From positions 1 to 64,000 of the forward strand of contig JAGWYB010000002.1 in assembly GCA_018969585.1 (NCBI GenBank): a stretch of DNA of 64,000 nucleotides, in the 5' to 3' direction. The translations under genes and the position numbers were made by a program. A model generated the notes under the pieces. It made no database searches. It was not told the DNA's origin and saw only the letters and a program-made list of their open reading frames with translations. This DNA is from Actinomycetales bacterium. GTDB lineage: Bacteria; Actinomycetota; Actinomycetes; Nanopelagicales; Nanopelagicaceae. Shown in pieces: positions 1 through 64,000 of this stretch; positions within the stretch are counted from its first letter, which is position 1; the number at the start of each line of letters is the position of its first letter.

Positions 1-1
1 T

Positions 2-556
2 CTTGCTCCCGGAAGATTGCTAAACGATGCAGTAATAATCGAACTGGCACGTAACAAGCCAAAGAAGCGTGAAGAATTTCTCGAATTACCTATTATAAAA
101 ATGCGTATTCGAAACGAAATTCAAATTAGCTATATCGATCGCTGGTTATCCGTTCTTAATGAGGCATACAGAATTCCTGAGGAGAATTGGCCTGAGATGC
201 GAGCTCGTGGCGATTCCTTGCCTGCCCCAAGAATTTGGCGCGAGAAATTCCCGATTGCCAACGCACAACTCCAACATGTTAGGCGAAATTTGACTGAGAT
301 CTCCGAGAAATATTCCATCCCTCAAGAAAATCTTCTTTCTCCAGAAATACTTAAGCGAATAATTTTTAATAATGGAAAGGAAAGTCCAACTCCTGATTCA
401 CCTTCGGCACGCCTTAATTTGGTGGAAGTTCTAGGCGCACTCGGGGCTCGTAAATGGCAGATCGATTTGGTGATTGATGCGATTTCTAGGGCGAGGTGCG
501 AAACCGAGCCTCCGAGAGAGCCTGAACCGCCCGAACCCGTTCATACAACCTCATAA
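2..556 (+). CDS. rnd: Ribonuclease D / HRDC-domain protein, 3' part (5' end outside window)
   Basis: Frame is open upstream of the track start (LAPGRLLNDAVIIELA...); HRDC-like C-terminal region resembling RNase D. Confidence 0.75.
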   Translation, partial: LAPGRLLNDAVIIELARNKPKKREEFLELPIIKMRIRNEIQISYIDRWLSVLNEAYRIPEENWPEMRARGDSLPAPRIWREKFPIANAQLQHVRRNLTEISEKYSIPQENLLSPEILKRIIFNNGKESPTPDSPSARLNLVEVLGALGARKWQIDLVIDAISRARCETEPPREPEPPEPVHTTS

Positions 557-565
557 AGTGACCCT

Positions 566-593
566 AATTACGCAACATAAAAGTTGCGTAATT
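566..593. promoter_or_regulatory. Perfect inverted repeat AATTACGCAAC-ataaaa-GTTGCGTAATT upstream of FTR1
   Basis: 11-bp perfect arms, 6-nt spacer; lies between rnd stop (556) and FTR1 start (620). Confidence 0.6.
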
Positions 594-619
594 CAATTAT
601 CCGCCCTAGCCTTCGCTTT

Positions 620-1447
620 ATGTTAAGTAGCTTCTTGATCGCCCTCCGTGAGGGTTTGGAGGCTGCCCTTATCGTGGGAATCCTGGTCGCATATGTTGTA
701 AAGACGGATCGGCGATTTCTCCTCACTCCAATTTGGACAGGCGTTGGAGCTGCACTCGGGCTGAGCATCGCCCTGGGTGGATTTTTAGGGTTCACATCAT
801 CCGAGTTGTCGGAACGAGGAGAGACCTTTTTTGCTGGAACCACCTCCGTAGTCGCTGTTGCGCTCGTAACAGGGATGGTCTTCTGGCTAAAGCGAACCGC
901 ACGTGCGCTGCGAGATGAACTGCATGGAAAAGTTGAAGAAGCGGCGATGGTCGGGCCGATTGCACTCTCAGCCGCAGCCTTTTTCGCGGTAGCGCGAGAG
1001 GGGCTGGAGACTGTTCTTTTTCTCTATTCAAATTTCCGCACGGTTGGATCCAAGACTCCGGTCGTTTTTGGCCTTTTAATTGGTCTGGCACTTGCGATAT
1101 CTCTCGGTTACCTCATTTACCGTCGCGCAATTAATCTAAATCTCTCCAAGTTCTTCAACATCACTGGCGTTGCCTTAATTGTTGTCGCTGCAGGAGTTCT
1201 CTCGTACGCAGTTCACGAATTCCAAGAGCTCGGTTGGCTTCCTGGCGAGACATCGTATATCTGGGATGTAACCAGTTGGTTGGCACCAGACTCACTAGTG
1301 GGATCGCTCCTAGCGGGAACTATTGGATTCGATACCTCAACTTCGTGGCTTCAGTTCCTTGTTTGGATCACATATCTAGCCGCAGTTATTGCCCTTTATT
1401 TACGCACCACCAGCAAAGCCCCGGTCGCGGCCGCTTCAGCCAAGTAA
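620..1447 (+). CDS. FTR1 family iron permease
   Basis: REGLEAALIVGI and AREGLETVLF motifs of FTR1/EfeU; 7-TM type protein. ATG at 620 preferred over the track start at 584, which lies inside the inverted repeat. Confidence 0.9.
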   Translation: MLSSFLIALREGLEAALIVGILVAYVVKTDRRFLLTPIWTGVGAALGLSIALGGFLGFTSSELSERGETFFAGTTSVVAVALVTGMVFWLKRTARALRDELHGKVEEAAMVGPIALSAAAFFAVAREGLETVLFLYSNFRTVGSKTPVVFGLLIGLALAISLGYLIYRRAINLNLSKFFNITGVALIVVAAGVLSYAVHEFQELGWLPGETSYIWDVTSWLAPDSLVGSLLAGTIGFDTSTSWLQFLVWITYLAAVIALYLRTTSKAPVAAASAK

Positions 1448-1480
1448 CAAAAGGCTTCTACCGGCGAGTAGGGTTCTGCC

Positions 1481-2686
1481 ATGAAAACTGCTACCGCCAA
1501 AACCAACGTTGTATTAGTCGATGCCGTCCGCACACCCTTTGGAAAAGCCGGAAGTCTCTATCAAGGAACTAGAGCGGATGACATCGTCATCCGATGCATA
1601 AGGGGTTTGCTCGAGAGAAATCCGCAAGTTAATCCACGTGAAATTGATGATGTTGCGATTGCTGCTGCGACCCAGTTTGGTGATCAAGGAATGAATATTG
1701 GCCGTTCAGCAACAATCCTTGCTGGCATTCCAAATACTGTGCCAGGTTATTCGGTTGATCGTTGGTGTGCTGGTGCGATGACTTCTGTAACGACACTCGC
1801 TGGCGCAATACACATGGGCGCTTACAACTTAGCAATCGCTGGCGGTGTTGAACATATGGGAAATCACCCAATGGGTGAAGGAATGGATCCAAATCCTCGA
1901 TATTTAGCGGAGAAAATAGTTGATACCGATGCACTTTCAATGGGAAATACTGCCGAGAGATTGCACGATAAGTTTCCGCATCTGACAAAAGAGCGGGCTG
2001 ATAAGTACGCCCTAAATTCACAATTAAAAACAGCATCTGCTTATAAAGCGGGCAAAATCCAACCGAACTTAATTCCGGTTGCTGTGAGAAATCCAGAACA
2101 AGGTTGGGGCGTTGCAACAATTGACGAACCACCAAGACCTGGCACCACACTTGAAGCGCTAGCTGCGCTAAAGACGCCATTTAGACCAAATGGTCGAGTT
2201 ACCCCCGGAAATGCAGCTGGATTAAACGATGGCGCAACTGCTGCCTTACTCGCAAGTGAGAAGAAGGCCCAAGAACTCGGACTTTCAATTAAGGCAAAAT
2301 TAGTAACTTTTGCTTTTGCTGGAGTCGAACCTGAAATTATGGGATATGGACCTGTGCCTTCGACAATTAAGGCGTTGGAATTAGCTGGATTGGGAATTGA
2401 AGATATCGGTCTTTTTGAAATTAATGAGGCTTTTTCGATTCAAGTACTCTCATTCTTGGATTATTTTGGAATTGCCGATGACGATCCCAGAGTCAATATT
2501 TATGGCGGAGCGATTGCTGTAGGACATCCGCTCGCCTCGTCCGGAATTCGACTTATGCTCAACCTCGCTGAAGGATTCAAAGAGCATCCTGAGGTGCGCT
2601 ACGGAATAACCACAATGTGCATCGGACTCGGAATGGGCGGCACGGTAATTTGGGAAAACCCTCACTTTAATGCGAAGGGCAATTGA
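1481..2686 (+). CDS. fadA: Acetyl-CoA acyltransferase (thiolase)
   Basis: Thiolase motifs: DRWCAGAMTS, NEAF, GGAIAVGHPLASSG, CIGLGMGG. Confidence 0.92.
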   Translation: MKTATAKTNVVLVDAVRTPFGKAGSLYQGTRADDIVIRCIRGLLERNPQVNPREIDDVAIAAATQFGDQGMNIGRSATILAGIPNTVPGYSVDRWCAGAMTSVTTLAGAIHMGAYNLAIAGGVEHMGNHPMGEGMDPNPRYLAEKIVDTDALSMGNTAERLHDKFPHLTKERADKYALNSQLKTASAYKAGKIQPNLIPVAVRNPEQGWGVATIDEPPRPGTTLEALAALKTPFRPNGRVTPGNAAGLNDGATAALLASEKKAQELGLSIKAKLVTFAFAGVEPEIMGYGPVPSTIKALELAGLGIEDIGLFEINEAFSIQVLSFLDYFGIADDDPRVNIYGGAIAVGHPLASSGIRLMLNLAEGFKEHPEVRYGITTMCIGLGMGGTVIWENPHFNAKGN

Positions 2687-2688
2687 TT

Positions 2689-4788
2689 ATGAGCGAATCT
2701 AGCGCACCAGAAGAAGTAGTAACGCGCGCGTTACTTAGAGATGTTGATCTCTCGCTATTCGGCTTCAATGGGAAACTCTCTCTTATCTCTCTAGATAATG
2801 GAATGGACCATAACCGTCCAAATACTTTAGGCCAAAAATCATTACAAGAGTTAGATGCAGCTTTAACCAGCGCAGAATCAAGCGATTCGGTAGCTATCGC
2901 AATTACAGGTAAGCCATTTATTTTTGCCGCGGGTGCTGATCTTTCAGGATTACCTTTTCTTAACGATAAGAAAATAGCCTTACAAATTGGTAAATATGGA
3001 CACGATCTTTTCAAGCGTTTGGGTCGAAGCAAAAAGCCTACATTCGCATTTATTAATGGCTTAGCCCTTGGTGGCGGACTTGAAATAGGGTTACATTGCA
3101 ACTACCGCACTCTCGCAGGAACTGCATTTACCGCTCTGCCTGAGTGTTTTCTAGGATTAGTTCCAGGTTGGGGCGGCGCAACAATTCTCCCCAAATTAAT
3201 TGGTCCGGAAAGAGCCGTTAAAGTAATCATTCAAAACGCACTCAACAACAACACCATGATGAAGGCAAAAGATGCGCTAGAACTTGGCGTGGTTGATGCG
3301 GTTTTTGAACCTGCTGACTTCTTAGAGAAGTCCTGTGCATTTGCCGCAAGTATCCTCTCTGGCAAGAAGAAGATTGAGCGAAACGACTTTACAAAAGATG
3401 CTGCCGCCTGGGAGAAAGCAATTGGGATCGGCAAGGCTGCGGTAGCGAAGAAATATGGTGGCGCCGAAATAGAGTCACCAAGACGAGCCTTGGAATTGAT
3501 AGCAGAAGCTAGAACTAACACCTTAGATCAGGGCTTTGATGCAGAAGATCAAGTGTTAGCCGAACTAGTGATGAGTGATCCACTTCGTGCCTCTCTATAT
3601 GCGTTTAATTTAATTCAAAAGAAACGTAAGAAAGTTGAAGGCGCTCCGAAGCCAGCCTTAGCTCGAAAAGTAACTCGAGTTGGAATTGTTGGCGCAGGTT
3701 TGATGGCTTCACAACTCGCACTCCTATTCATGAGAAATTTGAAGGTTCCAGTTGTAATTACAGACCTCGACCAAGCGCGCGTTGAGAAAGGCATCTCTTG
3801 GATCCACTCTGAAATTGATAAATTGGTTGAGAAAAAGCGATTACATGAGGAAGGCGCTCGCCGCTTAAAGGGACTCATAACCGGTTCAGTCGACCAGAAA
3901 ATTTTTGCCAATTGTGACTTTATTATCGAAGCGGTATTTGAAGAACTATCAATTAAGCAGAAGTTATTTAAGGATTTAGAGAAGATAATCACTCCCGAAT
4001 GTGTGTTGGCAACGAATACCTCGTCACTCTCAGTCGAGAAGATGGGCGAAGGGCTAAATAATCCTGAGCGCGTTGTTGGATTCCATTTCTTCAATCCAGT
4101 CTCTGTTATGCCGCTGCTAGAGATAGCTCGAACTTCTAAGACAGATGATGCAACCACGGCTACTGCTGTATCAGTTGGTAAAGATCTAAAGAAGACGATG
4201 ATTATCTGTAAGGATGCGCCAGGTTTTGTAGTAAACCGCTTACTTACTCGCTTTATGGGTGAAGTAACCGACGCGATTGATGAAGGTACGCCATATGACA
4301 TCGCCGATAGCGCCCTACGGCCCCTTGGTTTCCCGATGTCACCACTTGAGCTATTTGGTCTAGTCGGACCAGGTGTCGCGCTACACGTAGCAAAGACGCT
4401 TAATGCGAATTTAGGTCCGCGCTACAAGATTTCTCCAACGGTCACAAGATTGGTGGAGCAGCAAGTGAAGTCTTTCTATGTTAAAGATGAAGATGGGAAA
4501 TTAAATCCAAATCCGCAAGCGCTCGGTTTAGTTGAAAAAGGAAACTCTCCTTCAACTTCAGAGCAAGTTAGGCAGCGCGCGTTAAAAGCTCTTGCTGAGG
4601 AAGCGAAGATGATGCTTGATGAAGGCGTCGTCGCTACGCCATCAGAGATTGATCTCTGCATGCTTTTAGGGGCAGGTTGGCCGATGCACCTTGGCGGAAT
4701 ATTGCCTTACTTAGATCGTGAAGGAATTAGCGTTGCGGTTTCTGGTCAACGTTTCCATCCGCCTGGAGTCGCTTCGCTTCCTGAGTAA
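2689..4788 (+). CDS. fadB: Enoyl-CoA hydratase / 3-hydroxyacyl-CoA dehydrogenase multifunctional protein
   Basis: N-terminal crotonase fold (AAGADLSG, GGGLEIGLHC), Rossmann GxGxM (VGIVGAGLMAS), HCDH domain (GFHFFNPVSVMPLLE). ATG at 2689. Confidence 0.9.
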   Translation: MSESSAPEEVVTRALLRDVDLSLFGFNGKLSLISLDNGMDHNRPNTLGQKSLQELDAALTSAESSDSVAIAITGKPFIFAAGADLSGLPFLNDKKIALQIGKYGHDLFKRLGRSKKPTFAFINGLALGGGLEIGLHCNYRTLAGTAFTALPECFLGLVPGWGGATILPKLIGPERAVKVIIQNALNNNTMMKAKDALELGVVDAVFEPADFLEKSCAFAASILSGKKKIERNDFTKDAAAWEKAIGIGKAAVAKKYGGAEIESPRRALELIAEARTNTLDQGFDAEDQVLAELVMSDPLRASLYAFNLIQKKRKKVEGAPKPALARKVTRVGIVGAGLMASQLALLFMRNLKVPVVITDLDQARVEKGISWIHSEIDKLVEKKRLHEEGARRLKGLITGSVDQKIFANCDFIIEAVFEELSIKQKLFKDLEKIITPECVLATNTSSLSVEKMGEGLNNPERVVGFHFFNPVSVMPLLEIARTSKTDDATTATAVSVGKDLKKTMIICKDAPGFVVNRLLTRFMGEVTDAIDEGTPYDIADSALRPLGFPMSPLELFGLVGPGVALHVAKTLNANLGPRYKISPTVTRLVEQQVKSFYVKDEDGKLNPNPQALGLVEKGNSPSTSEQVRQRALKALAEEAKMMLDEGVVATPSEIDLCMLLGAGWPMHLGGILPYLDREGISVAVSGQRFHPPGVASLPE

Positions 4789-6658
4789 AACTTCGGGAAT
4801 ACCAGCCAACAATTTGGCGAGCAATCGCTTGTGAAGTGATGCCTAAATCCTCGAGAATTTGATTTCGCTTTGCATGTTCAAAAAACTCAAGCGGGGCACC
4901 AATAGAGTGAATCGGGATATCTAAATCAAGAGCCCTAAATCCCTCAGATAGAGTGCTTGCTATTCCGCCGTGAGATATTCCATCTTCAACAACGACAATT
5001 TGAGAGTATTTCTCCGCTAATTTCGCAAGAAAATCTATGGGTAAGGGCTTTACCCAACGCGGATCAATTACGGTAACACCGACGCCTTCTCTGTTTGCCT
5101 GAATTGCTGCATCAACGGAGATTTGAGCTAGCGCGCCGACAGAAATCAACAAAATATCTGAAGTTTCACCTCGGTAAAGAAAATCAATTCCATCTCGACT
5201 CTCAAAAGCAGGTATTTCGGCTCCGATGATTCCCTTGGGGTATCGCAAAAGTGATGGAGTCTTTAAATCGATAGATTCGGCAAGTAATTCTTTTAACCGA
5301 ATTCCGTCTCGTGGGGCGGCGACTTTTAAATTTGGAACTATTCCAGTTAGTGCCAAATCCCAAACACCATTATGAGAAGGGCCATCATCGCCGGTAAATC
5401 CAGCGCGATCCAATACAAAAGTAACGCCCGCATTATGAAGTGAAACATCAAGTAAGACTTGGTCAAAAGCTCTATTAAGGAAGGTGGAATAGACCGAAAC
5501 CACGGGATGCAGCCCGGAGTAAGCAAGACCTGCGGCCGAGGTAACGGCATGTTGTTCCGCGATACCAACGTCAAAGGTGCGATCTGGAAACCGCTTCTGG
5601 AATTTATCTAAACCGGTTGGTCCTAACATGGCAGCGGTAATTGCGACAACCTCTTTTCGGTTTTGACCAATTTCAATTAGCGCATCTGAAAATTCTTCTG
5701 TCCAGGTTCTTCCAGCCTTAGCTATTGATTCACCAGTTTCTGGGTCGACAACACCGACCGCGTGAAATTTTTCAGCTTCATCATTAATTGCGGGTGCATG
5801 CCCTCGACCCTTTTCGGTAATGGCATGGACAATTACTGGTCCCTCAAATTTCTTGGCTTTAACTAATGTTCGCTCAAGAGCGGCTATATCGTGACCGTCA
5901 ACTGGTCCTAGATATTTCAATCCTAAATCTTCAAACATTCCTTGCGGAGCAACGATATCTTTCAAACCTTTTTTCATTCCGTGTAAGGTTTCATAAATCG
6001 GATGCCCAACTACTGGGGTGCGCTCAAGAACTCCTTTACCCCATTGCAGAAAGCGCTCATAACCTTTTGTTGCTCTTAAGGTGGATAAGTAGGTTGCAAC
6101 TCCACCAATTGTTGGCGAATATGAGCGCTCGTTATCATTCACAACAATTACTAATCTCAAATTTTTCTGGGCTGCAATGTTGTTTAACGCTTCCCAGGCC
6201 ATCCCACCGGTTAGCGCACCATCTCCAACGACCGCTACTACCGTTCGATCTGTTATTCCTTGCAGGCTAAAACCCTTTGCAATCCCTTCGGACCAAGATA
6301 GCGCCGCAGATGCGTGAGAATTTTCAACAACATCGTGCGCACTCTCTGCACGATTTGGATAACCAGCTAATCCCCCGCGTTGGCGGAGCAAATCAAAACC
6401 TTCAATCCGCCCGGTGAGAATTTTATGAACATAAGACTGGTGTCCGGTGTCAAAAATAATTACATCATGAGGAGACTGGAATGTGCGGTGGATAGCGATT
6501 GTTAATTCGACTACACCAAGATTTGGGCCAAGGTGTCCGCCGGTTCGTGAAACCTTCTCAATCAGAAATTCTCTAATCTCGCTCGATAATTCGATTAACT
6601 CGTCCTCATTTAACCTGAACAGGTCAGAAGGGGCGGTGAGCCTTGGAAGGTAACGCAT
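4727..6658 (-). CDS. dxs: 1-deoxy-D-xylulose-5-phosphate synthase
   Basis: GGHLGPNLGVVELTIA, GDGALTGGMAWEALNN, DRAGFTGDDGPSHNG. Confidence 0.95.
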   Translation of the reverse strand: MRYLPRLTAPSDLFRLNEDELIELSSEIREFLIEKVSRTGGHLGPNLGVVELTIAIHRTFQSPHDVIIFDTGHQSYVHKILTGRIEGFDLLRQRGGLAGYPNRAESAHDVVENSHASAALSWSEGIAKGFSLQGITDRTVVAVVGDGALTGGMAWEALNNIAAQKNLRLVIVVNDNERSYSPTIGGVATYLSTLRATKGYERFLQWGKGVLERTPVVGHPIYETLHGMKKGLKDIVAPQGMFEDLGLKYLGPVDGHDIAALERTLVKAKKFEGPVIVHAITEKGRGHAPAINDEAEKFHAVGVVDPETGESIAKAGRTWTEEFSDALIEIGQNRKEVVAITAAMLGPTGLDKFQKRFPDRTFDVGIAEQHAVTSAAGLAYSGLHPVVSVYSTFLNRAFDQVLLDVSLHNAGVTFVLDRAGFTGDDGPSHNGVWDLALTGIVPNLKVAAPRDGIRLKELLAESIDLKTPSLLRYPKGIIGAEIPAFESRDGIDFLYRGETSDILLISVGALAQISVDAAIQANREGVGVTVIDPRWVKPLPIDFLAKLAEKYSQIVVVEDGISHGGIASTLSEGFRALDLDIPIHSIGAPLEFFEHAKRNQILEDLGITSQAIARQIVGWYSRSFTQEAKRLQADGNVDQKPQR

Positions 6659-6679
6659 GTAAATAATCTTAACTAACTA

Positions 6680-9337
6680 TTAGCCAACTAGTGTTCTGAG
6701 AACGTACTGCATGATTCCACCGTGGCGATAGTAATCTGCCTCGCCCGGAGTATCGATACGTATTTTGGCTTGAAACTCTTTTGTTCCGGCTTTTACTTTA
6801 ACAAATTCTGGGATTCTTCCGTTATTTAGTTCGGTAACGCCAGAGATGCTGAAAGTTTCAGATCCAGTGATTCCAAGACTTTCACAATTCTGATTATCAA
6901 GAAATTGCAATGGTAGAACTCCCATACCTATCAAATTAGATCGATGAATTCTCTCAAATGATTCTGCGATGACCGCGCGAACCCCAAGCAACGCCGTTCC
7001 CTTTGCTGCCCAATCTCGTGAAGATCCAGATCCATATTCTTTACCTGCAAGTATTACTAGAGGAATATTTGCGGCCTGATATGCCATTGATGCTTCATAA
7101 ATCGTCGTTTGCTCTCCATTGTTAAGAAAGTTTCTAGTAAACCCACCCTCAACGCCATCTAGTAATTGATTCTTCAGTCGGATATTTGCAAAAGTTCCCC
7201 GAATCATTACTTCGTGATTGCCTCGGCGTGAACCATATGAATTGAAGTCTGCTTTTTCAACGCCGTGCGCCATTAAGTACTTGCCAGCCGGTGAATCAGC
7301 TTTTATAGAACCAGCCGGTGAAATATGGTCAGTCGTAACTGAATCCCCCAATTTCGCTAACACTCGCGCATTTTGGATATCAACTACCGGACGTGGAGTT
7401 TTAGGCATGCCATCAAAATATGGCGGTCTTCTAACATAGGTCGAATTAGCATCCCATTCAAAGACTTTACCGCTCGGCGTATCCAACGAAGTCCATCTAT
7501 GGTCGCCAGCGAAAACACTTGCATAATCTTTTCGGAACATCTCAGATGAGATTACGGAGTCAATAACTGATTGGACTTCGTCCGGCGTTGGCCAGATATC
7601 TTTCAAAAATACTGCCTTGCCATTCGAATCCATACCAATTGGATCTTTTTCAAAATCATGATCCATTGAACCGGCTAGTGCGTAAGCCACAACAAGTGGA
7701 GGTGAGGCAAGATAATTCATCTTTACATCTGGGCTTATTCGGCCTTCAAAATTTCTATTTCCCGATAAAACAGCCGCGACAGCAAGATCGTTCTCATTTA
7801 TCGCTTTACTAACCTCACTTGGAAGTGGTCCTGAATTACCTATGCAAGTTACGCACCCATAACCGACCAGATTAAATCCAAGTTTCTCGAGATATGGAGT
7901 TAACCCGGCTTTCTCATAGTAATTTGTCACCACTTTAGAGCCAGGAGCAAGAGTCGTCTTAACCCAGGGTTTGCTGGTGAGACCTCTCTCCGACGCTTTC
8001 TTCGCAAGTATTCCGGCTCCAATCATCACGCTCGGGTTCGATGTGTTTGTGCACGAAGTAATTGAGGCGATTACAACTGAACCGTGTTTAACACTTCCAG
8101 TTCTGCCGTTTACATTAACGGCTACTTCACCATTCGCAGATTTCTCACCGAGATAACCAGGTAGGGATTTCTGGAAGGAATTTTTGGCTTCCGTGAGTGG
8201 AACTCGATCCTGCGGTCTCTTTGGTCCAGCTATTGATGGCACAACTGTCGCAAGATCAAGTTCTAAGTGCTCTGAGTATCTTGGTGTGGCATCCGGATCG
8301 TGCCAAATCCCAAGGGTCTTTGAGTAACTTTCTACTAACTCAAGTTGTTCACGGCTACGACCAGTTAGCTCCATATAGCGCAGCGTTTCTTCATCTATTG
8401 GGAAGATGGCCACTGTTGAGCCATATTCAGGAGACATATTTCCGATAGTGGCTCGATTAGCCATAGGCAAGGCACTTACGCCAGGCCCGTAGAACTCTAC
8501 AAATTTTCCAACGACACCATGTTTACGTAACATCTCAGTAATCGTTAAAACTAAATCTGTCGCTGTTGTTCCAACAGGCAGTGACCCCTTCAACTTGAAA
8601 CCTACAACGCGCGGAATCAACATTGAGACCGGCTGACCTAAGAGTGCCGCCTCAGCTTCGATTCCTCCTACGCCCCATCCCAATACGCCCAAACCATTGA
8701 CCATGGTTGTGTGAGAGTCAGTTCCAACAACGGTATCTGGGTAAGCACGAAGTTTTCCGGCGACTTCTCTAGTCATAATGACTCGAGCTAAATATTCAAT
8801 ATTTACCTGATGAACAATTCCAGTACCCGGGGGTACTACTTTGAATTCATCAAATGCAGTCTGTCCCCATCGAAGGAATCGGTATCGCTCAGTATTGCGC
8901 TGGTATTCGATATCTACATTTTCTTGAAAAGCTGAGGAAGTTCCGTATCTATCTGCAATAACTGAGTGATCAATAACCAATTCAGCTGGCGCTAATGGAT
9001 TAACTTTCGTTGGATCTCCACCTAATTCGACAATCGCTTCCCGCATTGTTGCGAGATCAACAATGCATGGAACTCCTGTGAAATCTTGCATGATTACTCG
9101 AGCGGGCGTGAATTGAATTTCAGTATCCGGTTGAGAATCTGGATTCCATTCCGCCAACGCTTTTATCTGGGCAGCTGTGATATTCGCGCCATCTTCAGTG
9201 CGTAATAAATTTTCCAAGAGAATCTTCAGCGAGAACGGCAACGAGGCCGCTTGGTTGAGTTTTGTGATATCGAAAATCTCGTAAGTCTTACCAGATACCG
9301 ATAGATCCCTTCTGGCTCCGAAGGAATTTTTGCTCAT
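6680..9337 (-). CDS. acnA: Aconitate hydratase
   Basis: [55 protein letters not shown]. Confidence 0.95.
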
Positions 9338-9383
9338 ACGCCCATCCTAACTTGGTTCGAAATCACGCTTCTACTTAGGCGCC

Positions 9384-10529
9384 CTAACTTCTGATGAACC
9401 TCGCCACACATTCCATATGCTGCGTCATGGGGAACAAGTCAAAAGCGCGAAGTGTGTCCATCGCATAGGAGCGAGTCGTTAGATATCCAGCATCTCGGGC
9501 AAGCGCCGCTGGATCACATGCAACATAGATAACAGTTCTGGGAGCCAAACGAACAATCTCATTTAAAACTTTTGCTCCAGCGCCAGATCGGGGCGGGTCC
9601 AAGATAACCAAATCGCAACTTGAGAGTTTCTGAATCTCTTTTTCAACTCGGCCAGAACAGATTTCCACGTTATTGGCTGTAGCGAAGTTCCATTTGGCAT
9701 CGCTTATCGCAGATTCCGACTCTTCTACCAAAGTTAATCGTCCACCTAAACCGATAACTTTCAAAGACGGTGACGTTAGGACTCCAATGCCTGAATATAG
9801 ATCGACTACATGATCACCGGCGCGATAGCCAGCAAGCATCGTTACAACATCACTCAAAAGCGATGGCGCATTTTTATGGCTCTGCCAGAAACTTTCAAGT
9901 GACACTTCAAATTTCTGGCCGCTAACTTCGTAAGGTAATCGATCTGATTTACTCAAATCTGAGTGAGTATTTCCGAGCCCGTCAACCACGACTTCGATTT
10001 TTGATCCTGGTTCCAAATTCTGTGAATTTAAAGCGTCAATTGATATTTTCGGATCGGCTATTTTGCATGATTCAATTTCAATTAAATCATTACTTCTTGA
10101 TTGGAACATGGCAACTCTTCGATTCTTGCTGATGTTGAACTCCATTCGAGTCCGCCACCCGAAAATCGGAGGCACTTCCTCAACTTGAACGTCAACTTCC
10201 ATATTTGCAAGTCTCTGGAACTGTTCCTTGATGATGTGTGTCTTAAATTCTCGTTGCTTTGCCGGGGTTATATGTTGGAAGTCGCAGCCACCGCATCCGT
10301 TCGGCCTTGCGTAACTGCACTCAGCATCCCTTCGGTCAGGTGACGGTGAGAGAACTTTTATGCAATCTGCTCGCGCAAAACTTTTCGAAATCTCTGTGAC
10401 TTTAGCAATGACTCGTTCACCAGTAATTGCATGGCGCACAAAAACTACGCGTCCCTCGAATCTCGCGACAAAATGACCGCCATGCGCAACCGGACCAATT
10501 TCAACTTCCAGTTCATCACCAATGTTCAT
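9384..10529 (-). CDS. TRAM-domain class I SAM-dependent RNA methyltransferase (TrmA/RumA-like)
   Basis: N-terminal TRAM, Cys-rich Fe-S motif CSYARPNGCGGCDFQH, DLYSGIGVLT, LDPPRSGAG, YVACDP. Confidence 0.88.
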   Translation of the reverse strand: MNIGDELEVEIGPVAHGGHFVARFEGRVVFVRHAITGERVIAKVTEISKSFARADCIKVLSPSPDRRDAECSYARPNGCGGCDFQHITPAKQREFKTHIIKEQFQRLANMEVDVQVEEVPPIFGWRTRMEFNISKNRRVAMFQSRSNDLIEIESCKIADPKISIDALNSQNLEPGSKIEVVVDGLGNTHSDLSKSDRLPYEVSGQKFEVSLESFWQSHKNAPSLLSDVVTMLAGYRAGDHVVDLYSGIGVLTSPSLKVIGLGGRLTLVEESESAISDAKWNFATANNVEICSGRVEKEIQKLSSCDLVILDPPRSGAGAKVLNEIVRLAPRTVIYVACDPAALARDAGYLTTRSYAMDTLRAFDLFPMTQHMECVARFIRS

Positions 10530-10603
10530 TTCGCCCCTAGTTTTATTTCGGTTTCCTGCGTGGATTCGTATATTGCGCTATTGCGGGTGTAAATTCTCTC
10601 ATT

Positions 10604-11269
10604 GTGCACATCGTGATTATGGGATGCGGGCGCGTTGGTTCTACGTTAGCGAGAGATTTTCAAGCGCTAGGTCACTCAGTATCTGTTATTGATCAGGATC
10701 GAGAGGCTTTTCGCAGACTTGGGGCTGACTTCAATGGCTTGACTGTCGCTGGTATTGGATTTGATCGCGATACGCTAATCGAGGCCGGAATACAGCGAGC
10801 AGATGCATTTGCAGCTGTATCTGATGGAGATAACTCAAATATTTTGGCAGCGCGAGTTGCGCGCGAAACTTATGGCGTTAAAAATGTTGTTGCTCGAATC
10901 TACGATCCAGGTAGAGCAGAAATCTATCAACGACTTGGCATTCCAACAGTAGCGACAGTTCTATGGACCACCGATCAAATCATGCGAAGAATTCTTCCAA
11001 CTGGTGCGAAATCGCAATGGCAAGACGCGTCTGGTCGAGTTCAACTTGTCGAATCATCACTTCACTCAGGTTGGTTCGGAAATCAAGTTCTTTCAATAGA
11101 AAAATTAACTAAAGCCAGAGTAGCTTTTGTTACTCGTTTAGGAGAAGGTTTGATTCCTGATGAGCATTCGGTACTTCAGGAGGGCGATGTCGTACATCTA
11201 CTAGTTACCGAAGATGAATTGAAAAATGTCGATGCGGCGCTGAAGAATCCTCCCGGAGAAAAACGATGA
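10604..11269 (+). CDS. TrkA-family potassium uptake NAD-binding protein (CeoB-like)
   Basis: GCGRVGSTLA Rossmann + TrkA-C domain; paired with next gene. Confidence 0.9.
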   Translation: MHIVIMGCGRVGSTLARDFQALGHSVSVIDQDREAFRRLGADFNGLTVAGIGFDRDTLIEAGIQRADAFAAVSDGDNSNILAARVARETYGVKNVVARIYDPGRAEIYQRLGIPTVATVLWTTDQIMRRILPTGAKSQWQDASGRVQLVESSLHSGWFGNQVLSIEKLTKARVAFVTRLGEGLIPDEHSVLQEGDVVHLLVTEDELKNVDAALKNPPGEKR

Positions 11270-11925
11270 AAATCGCTATAGCGGGAGCAGGAAATGCCGG
11301 TCGCGCCATCGCTAGAGAACTCATAGCCAACGGCCATCAAGTCCTTTTGATTGACAAGAATCCTAAAGCGCTAAAGATGGAGAGTGTGCCGAATGCGGAA
11401 TGGCTTCTAGCTGACGCCTGCGAGATATCAACTCTGGATAAAGCGGGGCTAGATCAATGTCAGGTAATGGTTGCCGCTACCGGCGATGACAAAGTAAATC
11501 TTGTTTCATCTCTGCTTGCTAAAACAGAGTATGGAGTTCCACGGGTTGTAGCTCGTGTAAATCATCCAAAGAATGAATGGTTATTTGATTCCTCTTGGGG
11601 GGTAGATGTTGCGGTATCAACTCCGAGAATTATCGCCGCTCTAGTTGAAGAAGCAGTAAGCGTTGGTGATGTGGTTCGACTCTTTTCGATTAAGTCCGGA
11701 GAAGCTAATCTTGTTGAGATAACGCTTCCGGATACCGCTAAGTGCATCGGCAAATCAGTTGAGGAAATTGAACTTCCGGTAGATGCGTCACTTGCCGCAA
11801 TTATTCGTGATGGCCACGTCTTAACTCCGTCACAACATGAAGTTTTTACTGCTGGCGACGAACTTATCTTTGTGGCCTCAAGTAACGCCGAAGAGTTGAT
11901 AAAAGGCTGTTTTGTAACAAATTAA
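11266..11925 (+). CDS. TrkA-family potassium uptake NAD-binding protein (CeoC-like)
   Basis: IAGAGNAGRAIARELIANGH + TrkA-C; 4-nt overlap with upstream paralogue. Confidence 0.9.
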   Translation: MKIAIAGAGNAGRAIARELIANGHQVLLIDKNPKALKMESVPNAEWLLADACEISTLDKAGLDQCQVMVAATGDDKVNLVSSLLAKTEYGVPRVVARVNHPKNEWLFDSSWGVDVAVSTPRIIAALVEEAVSVGDVVRLFSIKSGEANLVEITLPDTAKCIGKSVEEIELPVDASLAAIIRDGHVLTPSQHEVFTAGDELIFVASSNAEELIKGCFVTN

Positions 11926-12548
11926 TTCTTGGGCTTGAGCTCTTCTCTCAAAGACGGGCCAGCCTTAATCACAATCCAAGTAAGCCATGCGGCCAAGATA
12001 AAAAGTGGATATCCCATAATCAATCTAGCAGTGCCAAGAGCGTTGACGTTCTCTGAGAGATACAACGGATATTGCACGGCTAAGCGGGATGCAAAAAGTC
12101 CAACCCAAATCCATGTTGCTTTTATATAGACATTTCTTCGAGCAGGATCTTTACGCCACATTAAATTTTCACCGACCAACGGTCCTATTACCAAACCGAT
12201 GACTGGCCAACGAATTAAGTTAGATAGGCTATATGCGCAAGCATAAATTGCGTTCGTCCATAAACCAGGTAGATAGAAATCTTCAGCCTTGCCGCTTCGA
12301 TTCGAGATCCAAGCACAGATGGCTACACCAATTACACCTGAGAGGGCATGTTGAATTGTTTCACGTTTAATTAATCTTAAAATAGTAACAATCGCACTTA
12401 TAGAAAGTGCAATTAGAGCCGATTGCGATACCTCTTTTGTAACATTGAACGCCAAAAGAAAAACCAGTGCAGGTATTCCAGAATCGAATAAACCCTTTTT
12501 CCCGCCGAATGCGGCTAGGATTTTTTCTTTATCGCTCGGCGAACTCAT
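11922..12548 (-). CDS. DUF3159 family membrane protein
   Basis: Hydrophobic protein next to TrkA pair and dut, as in other actinobacteria. Confidence 0.75.
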   Translation of the reverse strand: MSSPSDKEKILAAFGGKKGLFDSGIPALVFLLAFNVTKEVSQSALIALSISAIVTILRLIKRETIQHALSGVIGVAICAWISNRSGKAEDFYLPGLWTNAIYACAYSLSNLIRWPVIGLVIGPLVGENLMWRKDPARRNVYIKATWIWVGLFASRLAVQYPLYLSENVNALGTARLIMGYPLFILAAWLTWIVIKAGPSLREELKPKN

Positions 12549-12979
12549 GATTTACCAGTCGAGCCGAAACCGCTCGCCCCTCTGGAACTTCCTGGAAGTT
12601 CCTCTAGTTCAATGAACTCCGCGTGCTCTACTTTTTGAATAACTAATTGAGCAATTCGCTCACCGCGCTTAATTCTTATCGAATTCTGTGAATCATGATT
12701 AATTAGGATTACCTGCAATTCTCCACGGTAAGCCGCATCAACCGTTCCCGGCGCGTTCACCATTCCGAGACCTTCCTTTATTGCGCGACCAGATCTTGGG
12801 TGCACAAATGCGGCAAAACCTGGAGGAAGTGCAATCGCAATTCCGGTTGGTATCAACTTTCTTTCACCGGGATTTAACTCGGCATCAATTCTGGAGTAAA
12901 TATCTGCGCCGGCATCGCCAGGCTTGGCGTAGCTCGGTAGCGGTAAATCTGGATCTAAGCGCTTAATCAAAACTTTCAT
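12545..12979 (-). CDS. dut: dUTP diphosphatase
   Basis: AKPGDAGADIYSR, HPRSGRAIKEGLGMVNAPGTVDAAYRGE, RGASGFGSTG. Confidence 0.96.
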   Translation of the reverse strand: MKVLIKRLDPDLPLPSYAKPGDAGADIYSRIDAELNPGERKLIPTGIAIALPPGFAAFVHPRSGRAIKEGLGMVNAPGTVDAAYRGELQVILINHDSQNSIRIKRGERIAQLVIQKVEHAEFIELEELPGSSRGASGFGSTGKS

Positions 12980-13548
12980 GGATTTATCTCAAGCTCAGGC
13001 GTCTTGCCATTGATACCAAAGAGCGCCTCACGAAAACCTTCTGGAGCATTATTTACAAAATGCTCCAATGGAACAGTTATGTAAATGGCAGCAGCTTCGA
13101 CCGCAATCGGCCCATCTTCAGAATCAATGCGACCTTCGGCGCGGCAATAGACCTTTCTGCCGTCTTGTCCAAATATTTCAGCTTTTATAAACAAATTTTT
13201 ACCGACTTGAACTGGTAATAGAAAGACAGTTTCAAGTTTTCCAGTAACCGCTGGTTCTCGAATTAACCACATCAATTTACCTAGCGCTTCATCAAATGCG
13301 CACGACAATAATCCACCGTGGGCTAGTCCAGGTGCACCCTGGTGATGTTCGGAAACGGTGAACTTGGCGGTTATTGTCATATCTGAACCGGCATACGCGG
13401 TGAGGTGTAGACCGGTTGGATGAGACGCACCACAACCAAAACAATCTTGATTATGTGAACCTAAAAGTGTGCCTTCTGGCGGCGCTTTGGGATGTCGCTT
13501 TGGAACCTGAGAGCCAGGAGGTGGCGTGATACTCAAACCCTTTGACAT
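12976..13548 (-). CDS. PaaI/hotdog-fold thioesterase family protein
   Basis: Hotdog motif HHQGAPGLAHGGLLSCAFDEALG. ATG at 13548 preferred; the longer track ORF would overlap the divergent DUF3093 gene. Confidence 0.85.
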   Translation of the reverse strand: MSKGLSITPPPGSQVPKRHPKAPPEGTLLGSHNQDCFGCGASHPTGLHLTAYAGSDMTITAKFTVSEHHQGAPGLAHGGLLSCAFDEALGKLMWLIREPAVTGKLETVFLLPVQVGKNLFIKAEIFGQDGRKVYCRAEGRIDSEDGPIAVEAAAIYITVPLEHFVNNAPEGFREALFGINGKTPELEINP

Positions 13549-13588
13549 AGCGCGAAGATTACCCTGAACTTGAAGTAATCTGACCGAT

Positions 13589-14014
13589 GTGAGCGAAATA
13601 ATTAGGTGGCCGATACGCATTTGGATTGCGCTATTTGCGCTCAACATTTCGATCGTCCTTGCGGTCGGAGTAGCGCTTTCGGACACAATGATTCTCGTCT
13701 TATTCTTTGGCTTAACAATCCTTACTATTTATTCTTCATTAAGAACTACATTGAGAATAGCTGTTGATCAGGATTACTTGCGGGTTGGAAAAGCAAGAAT
13801 TGAGAGAAAATACATCAGTCACACTGAATTTCTGGATGAACCTCAAATGCTCAAGGAAAGAGGAGCGCTTTTAAACCCCAAGGCCCACCTGGCGCTTCGC
13901 TTTTGGATAAAGACTGGAATCAAGGTTTACATATCTGACGAAAGAGATCCCACACCTTACTGGTTAATTAGTTCTCGTAACGGTGCAGCAACAAAGAGGT
14001 ACTTAGATATCTAA
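13589..14014 (+). CDS. DUF3093 domain protein
   Basis: Two N-terminal TM helices; conserved actinobacterial context dut/DUF3093/DUF4193. Confidence 0.75.
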   Translation: MSEIIRWPIRIWIALFALNISIVLAVGVALSDTMILVLFFGLTILTIYSSLRTTLRIAVDQDYLRVGKARIERKYISHTEFLDEPQMLKERGALLNPKAHLALRFWIKTGIKVYISDERDPTPYWLISSRNGAATKRYLDI

Positions 14015-14304
14015 GCGCAATCTTTACAAATAGCCTTGGCTCCTTCGCCTCTAGCTAATTGAGTGTGATGGTGGACCAAGAAACATCTAGAACAAGTAAA
14101 TTCGTTTTCCTGACGAGGAACCACTCGAACCGCTAACTCTTCACCAGAAAGATCTGCACCAGGTAACTCGACATTCTCAGGATCTTCTTCATCAACATCT
14201 ATCTGACCCGATTGAGCTTCTGCCCGCTTAGCTTTTAACTCTTCAATAGATTCTTCGTGGAGCTCTTCATCAGTTTTCCTAGGCGTGTCGTAATCTGTTG
14301 CCAT
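14011..14304 (-). CDS. DUF4193 domain protein (CxxC zinc-ribbon-like)
   Basis: MATDYDTPRKTDEE..., CSRCFLVHHHTQLA...CKDCA. Confidence 0.85.
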   Translation of the reverse strand: MATDYDTPRKTDEELHEESIEELKAKRAEAQSGQIDVDEEDPENVELPGADLSGEELAVRVVPRQENEFTCSRCFLVHHHTQLARGEGAKAICKDCA

Positions 14305-14406
14305 CTCTCACCACCTTTTCAGTATAGGTATTTAGAGTTCGGTACCCGGGCGGATAATGCCCAATAACCTCCTGCTATGTCCTGCCCAACCTGCGGCGTG
14401 TCGGAA

Positions 14407-15096
14407 TTATTCCCGCCGATCTTGACCCTCTTTACGTTTACGAGCTGCCTCTTTGCGCCAATTTTCGATTGCACCATGATTTCCGGAAAGTAGGACTTCA
14501 GGAACGGGTAATCCTCGCCAAGTGGCAGGCTTGGTGTAAACCGGATATTCCAATTCCCCGATTTCATTATGAGACTCTTCGAGGAGAGATTCTGGATTTC
14601 CAATTACGCCAGGTATCAATCTCGCAATCGCTTCAATCATCACGAGCGTTGCTCCCTCGCCGCCGTTTATGACGTAATCTCCGATTGAAATTTCATGTAA
14701 ACGAATTCTCGGATTAGTCCGATAAAACTCCACAACTCGTGCATCAATTCCTTCGTAACGGCCACAGGCGAAAACTAAATGATTTGAATTCGAAAGCGAT
14801 TCAGCAATTCTCTGATTAAAGACTTTTCCGGCTGGTGTTGGAAATATTAAATCTATCTCTCCTTCATTTTTCGCTAAAACGTTGTCGATTGCAGCTCCCC
14901 ACGGTTCAGGACTCATAACCATTCCTGCGCCTCCACCGTATGGAGAATCATCAACGCTGCGATGATTGCCAGTTGCAAATTCGCGTAAATCAATAGTCTC
15001 AAAACTTAACGCTTCCCTCTCAATTGCTTTACCAATTAAAGAGAGATTAAGTGGTGCAAAATACTCGGGGAATATTGTTACGGCAGTAAATTTCAT
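14407..15096 (-). CDS. trmD: tRNA (guanine-N1)-methyltransferase
   Basis: YGGGAGMVMSPEP, CGRYEGIDARV, ISIGDYVINGGEGATLVMIEA. Confidence 0.96.
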   Translation of the reverse strand: MKFTAVTIFPEYFAPLNLSLIGKAIEREALSFETIDLREFATGNHRSVDDSPYGGGAGMVMSPEPWGAAIDNVLAKNEGEIDLIFPTPAGKVFNQRIAESLSNSNHLVFACGRYEGIDARVVEFYRTNPRIRLHEISIGDYVINGGEGATLVMIEAIARLIPGVIGNPESLLEESHNEIGELEYPVYTKPATWRGLPVPEVLLSGNHGAIENWRKEAARKRKEGQDRRE

Positions 15097-15593
15097 AAGA
15101 TGCCTTCAAAATTATCAATTATCAGTTCTGATGAGTCGATATTAATTTTTGGAACGTGTTTTGTGACAAATGGGACCAAAATCTGGCCGGACTTAGTCTT
15201 TATTACCAAAGTATCGTGAGCTGGATGATCTAGCACGTCAGCTACTTCTCCAATTACTTCCCCATCTGATTTCTTGGCTTTCATCCCAACAATTTGCGAA
15301 ATATGAAATTCATTTGAGCCTGCCGAAGGTTTGGGAATTTTGACTTCAGCAAGAAGTTTTGTACCGCGTAGAGATTCAGCCGCGCTTCGATCCAATTTTC
15401 CAGTAAATGAGAGCAAGACAATTCCGTTATTCTCTCTTGATGTTTCGATAACTAATGGTCCGCGATCTGATGGGTCAGTTTCAAGTTGATTTCCAATACG
15501 AAATCGCAACTCTGGTTTATCAGTCAGTGATTCAATAGTTACTTCACCGCGTAATCCATGGGCGCGGCCGATACGACCAATGACCAGCAACAA
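15093..15593 (-). CDS. rimM: Ribosome maturation factor RimM
   Basis: IGRIGRAHGLRGEVTIE; PRC-like C-terminus; operon position. Confidence 0.95.
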   Translation of the reverse strand: MLLVIGRIGRAHGLRGEVTIESLTDKPELRFRIGNQLETDPSDRGPLVIETSRENNGIVLLSFTGKLDRSAAESLRGTKLLAEVKIPKPSAGSNEFHISQIVGMKAKKSDGEVIGEVADVLDHPAHDTLVIKTKSGQILVPFVTKHVPKINIDSSELIIDNFEGIL

Positions 15594-15833
15594 CTAGCGC
15601 GCTTCGTCGGCCTCGATCAGATCAACTCTCACGCTTTTACCTGCGAGAGCTGAGACAACCGTACGTAACGCTTTCGCAGTACGACCATTGCGACCGATTA
15701 CCTTGCCAATATCATCCGGGTGCACGCGAACTTCTAAAGTAGTACCGCGTCTGCCATCGCGTTCTGTAATCACAACTTCTTCAGGATTATCGACAATACC
15801 TTTTACAAGATGTTCTAAAGCTTCGTCAATCAT
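15594..15833 (-). CDS. khpA: KH-domain RNA-binding protein (KhpA/YlqC family)
   Basis: VHPDDIGKVIGRNGRTAKALRTVV KH motif, between rimM and rpsP. Confidence 0.9.
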   Translation of the reverse strand: MIDEALEHLVKGIVDNPEEVVITERDGRRGTTLEVRVHPDDIGKVIGRNGRTAKALRTVVSALAGKSVRVDLIEADEAR

Positions 15834-15835
15834 CT

Positions 15836-16372
15836 TTACCCTGCAGGAGTTTCTTCAGTTGCGGTGGCTTCTTCCGTAGCAGGCGCTTCTGCTTCAACAG
15901 AAACTTCAGCTGACGTTGGTTCAGCGGTTTCTGCAACAGGCTCAGTTGAGACTTCGGCAGGTGCGCTCTTCGCCGCTAATTTCTCGGCAGCACGTTTCTT
16001 CATAGTTGTTGCGCCATCTTTTGGCTCATTCATCGCAGCTTTAACAGCAGCTTCGTAAGCCGCGCGCTTCTCTGGTCGAGCCGGAATTGTTTTTAAGGTT
16101 CCCTCGCTGCCAGAAATACCTTTAAATTTCTGCCAGTCACCCGTAATCTTCAAGAGAGCAGCAACAGCTTCGGTTGGCTGTGCTCCTTGCTTTAACCAAT
16201 GTTGCGCACGGTCTGAGTCAACTTGAATCAAAGAAGGATCAGAGGCCGGTGAATACCGACCAATCTCTTCAATCTTTAATCCGTTTCTCGCTTTGCGCGA
16301 ATCGGCTACCACGATTCGATAGTGCGGAGTGCGGATCTTTCCGAGACGCACCAATCTGATCTTTACTGCCAA
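15836..16372 (-). CDS. rpsP: 30S ribosomal protein S16 with acidic Ala/Glu/Thr-rich C-terminal extension
   Basis: AVKIRLVRLGKIRTPHYRIVVADSR; TTG start preceded by AAGGAG (exact start +/-1 nt uncertain). Confidence 0.93.
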   Translation of the reverse strand: MAVKIRLVRLGKIRTPHYRIVVADSRKARNGLKIEEIGRYSPASDPSLIQVDSDRAQHWLKQGAQPTEAVAALLKITGDWQKFKGISGSEGTLKTIPARPEKRAAYEAAVKAAMNEPKDGATTMKKRAAEKLAAKSAPAEVSTEPVAETAEPTSAEVSVEAEAPATEEATATEETPAG

Positions 16373-16527
16373 AGCTTGCTCCTTATTAGTTTCGTCCAAT
16401 GATCGCGCCAAGAGTGGGATGCCAAGGCGATATCGCTCGAACTTTTTGGTTGCCGGTCAAGAGGTAGAGGGCCCTTGAACAGGAGCCTTATCCTGCCATG
16501 TGGCTTGCGAAATCCCAATTTCTTAGG

Positions 16528-17946
16528 CTAACGGCTCTCCTCCTGAGCGCGTTTGGCTGGATTCCCGGAACGAGATTTCTTTTTCGGGGGCACGGGTCTA
16601 GCAATCTGTGGCGCCATCGGCAAACCACCCCCGCCATTTTTCATCTGCTTCATCATCTTGGCTGCCGCGTCGAAGCGATCAACCAAATTATTTACCTCAG
16701 TTACGGTGCGACCACTTCCATTGGCAATTCGAACTCTTCGCGATCCATTGAGTATTTTTGGTTCTCTACGCTCTTGCGGAGTCATACTCTGCACTATTGC
16801 CTTGGTGCGAACCAGTTCGTTATCGTCGATAGCAGCCAATTGTTTTTTCATGGAGGCGCTATTTGCACCTGGGAGAAGTCCTAAAACTTTGGACATTGAA
16901 CCCATTTTCTGCATAGCCTGAATCTGTTCCAGAAAGTCTTCTAATGTGAAGCTCTGTCCAGAAAGAAACTTATCTTCCAACCTCTTGGCGGTATCCGTAT
17001 CAACAACTCGTTTAGCTTGTTCCGCCAGCGTTTGAATATCGCCCAATCCGAGAATACGAGATGCCATGCGTTCTGGATAGAAATAGTCAAAATCGCTAGT
17101 TTTCTCGCCGTTTGAGATGAAAAGAATTGGCTTCTTTGTTTCCTCGGTGATGGAGAGCGCAGCGCCTCCCTTGGCATCTCCATCCATCTTGGTGATAACT
17201 ATGGCGTCGAAATTAACTCCTTGATTAAATGCTTGTGCTGTTCTAATGGCATCCTGGCCAATCATGGCGTCGACAACAAAAAGAATTTCGTCAGGCTTTA
17301 CAACATCTCTAATGGAGCGAATTTGTTCCATCATCTCTTCATCAACGCCTAATCGTCCTGCAGTATCGATAATGACAACATTGTGAAATTTAGCCTTAGC
17401 GAGCGCAACGCCCTCTCTTGCAACTTCAACGGGGTCTCCAACTCCGTTGCCTGGTTGTGGTGCAAAAATAGGAATATCAATTCCATTTGCGATAACAGAG
17501 AGCTGATTGACTGCATTAGGTCGTTGTAAGTCGGCTGCGACCAAAAGTGGTGTGTTGCCGGATTCCTTTAAGAAGTTTGAGAGCTTTCCAGCGAGCGTGG
17601 TCTTTCCTGATCCCTGCAATCCAGCGAGCATGATTATCGTCGGTGGATTCTTTGCAAATTTCAAACGGCGACCGGCTCCGCCGAGAATTCTGACGAGCTC
17701 GCGCTGAACGATCGAGTAGATCTCTTGGGAGGGATTTGTGCTCAGTTTGATGGAGTCTAAATTTGCACTTGCCTCAAGTTGAATTCGTTCAACAAACTTA
17801 TCTGCGACGGTCCGGGCAACATCAGAATCAATTAAAGCGTTCCGTATTTCGTCACAAACTACAGAGATTTCTCCCTCTCCGATCCGCCCCCTGCCTCGCA
17901 GAGTTGCGAAAGCAGATTGGAACTTCTCGGAGAGAGATTCGAACAT
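16528..17946 (-). CDS. ffh: Signal recognition particle GTPase
   Basis: GLQGSGKTTLAGKLS, DTAGRLGVDEEMM, TKMDGDAKGG, Met-rich M domain. Confidence 0.96.
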   Translation of the reverse strand: MFESLSEKFQSAFATLRGRGRIGEGEISVVCDEIRNALIDSDVARTVADKFVERIQLEASANLDSIKLSTNPSQEIYSIVQRELVRILGGAGRRLKFAKNPPTIIMLAGLQGSGKTTLAGKLSNFLKESGNTPLLVAADLQRPNAVNQLSVIANGIDIPIFAPQPGNGVGDPVEVAREGVALAKAKFHNVVIIDTAGRLGVDEEMMEQIRSIRDVVKPDEILFVVDAMIGQDAIRTAQAFNQGVNFDAIVITKMDGDAKGGAALSITEETKKPILFISNGEKTSDFDYFYPERMASRILGLGDIQTLAEQAKRVVDTDTAKRLEDKFLSGQSFTLEDFLEQIQAMQKMGSMSKVLGLLPGANSASMKKQLAAIDDNELVRTKAIVQSMTPQERREPKILNGSRRVRIANGSGRTVTEVNNLVDRFDAAAKMMKQMKNGGGGLPMAPQIARPVPPKKKSRSGNPAKRAQEESR

Positions 17947-17958
17947 GAAACGAGCCTA

Positions 17959-18297
17959 CTAAATCGCGGCGTTACCTCTTTCGCCAGTTCTGACTCTGAC
18001 GACCTCTTCTACCGCCGTGATCCAAATCTTGCCGTCGCCAATCGCCCCTGTAGAAGCGCTCTTAACGATTTCATCAACAATTTTCGAGACTTCGGTTTCA
18101 GTTGCCAGAATTTCAAAACGCAATTTTGGCAGCAGATCAATGGGGTATTCGGCTCCTCGATAGACCTCCACGTGACCACCTTGTCGTCCCACGCCAGAGA
18201 CTTCAGAGACTGTTATGCCTCGAACTCCAATATTGCGAAGCGCGCTCTTTACATCATCTAGTTTCTGTGGCTTGATAATTGCGGTTATCAATTTCAT
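17959..18297 (-). CDS. glnB: Nitrogen regulatory protein P-II
   Basis: MKLITAIIKPQKLDDVK..., T-loop with Y51 (EVYRGAEYPIDLLPK), C-terminal GDGKIWITAVEEVVRVRTGERG. Confidence 0.95.
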   Translation of the reverse strand: MKLITAIIKPQKLDDVKSALRNIGVRGITVSEVSGVGRQGGHVEVYRGAEYPIDLLPKLRFEILATETEVSKIVDEIVKSASTGAIGDGKIWITAVEEVVRVRTGERGNAAI

Positions 18298-18299
18298 AT

Positions 18300-19598
18300 C
18301 TACCGACCTCCCTTAAGAATTCCACCCATTTCATAGGCGCTCTCAGCATGCTCGCTAAGGTCAACGCCCGACAATTCTTTATCGCTTTCAACTCGGAAAC
18401 CAATCGTCTTTTCGATAAGAAGTCCGATAATTAAAGTTGCGAAGAAGCTATATGCCATAACGATTACAACTCCGAGGGCTTGTTTTGCTAATAACGTTGT
18501 CCCTCCGCCGTAGAAAATACCGTCAAGGCCAAGGCTATTAACCGCACTACTTCCGAAGAATCCAATGGCCAAACTTCCGATAATTCCACCAACTAGATGG
18601 ACTCCCACGACATCAAGGGAATCGTCATAACCCAATCGATATTTCAAGCCGACTGCTAGAGCGCAGAGCGCACCCGCAATTAGTCCGATTACTACCGCAG
18701 CCCAAGGCGCAACGTATGCGCAAGCCGGAGTGATTGCGACGAGTCCAGCTACAACTCCAGATGCGGCTCCTAGAGATGTGAAATGTCCATCCCGAATCTT
18801 CTCTACAAGAATCCATCCAAGTAAAGCACCAGCAGTTGCAACTTGAGTGTTGATGAAAGCAAGTCCGGCAATGGCATTTGCACCTAGCGAAGAGCCTGCA
18901 TTAAATCCAAACCAACCGAACCAGAGAAGTGCAGCTCCGAGAAGTACTAATGGTAAAGAATGTGGACGCATCGGACTTCGTTGCCATCCAATTCTTCGAC
19001 CAAGAATTATTGCGAGCGCAAGAGCCGCGGCGCCGGCGTTGATATGAACTGCCGTTCCACCGGCAAAGTCTTGAACTCCACGACCTGCTAGGAAGCCAAC
19101 ACCGGTTACGTCATCTCCAACTTTGTTTCCAAAAGCGAAGACCCAGTGCGCTACTGGGAAATAAACGACAGTTACCCAGATTGCGACAAAGATTGCCCAT
19201 GAGAAAAACTTGGCGCGATCTGCAATCGCACCCGATATCAGCGCCGGAGTAATGATTGCGAACATCAATTGGAAAGCGGCAAAGGCCAACATCGGAATCG
19301 GATAAATCCCGCCATTATTTGCTAATTCATTAACCAGATCACCGAGACCCGAGAGCGAGAATGATCCATACCGGGGCGAGTTCGCCTCGTAGCCAAAAGC
19401 TAATTTGAATCCATAAATGACCCATAGGACGCTGACAATTCCTATTGAGATAAGTGACATCATCATCATGTTTAGTACGCTCTTTGAGCGGACCATTCCG
19501 CCATAAAAGAGAGCTAAGCCGGGCGTCATTAAAAGGACAAGCGCCGAACTCGCCAATACCCATGCGGTATCGCCCGCACTTATTACAACTTCACTCAT
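18300..19598 (-). CDS. amt: Ammonium transporter
   Basis: DTAWVLASSALVLLMTPGLALFYGGMVR; FAGGTAVHINAGAAAL. Confidence 0.96.
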   Translation of the reverse strand: MSEVVISAGDTAWVLASSALVLLMTPGLALFYGGMVRSKSVLNMMMMSLISIGIVSVLWVIYGFKLAFGYEANSPRYGSFSLSGLGDLVNELANNGGIYPIPMLAFAAFQLMFAIITPALISGAIADRAKFFSWAIFVAIWVTVVYFPVAHWVFAFGNKVGDDVTGVGFLAGRGVQDFAGGTAVHINAGAAALALAIILGRRIGWQRSPMRPHSLPLVLLGAALLWFGWFGFNAGSSLGANAIAGLAFINTQVATAGALLGWILVEKIRDGHFTSLGAASGVVAGLVAITPACAYVAPWAAVVIGLIAGALCALAVGLKYRLGYDDSLDVVGVHLVGGIIGSLAIGFFGSSAVNSLGLDGIFYGGGTTLLAKQALGVVIVMAYSFFATLIIGLLIEKTIGFRVESDKELSGVDLSEHAESAYEMGGILKGGR

Positions 19599-19724
19599 TG
19601 AAAACTCCTAGACCTAGAAGGTTTTTTAGCCCGAGGGCCGATCCACTCGACATTGAGCCACTCGCCATTGAGTAGACGTAGTCTCAGGAGGCAGGGTTAC
19701 GTCTAATCGCGCCGACGGTTACGG

Positions 19725-20561
19725 CTATGTAAAAAGATTTCGAAGGTAGCGGTCCGGATCAAATTCCGAGATATCAGCTACGCCTTCTCCAAAACCAAAC
19801 AATTTGACCGGTACCTGGAGATCGCGCTCGACCGCTAGGGCAATTCCCCCTCCGGCTGAGCCATCGAGTTTTGTGACCACAATTCCTGAAATGCCGATCG
19901 CCTCATGGAAAACTTTCGCCTGTTCAATTCCATTTTGGCCAGTAGTTCCGTCCAAAATAAAAAGTTTTTCATCAATGGGTGAAACTTTCGATACGACTCT
20001 TTCGATTTTTCCTAATTCTTGCATTAGATTTTCTTTATTGTGCAATCTTCCTGCAGTATCAATGATTAGCACATCACTTCCATTTTCAATTGCTTTCTCA
20101 GCAGCGCTAAAAGCTACTGATGCAGGGTCTGCATTCTCTTTACCCACAATTATTGGTACACCAATCCTCGTTGCCCAAGTCGTTAGTTGATCGACTGCGG
20201 CAGCCCTAAACGTGTCGCAAGCGGCTAGAGTTACTGTTTTGCCTGAGAGTTTAAGTTTATTTGCAATCTTTGCCACCGTAGTTGTCTTTCCCGTTCCATT
20301 TACACCCGCAATTAAGAATGTCGTCAATCTTTCGGGATGAGACGCGAGATTTCGTGGAGCTTTAGATAACGATTCGATAATTGAATCAATAACCCGCTCC
20401 TGTAAATTCGAACCATCTGATTTCTTGGCAACCTCTAATATTTGTTCTGCATATGAGCGACCAAAATCTGCATCAATTAGTAGCTCACTAAAGTTAACTA
20501 ATTCTTCTGGAGTTATCTTGGTGCGATTGAATTTAGCGAAAAAATCGCCGAGCCTTCCCAT
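19725..20561 (-). CDS. ftsY: SRP receptor GTPase FtsY (short NG-domain form)
   Basis: AGVNGTGKTTTVAKIANKLK, DTFRAAAVDQL, DTAGRLHNKENLM, TKLDGSAGGG. Confidence 0.94.
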   Translation of the reverse strand: MGRLGDFFAKFNRTKITPEELVNFSELLIDADFGRSYAEQILEVAKKSDGSNLQERVIDSIIESLSKAPRNLASHPERLTTFLIAGVNGTGKTTTVAKIANKLKLSGKTVTLAACDTFRAAAVDQLTTWATRIGVPIIVGKENADPASVAFSAAEKAIENGSDVLIIDTAGRLHNKENLMQELGKIERVVSKVSPIDEKLFILDGTTGQNGIEQAKVFHEAIGISGIVVTKLDGSAGGGIALAVERDLQVPVKLFGFGEGVADISEFDPDRYLRNLFT

Positions 20562-20563
20562 TT

Positions 20564-23500
20564 TTAAACCGATTCGGTTTCTACCTCGCGTAGACGTTGC
20601 GAGATCACTTCAGAAACTCCATCGCCGCGCATCGTCACGCCATAGAGTGAGTCAGCAATCTCCATAGTTCGTTTCTGGTGAGTGATTACAATCAACTGAG
20701 AGGCTGCTCGCAATTCTTCAAGCACGACAAGTAATCTTCCCAAGTTCGCATCATCTAGCGCGGCCTCAACCTCATCCATGACATAAAACGGACTAGGTCT
20801 GGCTTTGAATATAGCGATGAGAAGAGCTACCGCAGTTAGTGAACGTTCTCCACCGGAGAGTAGAGAAAGACGTTTAATTCTCTTTCCAGGAGGTCTGGCT
20901 TCCACATCTACTCCGGAATTCAGAAGATCACTTGGATCAGTGAGAATTAGTCGACCGTCTCCGCCTGGGAAAAGACGTGCAAATATTTTTTCAAATTCTC
21001 GAGCGGTATCTCTATAAGCCTCTTCGAAGATTTGTTGAACTTTGTCATCAACTTCCTTGATGATATCTAGTAAATCTTTCTTCGACTTCTTTAGATCTTC
21101 AAGTTGTTCAGCTAGATATTTGAGCCGCTCTTCTAGCGACGAGAATTCTTCAAGCGCTAATGGGTTTATCTTTCCTAGAAGTGCCAGCGATTTTTCTGCG
21201 CCAGCAAGTCGTTTCTCTTGTTGTTCTCTTCTAAAGGGAACAAGCTCTCCTTGTTGCAACTCGCCTTGTTCATCTTCAATAAAGGTAGGCACATCGTTTT
21301 GCGGACCGAACTCAGACACTAATACCTGAGAATCGATTCCAAATTCTTCCATGGCTTTGATTTCGAGTTGTTCTATTCGCAATCTCTGTTCCGCTCTAGC
21401 GATCTCATCTCTGTGAACGCTTGAAGTGAGCTGTTCAAGTTCGATTGCTAAATCTCTAATTTGAGCTCTCACGCTGAGAATTTCACCATCACGTGCGCTT
21501 CGAGATTCTTCTAATCTGGCTCGTTCATGGTTCGCTCGGGAAATTGAATTCTCTATCTGTATAAGAGCTTCATATGCAGCGTCTGCAATCGCTTGAGCGG
21601 TAACGGCGCCTCGAGCGCGTGACTCTCTTCGAGATATTTGTCGGATGGTTGCCTCTCGTTCAGCTATCGCTGATTGTTCGAGGTTTGATGCACGTTCTGA
21701 AATCGCGGTTGCGCGCTCTTCAATTGTTCTTAAACCTAACCGGGCTTCTACTTCGAGAGCTCTTGCGGTGGCAACTGAGGCCCGGAGATTCTCTAACAAA
21801 CTTGTATCTGGAGAACTTGGCAAATCCCCGGAAGCAAATTCGCGTTCAGCTATCGCTAATTCTGATTGGTCACCAATCATGCTGTTCTTTACCTCAACGA
21901 GAGAGCCTTCAATTCTCGCAATTTCGGCGACTCCGCTCTTTACGATCTGACCTGCGGCTGCCATCTCTTCGGCTAGACCTGCCATGCGAGCATCAGATTC
22001 ATTTAACTTTGCGAGAGCTTCATCATAACGGCGCTGCTTATCTCGAACTTCGCCTTGCAGCGTTGAACTCTCAAAAACAAATCGCTCACATTCATGAATT
22101 GTTTTAGAGAGTTCAATTTCACTGTTTTCAATCAAAGTTGTAATTTCAATTAGCGACGATGAGCGGGCAGATCCACCTCGGGCTCGACCACGGCCAATCA
22201 GATCACCGTCGCGTGTCACAGCAATTAAATCGCTATTTCGGCGAATTAGCGGCTCTGCGTCAGAAAGCGAGTCAATTGCAATGTATCCAGCTAGTAATTT
22301 CTGCAGAAGCGCATCTAGGGTGGATGTAGTGATTTTAGAGATTAGCGGTGTTGCATCTGCCGGGTATTGATAAGCCGCTGGTTTTTCGTCCGCCAAAATT
22401 AGGAGCTCTGCACTTCCAGCATTTTCGCCCTTTAGAAATGTGAGAGCTGTGATTGCACTTGAATCGTCATTGACTACGAGCGCATCAGCAAAATTGCCCA
22501 AAGCAGATGTAATTGCGGCTTCCCAGCCTGGCTCAACTTTTATAAGCGAAGCAACACTTCCTCGAACATTAATACCTCGACCATTATTCAAAAGGGCCCC
22601 GCTGCCATCCTTATGCAAAGTCGCCTGTCTTAATGCATCGACTTTGGCTCCAATGGCAGCACGCTTACGTTCTGAGTCGATAAGGCTTTCTTGGCTTCTC
22701 TCTAATCTAGTTCTTGCATCCTGAAGCTCAGCCTTAGATTTTTCAAAATCTGCATCAAGTCCTTTTTCGTTTACACCTAATCCCGCGATTTGATTCTCTA
22801 ATTCCGCAAATTCCTTGCGCGCGATTTCAACTCTAGTCTTTGCTTCTTCCAGCGCCGAATCCAATCTGTTTATCTCCGCGGCTGCACTGGAGATCGCAGA
22901 TTGCAAACTCTTTATATGTCCTTCTTGTCTTGCCGTACCTTCTCGATAATCAGCTATTGCGCGAAGTGCGGCAGCAACGCGATCTTCCTCTGCTTTAAGT
23001 CGTGACTCTAATTCACTTAAGTTTCTACTTGCACCGTCTAACTCTTCTTGAGAATTTAGTATCGATGCTCTGAGTACCGATTCTTCTTGGCGCAAACCTC
23101 GCGCTTCGGTCTCCATGACTTCTGGATCTCTGCCACTGGATCGAGCTTCTTCAACTTCTTCCGAGAGGAACCGAGCGCGCTCCGAGGCTAAATTCTGAGT
23201 GCCGCGTAATTTTTCGCGTTGTGCCGTTAAGTTATAGTAATTATCTTGAGCAGCCGTTAATTGTGGACCTTCTTCAAGCGACAATCTATCCAATTCAACT
23301 TCTCTATTTCGCAACCTGTCGAGGCTCTGTTCCACTTCTGATCGTCGCTCTCTGAGAGCGGTTTCATCGGCAACTTCAAGTGAGAGATTTGATTTAAGGT
23401 TGACTACATCATCGGCTAAGAGTCTTAAGCGCGCGTCGCGAACTTCAGCTTGTATTACAGCTGCTTTCTTCGCCACTTCAGCCTGTTTACCAAGAGGTCG

Positions 23501-24106
23501 AAGTTGTCGCCGTAATTCATTGGTTAAATCTTGAACGCGCGACATATTGGTCTGCATGGAATCCAACTTTCGCAACGCTTTTTCTTTTCGTTTTCGATGT
23601 TTAAGGATTCCTGCGGCTTCTTCAATAAAGCCACGACGTTCCTCAGGATTAGCCACCAGAATCGCATCTAGCTGACCTTGTCCCACAATTACGTGCATCT
23701 CACGACCGATTCCGCTATCGCTGAGCAACTCTTGAATATCCAATAAGCGAACACTTTCACCATTTATTTGATAGTCGCTCTGGCCATTTCTAAAAAGAGT
23801 TCTTGAAATTGTTACTTCAGTGAAATCAATTGGAAGCGCGCCATCGGTGTTATCTATTGTTACTGCTACTTCAGCTCGACCTAATGGAGCGCGGCCCGAT
23901 GTTCCAGCAAAGATGACATCTTCCATTTTGCCACCACGCAGACTTTTTGCGCCTTGTTCTCCCATAACCCAAGTAAGCGCATCTACCACGTTGCTCTTAC
24001 CCGAACCGTTGGGACCAACAATGCAGGTAATGCCAGGCTCGAAGCGGAGGGTCGTTGGAGCGGCAAAGGACTTGAAGCCCTTCAAGGTCATACTCTTCAA
24101 ATACAC
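20564..24106 (-). CDS. smc: Chromosome segregation protein SMC
   Basis: GPNGSGKSNVVDAL Walker A, long coiled coil, LSGGERSLTAVALL, MDEVEAALDDANL. Confidence 0.96.
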   Translation of the reverse strand: MYLKSMTLKGFKSFAAPTTLRFEPGITCIVGPNGSGKSNVVDALTWVMGEQGAKSLRGGKMEDVIFAGTSGRAPLGRAEVAVTIDNTDGALPIDFTEVTISRTLFRNGQSDYQINGESVRLLDIQELLSDSGIGREMHVIVGQGQLDAILVANPEERRGFIEEAAGILKHRKRKEKALRKLDSMQTNMSRVQDLTNELRRQLRPLGKQAEVAKKAAVIQAEVRDARLRLLADDVVNLKSNLSLEVADETALRERRSEVEQSLDRLRNREVELDRLSLEEGPQLTAAQDNYYNLTAQREKLRGTQNLASERARFLSEEVEEARSSGRDPEVMETEARGLRQEESVLRASILNSQEELDGASRNLSELESRLKAEEDRVAAALRAIADYREGTARQEGHIKSLQSAISSAAAEINRLDSALEEAKTRVEIARKEFAELENQIAGLGVNEKGLDADFEKSKAELQDARTRLERSQESLIDSERKRAAIGAKVDALRQATLHKDGSGALLNNGRGINVRGSVASLIKVEPGWEAAITSALGNFADALVVNDDSSAITALTFLKGENAGSAELLILADEKPAAYQYPADATPLISKITTSTLDALLQKLLAGYIAIDSLSDAEPLIRRNSDLIAVTRDGDLIGRGRARGGSARSSSLIEITTLIENSEIELSKTIHECERFVFESSTLQGEVRDKQRRYDEALAKLNESDARMAGLAEEMAAAGQIVKSGVAEIARIEGSLVEVKNSMIGDQSELAIAEREFASGDLPSSPDTSLLENLRASVATARALEVEARLGLRTIEERATAISERASNLEQSAIAEREATIRQISRRESRARGAVTAQAIADAAYEALIQIENSISRANHERARLEESRSARDGEILSVRAQIRDLAIELEQLTSSVHRDEIARAEQRLRIEQLEIKAMEEFGIDSQVLVSEFGPQNDVPTFIEDEQGELQQGELVPFRREQQEKRLAGAEKSLALLGKINPLALEEFSSLEERLKYLAEQLEDLKKSKKDLLDIIKEVDDKVQQIFEEAYRDTAREFEKIFARLFPGGDGRLILTDPSDLLNSGVDVEARPPGKRIKRLSLLSGGERSLTAVALLIAIFKARPSPFYVMDEVEAALDDANLGRLLVVLEELRAASQLIVITHQKRTMEIADSLYGVTMRGDGVSEVISQRLREVETESV

Positions 24107-24115
24107 GCGTATAAC

Positions 24116-25018
24116 TTAGCGGGAAGAGCGTTTACCGCCTCGATTTCCGACCCGATTCTTGCCCACTTTTGATTTTGTGCGAGGTGCCCGTTGGCATTGA
24201 GGGCAGAAATGAGAGGAGCGATTGGCAAATGTGATCCGGCGAATACCGGTGCCGCATCTTTTACATGGCTCACCTTCGCGCCCATAAGCTTTGAGGGAAA
24301 CTTCGTAATAACCGCTCTGGCCATTTACATCTATATACAGATCATCAAAACTAGTTCCGCCTCGCTTCAGAGAATTCTTCATTACTTTGGTTGCATTTCT
24401 AATAAGAGTGCGTAATTCATTTTGGGATATCGACTCAATTTTTCGCTCAGGATGAATACGTGAATACCAGAGCGCTTCATCCGCATAAATATTGCCAATT
24501 CCACTTATTATTTCTTGATTTAGAAGTGCGCGTTTAATCTCAGTTTTCCGCTGACTAAGACTCTGTATTGATTGGTCTAGATTGAACTTTGAATCGAATG
24601 GATCTTGCGCGATATGTCTACAGAGTTCGGGAATTTCACCGGTTGGCGTGGAAATCAATCTATCAATCGTTAACCAACCAAAAGTCCGCTGGTCGATAAA
24701 TCTAAATTCTTTGGAAGTCCCGGCAAATCTAATGATTGCCCTGACATGGGGTGAAATAGGTTCGTTTTGAGATTTGATAAGCATCTGGCCGCTCATGCCG
24801 AGGTGTCCTACAATCGCATTGCCACGATCTAAGCTAAACCAAAGATATTTTCCGCGGCGATTTATACTTTCTATTTTCGCCCCTACCGCAGATTCAAGTC
24901 TTTCCTCGCCATTTCGGTTAACCCGAGGATGTAAAACCTGGATATCCTTAATTTTCGATTTTGGAAGAAATTTTGCTAATCCTCTTCGAACTGTCTCAAC
25001 TTCTGGCAGCTCTGGCAT
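24116..25018 (-). CDS. mutM: Formamidopyrimidine-DNA glycosylase
   Basis: MPELPEVETVRRGL; GIGNIYADEALW; C-terminal zinc finger CKRCGTGIRR...CPQCQR. Confidence 0.95.
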   Translation of the reverse strand: MPELPEVETVRRGLAKFLPKSKIKDIQVLHPRVNRNGEERLESAVGAKIESINRRGKYLWFSLDRGNAIVGHLGMSGQMLIKSQNEPISPHVRAIIRFAGTSKEFRFIDQRTFGWLTIDRLISTPTGEIPELCRHIAQDPFDSKFNLDQSIQSLSQRKTEIKRALLNQEIISGIGNIYADEALWYSRIHPERKIESISQNELRTLIRNATKVMKNSLKRGGTSFDDLYIDVNGQSGYYEVSLKAYGREGEPCKRCGTGIRRITFANRSSHFCPQCQRAPRTKSKVGKNRVGNRGGKRSSR

Positions 25019-25020
25019 GG

Positions 25021-25704
25021 CTATATCTTCTTAGATAATTCCTCATACGCAAGTCGTGCCGCTTCTTGTTCTGCCTCTCTTTTACTTTTTCCACGTCCGG
25101 AATTAAATGTACTACCGTTCACAATAGCCACAGCTTCGAAACTTTTATCATGATCTGGTCCCGACTCGGTAACCCGATATTCCGGTGCCGGCCAACCAGA
25201 GGCGGCAACCAATTCTTGGAGCGCAGTTTTTCCATCAATTCCGGAGCCGCGCGTGATGGCATCTTCAATCACATCTTTCATCAGATTAAGAATCACCTTG
25301 CGGCAAGCCTCAAAACCTAGATCCAAATAAATAGCTCCAACTAAAGCTTCAAATGCATCGGCCAAAATGGAATTCTTATCTCGACCGCCAGTTAATTCCT
25401 CACCTTTGCCAATTAGAAGCGCGGAACCCAGTTCTAAAGATCGAGCAATTGAGGCAAGTGCTCGCATGTTGACGACTCCAGAACGCAACGGAGATAACCG
25501 GGATTCATCTAAATCTGGAAATCTTTCATACAGTTCTTCGGTAACGACTAATCCAAGAACGCTATCTCCGAGAAATTCAAGACGTTCATTTGTGGGTAAT
25601 CCGCCAAATTCGTAAGCATAAGAACGATGTGTTAGCGCAAGTTTTAACCGCTCCGGACTTATAGATACCCCGAGCTTTTCATCAAAGGCCCGGGACAGAA
25701 TCAA
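25021..25704 (-). CDS. rnc: Ribonuclease III
   Basis: NERLEFLGDSVLGLVV, DAFEALVGAIYLD, dsRBD C-terminus. Confidence 0.96.
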   Translation of the reverse strand: MILSRAFDEKLGVSISPERLKLALTHRSYAYEFGGLPTNERLEFLGDSVLGLVVTEELYERFPDLDESRLSPLRSGVVNMRALASIARSLELGSALLIGKGEELTGGRDKNSILADAFEALVGAIYLDLGFEACRKVILNLMKDVIEDAITRGSGIDGKTALQELVAASGWPAPEYRVTESGPDHDKSFEAVAIVNGSTFNSGRGKSKREAEQEAARLAYEELSKKI

Positions 25705-25874
25705 ACCTCTAGAACTTGGCGATCCTTATAGGTGCCACAAGTTGGACATGCCGTATGTTGCAATTTTGGTTGTTGGCACTTGCTGCAATTTGCAGTTGCA
25801 GCTGGCGTGGCTTTCCATGAGCTACGGCGGTGACGAGTACGCGAACGCGACATCTTTCGCTTTGGTAATGGCAC
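25701..25874 (-). CDS. rpmF: 50S ribosomal protein L32 (57 aa, zinc-ribbon form); not in ORF track
   Basis: Manual translation: MPLPKRKMSRSRTRHRRSSWKATPAATANCSKCQQPKLQHTACPTCGTYKDRQVLEV*; GTG start with AAAGGAG upstream; between rnc and DUF177. Confidence 0.93.
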   Translation of the reverse strand: MPLPKRKMSRSRTRHRRSSWKATPAATANCSKCQQPKLQHTACPTCGTYKDRQVLEV

Positions 25875-25932
25875 GGCCGACTCCTTTGTTAATTAATTTA
25901 CTTGAAGACGCGAAGTATCTCCCACGACCTAT

Positions 25933-26463
25933 CTACCTGCCAAATCGAGGGTCGGATTTCCATTCTGAGAGACCCTGCCAGCGTGGGTCAATCAATTCAT
26001 GCTCGTGGTCGGCAGGCAGGTTTTCCCATTTCTCCCCGCACCCACTACAGAGTCCTTGGCAATCTTCTCGGCATATTGGATTTATGGGAAGCGCGAGAAT
26101 TACAGCATCTCGAACCGGGATTTCTAGATCAGCGATATCGCCTTCCATCATAAATTCTTCATCTTCACCGGCACGATTCTCGTAGAAAAATAATTCTTGA
26201 AAATTCTGGTTTATAACCGTCTCTATGGGATCAAGACATCGTCCGCATTCACCAACTGCTTTACTGCTTATCGTTCCTGTGATGAGAACGCCGTCAGATA
26301 CCGATTCCGCTCTGAGATTGATAAGCAATTGGGTCTTAACTGGGATTGCAATCATGGGATTGCCAATAGATTCAGGCGCTAGAAAATCTAATTGGAAATC
26401 CTTGAAATCACCAGCTCGCCTAGGTAGTTCGTGGAGATTTAACTTAAAAGGGGAAGTTGCCAT
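25933..26463 (-). CDS. DUF177 (YceD-like) domain protein
   Basis: GECGRCLDPIETVI... CREDCQGLCSGCGE; adjacent to rpmF. Confidence 0.9.
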   Translation of the reverse strand: MATSPFKLNLHELPRRAGDFKDFQLDFLAPESIGNPMIAIPVKTQLLINLRAESVSDGVLITGTISSKAVGECGRCLDPIETVINQNFQELFFYENRAGEDEEFMMEGDIADLEIPVRDAVILALPINPICREDCQGLCSGCGEKWENLPADHEHELIDPRWQGLSEWKSDPRFGR

Positions 26464-27439
<976 letters not shown>

Positions 27440-28006
27440 CTAACACGCCTCGGCATAGAAGATTGTGGCCGCCCCATATTTACGCTCCTTCAGCAAGGTT
27501 AACTCCTTTGGCCAAAGAATTGGTTTGCTCTTTGAATCTCTCTCGATTGCAATTATTGAGCCCTTCTTTAAAAATCCACCACTCGAAAGCAGATTTAAAA
27601 CTTCTATTACTTCACTCATAGTTGCGTCATATGGAGGATCTAGAAATACGATATCAAATTTATCTTGAGCCGTTTGTTCTAGGAATTTTTTAACGGGCAT
27701 TTGAATAATATTGCTTCTGCCAACACCTTGAAGTTTACTTAGTAATTCATGATTGTTCCTTGCAACTTCGATTGCCTTTTCATCTCGATCAACTCCTTGA
27801 ACATAAGCTGCTCCTCGAGAAAGAGCTTCGGCACTCACCGCTCCAGATCCGCAATATAGATCTAAAAACTTTAGATTCGCGATTGAGCCAAATTCAGATT
27901 CCAGAGTTGAAAAAAGCGCTTCCCTTGCGCGATCAGAAGTCGGGCGAACGCCATCCTTTGGCGATATTAGATTTCGCCCCTTAGCGAGTCCTGCGATTAT
28001 TCTCAT
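27440..28006 (-). CDS. rsmD: 16S rRNA (guanine966-N2)-methyltransferase
   Basis: [52 protein letters not shown]. Confidence 0.95.
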   Translation of the reverse strand: MRIIAGLAKGRNLISPKDGVRPTSDRAREALFSTLESEFGSIANLKFLDLYCGSGAVSAEALSRGAAYVQGVDRDEKAIEVARNNHELLSKLQGVGRSNIIQMPVKKFLEQTAQDKFDIVFLDPPYDATMSEVIEVLNLLSSGGFLKKGSIIAIERDSKSKPILWPKELTLLKERKYGAATIFYAEAC

Positions 28007-30216
28007 TATTTCTTCTCCAGGTATGAGGCGCGTTCTTCCTGGCGTAATTTATCAACTTCAATTAGGAGCCCCGAATAGTTTACAAGCGCTTCATCGGAAT
28101 CAATCAATTCCGTAGCAACTTGACGCGCCTTGATAATCAAGGATTCATCTCGAATAACTCGAAGAAGTCGTAAGTGAGAAGTTGCACCAGACTGTGCGCT
28201 TCCTAAAACATCTCCTTCGCGGCGCTGCTCTAAATCGAGTCGGCTAAGTTCAAATCCATCGGTAGTAGAGGCCACGGCCTTGAGTCGGAGCGCAGCATCA
28301 CTTTCTGGGGTAGCGCTAGTAACCAAAATACAGAGGCCTGGTACTTGACCGCGTCCAACTCGTCCGCGCAACTGATGCAATTGTGAGACGCCAAATCTTT
28401 CAGCATCCAAAATAACCATCATTGAGGCATTTGAGACATCGACACCAACTTCAATTACAGTTGTTGACACTAGAACATCAATTTCATGAGCTTGAAATGC
28501 TCGCATTGTTGACTCTTTCTCATCCGAGCTAAGTCGTCCATGAAGCGCTGCGATTCTTAAACCATTTAAAATTTCATCGCGTAATTTAGGGAAAATTTCT
28601 GAGACTGAACTTGCTGGCTGCGAGAACTGCAATTCTGGATCGCCCGAAAGACGTTTTATTCGCTTCAATTCATCACCACTTAAACCAAAATTAGAGAAAT
28701 CCGAATCATCCGTGGGTGAAATTCTTGGAACAACTACGTAAACTTGGTGCCCGCTTGAAATCTCTTCCCTGACGCGCTGCCAGGTTCTTTCCATCAACTT
28801 AGGCTCTGTTAGCGAATTTACAACGTGTGTCTGTATTGGAGTTCTACCCAAAGGAAGTTCATCTAGTGTAGAAACGTCGAGATCTCCAAAGACCGTCATG
28901 GCAACAGTTCTGGGGATTGGCGTTGCAGTCATTACGAGAATGTGTGGCGGATACTCTGATTTACTTCTCAAAACGTCTCTCTGCTCAACGCCGAATCTAT
29001 GCTGTTCATCAATGACAACAAGTTCCAAATTCTTGAACTTTAGTTCCTCGTTTAGGAGCGAATGTGTGCCAATGAGAATATCTATTTCGCCGCTCTTGGC
29101 TAGGCCAAGGATTTCTCTACGGTCAGCACTTGATGTCGATCCAGTAAGCAAAGCAATACGTACACCTTCCATAGGGCCATCTAGAGCGCCTCTATTTGCC
29201 AGTTTTCCTAATAACTGAGTGAAAGTTTTGAAATGTTGTTGAGCCAATACCTCGGTCGGAGCCAATAGAGCTGATTGACCATTCTCAACCGACAACATAG
29301 CTCTCAGTGCAATGATTGTTTTTCCAGAGCCAACATCACCTTGTAACAATCTATACATGGGCGAGTCGCCTGCTAAATCTAGGCGAATCTCGTTCCAAAC
29401 TCTCAATTGCGCTGCGGTTAGTTTGAAATTTAGCGATTCATCAAATTGAGCTAGCAATTCTTCATTTAATCTTGTTGGTACTTTTGATTGATTTTTTCTA
29501 ATTTCTCTTTTTCGAAGCAATAGAAATAGTTGCATAGCTAACGCCTCATCAAAAGTAAGACGGTAAATAGCTTTTTCTGCAGCCAGTAAATCTGTCGGCT
29601 GATGAACTTCTCGAAGAGCTTTGGACAGGCTAGGTAAATCTAATTGAGACTGGAGTTGAACCGGTAATGGATCCTCTAGATCGCCAACATTTGCTAGCGC
29701 CAGGGAGACGCATTGTGCAATCTTCCATGACGGAAGTTTGCGCGTTGCCTTATAAACAGGAAGATATTTTCCGGCGAAATCATCAGCGGCAGTTTGAGCA
29801 TCTTCGCCTTCGGGCACCAACAGATAGTCAGGATGAGCCAATTGCCGTTGATTCTTGTATTGGCTCACTTTCCCGGCAAATAAACCCTCGCGGCCTTCGC
29901 GTAAATCCTTGGCTCGCCAGGCTTGATTGAAGAATGTCAGCAGAAGTTTCTCTGAACCGTCGGAAACTACAACTTCAAGAATCCCGCCCTTTCGTCCAGG
30001 AATCTTTTTAACTTTACAACTTGCTATCCGTGCCAAGATTGTGACTTCATCACCATCATTTAAAGAGTGAAAATCGGTTAACTGTCCTCTGACAACGTAA
30101 CGTCGTGGGTAATGTCGAAGAATGTCTTCAACGGTTGCCAAGCCCAACTCTTCAAATAGAACTTTTGCGGTTCGATCACCCACAACGAGGCTCGCTTTGG
30201 AACTTAGGTCAACCAT
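28006..30216 (-). CDS. recG: ATP-dependent DNA helicase RecG
   Basis: [47 protein letters not shown]. Confidence 0.96.
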
Positions 30217-30340
30217 GCTTCATTCTCCAATAGCACCGCCCCAAAGTCCGGATTGCCCCTCGATTCCCGCATTGATTGGCGTAGATCAGCGATACCCGGC
30301 TAATCTTGCGCTCTCAAAATCGTTCACAAGGAGTTTAGTC

Positions 30341-30526
30341 ATGGCATCAGTCTGCGACATATGTGGAAAAGGACCGAGCTTTGGCAACAATGTTTCCCAC
30401 TCCAAGCGACGCACTAGACGGCGTTGGAATCCAAACATTCAGCGAGTTAAGACTCTGATTAACGGATACGCCAAGCGCAAGAACGTCTGTACCTCCTGCT
30501 TAAAGGCCGGAAAAGTAACTCGCTAA
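30341..30526 (+). CDS. rpmB: 50S ribosomal protein L28
   Basis: [37 protein letters not shown] at 30341 with AAGGAG SD. Confidence 0.95.
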
Positions 30527-31428
30527 TCCTTCCATCTGTGCTCATAGCCAGATACTGAGATCGGATTGCCATCTAAGTAAATGCCGGAACCGGCCTCAAC
30601 TTTTCCTATTTCTGTAAATCCATCAATTTCTTCGTTACTTGTACCTAGTAACTTGTGATCTTCTCCTCCACTTAAAACCCAATCCAAAAATCGTTCTGGA
30701 TTGAGCAAATGAAGCTGGCTTGATTTCAAATTCTCTGTGGAAAGATGAATTTTCACCTTACTGGCTTGAGCTATCCGAAAAGCGTCAACCAATAAGCCGT
30801 CGCTGGTATCTATTGCCGAATTAAACTTTCCAATTGAATCTCTATATTTTTTATAATTTATCGAAGGGGCAAGATGTTGATCTACAAGATTTTTTATTGT
30901 GTTATTGGAGATTGCATCTCCGCTGCGTAGGAAATCTAGGCCAGCTGCCGAGGCGCCCGGTAATTCTGAGATGAGAACGCGATCACCGATTTTTGCGCCG
31001 TCGCGTCCTACGGAATTCGTGACTTCACCAATTGCGGTTATGGAAATAGTTAATTCATTTCCCGTTGACAAGTCGCCGCCAATTACTTGTGCACCAACTA
31101 GGTCTGCTTCATTCGCGATTCCGGATGCAATTTCAAGAGCTCCGCTTAAGTGGCGATCAGGAAGCACGAGTGCGACCAATAAATATCTCGGAACTCCACC
31201 CATTACGAAGATATCAGCAAGATTAGCGGCAGTGACCTTTCTTCCTATTTGTTGGTAACTGCTCCAATCGCATCTAAAGTGCACGCCCTCAACCGCGACA
31301 TCACTTACGACAACCTGCTTTCCTTTTGGTATATATACAGCGCCGTCATCGCCAATTCCAATTTCTACAGAGTCATTTCTCCTTGAAAAAAGTTTCTTAA
31401 TCTCATCAAGTAGCTCAGATTCGAGCAT
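30523..31428 (-). CDS. thiL: Thiamine-monophosphate kinase
   Basis: [39 protein letters not shown]. Confidence 0.92.
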
Positions 31429-31430
31429 GG

Positions 31431-32522
31431 TTATCTAACTACGTTTTGAGAGCGCTGCAACGCACTTTTAATTAATTGACTTATTAATTCAGAATAGTTC
31501 TTTCCTGAAGCTTCCCATAACATGGGGAAAACAGATCGTGGTGTAAAGCCTGGCATCGTATTCAATTCATTAATGATGATTTTGCCATCTTCCGTTAAGA
31601 AGAAATCAACTCTGGCTAGCCCTTCACATCCAAGAGCCGAAAAAGCAGCTACGGCCGCAGATCTAATTCGCTCCGTTAGCGAGGCTGGCAGGTTGGCTGG
31701 AATTTCAAAACTAGTCGAACCATCCAGGTACTTTGCGTCAAAGTCATAAAACTCATGTGGTGGATTTACTTTAATTTCACCTAGGACCGAAGCTTCTGGT
31801 TTGCCATCTATTTCTAAAACTGCGCACTCGATCTCTCGTCCAACAATTGCGGCTTCTGCCATAGCTTTTGGATCAAACTTATGGGCAGAATCAATTGCGC
31901 TCTCAACCTGTGAGGCGTCCTTGACTTTGTAAGTTCCGCGGCTAGATCCACTTCTCGCGGGTTTAATGAAAATTGGGAAACCGAGTGCTGATATTTTCGC
32001 TATTTCTAAAGACTTATTCTCGCGCCAGTCTCGCTGATGGACGGTGATTCCATCTGCAACGTTCATTCCAAAATCTGAATATATTGGTTTTGCAAAAGTC
32101 TTATCCATGGCAACCGAAGAAGCAAGTACGCCTGAGCCAACATAAGGAATGTTTAACATTTCCAAAAGACCTTGAATCGTTCCATCCTCGCCATAGGCGC
32201 CATGAAGAAGCGGAAATACGACATCTACACTGAGAGAAACATTCGGAGATACATTTGACGATTCATTCGAGTCTGCGAAAAAGCCGTTACTCCTAAAGCT
32301 GACGTTACTTCTATTTTCTGGAACTGAAGGTAATCCCGATTCTCCCCCAACGAAATCAGTTGCATCTTTTAGAAGAATCCAAGCGCCCGACTTACTTATG
32401 CCTATAAGAATTGGGTCGAATTCTTTTCTATCGATTGCAGCAATTACACCAGATGCCGAAATGCACGAGATTTCATGCTCGCTACTTCGACCGCCACATA
32501 TTATGGCAACGCGTTTTTTCAC
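31431..32522 (-). CDS. ddl: D-alanine--D-alanine ligase
   Basis: CGGRSSEHEISCISA, LHGAYGEDGTIQGLLEMLNIPYVGSGVLAS, INELNTMPGFTPRSVFP. Confidence 0.95.
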   Translation of the reverse strand: MKKRVAIICGGRSSEHEISCISASGVIAAIDRKEFDPILIGISKSGAWILLKDATDFVGGESGLPSVPENRSNVSFRSNGFFADSNESSNVSPNVSLSVDVVFPLLHGAYGEDGTIQGLLEMLNIPYVGSGVLASSVAMDKTFAKPIYSDFGMNVADGITVHQRDWRENKSLEIAKISALGFPIFIKPARSGSSRGTYKVKDASQVESAIDSAHKFDPKAMAEAAIVGREIECAVLEIDGKPEASVLGEIKVNPPHEFYDFDAKYLDGSTSFEIPANLPASLTERIRSAAVAAFSALGCEGLARVDFFLTEDGKIIINELNTMPGFTPRSVFPMLWEASGKNYSELISQLIKSALQRSQNVVR

Positions 32523-33523
32523 GATTCTTCTATCTCCGCTCCGGTAGCAACCTGCATTAATTGAATGATTGCCTCTGTTGGAGTCATTTTATTAGTAACT
32601 ACTTCCGAAACGGCTTCCATGATAGGAACTTCAATACCAACCGAGTGTGCCAATTCAACTAACGAACTGGCGGTCGAGACTCCCTCAACGGTTGATGAAA
32701 CGCTCTTAACTGCGCTCTCCATCGATCCGGTTTTACCGAGCGCCTCGCCGAATGTTCGGTTCCTCGAAAGTGATGAACCGCAAGTTGCCAGTAAGTCTCC
32801 AACTCCAGCTAGACCCACAAAGGTAAGGGGGCGCGCACCTCGCGCCATTCCAAGACGCGTTAATTCATTTAAGCCTCGAGTGATAACAAGCGCTTGAGTA
32901 TTCTCGCCAAAACCCATTCCTATCGACATTCCGACCGCAAGGGCTATTACATTTTTCGCAGCGCCAGCTAATTCACATCCCACAACATCGGTAGATGTGT
33001 ATACGCGAAAATACGGAGCGCTAAAAAGTTGCGCCGTAGCGTCGGCTAAAGCCTGTGACTCACTTGCGGCAACTGCTCCGACTGGCTGGCGAAGAACAAC
33101 TTCTCTTGCCAGGTTTGGACCCGTAAGAATTGCAATTTGTTCTGGGGCAATTTCGAGAATTTCCTGGATAACTTCAGTCATCCGCAGATGAGTTCCCAAT
33201 TCAACACCTTTCAAAGTGGAAATTATTGGAATTCCTTTTGGGAAAATCTCTTTCCAGGCAACAAGATTTTGGCGAAGTGATTGCGAAGGTATCGCCAAAA
33301 CTAGAGCGCCGATATTTTCAAAGGCTTCCTCGATTTTATTGGTTGCGATTATTGAATCAGCGAGCGTTAAGCCTGAAAGCGCCTGCTCATTGGTGCGCTT
33401 AAAATTAATCTCATTAACAACTGCTTCATTGCGACCCCAGATCACGACCTCATTACCTGCATCCATTAACACTTGTGCCAGAGTGGTGCCCCACTGACCA
33501 GTTCCGAGAATAGAGATCCTCAT
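32519..33523 (-). CDS. gpsA: Glycerol-3-phosphate dehydrogenase [NAD(P)+]
   Basis: GTGQWGTTLAQVL, LTGPNLAREV, GAAKNVIALAVG, AGVGDLLATC. Confidence 0.95.
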   Translation of the reverse strand: MRISILGTGQWGTTLAQVLMDAGNEVVIWGRNEAVVNEINFKRTNEQALSGLTLADSIIATNKIEEAFENIGALVLAIPSQSLRQNLVAWKEIFPKGIPIISTLKGVELGTHLRMTEVIQEILEIAPEQIAILTGPNLAREVVLRQPVGAVAASESQALADATAQLFSAPYFRVYTSTDVVGCELAGAAKNVIALAVGMSIGMGFGENTQALVITRGLNELTRLGMARGARPLTFVGLAGVGDLLATCGSSLSRNRTFGEALGKTGSMESAVKSVSSTVEGVSTASSLVELAHSVGIEVPIMEAVSEVVTNKMTPTEAIIQLMQVATGAEIEES

Positions 33524-34293
33524 CGCGCCCTCTTGAAATTTCCGGTTCTAGGTAAATCGGATTTCTTCGGATCAAATTTGCTTTTCGGTGCGGACTCTCC
33601 TCGCAATACCTCCAATAATTTAGTTATCTCATCCATAATCGCATCAGTCGCAGCTTCGATATCAGCAGGATTGTCACTGCCGCGCCATTTATCTAAATTT
33701 ACTTGTTCGCCCATAATTACTGAAACTTTAGTACGGGGAAAGAGTTTTATCTTGCGACCGTATGGCGGAATAACGATTTGAGGACCCCAAGAAGCGCACG
33801 GATAAACGGGAACTCCTGTTAGAAGCGCAAGTCGTGCAACTCCAGTTTTTGCGCGCATCGGCCATAAGTTTTCATCTCGAGTTAATGTACCTTCGGGATA
33901 AACCCCAAGAAGATGACCAGCTTTAAGCACCGCAATCGCATGTTCGAAACCGAGAACTGCATCTTTACTCTCACGCTTTACTGGAATTTGACCGGCAGAT
34001 TTAATAAACCAGCCAATGAATGGAACTTTAAATACTGCTTCTTTGCCAAGATATCTGGGGGCTCGGCCATTGTTATATAGAAAATGTGTAAATGTGAGTG
34101 GATCTAGATACGAGAGATGATTGCAGACAACAATTGCGGCTCCGGTCTTCGGCAAATATTCAGCGCCGCGCCAATCTTTTTTGACTATCAGATTCAAGAT
34201 TGGCCGAAGTACGCCCGCGCCAATTTTGAATGCCCAATTAGTTCCTAGCGGATTACCTTTAGGAGGAGCGTAGAAAATTCGATCGCCACTCAT
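33520..34293 (-). CDS. plsC: 1-acyl-sn-glycerol-3-phosphate acyltransferase
   Basis: NHLSYLDPL, YPEGTLTRD acyltransferase motifs. Confidence 0.9.
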   Translation of the reverse strand: MSGDRIFYAPPKGNPLGTNWAFKIGAGVLRPILNLIVKKDWRGAEYLPKTGAAIVVCNHLSYLDPLTFTHFLYNNGRAPRYLGKEAVFKVPFIGWFIKSAGQIPVKRESKDAVLGFEHAIAVLKAGHLLGVYPEGTLTRDENLWPMRAKTGVARLALLTGVPVYPCASWGPQIVIPPYGRKIKLFPRTKVSVIMGEQVNLDKWRGSDNPADIEAATDAIMDEITKLLEVLRGESAPKSKFDPKKSDLPRTGNFKRAR

Positions 34294-34310
34294 ACCTGAA
34301 GCCTAAACGC

Positions 34311-34350
34311 AAAAGTTAAAGGCCACGCGCGAGAGCACGTGGCCTTTAAC
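34311..34350 (-). terminator. Rho-independent terminator downstream of HU gene
   Basis: 13-bp perfect stem GTTAAAGGCCACG/CGTGGCCTTTAAC (34315-34327/34338-34350) followed by TTTT on the minus strand. Confidence 0.88.
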
Positions 34351-34360
34351 GTTAAATTAT

Positions 34361-34759
34361 TTACCGCTTACCCTTTTTCTTGCCCTTCTTAGCCTTGCCA
34401 GCCTTCTTAGCAACTTTCTTGGCTGCTTTCTTGGCTGCTGGCTTTACAACTGGAGCTGGCTTTGGCGCAGGTCCAAGTTTGCGATCACCGGAGATTACTT
34501 CCTTCAGCGCTTTTGCTGGGAGGAATCTAACCTTCTTACTCGCCTTAATCATGATCGATTCACCAGTGAATGGGTTGCGACCTTTGCGAGCTTTGCGATC
34601 GACTTTCTTGAACTTACCAAAGTCGTTGATTGTTACATCTTCGCCTCGTTGGATATTACGCACGATTGAATCGAAAACGATTTCAACAGCGTGGGCGGCC
34701 TCTTTCTTGCTTCCGTTGAAGTGTGGTGCCAACGAAGCAATGAACTGGGTCTTGTTCAT
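34361..34759 (-). CDS. hup: HU-family DNA-binding protein with Lys/Ala-rich C-terminal tail (HupB-like)
   Basis: MNKTQFIASLAPH..., GRNPFTGESIMIKASKKVRFLPAKALKE; tail PAAKKAAKKVAKKAGKAKKGKKKGKR. Confidence 0.93.
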   Translation of the reverse strand: MNKTQFIASLAPHFNGSKKEAAHAVEIVFDSIVRNIQRGEDVTINDFGKFKKVDRKARKGRNPFTGESIMIKASKKVRFLPAKALKEVISGDRKLGPAPKPAPVVKPAAKKAAKKVAKKAGKAKKGKKKGKR

Positions 34760-34771
34760 TTAATCCCCTTA

Positions 34772-34825
34772 TTTACGCGTAAAGTTAAGCGTTTGCTTAA
34801 CTGTGCTCACAATTTACGCAGTAAA
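34772..34825. promoter_or_regulatory. Cluster of palindromic elements in HU leader (TTTACGCGTAAA; GTTAAGC-gttt-GCTTAAC; TTTACGC-ag-TAAA)
   Basis: 12-bp perfect palindrome 34772-34783, 7-bp hairpin 34784-34801, related element 34813-34825. Confidence 0.55.
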
Positions 34826-34915
34826 AACCGTTATTTTGCGCATCTTTTTCGGTGTGTCGCAAGAAAAGCAAACTTTGATATTGGGAAAAACCATTGATTT
34901 TCTGCGCTTTTAACG

Positions 34916-34951
34916 GCAAAAAACGAAAAGTCTCAACTCTTAGTTGAGACT
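34916..34951 (-). terminator. Rho-independent terminator downstream of leuCD
   Basis: Minus strand AGTCTCAAC-taaga-GTTGAGACT followed by TTTCGTTTTTTG. Confidence 0.85.
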
Positions 34952-34954
34952 CTA

Positions 34955-35554
34955 TCAACTCAAAATAGGCAGTGTTTTCGGTTTATAAACTGCGCGATTT
35001 TTTTCAAATTTCTCAACTTCATCAATTTTACGGAGCGTTAGACCGATATCGTCTAAACCTTCCATCAATCTCCAGCGCGTGTAATCGTCTAATTCAAAAC
35101 CTACTTTTTTTCCGTTGTAGCGCACTTCGCGCGACTGCAGATCGACCTCGATTGATGTGTTTGGGTCAGTTTCGATCGCGGTCCATAAGCCTTCAATCTC
35201 ACTTTGAGGCAGTATGACGGTCAGCAACCCTCCTTTAAGAGAATTTCCGCGGAAAATATCGGCAAACCTGGATGAAATCACGACTTTAAATCCATAATTC
35301 TGTAGCGCCCATACGGCGTGCTCGCGAGAAGAGCCGGTACCAAAATCGACACCTGCGACCAGGATAGTTCCGGCTTTGTATTGCGGTTGGTTGAGAACAA
35401 AATCCGGATCGCTCCGCCAAGCAGCAAATAAGCCATCTTCAAATCCAGTTCTCGTGACTCTCTTCAAATAGACGGCAGGGATGATTTGATCAGTATCAAC
35501 ATTGCTGCGCCGTAATGGAACTCCAGTTCCCGAATGCGAAATGAATTTCTCCAT
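34955..35554 (-). CDS. leuD: 3-isopropylmalate dehydratase small subunit
   Basis: [53 protein letters not shown] at 35554. Confidence 0.95.
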
Positions 35555-35561
35555 TTTTCTC

Positions 35562-36959
35562 CTATAAGTCAGCTGGCGAAGCCAGCGTTCCTTTAATGGC
35601 AGTAGCTGCAGCAACGAGCGGGCTTACCAGATGCGTTCTACCGCCCTTGCCCTGGCGACCCTCGAAGTTTCGGTTACTTGTAGATGCTGCTCTCTCACCT
35701 GGCTTTAATTGATCCGGGTTCATGCCAAGACACATCGAGCAACCCGCGCTTCGCCACTCTGCGCCCGCATCTAAAAAGACGCGATCAAGACCTTCGGCTT
35801 CAGCCTGCAATCTGACTCGAGCAGAACCTGGCACAACTAGCATCCGAGTATCCCCGGCAATTCGTTTTCCTTTAATTATTTCAGCGGCAGATCTTAAATC
35901 TTCAATTCGCCCGTTTGTGCAAGAACCAAGAAATACGGTGTCAATCTTTATCGCTTTCATTGGGGTGCCGGCCTTGAGATCCATATAGGTAAGAGCGTTC
36001 TGAGCAGCTACTCGCTCTTGTTCATCTTCAATTTCGCTCGGAATTGGCACAGCGGCATTTAATGGAACGCCTTGACCTGGATTAGTCCCCCAAGTCACAA
36101 ATGGCGAAAGTTCATCCGCATTAAGTGTTATCTCTTTATCAAACTTAGCGTCAGAATCGCTCTGCAATGTTTTCCAATATGCAAGAGCGGCATCCCATTC
36201 TTTTCCTTTTGGCGCATGAGGTCTTCCCTTTATATATTCAAAAGTTATCTCATCTGGTGCAATGAGCCCAGCGCGTGCACCCGCTTCAATCGACATATTA
36301 CAAATTGTCATACGCGCTTCCATAGAGAGTTGGCGAATGGCACTTCCTCGATATTCCAAAATATAACCTTGTCCTCCGCCGGTTGAAATCTTTGCGATAA
36401 CAGCAAGAATGATGTCTTTAGATGTAACTCCAGGCTTGAGAGTTCCCTCAACATTTATCGCCATCATCTTGGGTCGATTTAACGGAAGAGTTTGAGTTGC
36501 AAGAACGTGTTCAACCTCGCTTGTGCCAATTCCAAAAGCCAGGGCGCCAAAAGCTCCGTGGGTGGAAGTATGCGAATCACCGCAGACAATGGTCATGCCG
36601 GGTTGGGTGATTCCAAGTTGTGGTCCGACTACGTGAACAATCCCTTGTTCAACATCCCCGAGGGAGTGGATTCGTATGCCAAATTCAGCACAATTTTTTC
36701 GAAGCGTATCGACTTGTAGTCGCGAAACTGGATCTGCAATTGGTTTATCGATGTCGATTGTTGGAACGTTGTGATCTTCGGTTGCCAGTGTTAATTCAGG
36801 CCTGCGCACAGTTCGTCCGGAAAGGCGAAGTCCATCAAAAGCTTGTGGGCTAGTAACTTCATGAATCAAATGAAGGTCGATGTAGAGAAGATCAGGTTCA
36901 CCAGCGTTCTGACGAACAATATGGTCGTTCCAAACTTTCTCGGCCAATGCCTTGCCCAT
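35562..36959 (-). CDS. leuC: 3-isopropylmalate dehydratase large subunit
   Basis: [15 protein letters not shown]..., [48 protein letters not shown] at 36959 after AGGAGG. Confidence 0.96.
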
Positions 36960-36986
36960 CGCCCCTCCTAACCGTCCATCTTTACT

Positions 36987-37001
36987 TCTCACCTATTGAG
37001 A
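36987..37001. promoter_or_regulatory. Candidate IclR operator TCTCA-cctat-TGAGA between leuC and iclR
   Basis: Inverted repeat in the 57-bp divergent intergenic region. Confidence 0.4.
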
Positions 37002-37016
37002 TGGCATTATCAGATT

Positions 37017-37733
37017 ATGGACAAGAAGAATAGCGGAGTCGGAGTACTTGATAAAGCGGTGAGAATTTTGACCGTCTTAGAATCTGGTCCACATTCCCTT
37101 AGCGAGCTTGTAAAGGCGACCAAAATCGCGCGTCCGACCGCGCATCGCCTCGCAGTTGCACTTGAAGTACATCGGCTCGTTGCGCGAGATCTAAATGGGC
37201 GATTCATCCTGGGTTCTCGAAATAGCGAATTTGCAGCAGCCACAGGTGAGGACCGGTTATTGGCAGTCGCCGTACCTGCACTGACCTCGCTCCGTGATGC
37301 AACTGGTGAAAGCGCCCAGTTATATCGGCGCCAAGGCGATCAGAGAATATGTGTTGCTGCTGCAGAGAGAATCTCGGGACTTCGCGATTCGGTTCCTGTC
37401 GGAGCAGCTTTAACAATGGGCGCCGGTTCAGCCGCCCAAGTTTTACTTGCATGGGAAGATGCAGATCGACTTCATCGAGCGCTTACCGGCGCAAGATTTA
37501 GCGCCGCCGCACTCTCTGCGGTTCGACGACGTGGTTGGGCGCAGAGCGTTGGCGAGCGGGAACCAGGAGTTGCATCTGTATCTGCTCCGGTGCGCGGGCC
37601 GAATAACAAAGTAATTGCAGCGGTCAGCATTTCTGGCCCAATTGAAAGATTGGGAAGACAACCCGGAAGAATTCATGCCGCTGCTGTTGTCGCGACAGCA
37701 GCGAAATTGAGTGATCACCTTTTAAAGAAGTAA
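37017..37733 (+). CDS. IclR-family transcriptional regulator, divergent from leuCD (LtbR-like by context)
   Basis: IclR wHTH (GVLDKAVRILTVLESGPHSLSELVKATKIARPTAHRLAVALE) plus effector domain. ATG at 37017. Confidence 0.9.
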   Translation: MDKKNSGVGVLDKAVRILTVLESGPHSLSELVKATKIARPTAHRLAVALEVHRLVARDLNGRFILGSRNSEFAAATGEDRLLAVAVPALTSLRDATGESAQLYRRQGDQRICVAAAERISGLRDSVPVGAALTMGAGSAAQVLLAWEDADRLHRALTGARFSAAALSAVRRRGWAQSVGEREPGVASVSAPVRGPNNKVIAAVSISGPIERLGRQPGRIHAAAVVATAAKLSDHLLKK

Positions 37734-37739
37734 TCACGA

Positions 37740-37815
37740 TGGCAGCCCCGAAGGGATTCGAACCCTCGTAGCTGGCTTGAGAAGCCAGAGTCCTAGGCCA
37801 CTAGACGACGGGGCC
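37740..37815 (-). tRNA. tRNA-Glu (anticodon CTC), encoded CCA
   Basis: GGCCCCG...CTGGC-TTCTCAA-GCCAG...GGTTCGAATCC...CGGGGCTG-CCA cloverleaf. Confidence 0.93.
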
Positions 37816-37835
37816 ATCGATATTAAGTTTTTCTG

Positions 37836-37907
37836 CTGGGGTACCAGGACTCGAACCTAGACAAGCTGAACCAGAATCAGCTGGGCTGCCAATTACCCCA
37901 TACCCCA
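37836..37907 (-). tRNA. tRNA-Gln (anticodon CTG), no encoded CCA
   Basis: TGGGGTA...GCTGA-TTCTGGT-TCAGC...GGTTCGAGTCC...TACCCCA-G. Confidence 0.93.
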
Positions 37908-37933
37908 AAGCGCTAAGAATAGCGTGAAGTTAG

Positions 37934-39394
37934 CTAATCAATTGCCTCCCGTAATCTCTGAAGCGAAACCTCTCTGCCTAGAAGTTCCATAGATTCAAAA
38001 AGTGGTGGCGAAATCGGGCTACCAGTCAGAGCAATTCTTACCGGGCCAAATGCAATTCTAGGTTTGAGCCCTAATTCATCTAATAGCGACTTTCGTAGCG
38101 CCTCTTCTATTCGAGTGTGGCTCCAATCGTTTAATGCTTCGATTGATGCGAGCGCGCTCTTCAGGACTTTCTGCGAATCGGATTCCTTGATTTTCTTTTT
38201 TGTTTCTTCATCAAATTCCAATTTTTTCTTGAACAAAAAGCTAAGCATTGGAACAACTTCACTGAGTTTAATTATTCGCTCTTGAATAATTGGTAGCGCC
38301 TGTTTAACCAGCGATACCTCATTTTCATTTCCGCTAATTACATTCTCCCGAAGTAGAAAAGGTAAGGAACGTTCCAAAAACTCTTCTATAGAAAGCGCCC
38401 TGATTTTGTCTCCATTTATCGCTTCTAGTTTTTTCATATCAAATCTTGCAGGCGAACTATTAACTCTTTCTACCGTGAAAAGCTCCGTTAATTCCTTCAT
38501 AGAAACATTCTCTCGATCATCACCAGGCGACCATCCCAAAAGTGCGAGGTAGTTACAGATTGCCTCCGGCAAGAAACCTTCTTCGCGGTACCACGCTATG
38601 GAGACTTCGCCGTTTCGTTTTGATAGTTTGGCATTATCGGTTCCCATCACAAACGGTAAATGAGCAAATTTCGGGAAATCAGATTCGGTAACTCCCATGG
38701 CTTGATAAACACGAATCTGGCGAGGCGTTGATGATAGTAAGTCTTCACCTCTTAGAACATGAGTAATTTTCATTAATACATCATCAACAGCGACAGCTAA
38801 CGTGTATAAAGGTGAGCCATCTGCTCGCATCAAGACAAAATCAGGAACGTATTTATGCTCAAATACGACTTCGCCTCTGATTAAATCTTGAAACTTAGTT
38901 TCGCCATCTGGCATTCTCATTCGAATTACAGGTTTTCGTCCTTCACTCTGATATCTCTGTAAGTCAGAATCGTTAATCGAGCGACATTTTCCATCGTAGC
39001 CTGGTGCTTGATTCTTTTCACGCTGCGCTTCCCTACGCGACTCCAGTTCCTCGGTGGTGCAATAACAGTGGTATGCATCGCCGTTACGCAAAAAAGTTTC
39101 TGCCCATTCTTTATAAATATCTAAACGCTGTGATTGTAGATACGGTCCATATGGGCCACCCACTTCTGGACCTTCATCCCAATTAAGTCCAAGCCATTTC
39201 AAGGTATCAATAGCGCGGCCGATATATTCATCGGTAACTCGCTCCCTGTCAGTATCCTCAATTCGAAAAACTAATTTTCCATTTGTGTGTCGAGCGTATG
39301 CCCAGGCGAATAAGGCGGTACGAATATTTCCGACATGAAGGTCTCCGGTTGGAGAGGGAGCAAATCTAGTTCTCACTTCGCGAGCATTAGTCAT
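37934..39394 (-). CDS. gltX: Glutamyl-tRNA synthetase
   Basis: RFAPSPTGDLHVGNIRTALF, KLSKRNGEVSIAWYREEGFLPEAICNYLALLGWSPGDD. Confidence 0.96.
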   Translation of the reverse strand: MTNAREVRTRFAPSPTGDLHVGNIRTALFAWAYARHTNGKLVFRIEDTDRERVTDEYIGRAIDTLKWLGLNWDEGPEVGGPYGPYLQSQRLDIYKEWAETFLRNGDAYHCYCTTEELESRREAQREKNQAPGYDGKCRSINDSDLQRYQSEGRKPVIRMRMPDGETKFQDLIRGEVVFEHKYVPDFVLMRADGSPLYTLAVAVDDVLMKITHVLRGEDLLSSTPRQIRVYQAMGVTESDFPKFAHLPFVMGTDNAKLSKRNGEVSIAWYREEGFLPEAICNYLALLGWSPGDDRENVSMKELTELFTVERVNSSPARFDMKKLEAINGDKIRALSIEEFLERSLPFLLRENVISGNENEVSLVKQALPIIQERIIKLSEVVPMLSFLFKKKLEFDEETKKKIKESDSQKVLKSALASIEALNDWSHTRIEEALRKSLLDELGLKPRIAFGPVRIALTGSPISPPLFESMELLGREVSLQRLREAID

Positions 39395-40173
39395 TTCGCC
39401 ACCATATTCACAAGTTCACCGATGCCCTCAATCGCGACTGAGACTTTACTTCCGGGAATCATCGGCCCGATTCCAGAAGGGGTGCCAGTCAGAATTAAAT
39501 CGCCGGGAAGTAGCGTCATAACTCGAGTCACGAAGGCGATTATCGTCGGAATGTCAAAGACCATCTGATCAAGCCGCGCGGACTGTTTGAGCTGATCGGC
39601 AACATACGCCGAAATTTTTTGTTTATCAGGCTTAAATTCAGTTTCAATCCAGGGTCCGATAGGGCAGAAAGTGTCAAAACTTTTGGCCCTGGTCCATTGT
39701 CCATCTGATTTCTGTAAATCTCTTGCAGTTACGTCATTGGCAATCGTGTAACCGAAAATAACATCCGAATACTTTTCTTTTGGTACATCCTTACAAATTC
39801 TCGAAATTACTATTGCAAGTTCAACTTCATGATCGACTCTGGAACTATCTTCTGGCCAACGAATTACTTCGCCAGGTCCGATAACAGAGGTATTTGGTTT
39901 TAAGAAAATTATTGGCTCTTTAGGAACTTCTCCTCCCATCTCTGCTGCGTGATCGGCATAATTCTTGCCGATACAGACAATTTTGCTTCTTGGGATTACT
40001 GGAGCCAATAACTTCACATCGGAAGTGCTAATTTTTTCTTCAAGAGGCGATATACCGGAGTAAAGCGGATCTCCGGAAATCAATCGGATGGAATTTTGGC
40101 TTTCAAGAATGCCAAATTGAGGGTCGCTACCGAGCGACGTTTTCTTGCTAGGAGTAAAACGGACAATTCTCAT
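39391..40173 (-). CDS. Fumarylacetoacetate hydrolase family protein
   Basis: KIVCIGKNYADHAAEMG, EVELAIVI, ILTGTPSGIGPMIPGSKVSV. Confidence 0.92.
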   Translation of the reverse strand: MRIVRFTPSKKTSLGSDPQFGILESQNSIRLISGDPLYSGISPLEEKISTSDVKLLAPVIPRSKIVCIGKNYADHAAEMGGEVPKEPIIFLKPNTSVIGPGEVIRWPEDSSRVDHEVELAIVISRICKDVPKEKYSDVIFGYTIANDVTARDLQKSDGQWTRAKSFDTFCPIGPWIETEFKPDKQKISAYVADQLKQSARLDQMVFDIPTIIAFVTRVMTLLPGDLILTGTPSGIGPMIPGSKVSVAIEGIGELVNMVAK

Positions 40174-40177
40174 TTAT

Positions 40178-41494
40178 TTAACCATTTTCAGATTCGCCTG
40201 AATTGGGATTATTTTTCGTGATTCTCTCCACAAGAACTGTCCCGATTCGATGTCGTCTACCAATTGGACGCTCTGCCACGATCTTCCAATCGTGGAGCAC
40301 AATCTCACTACCAGGTATTGGAACGCGGCCAAGTTTCTTGGCCATGTATCCCCCGATGGTGTCGACATCTTCGCGTTCTTCTTCGTCCAATTCAAATTCT
40401 AGATGGTCTGCTAGATCCTCAAGATGAAGTCGCGCAGAGGCTCTAGCTTTTAAGCTAGGAGTTAACCATTCAATTTCTTCTACATCATCATCATATTCGT
40501 CAGCGATTTCTCCAACTATTTCCTCGATGATGTCTTCAATAGTTATGAGACCGGCAGTTCCGCCGTACTCGTCAATCACAATCGCAAGATGAATTTGGTC
40601 GCGTTGCATTTCTTTCAATAGATCAGCAGCCGTCTTAGTTTCTGGAACGAAAGTTGCGGGTCTTATATGTGAAGAGACTAACTCCTGAGTTTCAGATTCG
40701 CGATATTCATGAACTCTCTTTGCTAAGTCTTTTACGTAAGCAATTCCAATTATGTTATCTAGCCCTTCGCCTATCACCGGGATTCGGGTAAAGCCTGATC
40801 TCAGCGCGAGTGAGAGACCCTGCCGAAGATTTTTACTTCCTTCAATCCACACCATTTCGGTTCTGGGAACCATCAATTCTCGAACTAACGTATCGCCTAG
40901 TTCAAAAACCGAGTGAATCATCTCGTGCTCAGTCTCTTCGACTAAGCCGCGCTCCCTGGCTTGATCAACTAAATCTCGAAGCTCTGCCTCATTTGCAAAT
41001 GGTCCACTCTTAAATCCTTTTCCAGGAGTTATGGCATTTCCGATAGCAATAAGTAGCGCTGTTATTGGTCCTAAAACTTTGGAAAGCAATACAGCTGCGA
41101 TGCTGGCTGGAACAATCCAGGAACCAGCACGTTGCTTTCCGAGCGTTCTAGGTCCGACTCCAACTACAACATAAGAGAGAGTCAACATCGTGAAAACTGA
41201 AATGGCTAAAGCCCAGTTCAAAGAGTCAATCTCACCAATTAGTGCTTGCGCGACAAAAACTGTAGCCGTTAATTCTGAAGCCTTTCGAACAAATAGAAGT
41301 ACGTTCAGATATCGTGCCGGTTCTGATAAAACTTTTCTGACCCAATTGACGCTACGAGATGATTTCTTCAATTCTTCAACATATACGCGCGAAACTGAAT
41401 TTATAGCCGCTTCACTGCCTGCGAGAAATCCAGCAAAAAGTAGAAGCAATACAACGAGCATTACGGTAATTAGGTTCATGGGCGAGAGCGCCAT
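40178..41494 (-). CDS. CorC/HlyC-type transmembrane protein with CBS pair (CNNM-like)
   Basis: DUF21-like TM region, EEIVGEIADEYD, CorC_HlyC C-terminus. Confidence 0.9.
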   Translation of the reverse strand: MALSPMNLITVMLVVLLLLFAGFLAGSEAAINSVSRVYVEELKKSSRSVNWVRKVLSEPARYLNVLLFVRKASELTATVFVAQALIGEIDSLNWALAISVFTMLTLSYVVVGVGPRTLGKQRAGSWIVPASIAAVLLSKVLGPITALLIAIGNAITPGKGFKSGPFANEAELRDLVDQARERGLVEETEHEMIHSVFELGDTLVRELMVPRTEMVWIEGSKNLRQGLSLALRSGFTRIPVIGEGLDNIIGIAYVKDLAKRVHEYRESETQELVSSHIRPATFVPETKTAADLLKEMQRDQIHLAIVIDEYGGTAGLITIEDIIEEIVGEIADEYDDDVEEIEWLTPSLKARASARLHLEDLADHLEFELDEEEREDVDTIGGYMAKKLGRVPIPGSEIVLHDWKIVAERPIGRRHRIGTVLVERITKNNPNSGESENG

Positions 41495-41922
41495 TCTCTC
41501 AGAATTTCATCCTGACGCGAAAACATCATTGTTTTCTCGTCATTTTCGCGATGGTCAAAACCCAGAAGATGTAGGACGCCGTGGACTACCAATACTTCGA
41601 GCTCAGCTTGTAAAGAGTGACCAATTTCTACGGCTTGTTTCTTTGCATACTCGGGACATAGAACGATATCTCCCAATATTCCAGGGCCATCTGATGAAGA
41701 ATTTGGTTTAAGTTCATCCATAGGAAATGAAAGAACATCGGTAGGACCTGACTCATCGAGCCAACGCATATGAAGCGAGCTCATCTCTTCCATATCTACT
41801 AACGAGATGCTTAGTTCTGACTCTGGATGAATCCCCAAGCTTCTTAAAGAAAAATCCGCGAGTGACTTTATGCGATTAGTATCCGCATTTGAATTTGTAA
41901 GATCGGTTAGCTCAATATACAT
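41476..41922 (-). CDS. ybeY: Endoribonuclease YbeY
   Basis: GDIVLCPEYAKKQA, VVHGVLHLLGFDHREND. Confidence 0.95.
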   Translation of the reverse strand: MYIELTDLTNSNADTNRIKSLADFSLRSLGIHPESELSISLVDMEEMSSLHMRWLDESGPTDVLSFPMDELKPNSSSDGPGILGDIVLCPEYAKKQAVEIGHSLQAELEVLVVHGVLHLLGFDHRENDEKTMMFSRQDEILREWRSRP

Positions 41923-41941
41923 ATTGATTTAATTATGAAGT

Positions 41942-42949
41942 TTAGCGCTCGTTACGGAGAGAGCGAGGCTTATTCTCTCTTCGTGAGCTGCGATTGCTAT
42001 TGCTATCAAATCGTCCATACGCATCGACTATCTCACTTACAAGTCGGTGCCTTACAACATCTTCTGATGTTAACTCCATAAAGGTGATGTCTGGAATTCC
42101 ATCTAAAATTCCACGCACTATTGAGAGACCCGATTCTTGGTGGCTAGGTAGGTCAATCTGCGTTATGTCGCCGGTTACTACCATTTTTGATCCAAAACCA
42201 AGACGAGTAAGAAACATTTTCATCTGTTCTGGTGAAGTGTTTTGTGCCTCATCCAAGATAATAAAAGAATCATTTAAAGTGCGACCGCGCATATAGGCCA
42301 ACGGAGCCACTTCAATTGTGCCTGAGGACATCAATCGTGGAATTGCATCTGGATCCAACATGTCATGAAGCGCATCGAAAAGAGGACGTAGATACGGATC
42401 GATCTTTTCATGCAAGGTCCCAGGCAGAAAACCCAATCGCTCGCCAGCCTCTACCGCAGGGCGCGTTAAAATTATTCGATTTATCTGTTTAGCCTGAAGA
42501 GACTGAACTGCTTTAGCCATGGCGAGATAGGTTTTTCCTGTACCGGCAGGACCAATTCCAAAAGTTATGGTGTTTTTATCTATTGCATCTACATATCTTT
42601 TTTGATTTACAGTCTTTGGGCGAATTGTTTTTCCGCGAGAGCTCAATATATTCAAAGTCAAAACTTCTGCGGGAGTTTCATTACCGTCGCCTAAAATCAT
42701 TGAGATAGATCTTCTAACCGCATCATCACTTAGTGGTTGACCCGCTCGAACTACCGCAAGGAAATTTTCGACCAATCGCTCTACTTTGGCGACTGAGTCA
42801 GCCGGACCTTTTAGTGAAATTTCATTACCTCGAACAGTCGTGACAACTTCCGGAAATGCCCGTTCAATCGCCCTTACATAAGAGTCATTTGGCCCAGTCA
42901 AAGAAACGCTGGAAATATCGGAAGGTAATTTAATTAGCGCGCTGGGCAT
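41942..42949 (-). CDS. phoH: PhoH family protein
   Basis: FGIGPAGTGKTYLAMAKAV, IILTRPAVEAGERLGFLPG, DEAQNTSPEQMKMFLTRLG; ATG at 42949 avoids overlap with the HIT gene. Confidence 0.92.
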   Translation of the reverse strand: MPSALIKLPSDISSVSLTGPNDSYVRAIERAFPEVVTTVRGNEISLKGPADSVAKVERLVENFLAVVRAGQPLSDDAVRRSISMILGDGNETPAEVLTLNILSSRGKTIRPKTVNQKRYVDAIDKNTITFGIGPAGTGKTYLAMAKAVQSLQAKQINRIILTRPAVEAGERLGFLPGTLHEKIDPYLRPLFDALHDMLDPDAIPRLMSSGTIEVAPLAYMRGRTLNDSFIILDEAQNTSPEQMKMFLTRLGFGSKMVVTGDITQIDLPSHQESGLSIVRGILDGIPDITFMELTSEDVVRHRLVSEIVDAYGRFDSNSNRSSRRENKPRSLRNER

Positions 42950-42959
42950 CGTTCCAATT

Positions 42960-43289
42960 CTAACCGGGTGGCCAACCAAAGGCTCGCCCACCCAAAAGGT
43001 GAAGGTGAGCGTGAAAGACCGATTGGCCTGCTTCCGCGCCAGTATTGAAGATAGTTCGATAACCAGGGAGTCCGTTTGCCAACTCTTTGGCAACTCTAAA
43101 CATCTCACCGAGAGTCTCGGGGTTATTCTCAGCAATCTCGCCCGCATTTTCAAAATGCTTTTTGGGAACAATCAATAAATGGGTGGGCGCTTGAGGATTT
43201 ATATCTTCAAGAGCGATAATCTCATTACGATCATAAATTAATTTCGAAGGAATATCACCCGTGATAATTTTGCAAAAAATACATTCCAT
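42960..43289 (-). CDS. HIT family protein
   Basis: CIFCKIITGDIPSKLIY, VFHAHLHLLGGRAFGWPPG. Confidence 0.93.
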   Translation of the reverse strand: MECIFCKIITGDIPSKLIYDRNEIIALEDINPQAPTHLLIVPKKHFENAGEIAENNPETLGEMFRVAKELANGLPGYRTIFNTGAEAGQSVFHAHLHLLGGRAFGWPPG

Positions 43290-43298
43290 GGTTTATAT

Positions 43299-44018
43299 CT
43301 ACCAGATTTTGAAGCCAGTTTGTACAGCCGCAAGCGCGGCTACACCCGCGTGAGCTGAGCGAAATACTGGCCTTCCCAGTTTTACTCCACGTGCACCGGC
43401 CGAGAGAAACCCTGCATATTCATCTTCAGATATGCCTCCCTCCGGGCCAATAACTAAAGTAACATCTTTTGGCGGTTGTAAATCAAAATTTTCACTCAAT
43501 TTCGAGTCGCTTGATTCATGGAAAACAAAAGTTAAATCGCTCTCTTGAATTCGATTCTTCAATTGCGCAGTTGTATGTACGTCGAGAATCTGAGGAATCC
43601 AACTTCTTCGAGATTGCTTCGTAGCTTCTCTAGCCCATGACTTCCATTTAGAAAGTGCGTCTTTTTCTTCTTTCCATTGTCCTATGGAGTTTGCTGCTTG
43701 CCAAGGAATAATGATGTCAGCACCTCCCTCGGTAAGTAATTCGATAGTCTCACGCGCCCTATCGCCCTTAGTTAAGGCTTGTGCAACCGTCAGAATGGTT
43801 CTCGGCCGAGATTCATCAATTACGTCAAGAATGCGACATCCAACATTTCTCTTATTTATATCGAGCACTTCAACTTCTGCGCGTCTTCCTGCTCCATTGG
43901 TAACAGAAATACGTTCGCCAACTTTTATACGCGCGACCCCGACATGGTGTGCCTCATCGCCTTCAATTACTACATCTCCGCGATCAGGAATGTTTTCAAC
44001 TATAAATAAGGGAAGCAT
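43299..44018 (-). CDS. rsmE: 16S rRNA (uracil1498-N3)-methyltransferase
   Basis: LVIGPEGGISEDEYAGF, LGRPVFRSAHAGVAALAAVQ. Confidence 0.93.
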   Translation of the reverse strand: MLPLFIVENIPDRGDVVIEGDEAHHVGVARIKVGERISVTNGAGRRAEVEVLDINKRNVGCRILDVIDESRPRTILTVAQALTKGDRARETIELLTEGGADIIIPWQAANSIGQWKEEKDALSKWKSWAREATKQSRRSWIPQILDVHTTAQLKNRIQESDLTFVFHESSDSKLSENFDLQPPKDVTLVIGPEGGISEDEYAGFLSAGARGVKLGRPVFRSAHAGVAALAAVQTGFKIW

Positions 44019-45118
44019 TACTGACCTCTTAACGCATCCCTGAATTTTGTAAACAAACCGCCTTCACTTCCTTTGCGAACTTGATTTGCTTGAGTCGCTT
44101 CGCCTCTCATTTTTGCGAATGATCGAAGCAACTCTTCTTCGGGCTTTGAAAGTTTTGTAGGAATTTCGACATTTAGGTGGACATAAAGTTCACCGCGGCC
44201 GCCGCCCCTTAGTCGAGTCATGCCCTTACCTCTTATTGGAATGACATCACCACTTTGCGCGCCAGGCTTGATCTCAACTGATATTTCACCATCTAGAGTC
44301 TCGACGCTCTGAGTGCTTCCGAGCGCTGCACTTGTCATCGGTACGTTTAGTTGGAGATGCAGATTGTCGCCGTCACGAACTAAAAATTCATGCTCCTCAA
44401 TTTCAATCTCTACGTATAGATCTCCGGCAGGACCACCACCGGGTCCGACCTCACCCTGGCCACTCAATTGAATTCGATTTCCAGAATCGACACCCGCTGG
44501 AATCTTTACATCAATCTCTCGCCGAGAACGTACCCGACCATCGCCATCACATTCTCGACAAGGATTAGCAATCACAGTTCCGTATCCCTGGCACGTTCCA
44601 CATGGCCGAGAGGTCATTACTTGCCCGATAAATGAACGAGTTACTTGTTGAACTTCGCCTCGCCCGCGACAGATATCGCAAGTTTTTGGTGAACTTCCTG
44701 ACTCGCATCCGTCGCCACCGCACTTGGTGCAGATAACTGCAGTTTCAACAGCTAGTTTTTTTGTCGATCCGAAACAGGCTTCGCCCAGATTTATATCTAC
44801 TCGAATTAGCGCATCTTGACCTTGTCGCATTCTTGGTCTTGGTCCACGCGCAGATCCGCCGCCGAAGAAAGCGTCCATAATGTCGCTGAAGCCTCCGAAG
44901 CCGCCGGCAAAACCATCTCCGCCTCGATCATATGAATTTCTTTTTTGCGGATCACTTAGAACTTCATAAGCTGCCGTAATCTCCTTGAATCTCTCCTGAA
45001 TCTTTGGATCTGGATTTACATCTGGATGCATCTCTCGGGCTAATTTTCGATAAGCGCGTTTAATCTCATCCTGAGAGGCGCTTCGATCAATTCCGAGGGT
45101 TTGATACAGATCAGCCAT
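44018..45118 (-). CDS. dnaJ: Chaperone DnaJ
   Basis: J domain with HPD; four CxxCxGxG-type repeats; next to hrcA. Confidence 0.95.
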   Translation of the reverse strand: MADLYQTLGIDRSASQDEIKRAYRKLAREMHPDVNPDPKIQERFKEITAAYEVLSDPQKRNSYDRGGDGFAGGFGGFSDIMDAFFGGGSARGPRPRMRQGQDALIRVDINLGEACFGSTKKLAVETAVICTKCGGDGCESGSSPKTCDICRGRGEVQQVTRSFIGQVMTSRPCGTCQGYGTVIANPCRECDGDGRVRSRREIDVKIPAGVDSGNRIQLSGQGEVGPGGGPAGDLYVEIEIEEHEFLVRDGDNLHLQLNVPMTSAALGSTQSVETLDGEISVEIKPGAQSGDVIPIRGKGMTRLRGGGRGELYVHLNVEIPTKLSKPEEELLRSFAKMRGEATQANQVRKGSEGGLFTKFRDALRGQ

Positions 45119-46131
45119 TACTTGCCATCCGTTATGAATCTTCCGACGTAACGTGCCACTGCTTGGACAGCTGACATAGAAGTTGAGTAATCCATACGTG
45201 TGGGGCCTAGAACTCCAAGAGCACCCAAAGAATTACCGTCATTGCCGTATCCCATTGTTACCAAACTTGTTGTCTTTAAACTTTTTTCGGATTGTTCTGA
45301 TCCAATTCTTACACGCATAGACTCTCCTGAATCACTGAGGAGCCTGAGAAGAACTACTTGCTCTTCCAGAGTTTCAAGAACTCCATGAATATCACTAGAG
45401 ACTTCATTTCCAGACCTCGTTAGGTTAGCGGTCCCGGCCAGCACCACTCGCTCCTCAGGCTTTTCCAGAGACATCTCAATAAGGTTTGAAATAATTAGCG
45501 CTGAAGATGTTCTTTCTTCGCGAGATAAAGATTCTAGTATCGATTCAAGAGAATTCGAGACATCGGCCATGCTCTTACCTACAACCAAATTATTCATCTT
45601 TGTCTTTAATTCAGAAAGTGATTTCTCAGCTAGTGAATATGGTAATTCTAAAACTCGCTGTTCAACTCGGCCCGTATTTGTGATTAATACGAGCATCAGC
45701 CTTCTTGAAGTTAACAAAAGTAGTTCTATGTGACGCACTTTAGATTTTGTAATCATGGGATATTGAACGACCGCAACCTGCTTGGTAACTTGAGCAAGAA
45801 GGCGGACCGTCCTCATTACTACATCATCTAAATCATTTGCACCTTCAAGAAATGTTTCAATGGCTCGACGTTCTGCGGCAGATAGTGGTTTTATTTTCGC
45901 TAACTTATCGACAAAGAGTCGATAACCTTTATCGGTTGGAATTCGTCCCGCACTCGTATGAGGTTGCGTAATTAGACCAGCTTCTTCTAACACTGCCATC
46001 TCATTTCTGATGGTGGCCGAGGAAATTCCTAGACCGTGACGCTCGGCGATAGATCTAGAGCCAACTGGCTCTTCGGTAGCTACGTACTCTTCGACAATCG
46101 CACGCAAGATTTCTAACTGTCTGGATTCCAT
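45118..46131 (-). CDS. hrcA: Heat-inducible transcription repressor HrcA
   Basis: EPVGSRSIAERHGLGISSATIRNEMAVLEEAGLI. Confidence 0.95.
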   Translation of the reverse strand: MESRQLEILRAIVEEYVATEEPVGSRSIAERHGLGISSATIRNEMAVLEEAGLITQPHTSAGRIPTDKGYRLFVDKLAKIKPLSAAERRAIETFLEGANDLDDVVMRTVRLLAQVTKQVAVVQYPMITKSKVRHIELLLLTSRRLMLVLITNTGRVEQRVLELPYSLAEKSLSELKTKMNNLVVGKSMADVSNSLESILESLSREERTSSALIISNLIEMSLEKPEERVVLAGTANLTRSGNEVSSDIHGVLETLEEQVVLLRLLSDSGESMRVRIGSEQSEKSLKTTSLVTMGYGNDGNSLGALGVLGPTRMDYSTSMSAVQAVARYVGRFITDGK

Positions 46132-46137
46132 AGCAAC

Positions 46138-46482
46138 CTACAGCGAAGCTATCCCAAATGTTGCGATCAAAAGTAAAAGCATCGCAGGAAATGCGGTCCG
46201 CGATTTATTTGAACGAAAATGGAAGAAAATTGCGCCCGCCATAATGATCCAAATTGTGATTAATCCGTAAATTTGTAGATCTAAATTATCAAGTGCAAAA
46301 CCAACAACTAGTGAGAGCGCTGCCAAAGTTTCTAACATTCCAACTAACCTTGCCAAACCATCTGGAACATTTACATCTCTGGTCCCAGATAAGCCTGCGG
46401 CGCTTCCGCTAGCTTTTGAGAGCCCAGCGATCAAGAAAACAACCGCCAGGAATAGGACAATCACCGTGTTTGCAGTCTGCAT
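46138..46482 (-). CDS. DoxX-like small membrane protein
   Basis: Four hydrophobic segments, DoxX-type FLIAGLSKASGS start. Confidence 0.6.
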   Translation of the reverse strand: MQTANTVIVLFLAVVFLIAGLSKASGSAAGLSGTRDVNVPDGLARLVGMLETLAALSLVVGFALDNLDLQIYGLITIWIIMAGAIFFHFRSNKSRTAFPAMLLLLIATFGIASL

Positions 46483-46496
46483 AGGGAGTGAAGTTA

Positions 46497-47696
46497 CTAC
46501 ACCAACAATTCTCGCACTATTCGATCTGCTATCAAGCGTCCCGTTGCTGTTAGAACGAGGCGAGAATCACTCCATGTCGAACTTTCGATATGCCCAGAAT
46601 TCTTGAATTGATTAGCAACTTCCAATTGTTTATCAGAGAGCTTATCTAATTGAATTCCATCTCTGGTGCGGATTCTTAACATCACAAATTCATCTTTGAT
46701 GTTTTCCATGGTCAAGACTTCACTATCTTGTTCAGGTGACTTGTTTTGTTGAATCAATTCTTGATACTTCACTGGGTGCTTTACGTTCCACCAGCGCCGA
46801 CCATTCACAAAGGAATGTGCGCCTGGTCCTACTCCCCACCATGAATTTCCATTCCAATATGCCTTGTTATGTAAGCTTTCAGCGCCAGGTTTCGCCCAAT
46901 TGCTTAACTCATACCAATCAAAACCTTTGCTGGTGGCTGCGGCGTCAAACAAAAGATATTTTTCTGCAGTTTCATCTTCAGGTGGCATCGTTAATTCACC
47001 GCGCTTGATTTGGGCAGCAAGTTTGGTTCCCGCTTCAACAATGAGTGCATAGGCGCTTATATGGTTTATTGGTAATTCCATCGCTGATTCAAAACTTGTT
47101 TTCCAATCATCAATACTTTCGCCCGGAACGCCATAGATTAGGTCAACGCTCAGATGTTCAAAGCCTGCGCCCTTCGCGAGTTCACAGCTTGTGACCACAT
47201 TTTCTGGGTTGTGAGTTCTATCCAATGCCTTCAATACGTGAGGTACTGCGGATTGCATTCCCATAGAGATTCTATTTACGCCGAGTTTTCTAATTGAATC
47301 CAAAAAAGGTTTAGTTACAGTGTCTGGATTCGCTTCAAGAGTTATTTCAGCGTTCGGGTCTAAATCAAATAGATTTGAAATTCTAGTAATTACTCGTCCC
47401 ACCTCCTCTGCTGGAAGTAACGAAGGCGTGCCTCCCCCGAAGAAAATTGTTTCGACTTGGGAATTCCCTAATTTTTTCGCCGCTTGCTCAATTTCTCCGA
47501 GGGCTGAATCAATGTATGTGTTCGTAATCTGAATTAAATTAGATGAATTAAGTTCACCTGGGGTATATGTATTGAAGTCACAATAACCACATCGCTTCAC
47601 GCAGTATGGAACATGAATATAGAACGAGAGATTCGCGCTCCCGTTACTTCTTTCCTTTGCCACCTTCGCCATCCGTATTCGTCGAGAGCGCAGCAA
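46497..47696 (-). CDS. hemW: HemW, radical SAM coproporphyrinogen III oxidase-like protein
   Basis: [34 protein letters not shown]. Start uncertain (overlaps lepA 3' end). Confidence 0.92.
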
Positions 47697-49512
47697 TAAA
47701 GGCCTCCTGCGGAACTTCTACTCGGCCAACCATTTTCATTCGCTTTTTGCCCTCTTTCTGCTTTTCGAGCAATTTTCGCTTTCGAGTAATGTCGCCGCCG
47801 TAACATTTTGCTAAAACATCTTTACGAATTGCTCGTATATTTTCGCGAGCTATGATTTTCGCTCCTATAGCTGCCTGAATAGGAACTTCGAATTGTTGCC
47901 TTGGAATTAACTCTCGTAATTTCCCAGTCATCATTACTCCGTATGGGTAAGCCTTCTCACGATGAACTATGGAACTAAAAGCATCAACGGTATCGCCTTG
48001 TAGCAATATATCTACCTTAACTAGATCGCCTTCCGCTTCTCCGATAGGTTCGTAATCAAGCGATGCATAACCCTTAGTTCGTGATTTCAATTGATCGAAA
48101 AAGTCGAAGACTATTTCGGCTAGCGGCAAGGTATATCTAATTTCAACGCGATCTTCGGATAGATAATCCATGCCACCAAGTACACCGCGACGGGATTGGC
48201 ATAAGTCCATAATTGTTCCAATGAATTCGGATGGAGAGAGAATTGTGGCTTTAATAATTGGTTCAAATACTTTTTCAACTTTGCCGTTTGGGTATTCGCT
48301 CGGGTTTGTGACGATTTTTTCCTTACCGTCATCTAAATAGACTCGGTAAACCACGTTTGGAGCAGTCGAAATTAGGGAGAGATTGAATTCGCGCTCTAAT
48401 CGTTCTCTGACAATTTCCATGTGCAAGAGCCCAAGGAATCCACATCGAAAACCAAATCCAAGAGCAGCAGAGGTTTCAGGCTCATAAACCAGAGCAGCAT
48501 CGTTTAATTGCAGTTTATCGAGCGCATCTCGAAGCATTGGATAATCGTCACCATCTATTGGATAGAGGCCTGAGAAAACCATGGGTTTAGGATCTTTATA
48601 GCCCGAAAGCGCTTCTTTCGCCGGATTTTGATAGGAAGTTACGGTATCGCCGACTCGTGATTGGCGAACATCCTTTACGCCGGTAATTAAATAACCAACT
48701 TCGCCGACTCCAAGTCCAGAACTACTTACTGGCTCCGGTGAAATAACTCCGATATCCAATAACTCATGCTTCACGCCGGTTGAAATCATCTGGATCTGTT
48801 CTCTTGGAGATAATTTTCCATCGAATACACGAACGTAAGTAACAACGCCTCTGTAAGTGTCATAAACCGAATCAAAAATTAGCGCTCGCGCGGGCGCATC
48901 CGGTGAGCCTTTAGGCGCCGGGATTTGGGCAACAATCTGATCCAGCAACTCTGTGACTCCGTCACCTGTTTTTCCAGAGACCCGAAGGCAATCCGAGGGC
49001 TGGCAACCCACTAACTTGGAGAGTTCGATTGCAAACTTTTCCGGTTGAGCAGCTGGTAGATCAATCTTATTTAGAACTGGAATGATGGTGAGATCATTCT
49101 CCATAGCCAAATACAGATTAGCTAAAGTTTGGGCTTCTATTCCTTGCGCGCAATCAACTAAAAGAATGGCGCCCTCGCAGGCAGCAAGCGATCGAGAGAC
49201 TTCATAAGTGAAATCAACGTGACCAGGAGTATCAATCATATTTAAGATGTAATCCTTGCCATCGATCCCGGAACGCCAAGGCAATCGAACTGCTTGACTC
49301 TTAATCGTGATACCTCGTTCGCGCTCAATATCCATTCGATCCAGATATTGCTCTCGCATATTTCGCGCTTCAACAACGCCAGTTATTCCTAGCATTCGGT
49401 CAGCTAAAGTTGATTTACCGTGATCTATATGAGCGATTATGCAGAAATTCCGGATTTGTTCCGGATTTGTGTGCGCCGGTTGCGGTGCTTTGGCTAAAGG
49501 TATAGCGGGCAA
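47644..49512 (-). CDS. lepA: Elongation factor 4
   Basis: [61 protein letters not shown]. Confidence 0.96.
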
Positions 49513-49533
49513 AGTCCGCCTCGATTTATCTTA

Positions 49534-49803
49534 TTAGCGGACGCCGGCCTTATTGGCGGCCTTGGCCATCGCTGACTTTTTATTGGCAGCTTGATTGGAA
49601 TGAATTACACCTTTTGAAACTGCAACATCTAGTTCTCTAGATGCAGTCTTAAGTTCGGAGGCAATTATCTTGCTGTCACCAGATGTCAATGAATCACGGA
49701 AGCGGCGAATCGCGGTCTTGAAAGACGAGCGGACTGATTTGTTTCTTAGTCGCGCCTTCTCATTTGTCTTGATTCGCTTAATCTGGGACTTGATATTTGC
49801 CAC
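49534..49803 (-). CDS. rpsT: 30S ribosomal protein S20
   Basis: [46 protein letters not shown]. Confidence 0.95.
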
Positions 49804-49863
49804 GGTGCCTTCCTTGCTTTATCGAATGCGAGCGCGCAGAGTATCAGTAGGCGATATACCTTC

Positions 49864-50844
49864 TCAAACTGAGGCTGAAGCGCCACCTCGGGCAACGTTC
49901 TCAGCAATCGCTAGAACCGCTCTCTCCAGCGCAAAAGCGCCATCCACCTCGCCACCTTTAATACCGACGTCAGCTTTAGATAATTCTGTAATTGCAAAGG
50001 TAATCATCCCTGGTCGCCATTTGTTTAATTGCCGCCTGGCTTTATCTATTTGCCAAGGCGCCATTCCCAATGCACCGGCGAGTTCAAATGACTTTACATG
50101 CTTTGGTGCGTCTGAAACTTTTGCAAGCGCCCTTACGGAACTTGCGATTGCTGAGACAATCATTACTGGATCCGTACCGGATTCAAGTGCATTGCGAAGC
50201 GAAATTAAAGAGTTTTTAGAATCACCCAAAATAACTGCATCCGCCACATCGAAGCCTGTAGCTTCTACTCGACCTTGATAATATTTAGAAATATCGGTCT
50301 CATCAATCGTAATTTTTTTCGGATCTGTATCGGAAGAAATTTGGCTACAAGCTGATGCTAATTCACGAGTATCGTTTCCAGTTGCGTCGACTAAAGCTTC
50401 TATGCCATCTTGAGAAATCTTTCTTCCGTGTCGCGCGAACTCATTCTTAACAAATTCAGCTTTATCGCTCGCCTTCTTTAGGGGCTCGCAAGCCACATAC
50501 TCTGGTTTCAATTTCTTGATTTTCTCTATCAATCCTTTACCTTTTACGCCTCCAGCATGGAGAAAAATCAAATGGAGATTTGGGTCGACTTCAAACTTTT
50601 CAAAATATTGATTAATTTCTTCACTTACCTCAGCGACGCTGTCTTGCAGGTCTTTTACAATAATCACTCGCTTCTCTGAAAATAGTGATGGCGCTACCAC
50701 GTCGGAAAATTTCCCAACTTCTAACTCAGATCCCATTAGCGTGGTCCGCTCAAAATCACTCCGCGCGGCGAGAGCAACCTCAAGCGCCCGATCCGCTAGC
50801 GCTTCCTCTGGGCCATGAATCAAAACTATTTCAGTTATTGCCAA
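49864..50844 (-). CDS. holA: DNA polymerase III subunit delta
   Basis: Size, order rpsT-holA-comEC; ...HGPEEALADRALEV..., KWRPGMITFAITELSKADVGIKGG. Confidence 0.88.
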   Translation of the reverse strand: MAITEIVLIHGPEEALADRALEVALAARSDFERTTLMGSELEVGKFSDVVAPSLFSEKRVIIVKDLQDSVAEVSEEINQYFEKFEVDPNLHLIFLHAGGVKGKGLIEKIKKLKPEYVACEPLKKASDKAEFVKNEFARHGRKISQDGIEALVDATGNDTRELASACSQISSDTDPKKITIDETDISKYYQGRVEATGFDVADAVILGDSKNSLISLRNALESGTDPVMIVSAIASSVRALAKVSDAPKHVKSFELAGALGMAPWQIDKARRQLNKWRPGMITFAITELSKADVGIKGGEVDGAFALERAVLAIAENVARGGASASV

Positions 50845-52817
50845 CTAATTTTCCACCATTCTTTCCCAAGTCTTCGGGAAGAGAATACTGGCTTATCTTG
50901 ATTACCGCTCCAACTAATCGCAATTGATCCAGAAATGTCCGTTCTTTCAACTACTCCGATGGACTGCAGTTGTCTAATGAGTTCGTGGTCGGGATGACCA
51001 TACGAGTTTGTGCCCACGCTGATTAGAAACCGTTTTGCTGATTGAAATAGGTTTATTGCCTGATATTTAGAACCATGGTGAGGAACCTTAATAATGTCTA
51101 TCTCTGAAAGATCATTTTCACGAAGAAGCGCTTCCTGGGCTCCTGGCTCAATATCCCCGGTAATTAAAATCTCAATCCCTGAGAGATCAGCTCGGATAAC
51201 TAAACTGCGATTATTTTCTAGAGAGCCGTCGCCTTTAATTGATTCGAAAGTTTCATCGACACTTCTTGGCCAGATTACGTTTAATTTCACATCACCAACC
51301 GAAGCTGAAAATCCAGCGCTCACAACTCTCGCCTTATTTCCAAATTCTTCCATATTTACAAAGGGATGATTTAGCCATATTTGGCCGACCGCATTGCGAT
51401 CTATAGCTGAAATTCCATTGTAATGATCTGCATGTTCGTGACTTAAGACAATTAGCGGTAGGTATCTAATTCCGAAATTCGAAAGACATTTCTCAAGAAG
51501 TTTCGGATCAGGCCCAGCATCAAACAAGATGGCTTCTTTCTCTCCTACGCGGATCAATAAAGCGTCTCCCTGACCAACGTCGCATTGGCCGATAACCCAA
51601 TTTTTCCCAGGAAAAGTTAAAGATGAATTACTAGAAATCACAAGTAACGGCAACAATCCCAAGATTAGAATCCGCCGACTTTTACTCCTCATTGCCACGA
51701 ATAGAGTGATTGCTAGAAGAATCAATAATGGGCTGCTAGAAACATCGGGAAAATTCTCGCTCCAACTTGAGACAAAAACGATCCATTTACAGGCAAAATC
51801 GGCCAAGTAAACTAATAAATCAGCCAAATATGGAATCGGAATCGCAAAAATAGTGGCAAGAAAACCCAAGATAGTAATGAATCCAATAACGGGTGAGACA
51901 GTCACGTTTATCAATATTGTTCCTAGATTCATTGAACCTGCTAGATACATCAGGTATGGCGCGCAGAAAATTGATGCCGAAAGTGGAATTGAAATCAGAT
52001 CCCGTATTGCCGCTGGTCCAGACAATCTCGAAGCGATTCTTGGCGCTAGATAGATCAATCCTGCCGTCCCAAGTACGCTCAAAATGAATCCAGGTTCTAG
52101 TGCTTGAAGTGGATTAATTACAAGTAATAAAAGAATGGCAGTTGCAAGCGCATTCTTGGCTTGGTTCTCCCGACCCAGAAATTTGGCCAATAAATAACTA
52201 CCAGTCATAAGAGCGGCTCTTAGAACCGAAGGGGTGGGTCGAACCAAGAAAACAAATAGAACTAGGGAAACTGAAGTTACCAAAACTCGCGGTCTGCGAT
52301 TAGGAAATAGGAATGCAAGTAAGTTAAAGATGAAAGTCCCAACAATGGCAAAGTTGGCTCCACTTACGGCAGTCAGATGAGCTAATCCTGCCTTTCGCAT
52401 GAGCTCGGTTAACTCAGCGCTCTGCAAGCTGGTATCTCCGATTACCATTCCAGGTATCAGCGATGATGAGTCACTATTTAATTTTTCGGCTCTCTCTCGA
52501 AGCGCAACTCTAAGCAGATCTAAACTGTTTCGTATAAGTGGCTCAGAGATAATCTCTAGCGAAGTCGATTTGGCATATAGGACGCCCGCCACTTTTCGTT
52601 CCTTAGACTGATTAAATCTGCCGGAAAGAGTTATCTTGTCACCCGGATTAAACTTCCTTGCTTCTTTACCATCCAAAATTATCCGCAACGGAAGTCGAAA
52701 TTTATGTCGTTCAGTTGCATATGAAACTTCCTCTAATCGCAGTAGAAATGTAATTCTTGAAGGAATCGATTTTGATCCAGCAACTCTTGGGCGAGTTAAA
52801 TTAGGGTCAGTCATCAC
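50835..52817 (-). CDS. comEC: ComEC/Rec2 family competence protein (track start; true N-terminus probably further upstream)
   Basis: GLAHLTAVSGANFAIV competence domain; C-terminal MBL-like QCDVGQGDALLI...LSHEHADHYNG. Confidence 0.9.
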   Translation of the reverse strand: MMTDPNLTRPRVAGSKSIPSRITFLLRLEEVSYATERHKFRLPLRIILDGKEARKFNPGDKITLSGRFNQSKERKVAGVLYAKSTSLEIISEPLIRNSLDLLRVALRERAEKLNSDSSSLIPGMVIGDTSLQSAELTELMRKAGLAHLTAVSGANFAIVGTFIFNLLAFLFPNRRPRVLVTSVSLVLFVFLVRPTPSVLRAALMTGSYLLAKFLGRENQAKNALATAILLLLVINPLQALEPGFILSVLGTAGLIYLAPRIASRLSGPAAIRDLISIPLSASIFCAPYLMYLAGSMNLGTILINVTVSPVIGFITILGFLATIFAIPIPYLADLLVYLADFACKWIVFVSSWSENFPDVSSSPLLILLAITLFVAMRSKSRRILILGLLPLLVISSNSSLTFPGKNWVIGQCDVGQGDALLIRVGEKEAILFDAGPDPKLLEKCLSNFGIRYLPLIVLSHEHADHYNGISAIDRNAVGQIWLNHPFVNMEEFGNKARVVSAGFSASVGDVKLNVIWPRSVDETFESIKGDGSLENNRSLVIRADLSGIEILITGDIEPGAQEALLRENDLSEIDIIKVPHHGSKYQAINLFQSAKRFLISVGTNSYGHPDHELIRQLQSIGVVERTDISGSIAISWSGNQDKPVFSSRRLGKEWWKISWQ

Positions 52818-53072
52818 AACTCCAAGAGCTGTAATTTCTTGGCCATCCAGGCGATTTAAGGCGTAATTATCGAGCGCTAGAAAGTGAATCTGGATAATCG
52901 CTGACCCTAAAATCAGAGCGGCGATCGGAATTCTTAATTGTTTTATTGGAATTGAGAATAGTAAGAGAATAAAGATTAAAGTGAAAGCAATCTTTATATT
53001 GTTGTAGGTAACGGCAATTCCTACCCAAACGCCAAATGCGAGCGGCGTTAGAGGGATAAACGGCTCTCCATC
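52818..53072 (-). other. comEC: In-frame N-terminal extension of ComEC lacking any ATG/GTG/TTG
   Basis: Codon-by-codon reading: DGEPFIPLTPLAFGVWVGIAVTYNNIKIAFTLIFILLLFSIPIKQLRIPIAALILGSAIIQIHFLALDNYALNRLDGQEITALGV then VM...; bounded upstream by TAA at 53073-53075. Confidence 0.75.
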
Positions 53073-53641
53073 TTAGAGAAGGTTTTGTCACCAATACCTT
53101 CCACTTTCTTTAAATCCTCGATACTGACAAACGGTCCATTTAACTTTCGATATTCAACAATGCGCTTGGCAAAGATTTCGCCTATTCCTGGCAAAGAATC
53201 AAATTGGGCGACCGTAGCTCGATTTACGTAAACTATTCCGCGAAATACTTCTTTTGCCTTTTTCGAGCCCTTAAATACATTCAAGCTCTCCCGCCCTAGA
53301 TAAATCTGTTCGCCGTCCTTGATCAGACGAGCAAGATTAAGTTGCGATAGATCAGTTCCAGTCTTCGCACCGCCAGCGGCTTTGATCGCATCGATTACAC
53401 GAGATCCAGAAATTAGTGGATACACGCCAGGCTTCTTCACCTCTCCGGCAACATGAACTAGAAGTGTTGTGGCGATCTGTTGTTCAACTACGCGAACTTG
53501 CGGTTTCTCAACGGCTTCGCCGCGAGAAATTAGTAATAAGAAAAGTGCAACGCACAATGCGCTCACCGAGCCAACTACGAGAGCTCTTTTTTGGTCAAGC
53601 GAGTACTCGATAGCCTGACTCTTTAGCGCTTGAAAATCCAC
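53048..53641 (-). CDS. comEA: ComEA-like competence DNA-binding protein (SLBB + HhH)
   Basis: N-terminal TM, VHVAGEVKKPGVYPL, VNRATVAQFDSLPGIGEIFAKRIVEYRKLNG. Confidence 0.93.
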   Translation of the reverse strand: MDFQALKSQAIEYSLDQKRALVVGSVSALCVALFLLLISRGEAVEKPQVRVVEQQIATTLLVHVAGEVKKPGVYPLISGSRVIDAIKAAGGAKTGTDLSQLNLARLIKDGEQIYLGRESLNVFKGSKKAKEVFRGIVYVNRATVAQFDSLPGIGEIFAKRIVEYRKLNGPFVSIEDLKKVEGIGDKTFSKMESRLSL

Positions 53642-53699
53642 CCGCGGATAACATCACTCTTAGGCTCGACCGTGTAGGTCAGAATCGTAAATTGTGGAT

Positions 53700-56156
53700 T
53701 TACAGAACGATATTCACAAATTTGGGAGCTTTGGTGATTACTTTCTTCGGCTTTATCCCCTCGATTTCAGATTTAATTGCTGGATCGGAAAGGGCCATTG
53801 CTTCTAGTTCGCTATCTGAGATATCGGGTTGCACATCGATTCTTGACTTTATCTTGCCATTAACCTGGAATATCGCTGTTACTGCATCAGCGGTTAGAAG
53901 TGAATCGTCAATCTTGGGCCAGCCCGCGAGCGCGACTGATGGCTTATGCCCCAATCTCTCCCACATCTCCTCAGCCGTATAAGGTGCGATTAAAGATAGC
54001 GAAATGGCGATTCCTTCGACCGCTTCACGAACAGATGGATCAGCAGCTCCGCATCCTGAATCAATAGCTTTTCGAGTTGCATTAACTAATTCCATGATTC
54101 GAGCAACTGCCACGTTAAAGCGGAATGACTCAACTGCGAATGAGATATCGTGAAGTGCCTTATGAGTTATCTTTCTTAAATCAATATTGCCATCAGAAAA
54201 ATTAACTCCAGGTTTACTTGTTACATCGCCCGATAACCGCCATGCTCTATTTAAGAACTTTACTGAACCAGAGGGTGATACATCGGACCAATCCACATCA
54301 TCTTCAGGTGGTCCAGCAAAGACCATTGATAGTCGAATGGCGTCAACCCCATGTCTTTCTAATTCATCTGATAGCCGAACAAGATTGCCTCGGCTCTTGC
54401 TCATGGCCGACCCATCCATAATTACCATGCCTTGGTTAAGCAATCGAGTGAACGGTTCATTGAAATCAACCAAGCCCATGTCAAAGAGAGCCTTTGTAAA
54501 GAATCGAGAGTACAAGAGATGAAGAATTGCGTGAGTTACTCCACCTACATATTGATCAACTGGTAGCCAAGTTTTCACCTCATGATCGTCAAAAGGCGAT
54601 TGTTGATTGTTAACGCTTGTGTAGCGAAGGAAATACCAAGAAGAATCAACGAAAGTATCCATAGTATCGGTATCGCGCAGAGCGCTACCTTGGCATTTAG
54701 GACACTGAGTATTAACCCAGTCGGCGGCAGTTGCTAACGGTGAAATTCCCTTTGGTTTTAAGTCAACAGTCTTTGAGTCGGGAAGTTTGACTGGCAATTG
54801 CTCAATTGGTACTGGAACTTCCCCACATTTTGAGCAGTGAATGATTGGGATTGGAGTTCCCCAATAACGCTGCCGAGAAATTAACCAATCACGCAATCGA
54901 TAATTCGCCGTTGCCGTCGCCTGATCTTTTTTGGCAAGTTCATCGATAATCTTGGAGATAGCAGCCATGCTCTCAAGTCCGCTAATTGAGCCAGAATTAA
55001 CTATCTTGCCGATTCCTTCGGTGGCTATTCCTGTCTCATTTGGATCTGCTTCACCGGTATCCACAACAACCTTAACCGGAAGTTTCATCGCTCTTGCGAA
55101 ATCTAAATCGCGTTGGTCATGTGCTGGCACCGCCATAATTGCACCGGTTCCGTAATCGGCAAGAACATAATCACTTGCCCAGATTGGAATTCGCTCGCCA
55201 TTGACTGGATTTATCGCGTATCGCTGTAGAAAAACACCGGTCTTTGTGCGGTCTGTCGCTAATCGGTCAATGTCACTTGCGGAACGGACTGATTCAAAAT
55301 ATTTATTGAATTCGGATTCGACTTTGCTACCAGTAGCGAGTTCTCTGGCTAGTTCGCTATCTACTGCCACAACCATAAATGTTGCACCATGAAGCGTGTC
55401 AGGCCTCGTCGTATAGACGACTACAGATTCGGCGCGATCTTCAATTTGAAATTTGATCTCAGCGCCAGTTGATTTACCAATCCAATTTCGCTGCATCGTG
55501 AGAACTTTGTCGGGCCATTTGCCTTCAAGTTGCTTCATATCCTCGAGTAATCTCTCCGTATAAGCAGTGATTTTGAAATACCACTGATTTAATTTTTTCT
55601 TTGTAACAGAGCTATCACATCGTTCACAAAGTCCAGCAACTACTTGCTCATTTGCTAGGACAGTTTGACAGTCGGGGCACCAGTTGACGGCGGAATTTTT
55701 GCGATAAGCAAGTCCCTTTTCAAACAATTTCAAAAAGATCCATTGATTCCATTTGTAATACTCAGGATCGCACGTATAGAGGACTCGATCCCAGTCAAAT
55801 GAGCACGCGTATCTACGCATAGATGCGCGCTGAGTATTAATATTTTCATAAGTCCAGACACTTGGATCTTCATTCCGCTTAATTGCGGCATTTTCTGCAG
55901 GTAGTCCAAATGCATCCCAGCCAATCGGGTGCATCACGTTAAAACCTCGCTGCACCCAGTACCTAGCGATTACATCGCCAAGTGCGTAAGCCTCCGCATG
56001 ACCCATATGCAAATCACCTGATGGATAAGGAAACATATCCAAGACATATTTCTTGGGGCGAGGATCATCTTTTCTCCCGGATCTAAAAGGAGCTAATTCA
56101 TCCCAGATTGGCAACCACTTCTCTTGGACGCCGTGGATGTCATAAGCCTCATGCAT
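53700..56156 (-). CDS. leuS: Leucyl-tRNA synthetase
   Basis: [37 protein letters not shown]. Confidence 0.96.
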
Positions 56157-56165
56157 GTGGCAAGG

Positions 56166-57119
56166 TTACCGCCAAACTACTCCGGTTAACTCCTCACTGA
56201 CTTGCCATAAATTCGAAGAAAGATCTTGATCGTATGCAATAGATCTGGCTCTAACTGCTTTTGGAAATCCGCGCATCTCCATAAATCCATCTGGGCCAAT
56301 ATATGTAGCTCCATATAAATCTGGGAAGGTAGCCGCGCATAAGGTCGGTAGCGCTCCTCGTGAAGCGGACTGCGCAACAATTGAATTCATAAATGAAGTC
56401 GCTCGTTCTTCCCAAATTCTCTCTCTAAATTGAGGGCCGACGGATTGTAAATTTGTATTTGAATAACCAGGATGTGCCGCAAATGCACTGAAATCCCAAT
56501 TATTAGCCCTTGCTTTGCGTTCAAGTTCGAATGTAAAGAGTAAATTTGCCAATTTACTGGTGCCGTAAGCGCCCCAAGCCGAATACTTATTCTTCCCTAG
56601 ACAGATTTCACGCATTGCTTCTTCATCGCCAACTCCGAAATGGCCAGTTCGATGCGCTTGGCTAGATACTGAAACTATTCGAGATTTAACTCGATCCTTA
56701 ACTAAGCCGGCAAAAGCAAAGTGACCGAGATGGTTTGTCCCCATCTGCATTTCAAAACCATCTTTAGTAACAAGCTTTGGGATTGCCATAATTCCGGCAT
56801 TTAGAATTAATACGTCTATATCACCGGTGATATTTCTAGCTGCGTTTCTTACACTTTCTAGATCTGTAAGGTCCAGTTCAAGAATTTCAATGCGCTGAGA
56901 CGAGAGCTCTAACTTAACTTTCTCCGCTTTGGAGCGTGATCTAACTGCGATGATTACCGTTCCGCCAGCTCTTGCTAATTCCCGAGCGGCCTCTTTTCCA
57001 ATGCCACTTGTTGCGCCTGTTATGAGAAATCTTTTTCCCGTCTGGTCCGGTATGTCAGTAGCGCTCCATCGTTTAGGAATTTTTTGTAAAGGTAGACCAC
57101 TTGTTGCCGCCATTTTCAA
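56166..57119 (-). CDS. SDR-family oxidoreductase
   Basis: TGATSGIGKEAARELA, LNAGIM, YGTSKLAN. Confidence 0.9.
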   Translation of the reverse strand: MKMAATSGLPLQKIPKRWSATDIPDQTGKRFLITGATSGIGKEAARELARAGGTVIIAVRSRSKAEKVKLELSSQRIEILELDLTDLESVRNAARNITGDIDVLILNAGIMAIPKLVTKDGFEMQMGTNHLGHFAFAGLVKDRVKSRIVSVSSQAHRTGHFGVGDEEAMREICLGKNKYSAWGAYGTSKLANLLFTFELERKARANNWDFSAFAAHPGYSNTNLQSVGPQFRERIWEERATSFMNSIVAQSASRGALPTLCAATFPDLYGATYIGPDGFMEMRGFPKAVRARSIAYDQDLSSNLWQVSEELTGVVWR

Positions 57120-57165
57120 CCACCTTCTTTTTTGATTTTTAAAAAATTCATTTTCATATTTAAAG

Positions 57166-57238
57166 TGGAGCTAAGGGGACTTGAACCCCTGACCCCCTGC
57201 ATGCCATGCAGGTGCGCTACCAGCTGCGCCATAGCCCC
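57166..57238 (-). tRNA. tRNA-Ala (anticodon GGC)
   Basis: GGGGCTATGGCGCAGCTGGTAGCGCACCTGCATGGCATGCAGGGGGTCAGGGGTTCAAGTCCCCTTAGCTCCA; no encoded CCA. Confidence 0.95.
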
Positions 57239-57254
57239 GTATTCTCACCTTACA

Positions 57255-57899
57255 TCAAGCGCCACTTTCTTCACCAAAGATTGGTTCAGGTAACGATCCA
57301 GCATTGTGTTCTACCAATATCCACCCCGGTCGATGATGTCCACTCTCAAGAATTGACCAAGCTGCATTTGAAAGTCCGCCAATCGTTGCCCATTGATTCA
57401 TCGGTAATCCCAACATTTTTCCAATGATTATTCGAGCCGTTCCGCCATGTGTAACAACTATTAACGTCTCTAAATTTGGTTCGATTACTCGTTCAATCGC
57501 AGCAACAGCTCTCGCAGCAATTTCACTTCTTCTCTCCCCTATTTCACCGGCTGGCTCATCATTTCCATCTAACCAAGTAACAAATCTTTCAAAATCAACA
57601 GCGCGATTCTCCGCACCCGTCCGACCCTCCCACTTACCCCCATTGGTCTCGCGAAGTCCAGCATCAATCAAAACCTGCAATTTAGATATTTCAGAGAGAG
57701 CTTCAGCTGTTTGTCTTGCTCTCACGAGATCACTTGAAACTATTTTTGATGGCTTTAAGCCCATAAGAAGCGGCGCTGCTCTACGCGCTTGAGCAAAACC
57801 AGTTGCGTTTAAAGGAATATCAGAATGTCCTTGGAACCTATTTTCCAAATTCCAATCCGTTTGGCCGTGTCGCCAAAGGACAATTCTCTGGATCATCAA
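57255..57899 (-). CDS. Histidine phosphatase (phosphoglycerate mutase-like)
   Basis: VLWRHGQTDWNLENRFQGHSDIPLNATG; VVTHGGTARI. Confidence 0.92.
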   Translation of the reverse strand: MMIQRIVLWRHGQTDWNLENRFQGHSDIPLNATGFAQARRAAPLLMGLKPSKIVSSDLVRARQTAEALSEISKLQVLIDAGLRETNGGKWEGRTGAENRAVDFERFVTWLDGNDEPAGEIGERRSEIAARAVAAIERVIEPNLETLIVVTHGGTARIIIGKMLGLPMNQWATIGGLSNAAWSILESGHHRPGWILVEHNAGSLPEPIFGEESGA

Positions 57900-58270
57900 T
57901 TTTCTCCTTGGACATTTTCAGTAGCCGAAATTTTTATCCTTGGGCAATCATTCCATAGTCGTTCCAGCATGTAGTAATTTCGAATCTCCTCAGTTTGAAT
58001 ATGTACGACTAAATCTTCGTAATCAAGCAGAATCCAATGCGAAGATTTCTCACGCCGAACAGGACGTTCGTCGTGCGAGGCTAGTTTCATTTCAATGTTA
58101 TCCGCGATGGCTTCTATCTGTCGCTCGTTTTGACCACTTGCTATCAGGAAAACTTCGCTGAGAACCATCTGTTCAGTCAAGTCAACCGCAACTAAATTCT
58201 TCGCCAGTTTATCTAAAGCGGCTTCGGTTGCGAGTTCCAGGAGTTGTAAAGTTTCTTTACGAGGCGCCAT
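57896..58270 (-). CDS. rsfS: Ribosomal silencing factor RsfS
   Basis: IASGQNERQIEAIADNIE; HWILLDYEDLVVHI. Confidence 0.93.
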   Translation of the reverse strand: MAPRKETLQLLELATEAALDKLAKNLVAVDLTEQMVLSEVFLIASGQNERQIEAIADNIEMKLASHDERPVRREKSSHWILLDYEDLVVHIQTEEIRNYYMLERLWNDCPRIKISATENVQGEN

Positions 58271-58832
58271 ATAGGCCTTTATTCTTTATATACGCATAAA
58301 CATTTGCAGGGAGCATTTCCTCTATCGCTAATCCGCCATTTATTGAGTTTCTAATCTCAGTTGCCGAAATTGGAAGGGCATCAATCTTTATGTAATCAGA
58401 TTTAAATTTAGTGGCTGAAATTTTTGATCCGGGGCGCTCAACCACCAAGAACTCAACAAGTTCCGCTAACTCCTCAATTTTGTGCCAGCTAGAAATCTGA
58501 GCAAAGGCATCGCTTCCAACTACCCAATGCAACTGAGAGTCTGGATGCTTTTGCTGTAATTCGATTGCGGTATCAATTGCGTATGAAGTTCCTGGCCGGT
58601 TAATTTCACAATCGCTAATTTCTATTTCTCTGTTACCGAGCGCTATTCGCACCATCTCTAGTCGATCTTGCGGACTGGCGACAGCTTGTCTAGTTGCTGG
58701 ATTGCCTGTAGGTACAACGATTAATGAATCAAATTTTTTTGACTTTAGTAAGTGATCTATAACGTGGAGATGACCCAGATGTATTGGATCAAAAGTGCCT
58801 CCGAATATTGCGCAGTTCTTAGTCTTTATCAA
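58257..58832 (-). CDS. nadD: Nicotinate-nucleotide adenylyltransferase
   Basis: CAIFGGTFDPIHLGHLHVIDHLL; ISATEIRNSI. Confidence 0.95.
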   Translation of the reverse strand: MIKTKNCAIFGGTFDPIHLGHLHVIDHLLKSKKFDSLIVVPTGNPATRQAVASPQDRLEMVRIALGNREIEISDCEINRPGTSYAIDTAIELQQKHPDSQLHWVVGSDAFAQISSWHKIEELAELVEFLVVERPGSKISATKFKSDYIKIDALPISATEIRNSINGGLAIEEMLPANVYAYIKNKGLYGAS

Positions 58833-58941
58833 GGCGCATAACTAGGTACAGGAGGAACATCAAAACTGCAAAAGTAAATATTCCGAAAAAAGCCGGTGAG
58901 GCAGGTAATTCGCGACCTGCTTCGCTAAATAATTCGAACAT
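58819..58941 (-). CDS. 40-aa single-TM microprotein (not in ORF track)
   Basis: ATG...TAA: MFELFSEAGRELPASPAFFGIFTFAVLMFLLYLVMRLDKD*; fits the gap ligA-nadD and overlaps nadD start by 14 nt. Confidence 0.75.
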   Translation of the reverse strand: MFELFSEAGRELPASPAFFGIFTFAVLMFLLYLVMRLDKD

Positions 58942-58943
58942 GG

Positions 58944-62058
<3,115 letters not shown>

Positions 62059-62062
<4 letters not shown>

Positions 62063-63234
62063 GCGCTACTCCGGTAAGCCGCTCTCGCTCTCTCGATCAC
62101 TCTCTTCAAACAGGTATGAAAATAATCAATATCGCTCTTGGAATTCTCGGGCGAAAGTGAGAATCGCAGAGACGAACGGGCTTCAGATTCACTTAATCCC
62201 ATTGCCATTAACACATGGCTGGCTTGCTGTACTCCAGCGGTACAAGCAGATCCAGTTGAACATGCAATTCCTTCTGAATCAAAAAGGAGTAAAAGCGAAT
62301 CACTTTCTGTATTCGGAAATCTCACATTTAGGATTCCAGGTAAACGCTCTCCTGGGCCGCCGTTTAGAACAGCATCTGGAATATCGTTCTTAATAGTGTC
62401 GAGAAGAGATTCGCGTAGCGCTGATACATGAATTGAATTCTTCTCTCGATTTCGATGCGCAGCTTGTGCCGCAAGCGAGAATGCAACTATTGCGGGGGCG
62501 TTAATTGTTCCGCTTCGAATATCTCTTTCTTGACCTCCACCGTGAAGAAGCGGAGTTACATCAAATCCTTTTTTCAAAATTAAAGCGCCTACTCCAATTG
62601 GGCCTCCCAATTTATGTGCACTTATTGTCATTGCGAATAGGCCAAGTTCAGAGAATGAAAGTGGAATCTTTCCAAAACTTTGTATTGCATCTGAATGAAC
62701 TGGTATTTCGTATTTATTGGCCAGACGAACAACTTCAAGGATTGGTTGGATAGTTCCGACTTCATTATTTGAATGCATAATGCTTATTAGTGCGACTTCC
62801 GAGCCCCGATTTTCAAGCGCCGTCTCAAGATAATCTAATTTGAGGTAACCAGAATCATCCACTGGTACCTCGATAATTTCAGCTCCCTCACTTTCGGCTA
62901 GCCACCGAATTGGATCCAAAATCGCGTGATGCTCAAATGCTGAGGTGATAATTATCTTTCGTTTTTTATTTTCAGATAAACGGTGCCAATAAATACCTTT
63001 GATCGCTAGGTTATTGGCTTCGGTTCCGCTACCCGTAAAGATAACTTCACTCGGTTCACATTCAGCTAACAAGGCAATTCGCTCGCGCGCCTCTTCAACG
63101 CTTCGGCGCGCTTCTCTACCGTAGCTGTGAAGACTAGAGGGATTTCCGATATCTCGGGCTTGTTCTACTAAAGCTTGGAGCGCGACCTCATTTATCGGCG
63201 AGGTGGCGGCGTTATCAAAATAAATCCGAGGCAT
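62059..63234 (-). CDS. Cysteine desulfurase (IscS/NifS-like)
   Basis: [43 protein letters not shown]. Confidence 0.94.
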
Positions 63235-63266
63235 GGGGTAATTCTAAAACCTAAGTATGACTGCGG

Positions 63267-64000
63267 TTATGAGCGCTTGGATTTGATGGCTTCGCGAGCC
63301 TGTGGGAGCACAGCAAAAAGGTCTCCGACCACACCGAAATCAGCTAGATCAAAAATCGGCGCTTCTGGATCTTTATTGATTGCGACGATTGTTTTTGAGG
63401 TTTGCATACCTGCTCGATGTTGAATCGCGCCAGAGATTCCACAAGCAACGTACAACTGTGGTGAAACTGTTTTGCCGGTCTGGCCAACTTGATGAGTATG
63501 TGGATACCAACCAGCATCTGTAGCAGCTCTTGATGCGCCAACTGCGCCGCCAACTAAATCAGCAAAGGCTTCCACTTCCGCAAAATTCCCATTAGTGCCG
63601 CGTCCGCCGGAGATAACTATTTTGGCTTCGGTTAGGTCTGGGCGACCACCTTTGACTGGAGGCTGTGAGGCAGAAATTTCTACTAACTTATCTTTAGCAT
63701 CAATCGCCACTGTAACTTTTTCAATAGTTGGATTGGAAGTTGAAATCACCGGTTCGATTGAACTTGGTCTAACAGTAATTATCGATAGCGGAGTTTTGAG
63801 TTTTGCTTTAACGCTGAAAGAGCCACCGAATACAGACTGGGTTGTACTTAAATCAGAAGCGACATCAACTGCGTCAGTGATAATTCCAGATTTGAGTCGT
63901 ACCGCTAATCGTCCTGCTATCTCTTTACCGCGCGCCGAGGAGGCAATAAAAATCGATTCGGCTCCTTCTTTTTCAATTATCTGTGCAATTGCTGCTGTTG
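63267..64000 (-). CDS. etfA: Electron transfer flavoprotein alpha subunit, partial (5' end beyond window)
   Basis: GRGTNGNFAEVEAFADLVGGAVGASRAATDAGW, YVACGISGAIQHRAGMQTSKTIVAINKDPEAPIF; frame stays open to the window end (track M is an internal GTG). Confidence 0.92.
   Translation of the reverse strand, partial: TAAIAQIIEKEGAESIFIASSARGKEIAGRLAVRLKSGIITDAVDVASDLSTTQSVFGGSFSVKAKLKTPLSIITVRPSSIEPVISTSNPTIEKVTVAIDAKDKLVEISASQPPVKGGRPDLTEAKIVISGGRGTNGNFAEVEAFADLVGGAVGASRAATDAGWYPHTHQVGQTGKTVSPQLYVACGISGAIQHRAGMQTSKTIVAINKDPEAPIFDLADFGVVGDLFAVLPQAREAIKSKRS

Follow-up and report, generated by a model that had tools for sequence, protein, structure and literature searches.

comEC of a small-genome actinobacterial family is probably translated from a non-canonical AUN start codon inside comEA

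We asked where translation of comEC begins in a 64,000-nucleotide stretch of DNA (hereafter the window) that forms part of a 1.1-Mb metagenome-assembled genome (G000, contig C38), whose host is a member of a small-genome actinobacterial family. The comEC frame lies on the minus strand, in the -1 frame relative to comEA, and stays open from 53072 to 52818, a distance of 85 codons between a TAA (53075-53073) and a GTG at 52817; no ATG, GTG or TTG is present in that 85-codon stretch. A sequence-only reading of the window had described this arrangement, and all of its coordinates were confirmed. It had also offered three explanations, namely initiation at a non-canonical ATC, a -1 frameshift out of comEA, and decay or an indel that leaves a shortened ComEC; the first is now the best supported for the window, the second is poorly supported and the third is contradicted. 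The features of the locus are as follows.

50835..53057, minus strand: comEC, proposed extent from the AUC; the protein would begin (fM)PLTPLAFGVWVGIAV; identified by Pfam Competence and Lactamase_B and by N-terminal homology.
52812..52817, minus strand: GTG-ATG, the first canonical codons; a start here would drop the N-terminal membrane segment and DUF4131.
52818..53054, minus strand: remaining ComEC N-terminal membrane segment without ATG, GTG or TTG; identified by codon log-odds, homology and dN/dS in relatives.
53048..53641, minus strand: comEA, 197 aa, with SLBB and helix-hairpin-helix domains and a TAA at 53050-53048; identified from the ORF, Pfam HHH_3 and SLBB, and NCBIfam comEA models.
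53049..53051, minus strand: CTA of the comEC frame, overlapping the comEA stop; site of the ancestral GTG (GTGA) in outgroups and in genera g10 and g13.
53055..53057, minus strand: ATC, proposed comEC start in G000; sole candidate codon, with GGAG 8 nt upstream and of the same codon type as infC of the family.
53066..53069, minus strand: GGAG, Shine-Dalgarno-like, for the ATC; anti-SD duplex energy -6.4 kcal/mol.
53073..53075, minus strand: TAA in the comEC frame, the upstream limit of the open stretch.

The ComEC product contains PF03772 (Competence) followed by PF00753 (metallo-beta-lactamase), both above cut-off; its TIGR00361 match (162.6 bits) falls below the cut-off of 190.05, and the TIGR01259 match of the comEA product is likewise below its curated cut-off. 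A scan of the genome contigs for other ComEC proteins returned distant matches only. A second comEA-comEC pair (L002) is located in the same assembly on a contig of 2487 bp (G000:C53); its ComEC is ~40% identical to that of the window, and the pair resembles another g1 lineage. This pair probably represents contamination of the assembly, for which the assembly's own estimate is 3%.

The stretch upstream of the GTG is coding sequence. Its comEC-frame codon log-odds (0.177 per codon) compares with 0.19 +/- 0.06 for 240-nt pieces of real genes of the window, versus -0.39 +/- 0.22 for wrong frames. The ComEC N-termini of most genomes of the same genus align with it from query residue 9-12, and Pfam DUF4131 matches residues 29-155 of the long ComEC (below the Pfam curated cut-off), a match that is absent if the protein starts at GTG 52817. 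The upstream peptide is homologous to ComEC N-termini. The position of the GTG/ATG at 52817 is not kept as a start codon among the aligned relatives. Across 27 independent pairs (3 of which involve a genus or locus that has a GTG or another start), dN/dS is 0.119 from the comEA stop up to the first canonical codon and 0.134 just past that codon. The equivalent stretch in relatives is thus not evolving neutrally, and these comparisons indicate purifying selection on that part of comEC.

We read 124 comEA-comEC junctions from 16 genera of the family, most of them in genomes taken from a search of 254 family members that are at least 70% complete. comEC lies in the -1 frame of comEA in 110 of the 124, and in 85 of those 110 the comEC frame runs from its upstream stop to the first conserved Trp or first transmembrane segment without meeting a canonical codon. 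The start-less frame is, on this comparison, more than chance, because the same missing start recurs across most of the family.

A GTG of ancestral type, overlapping the comEA stop (GTGA), is found in genera g10 and g13 and at two g8 loci, and GTGA or ATGA is present at at least 13 of 22 loci from outgroup families of the class. Elsewhere in the family the homologous codon is mostly NTA, and comEA there ends in TAA or TAG. The ancestral start was thus lost through a change of the comEA stop: the GTG became NTA because comEA now stops at TAA or TAG, and a start inside comEA would have taken over. The comEA-comEC genes of other Actinomycetes display the same gene order and the same -1 overlap, with GTGA or ATGA at the homologous place; comEC keeps its canonical start in those organisms, whereas in most members of this family it does not.

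Several loci are organized differently. Six loci of genus g8 (L030, L032, L067-L069 and L073) have another frame relation between comEC and comEA, with an ATG or GTG downstream, and apparently lack the first transmembrane segment. Three loci of genus g6 (L082-L084) have an unusual comEC frame with ATG/TTG codons inside comEA. At L015, L020 and L021, a terminator-like element (a GC-rich inverted repeat plus a T run) directly follows the comEA stop, within ComEC N-terminal codons and adjoining a TTG/ATG. An in-frame TGA flagged in g9 comEC proved, at the one locus read (L033), to be the normal terminal stop of comEC.

An in-frame ATT located 11-12 codons before the comEA stop is present in 77 of the 78 junctions of genera g2, g3, g4, g5, g11, g15, g16 and g17. 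Its A is the third base of a comEA lysine or threonine codon and its TT opens a phenylalanine or leucine codon; the three letters stay constant for each of the residue pairs Lys-Phe, Thr-Phe, Lys-Leu and Thr-Leu in comEA. Lysine at this site is encoded by AAA in 65 of 65 cases (56% elsewhere in comEA), threonine by ACA in 12 of 13 (25% elsewhere) and phenylalanine by TTC in 73 of 75 (37% elsewhere); at control junctions with other arrangements, TTT and TTC are about equally common at the phenylalanine. Third-base changes were counted on a tree of comEA plus comEC (built quickly, with several long branches), from rows picked by genus, frame and openness, codon identity not being a criterion. 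The third base of the Lys/Thr codon, which supplies the A of the ATT, changed once on the tree despite six residue changes, and that of the codon after it three times, versus 11-40 changes for all other comEA codons between -30 and +15. The ATT is therefore kept beyond what the overlapping comEA requires, and we infer that AUU is the comEC start codon in most of the family.

At five loci (L049, L104, L111, L117 and L125) a comEC-frame stop immediately precedes the ATT. One g17 subclade, in which the frame is closed upstream, has a different ATT: L096 and L099 carry it 4 codons ahead of the comEA stop, L120 and L124 immediately beyond that stop. Base composition at third positions past the ATT is skewed, yet these positions change on the tree about as frequently as others, and dual-coding constraint downstream of the ATT was dropped as a proof for that reason. 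Judged from these alignments, the comEA/comEC overlap as such is not strongly frozen.

In relatives, the anti-SD energy is strongest 11-13 nt ahead of the ATT, with a mean of about -5.5 there, and the median best anti-SD energy is -6.3 at the ATT, versus -4.15 for the ATG-started long ORFs of the window and -2.0 for random positions. Part of the SD-like match falls within codons fixed by the comEA GxG motif, and the enrichment of GGA/GGG at that motif is present in controls too.

The window belongs to a clade (genus g1) in which the ATT site has been lost. Its sister genomes have CTG (L009, L011) or TTG (L006-L008) instead, and L010 has acquired an ATG together with a frame change. In the window itself, from the upstream stop to the first conserved Trp, no AUU, AUC, AUA, CUG or canonical codon occurs other than the ATC at 53057-53055, and a GGAG (53069-53066) sits 8 nt upstream of that ATC. 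Of the three options of the sequence-only reading, initiation at this ATC is the best supported for the window; the missing start is family-wide, and most relatives probably use a conserved AUU. This ATC is known from one genome, and its nearest relatives (~51% identical) have other codons; the start of comEC in G000 is most likely the AUC. In five other g1 loci (L002, L014, L016, L017 and L018) the sequence ahead of the first transmembrane segment is devoid of canonical codons and of AUU, AUC and AUA, leaving only a CTG at the beginning of that segment. The AUN start rule is thus not universal.

Translation could alternatively proceed by termination and reinitiation, in which a ribosome that has terminated on comEA moves back by one base and begins again at the NTA (or NTG) overlapping that stop, with no need of a standard start. 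The overlap with the comEA stop is kept in the same register at 110 of 124 junctions, its codon is the former seat of the ancestral GTG and is CTG in L009 and L011, and such a mechanism would also account for L002 and L014-L018. Nevertheless, the first base of the NTA resembles free codon choice in comEA (TTA, GTA and CTA are common, and ATA, the sole near-cognate, is rare), and the conservation of the upstream ATT would be left unaccounted for; we therefore regard this explanation as unlikely. The NTA was rejected as a start codon, as its first base tracks comEA codon choice, and so was the codon just after the comEA stop (ATT, GTT, AAA, GGT and others), which varies between genera.

A -1 frameshift within the final codons of comEA, yielding a ComEA-ComEC fusion, would fit the -1 frame relation of most genomes and a comEC frame that is often open over the 60-70 nt ahead of the comEA stop. 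It is very unlikely, however, given that inspection by eye revealed no slippery heptamer in the shared stretch of the window or in relatives with short overlaps, that the shared open stretch measures just 10-16 nt in several genomes, and that in several others a stop closes the comEC frame immediately ahead of the ATT. The ATT also survives Lys/Thr and Phe/Leu exchanges, any of which would change a slip site. Furthermore, the C-terminus of ComEA would be extracytoplasmic, whereas three predicted transmembrane segments before a loop suggest that the N-terminus of ComEC lies inside. Decay or an assembly indel, with a shortened ComEC starting at GTG/ATG 52817 as the true protein, could draw on the GGAG just before the GTG-ATG and on the lower conservation of the N-terminus (21-42% identity to sister genomes, versus ~54% for the remainder of ComEC), but is the least credible of all, as many independent genomes across the family share the architecture, the dN/dS of the equivalent stretch in relatives is 0.12, the stretch has gene-like codon usage in the window, and relatives do not keep a start at the 52817 position.

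A search of one literature library found no paper joining comEC with a noncanonical start codon. We know of only a handful of bacterial genes that keep a non-canonical start over long evolutionary times. In a uniqueness test of 62 gene pairs, drawn from 200 kb of each of two g17 genomes, comEC alone showed clear protein homology reaching well upstream of the first canonical codon in both genomes. The other high scorers were judged by eye to reflect 5'-UTR similarity, apart from one ambiguous pair (162 aa aligned, reaching 12 and 33 residues upstream), and flagged ORFs of the unfiltered scan, mostly antisense or UTR similarity, were filtered out.

The family's own infC (loci L155-L165) also lacks an ATG, GTG or TTG at its conserved N-terminus; several genomes have an ATC behind GGAG, and L159 has GTC in place of the ATC. 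infC was not found in G000, which is incomplete. The infC start is AUU in E. coli, ATC in Streptomyces and AUA in S. aureus (PMC5472188, PMC13009471). As proposed for comEC, these genes have a conserved, SD-assisted AUN start overlooked by gene finders, but infC is autoregulated by its own product, whereas comEC encodes a DNA-uptake channel and would start inside another gene. Streptomyces sigR has a GTC start that is repressed by IF3 in experiment (PMC5472188). Like comEC, it is an actinobacterial gene with a conserved non-canonical start, is cotranscribed and coupled with its neighbour, and has been misannotated; unlike comEC, its start is GTC rather than AUU/AUC, and its repression by IF3 is experimental, whereas that of comEC is our proposal. 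AUU is the start of E. coli pcnB and AUU/AUA that of S. aureus cvfC1/ccpN, as cited or reported in PMC13009471. Their weak AUN starts, with an extended SD in S. aureus, cap the amount of protein as may be the case for comEC, but these genes are not overlapping genes of a competence operon.

We believe that translation of comEC in this family probably begins at a non-canonical AUN codon within the last part of comEA; this codon would be AUU in most genera and most likely AUC in G000. From an ancestral GTG that overlapped the comEA stop, most genera would have come to use the AUU 11-12 codons before that stop, behind a GGU/GGUG-type anti-SD match; the clade of the window would have lost this AUU, with the AUC at 53057-53055, behind GGAG, serving as the start. 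A weak AUN start inside comEA, placed by its SD match, would be expected to give a low or regulated amount of ComEC, and by analogy with the genes above we propose that it could be subject to control by IF3. Production of ComEC may thus be deliberately weak, or governed by this start-codon proofreading factor. More tentatively, and with considerable doubt on our part, DNA uptake in this abundant group of small-genome actinobacteria might be gated by initiation fidelity: because comEC would start with AUU/AUC much as infC starts with AUC, a lower ratio of IF3 to ribosomes would give more ComEC and tie competence to the state of the translation machinery.

If this reading is correct, ComEC is truncated in gene predictions restricted to ATG, GTG and TTG. 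A whole family would then keep a non-canonical start in the gene for its DNA-import channel, and control of natural transformation by IF3 would become a directly testable idea.
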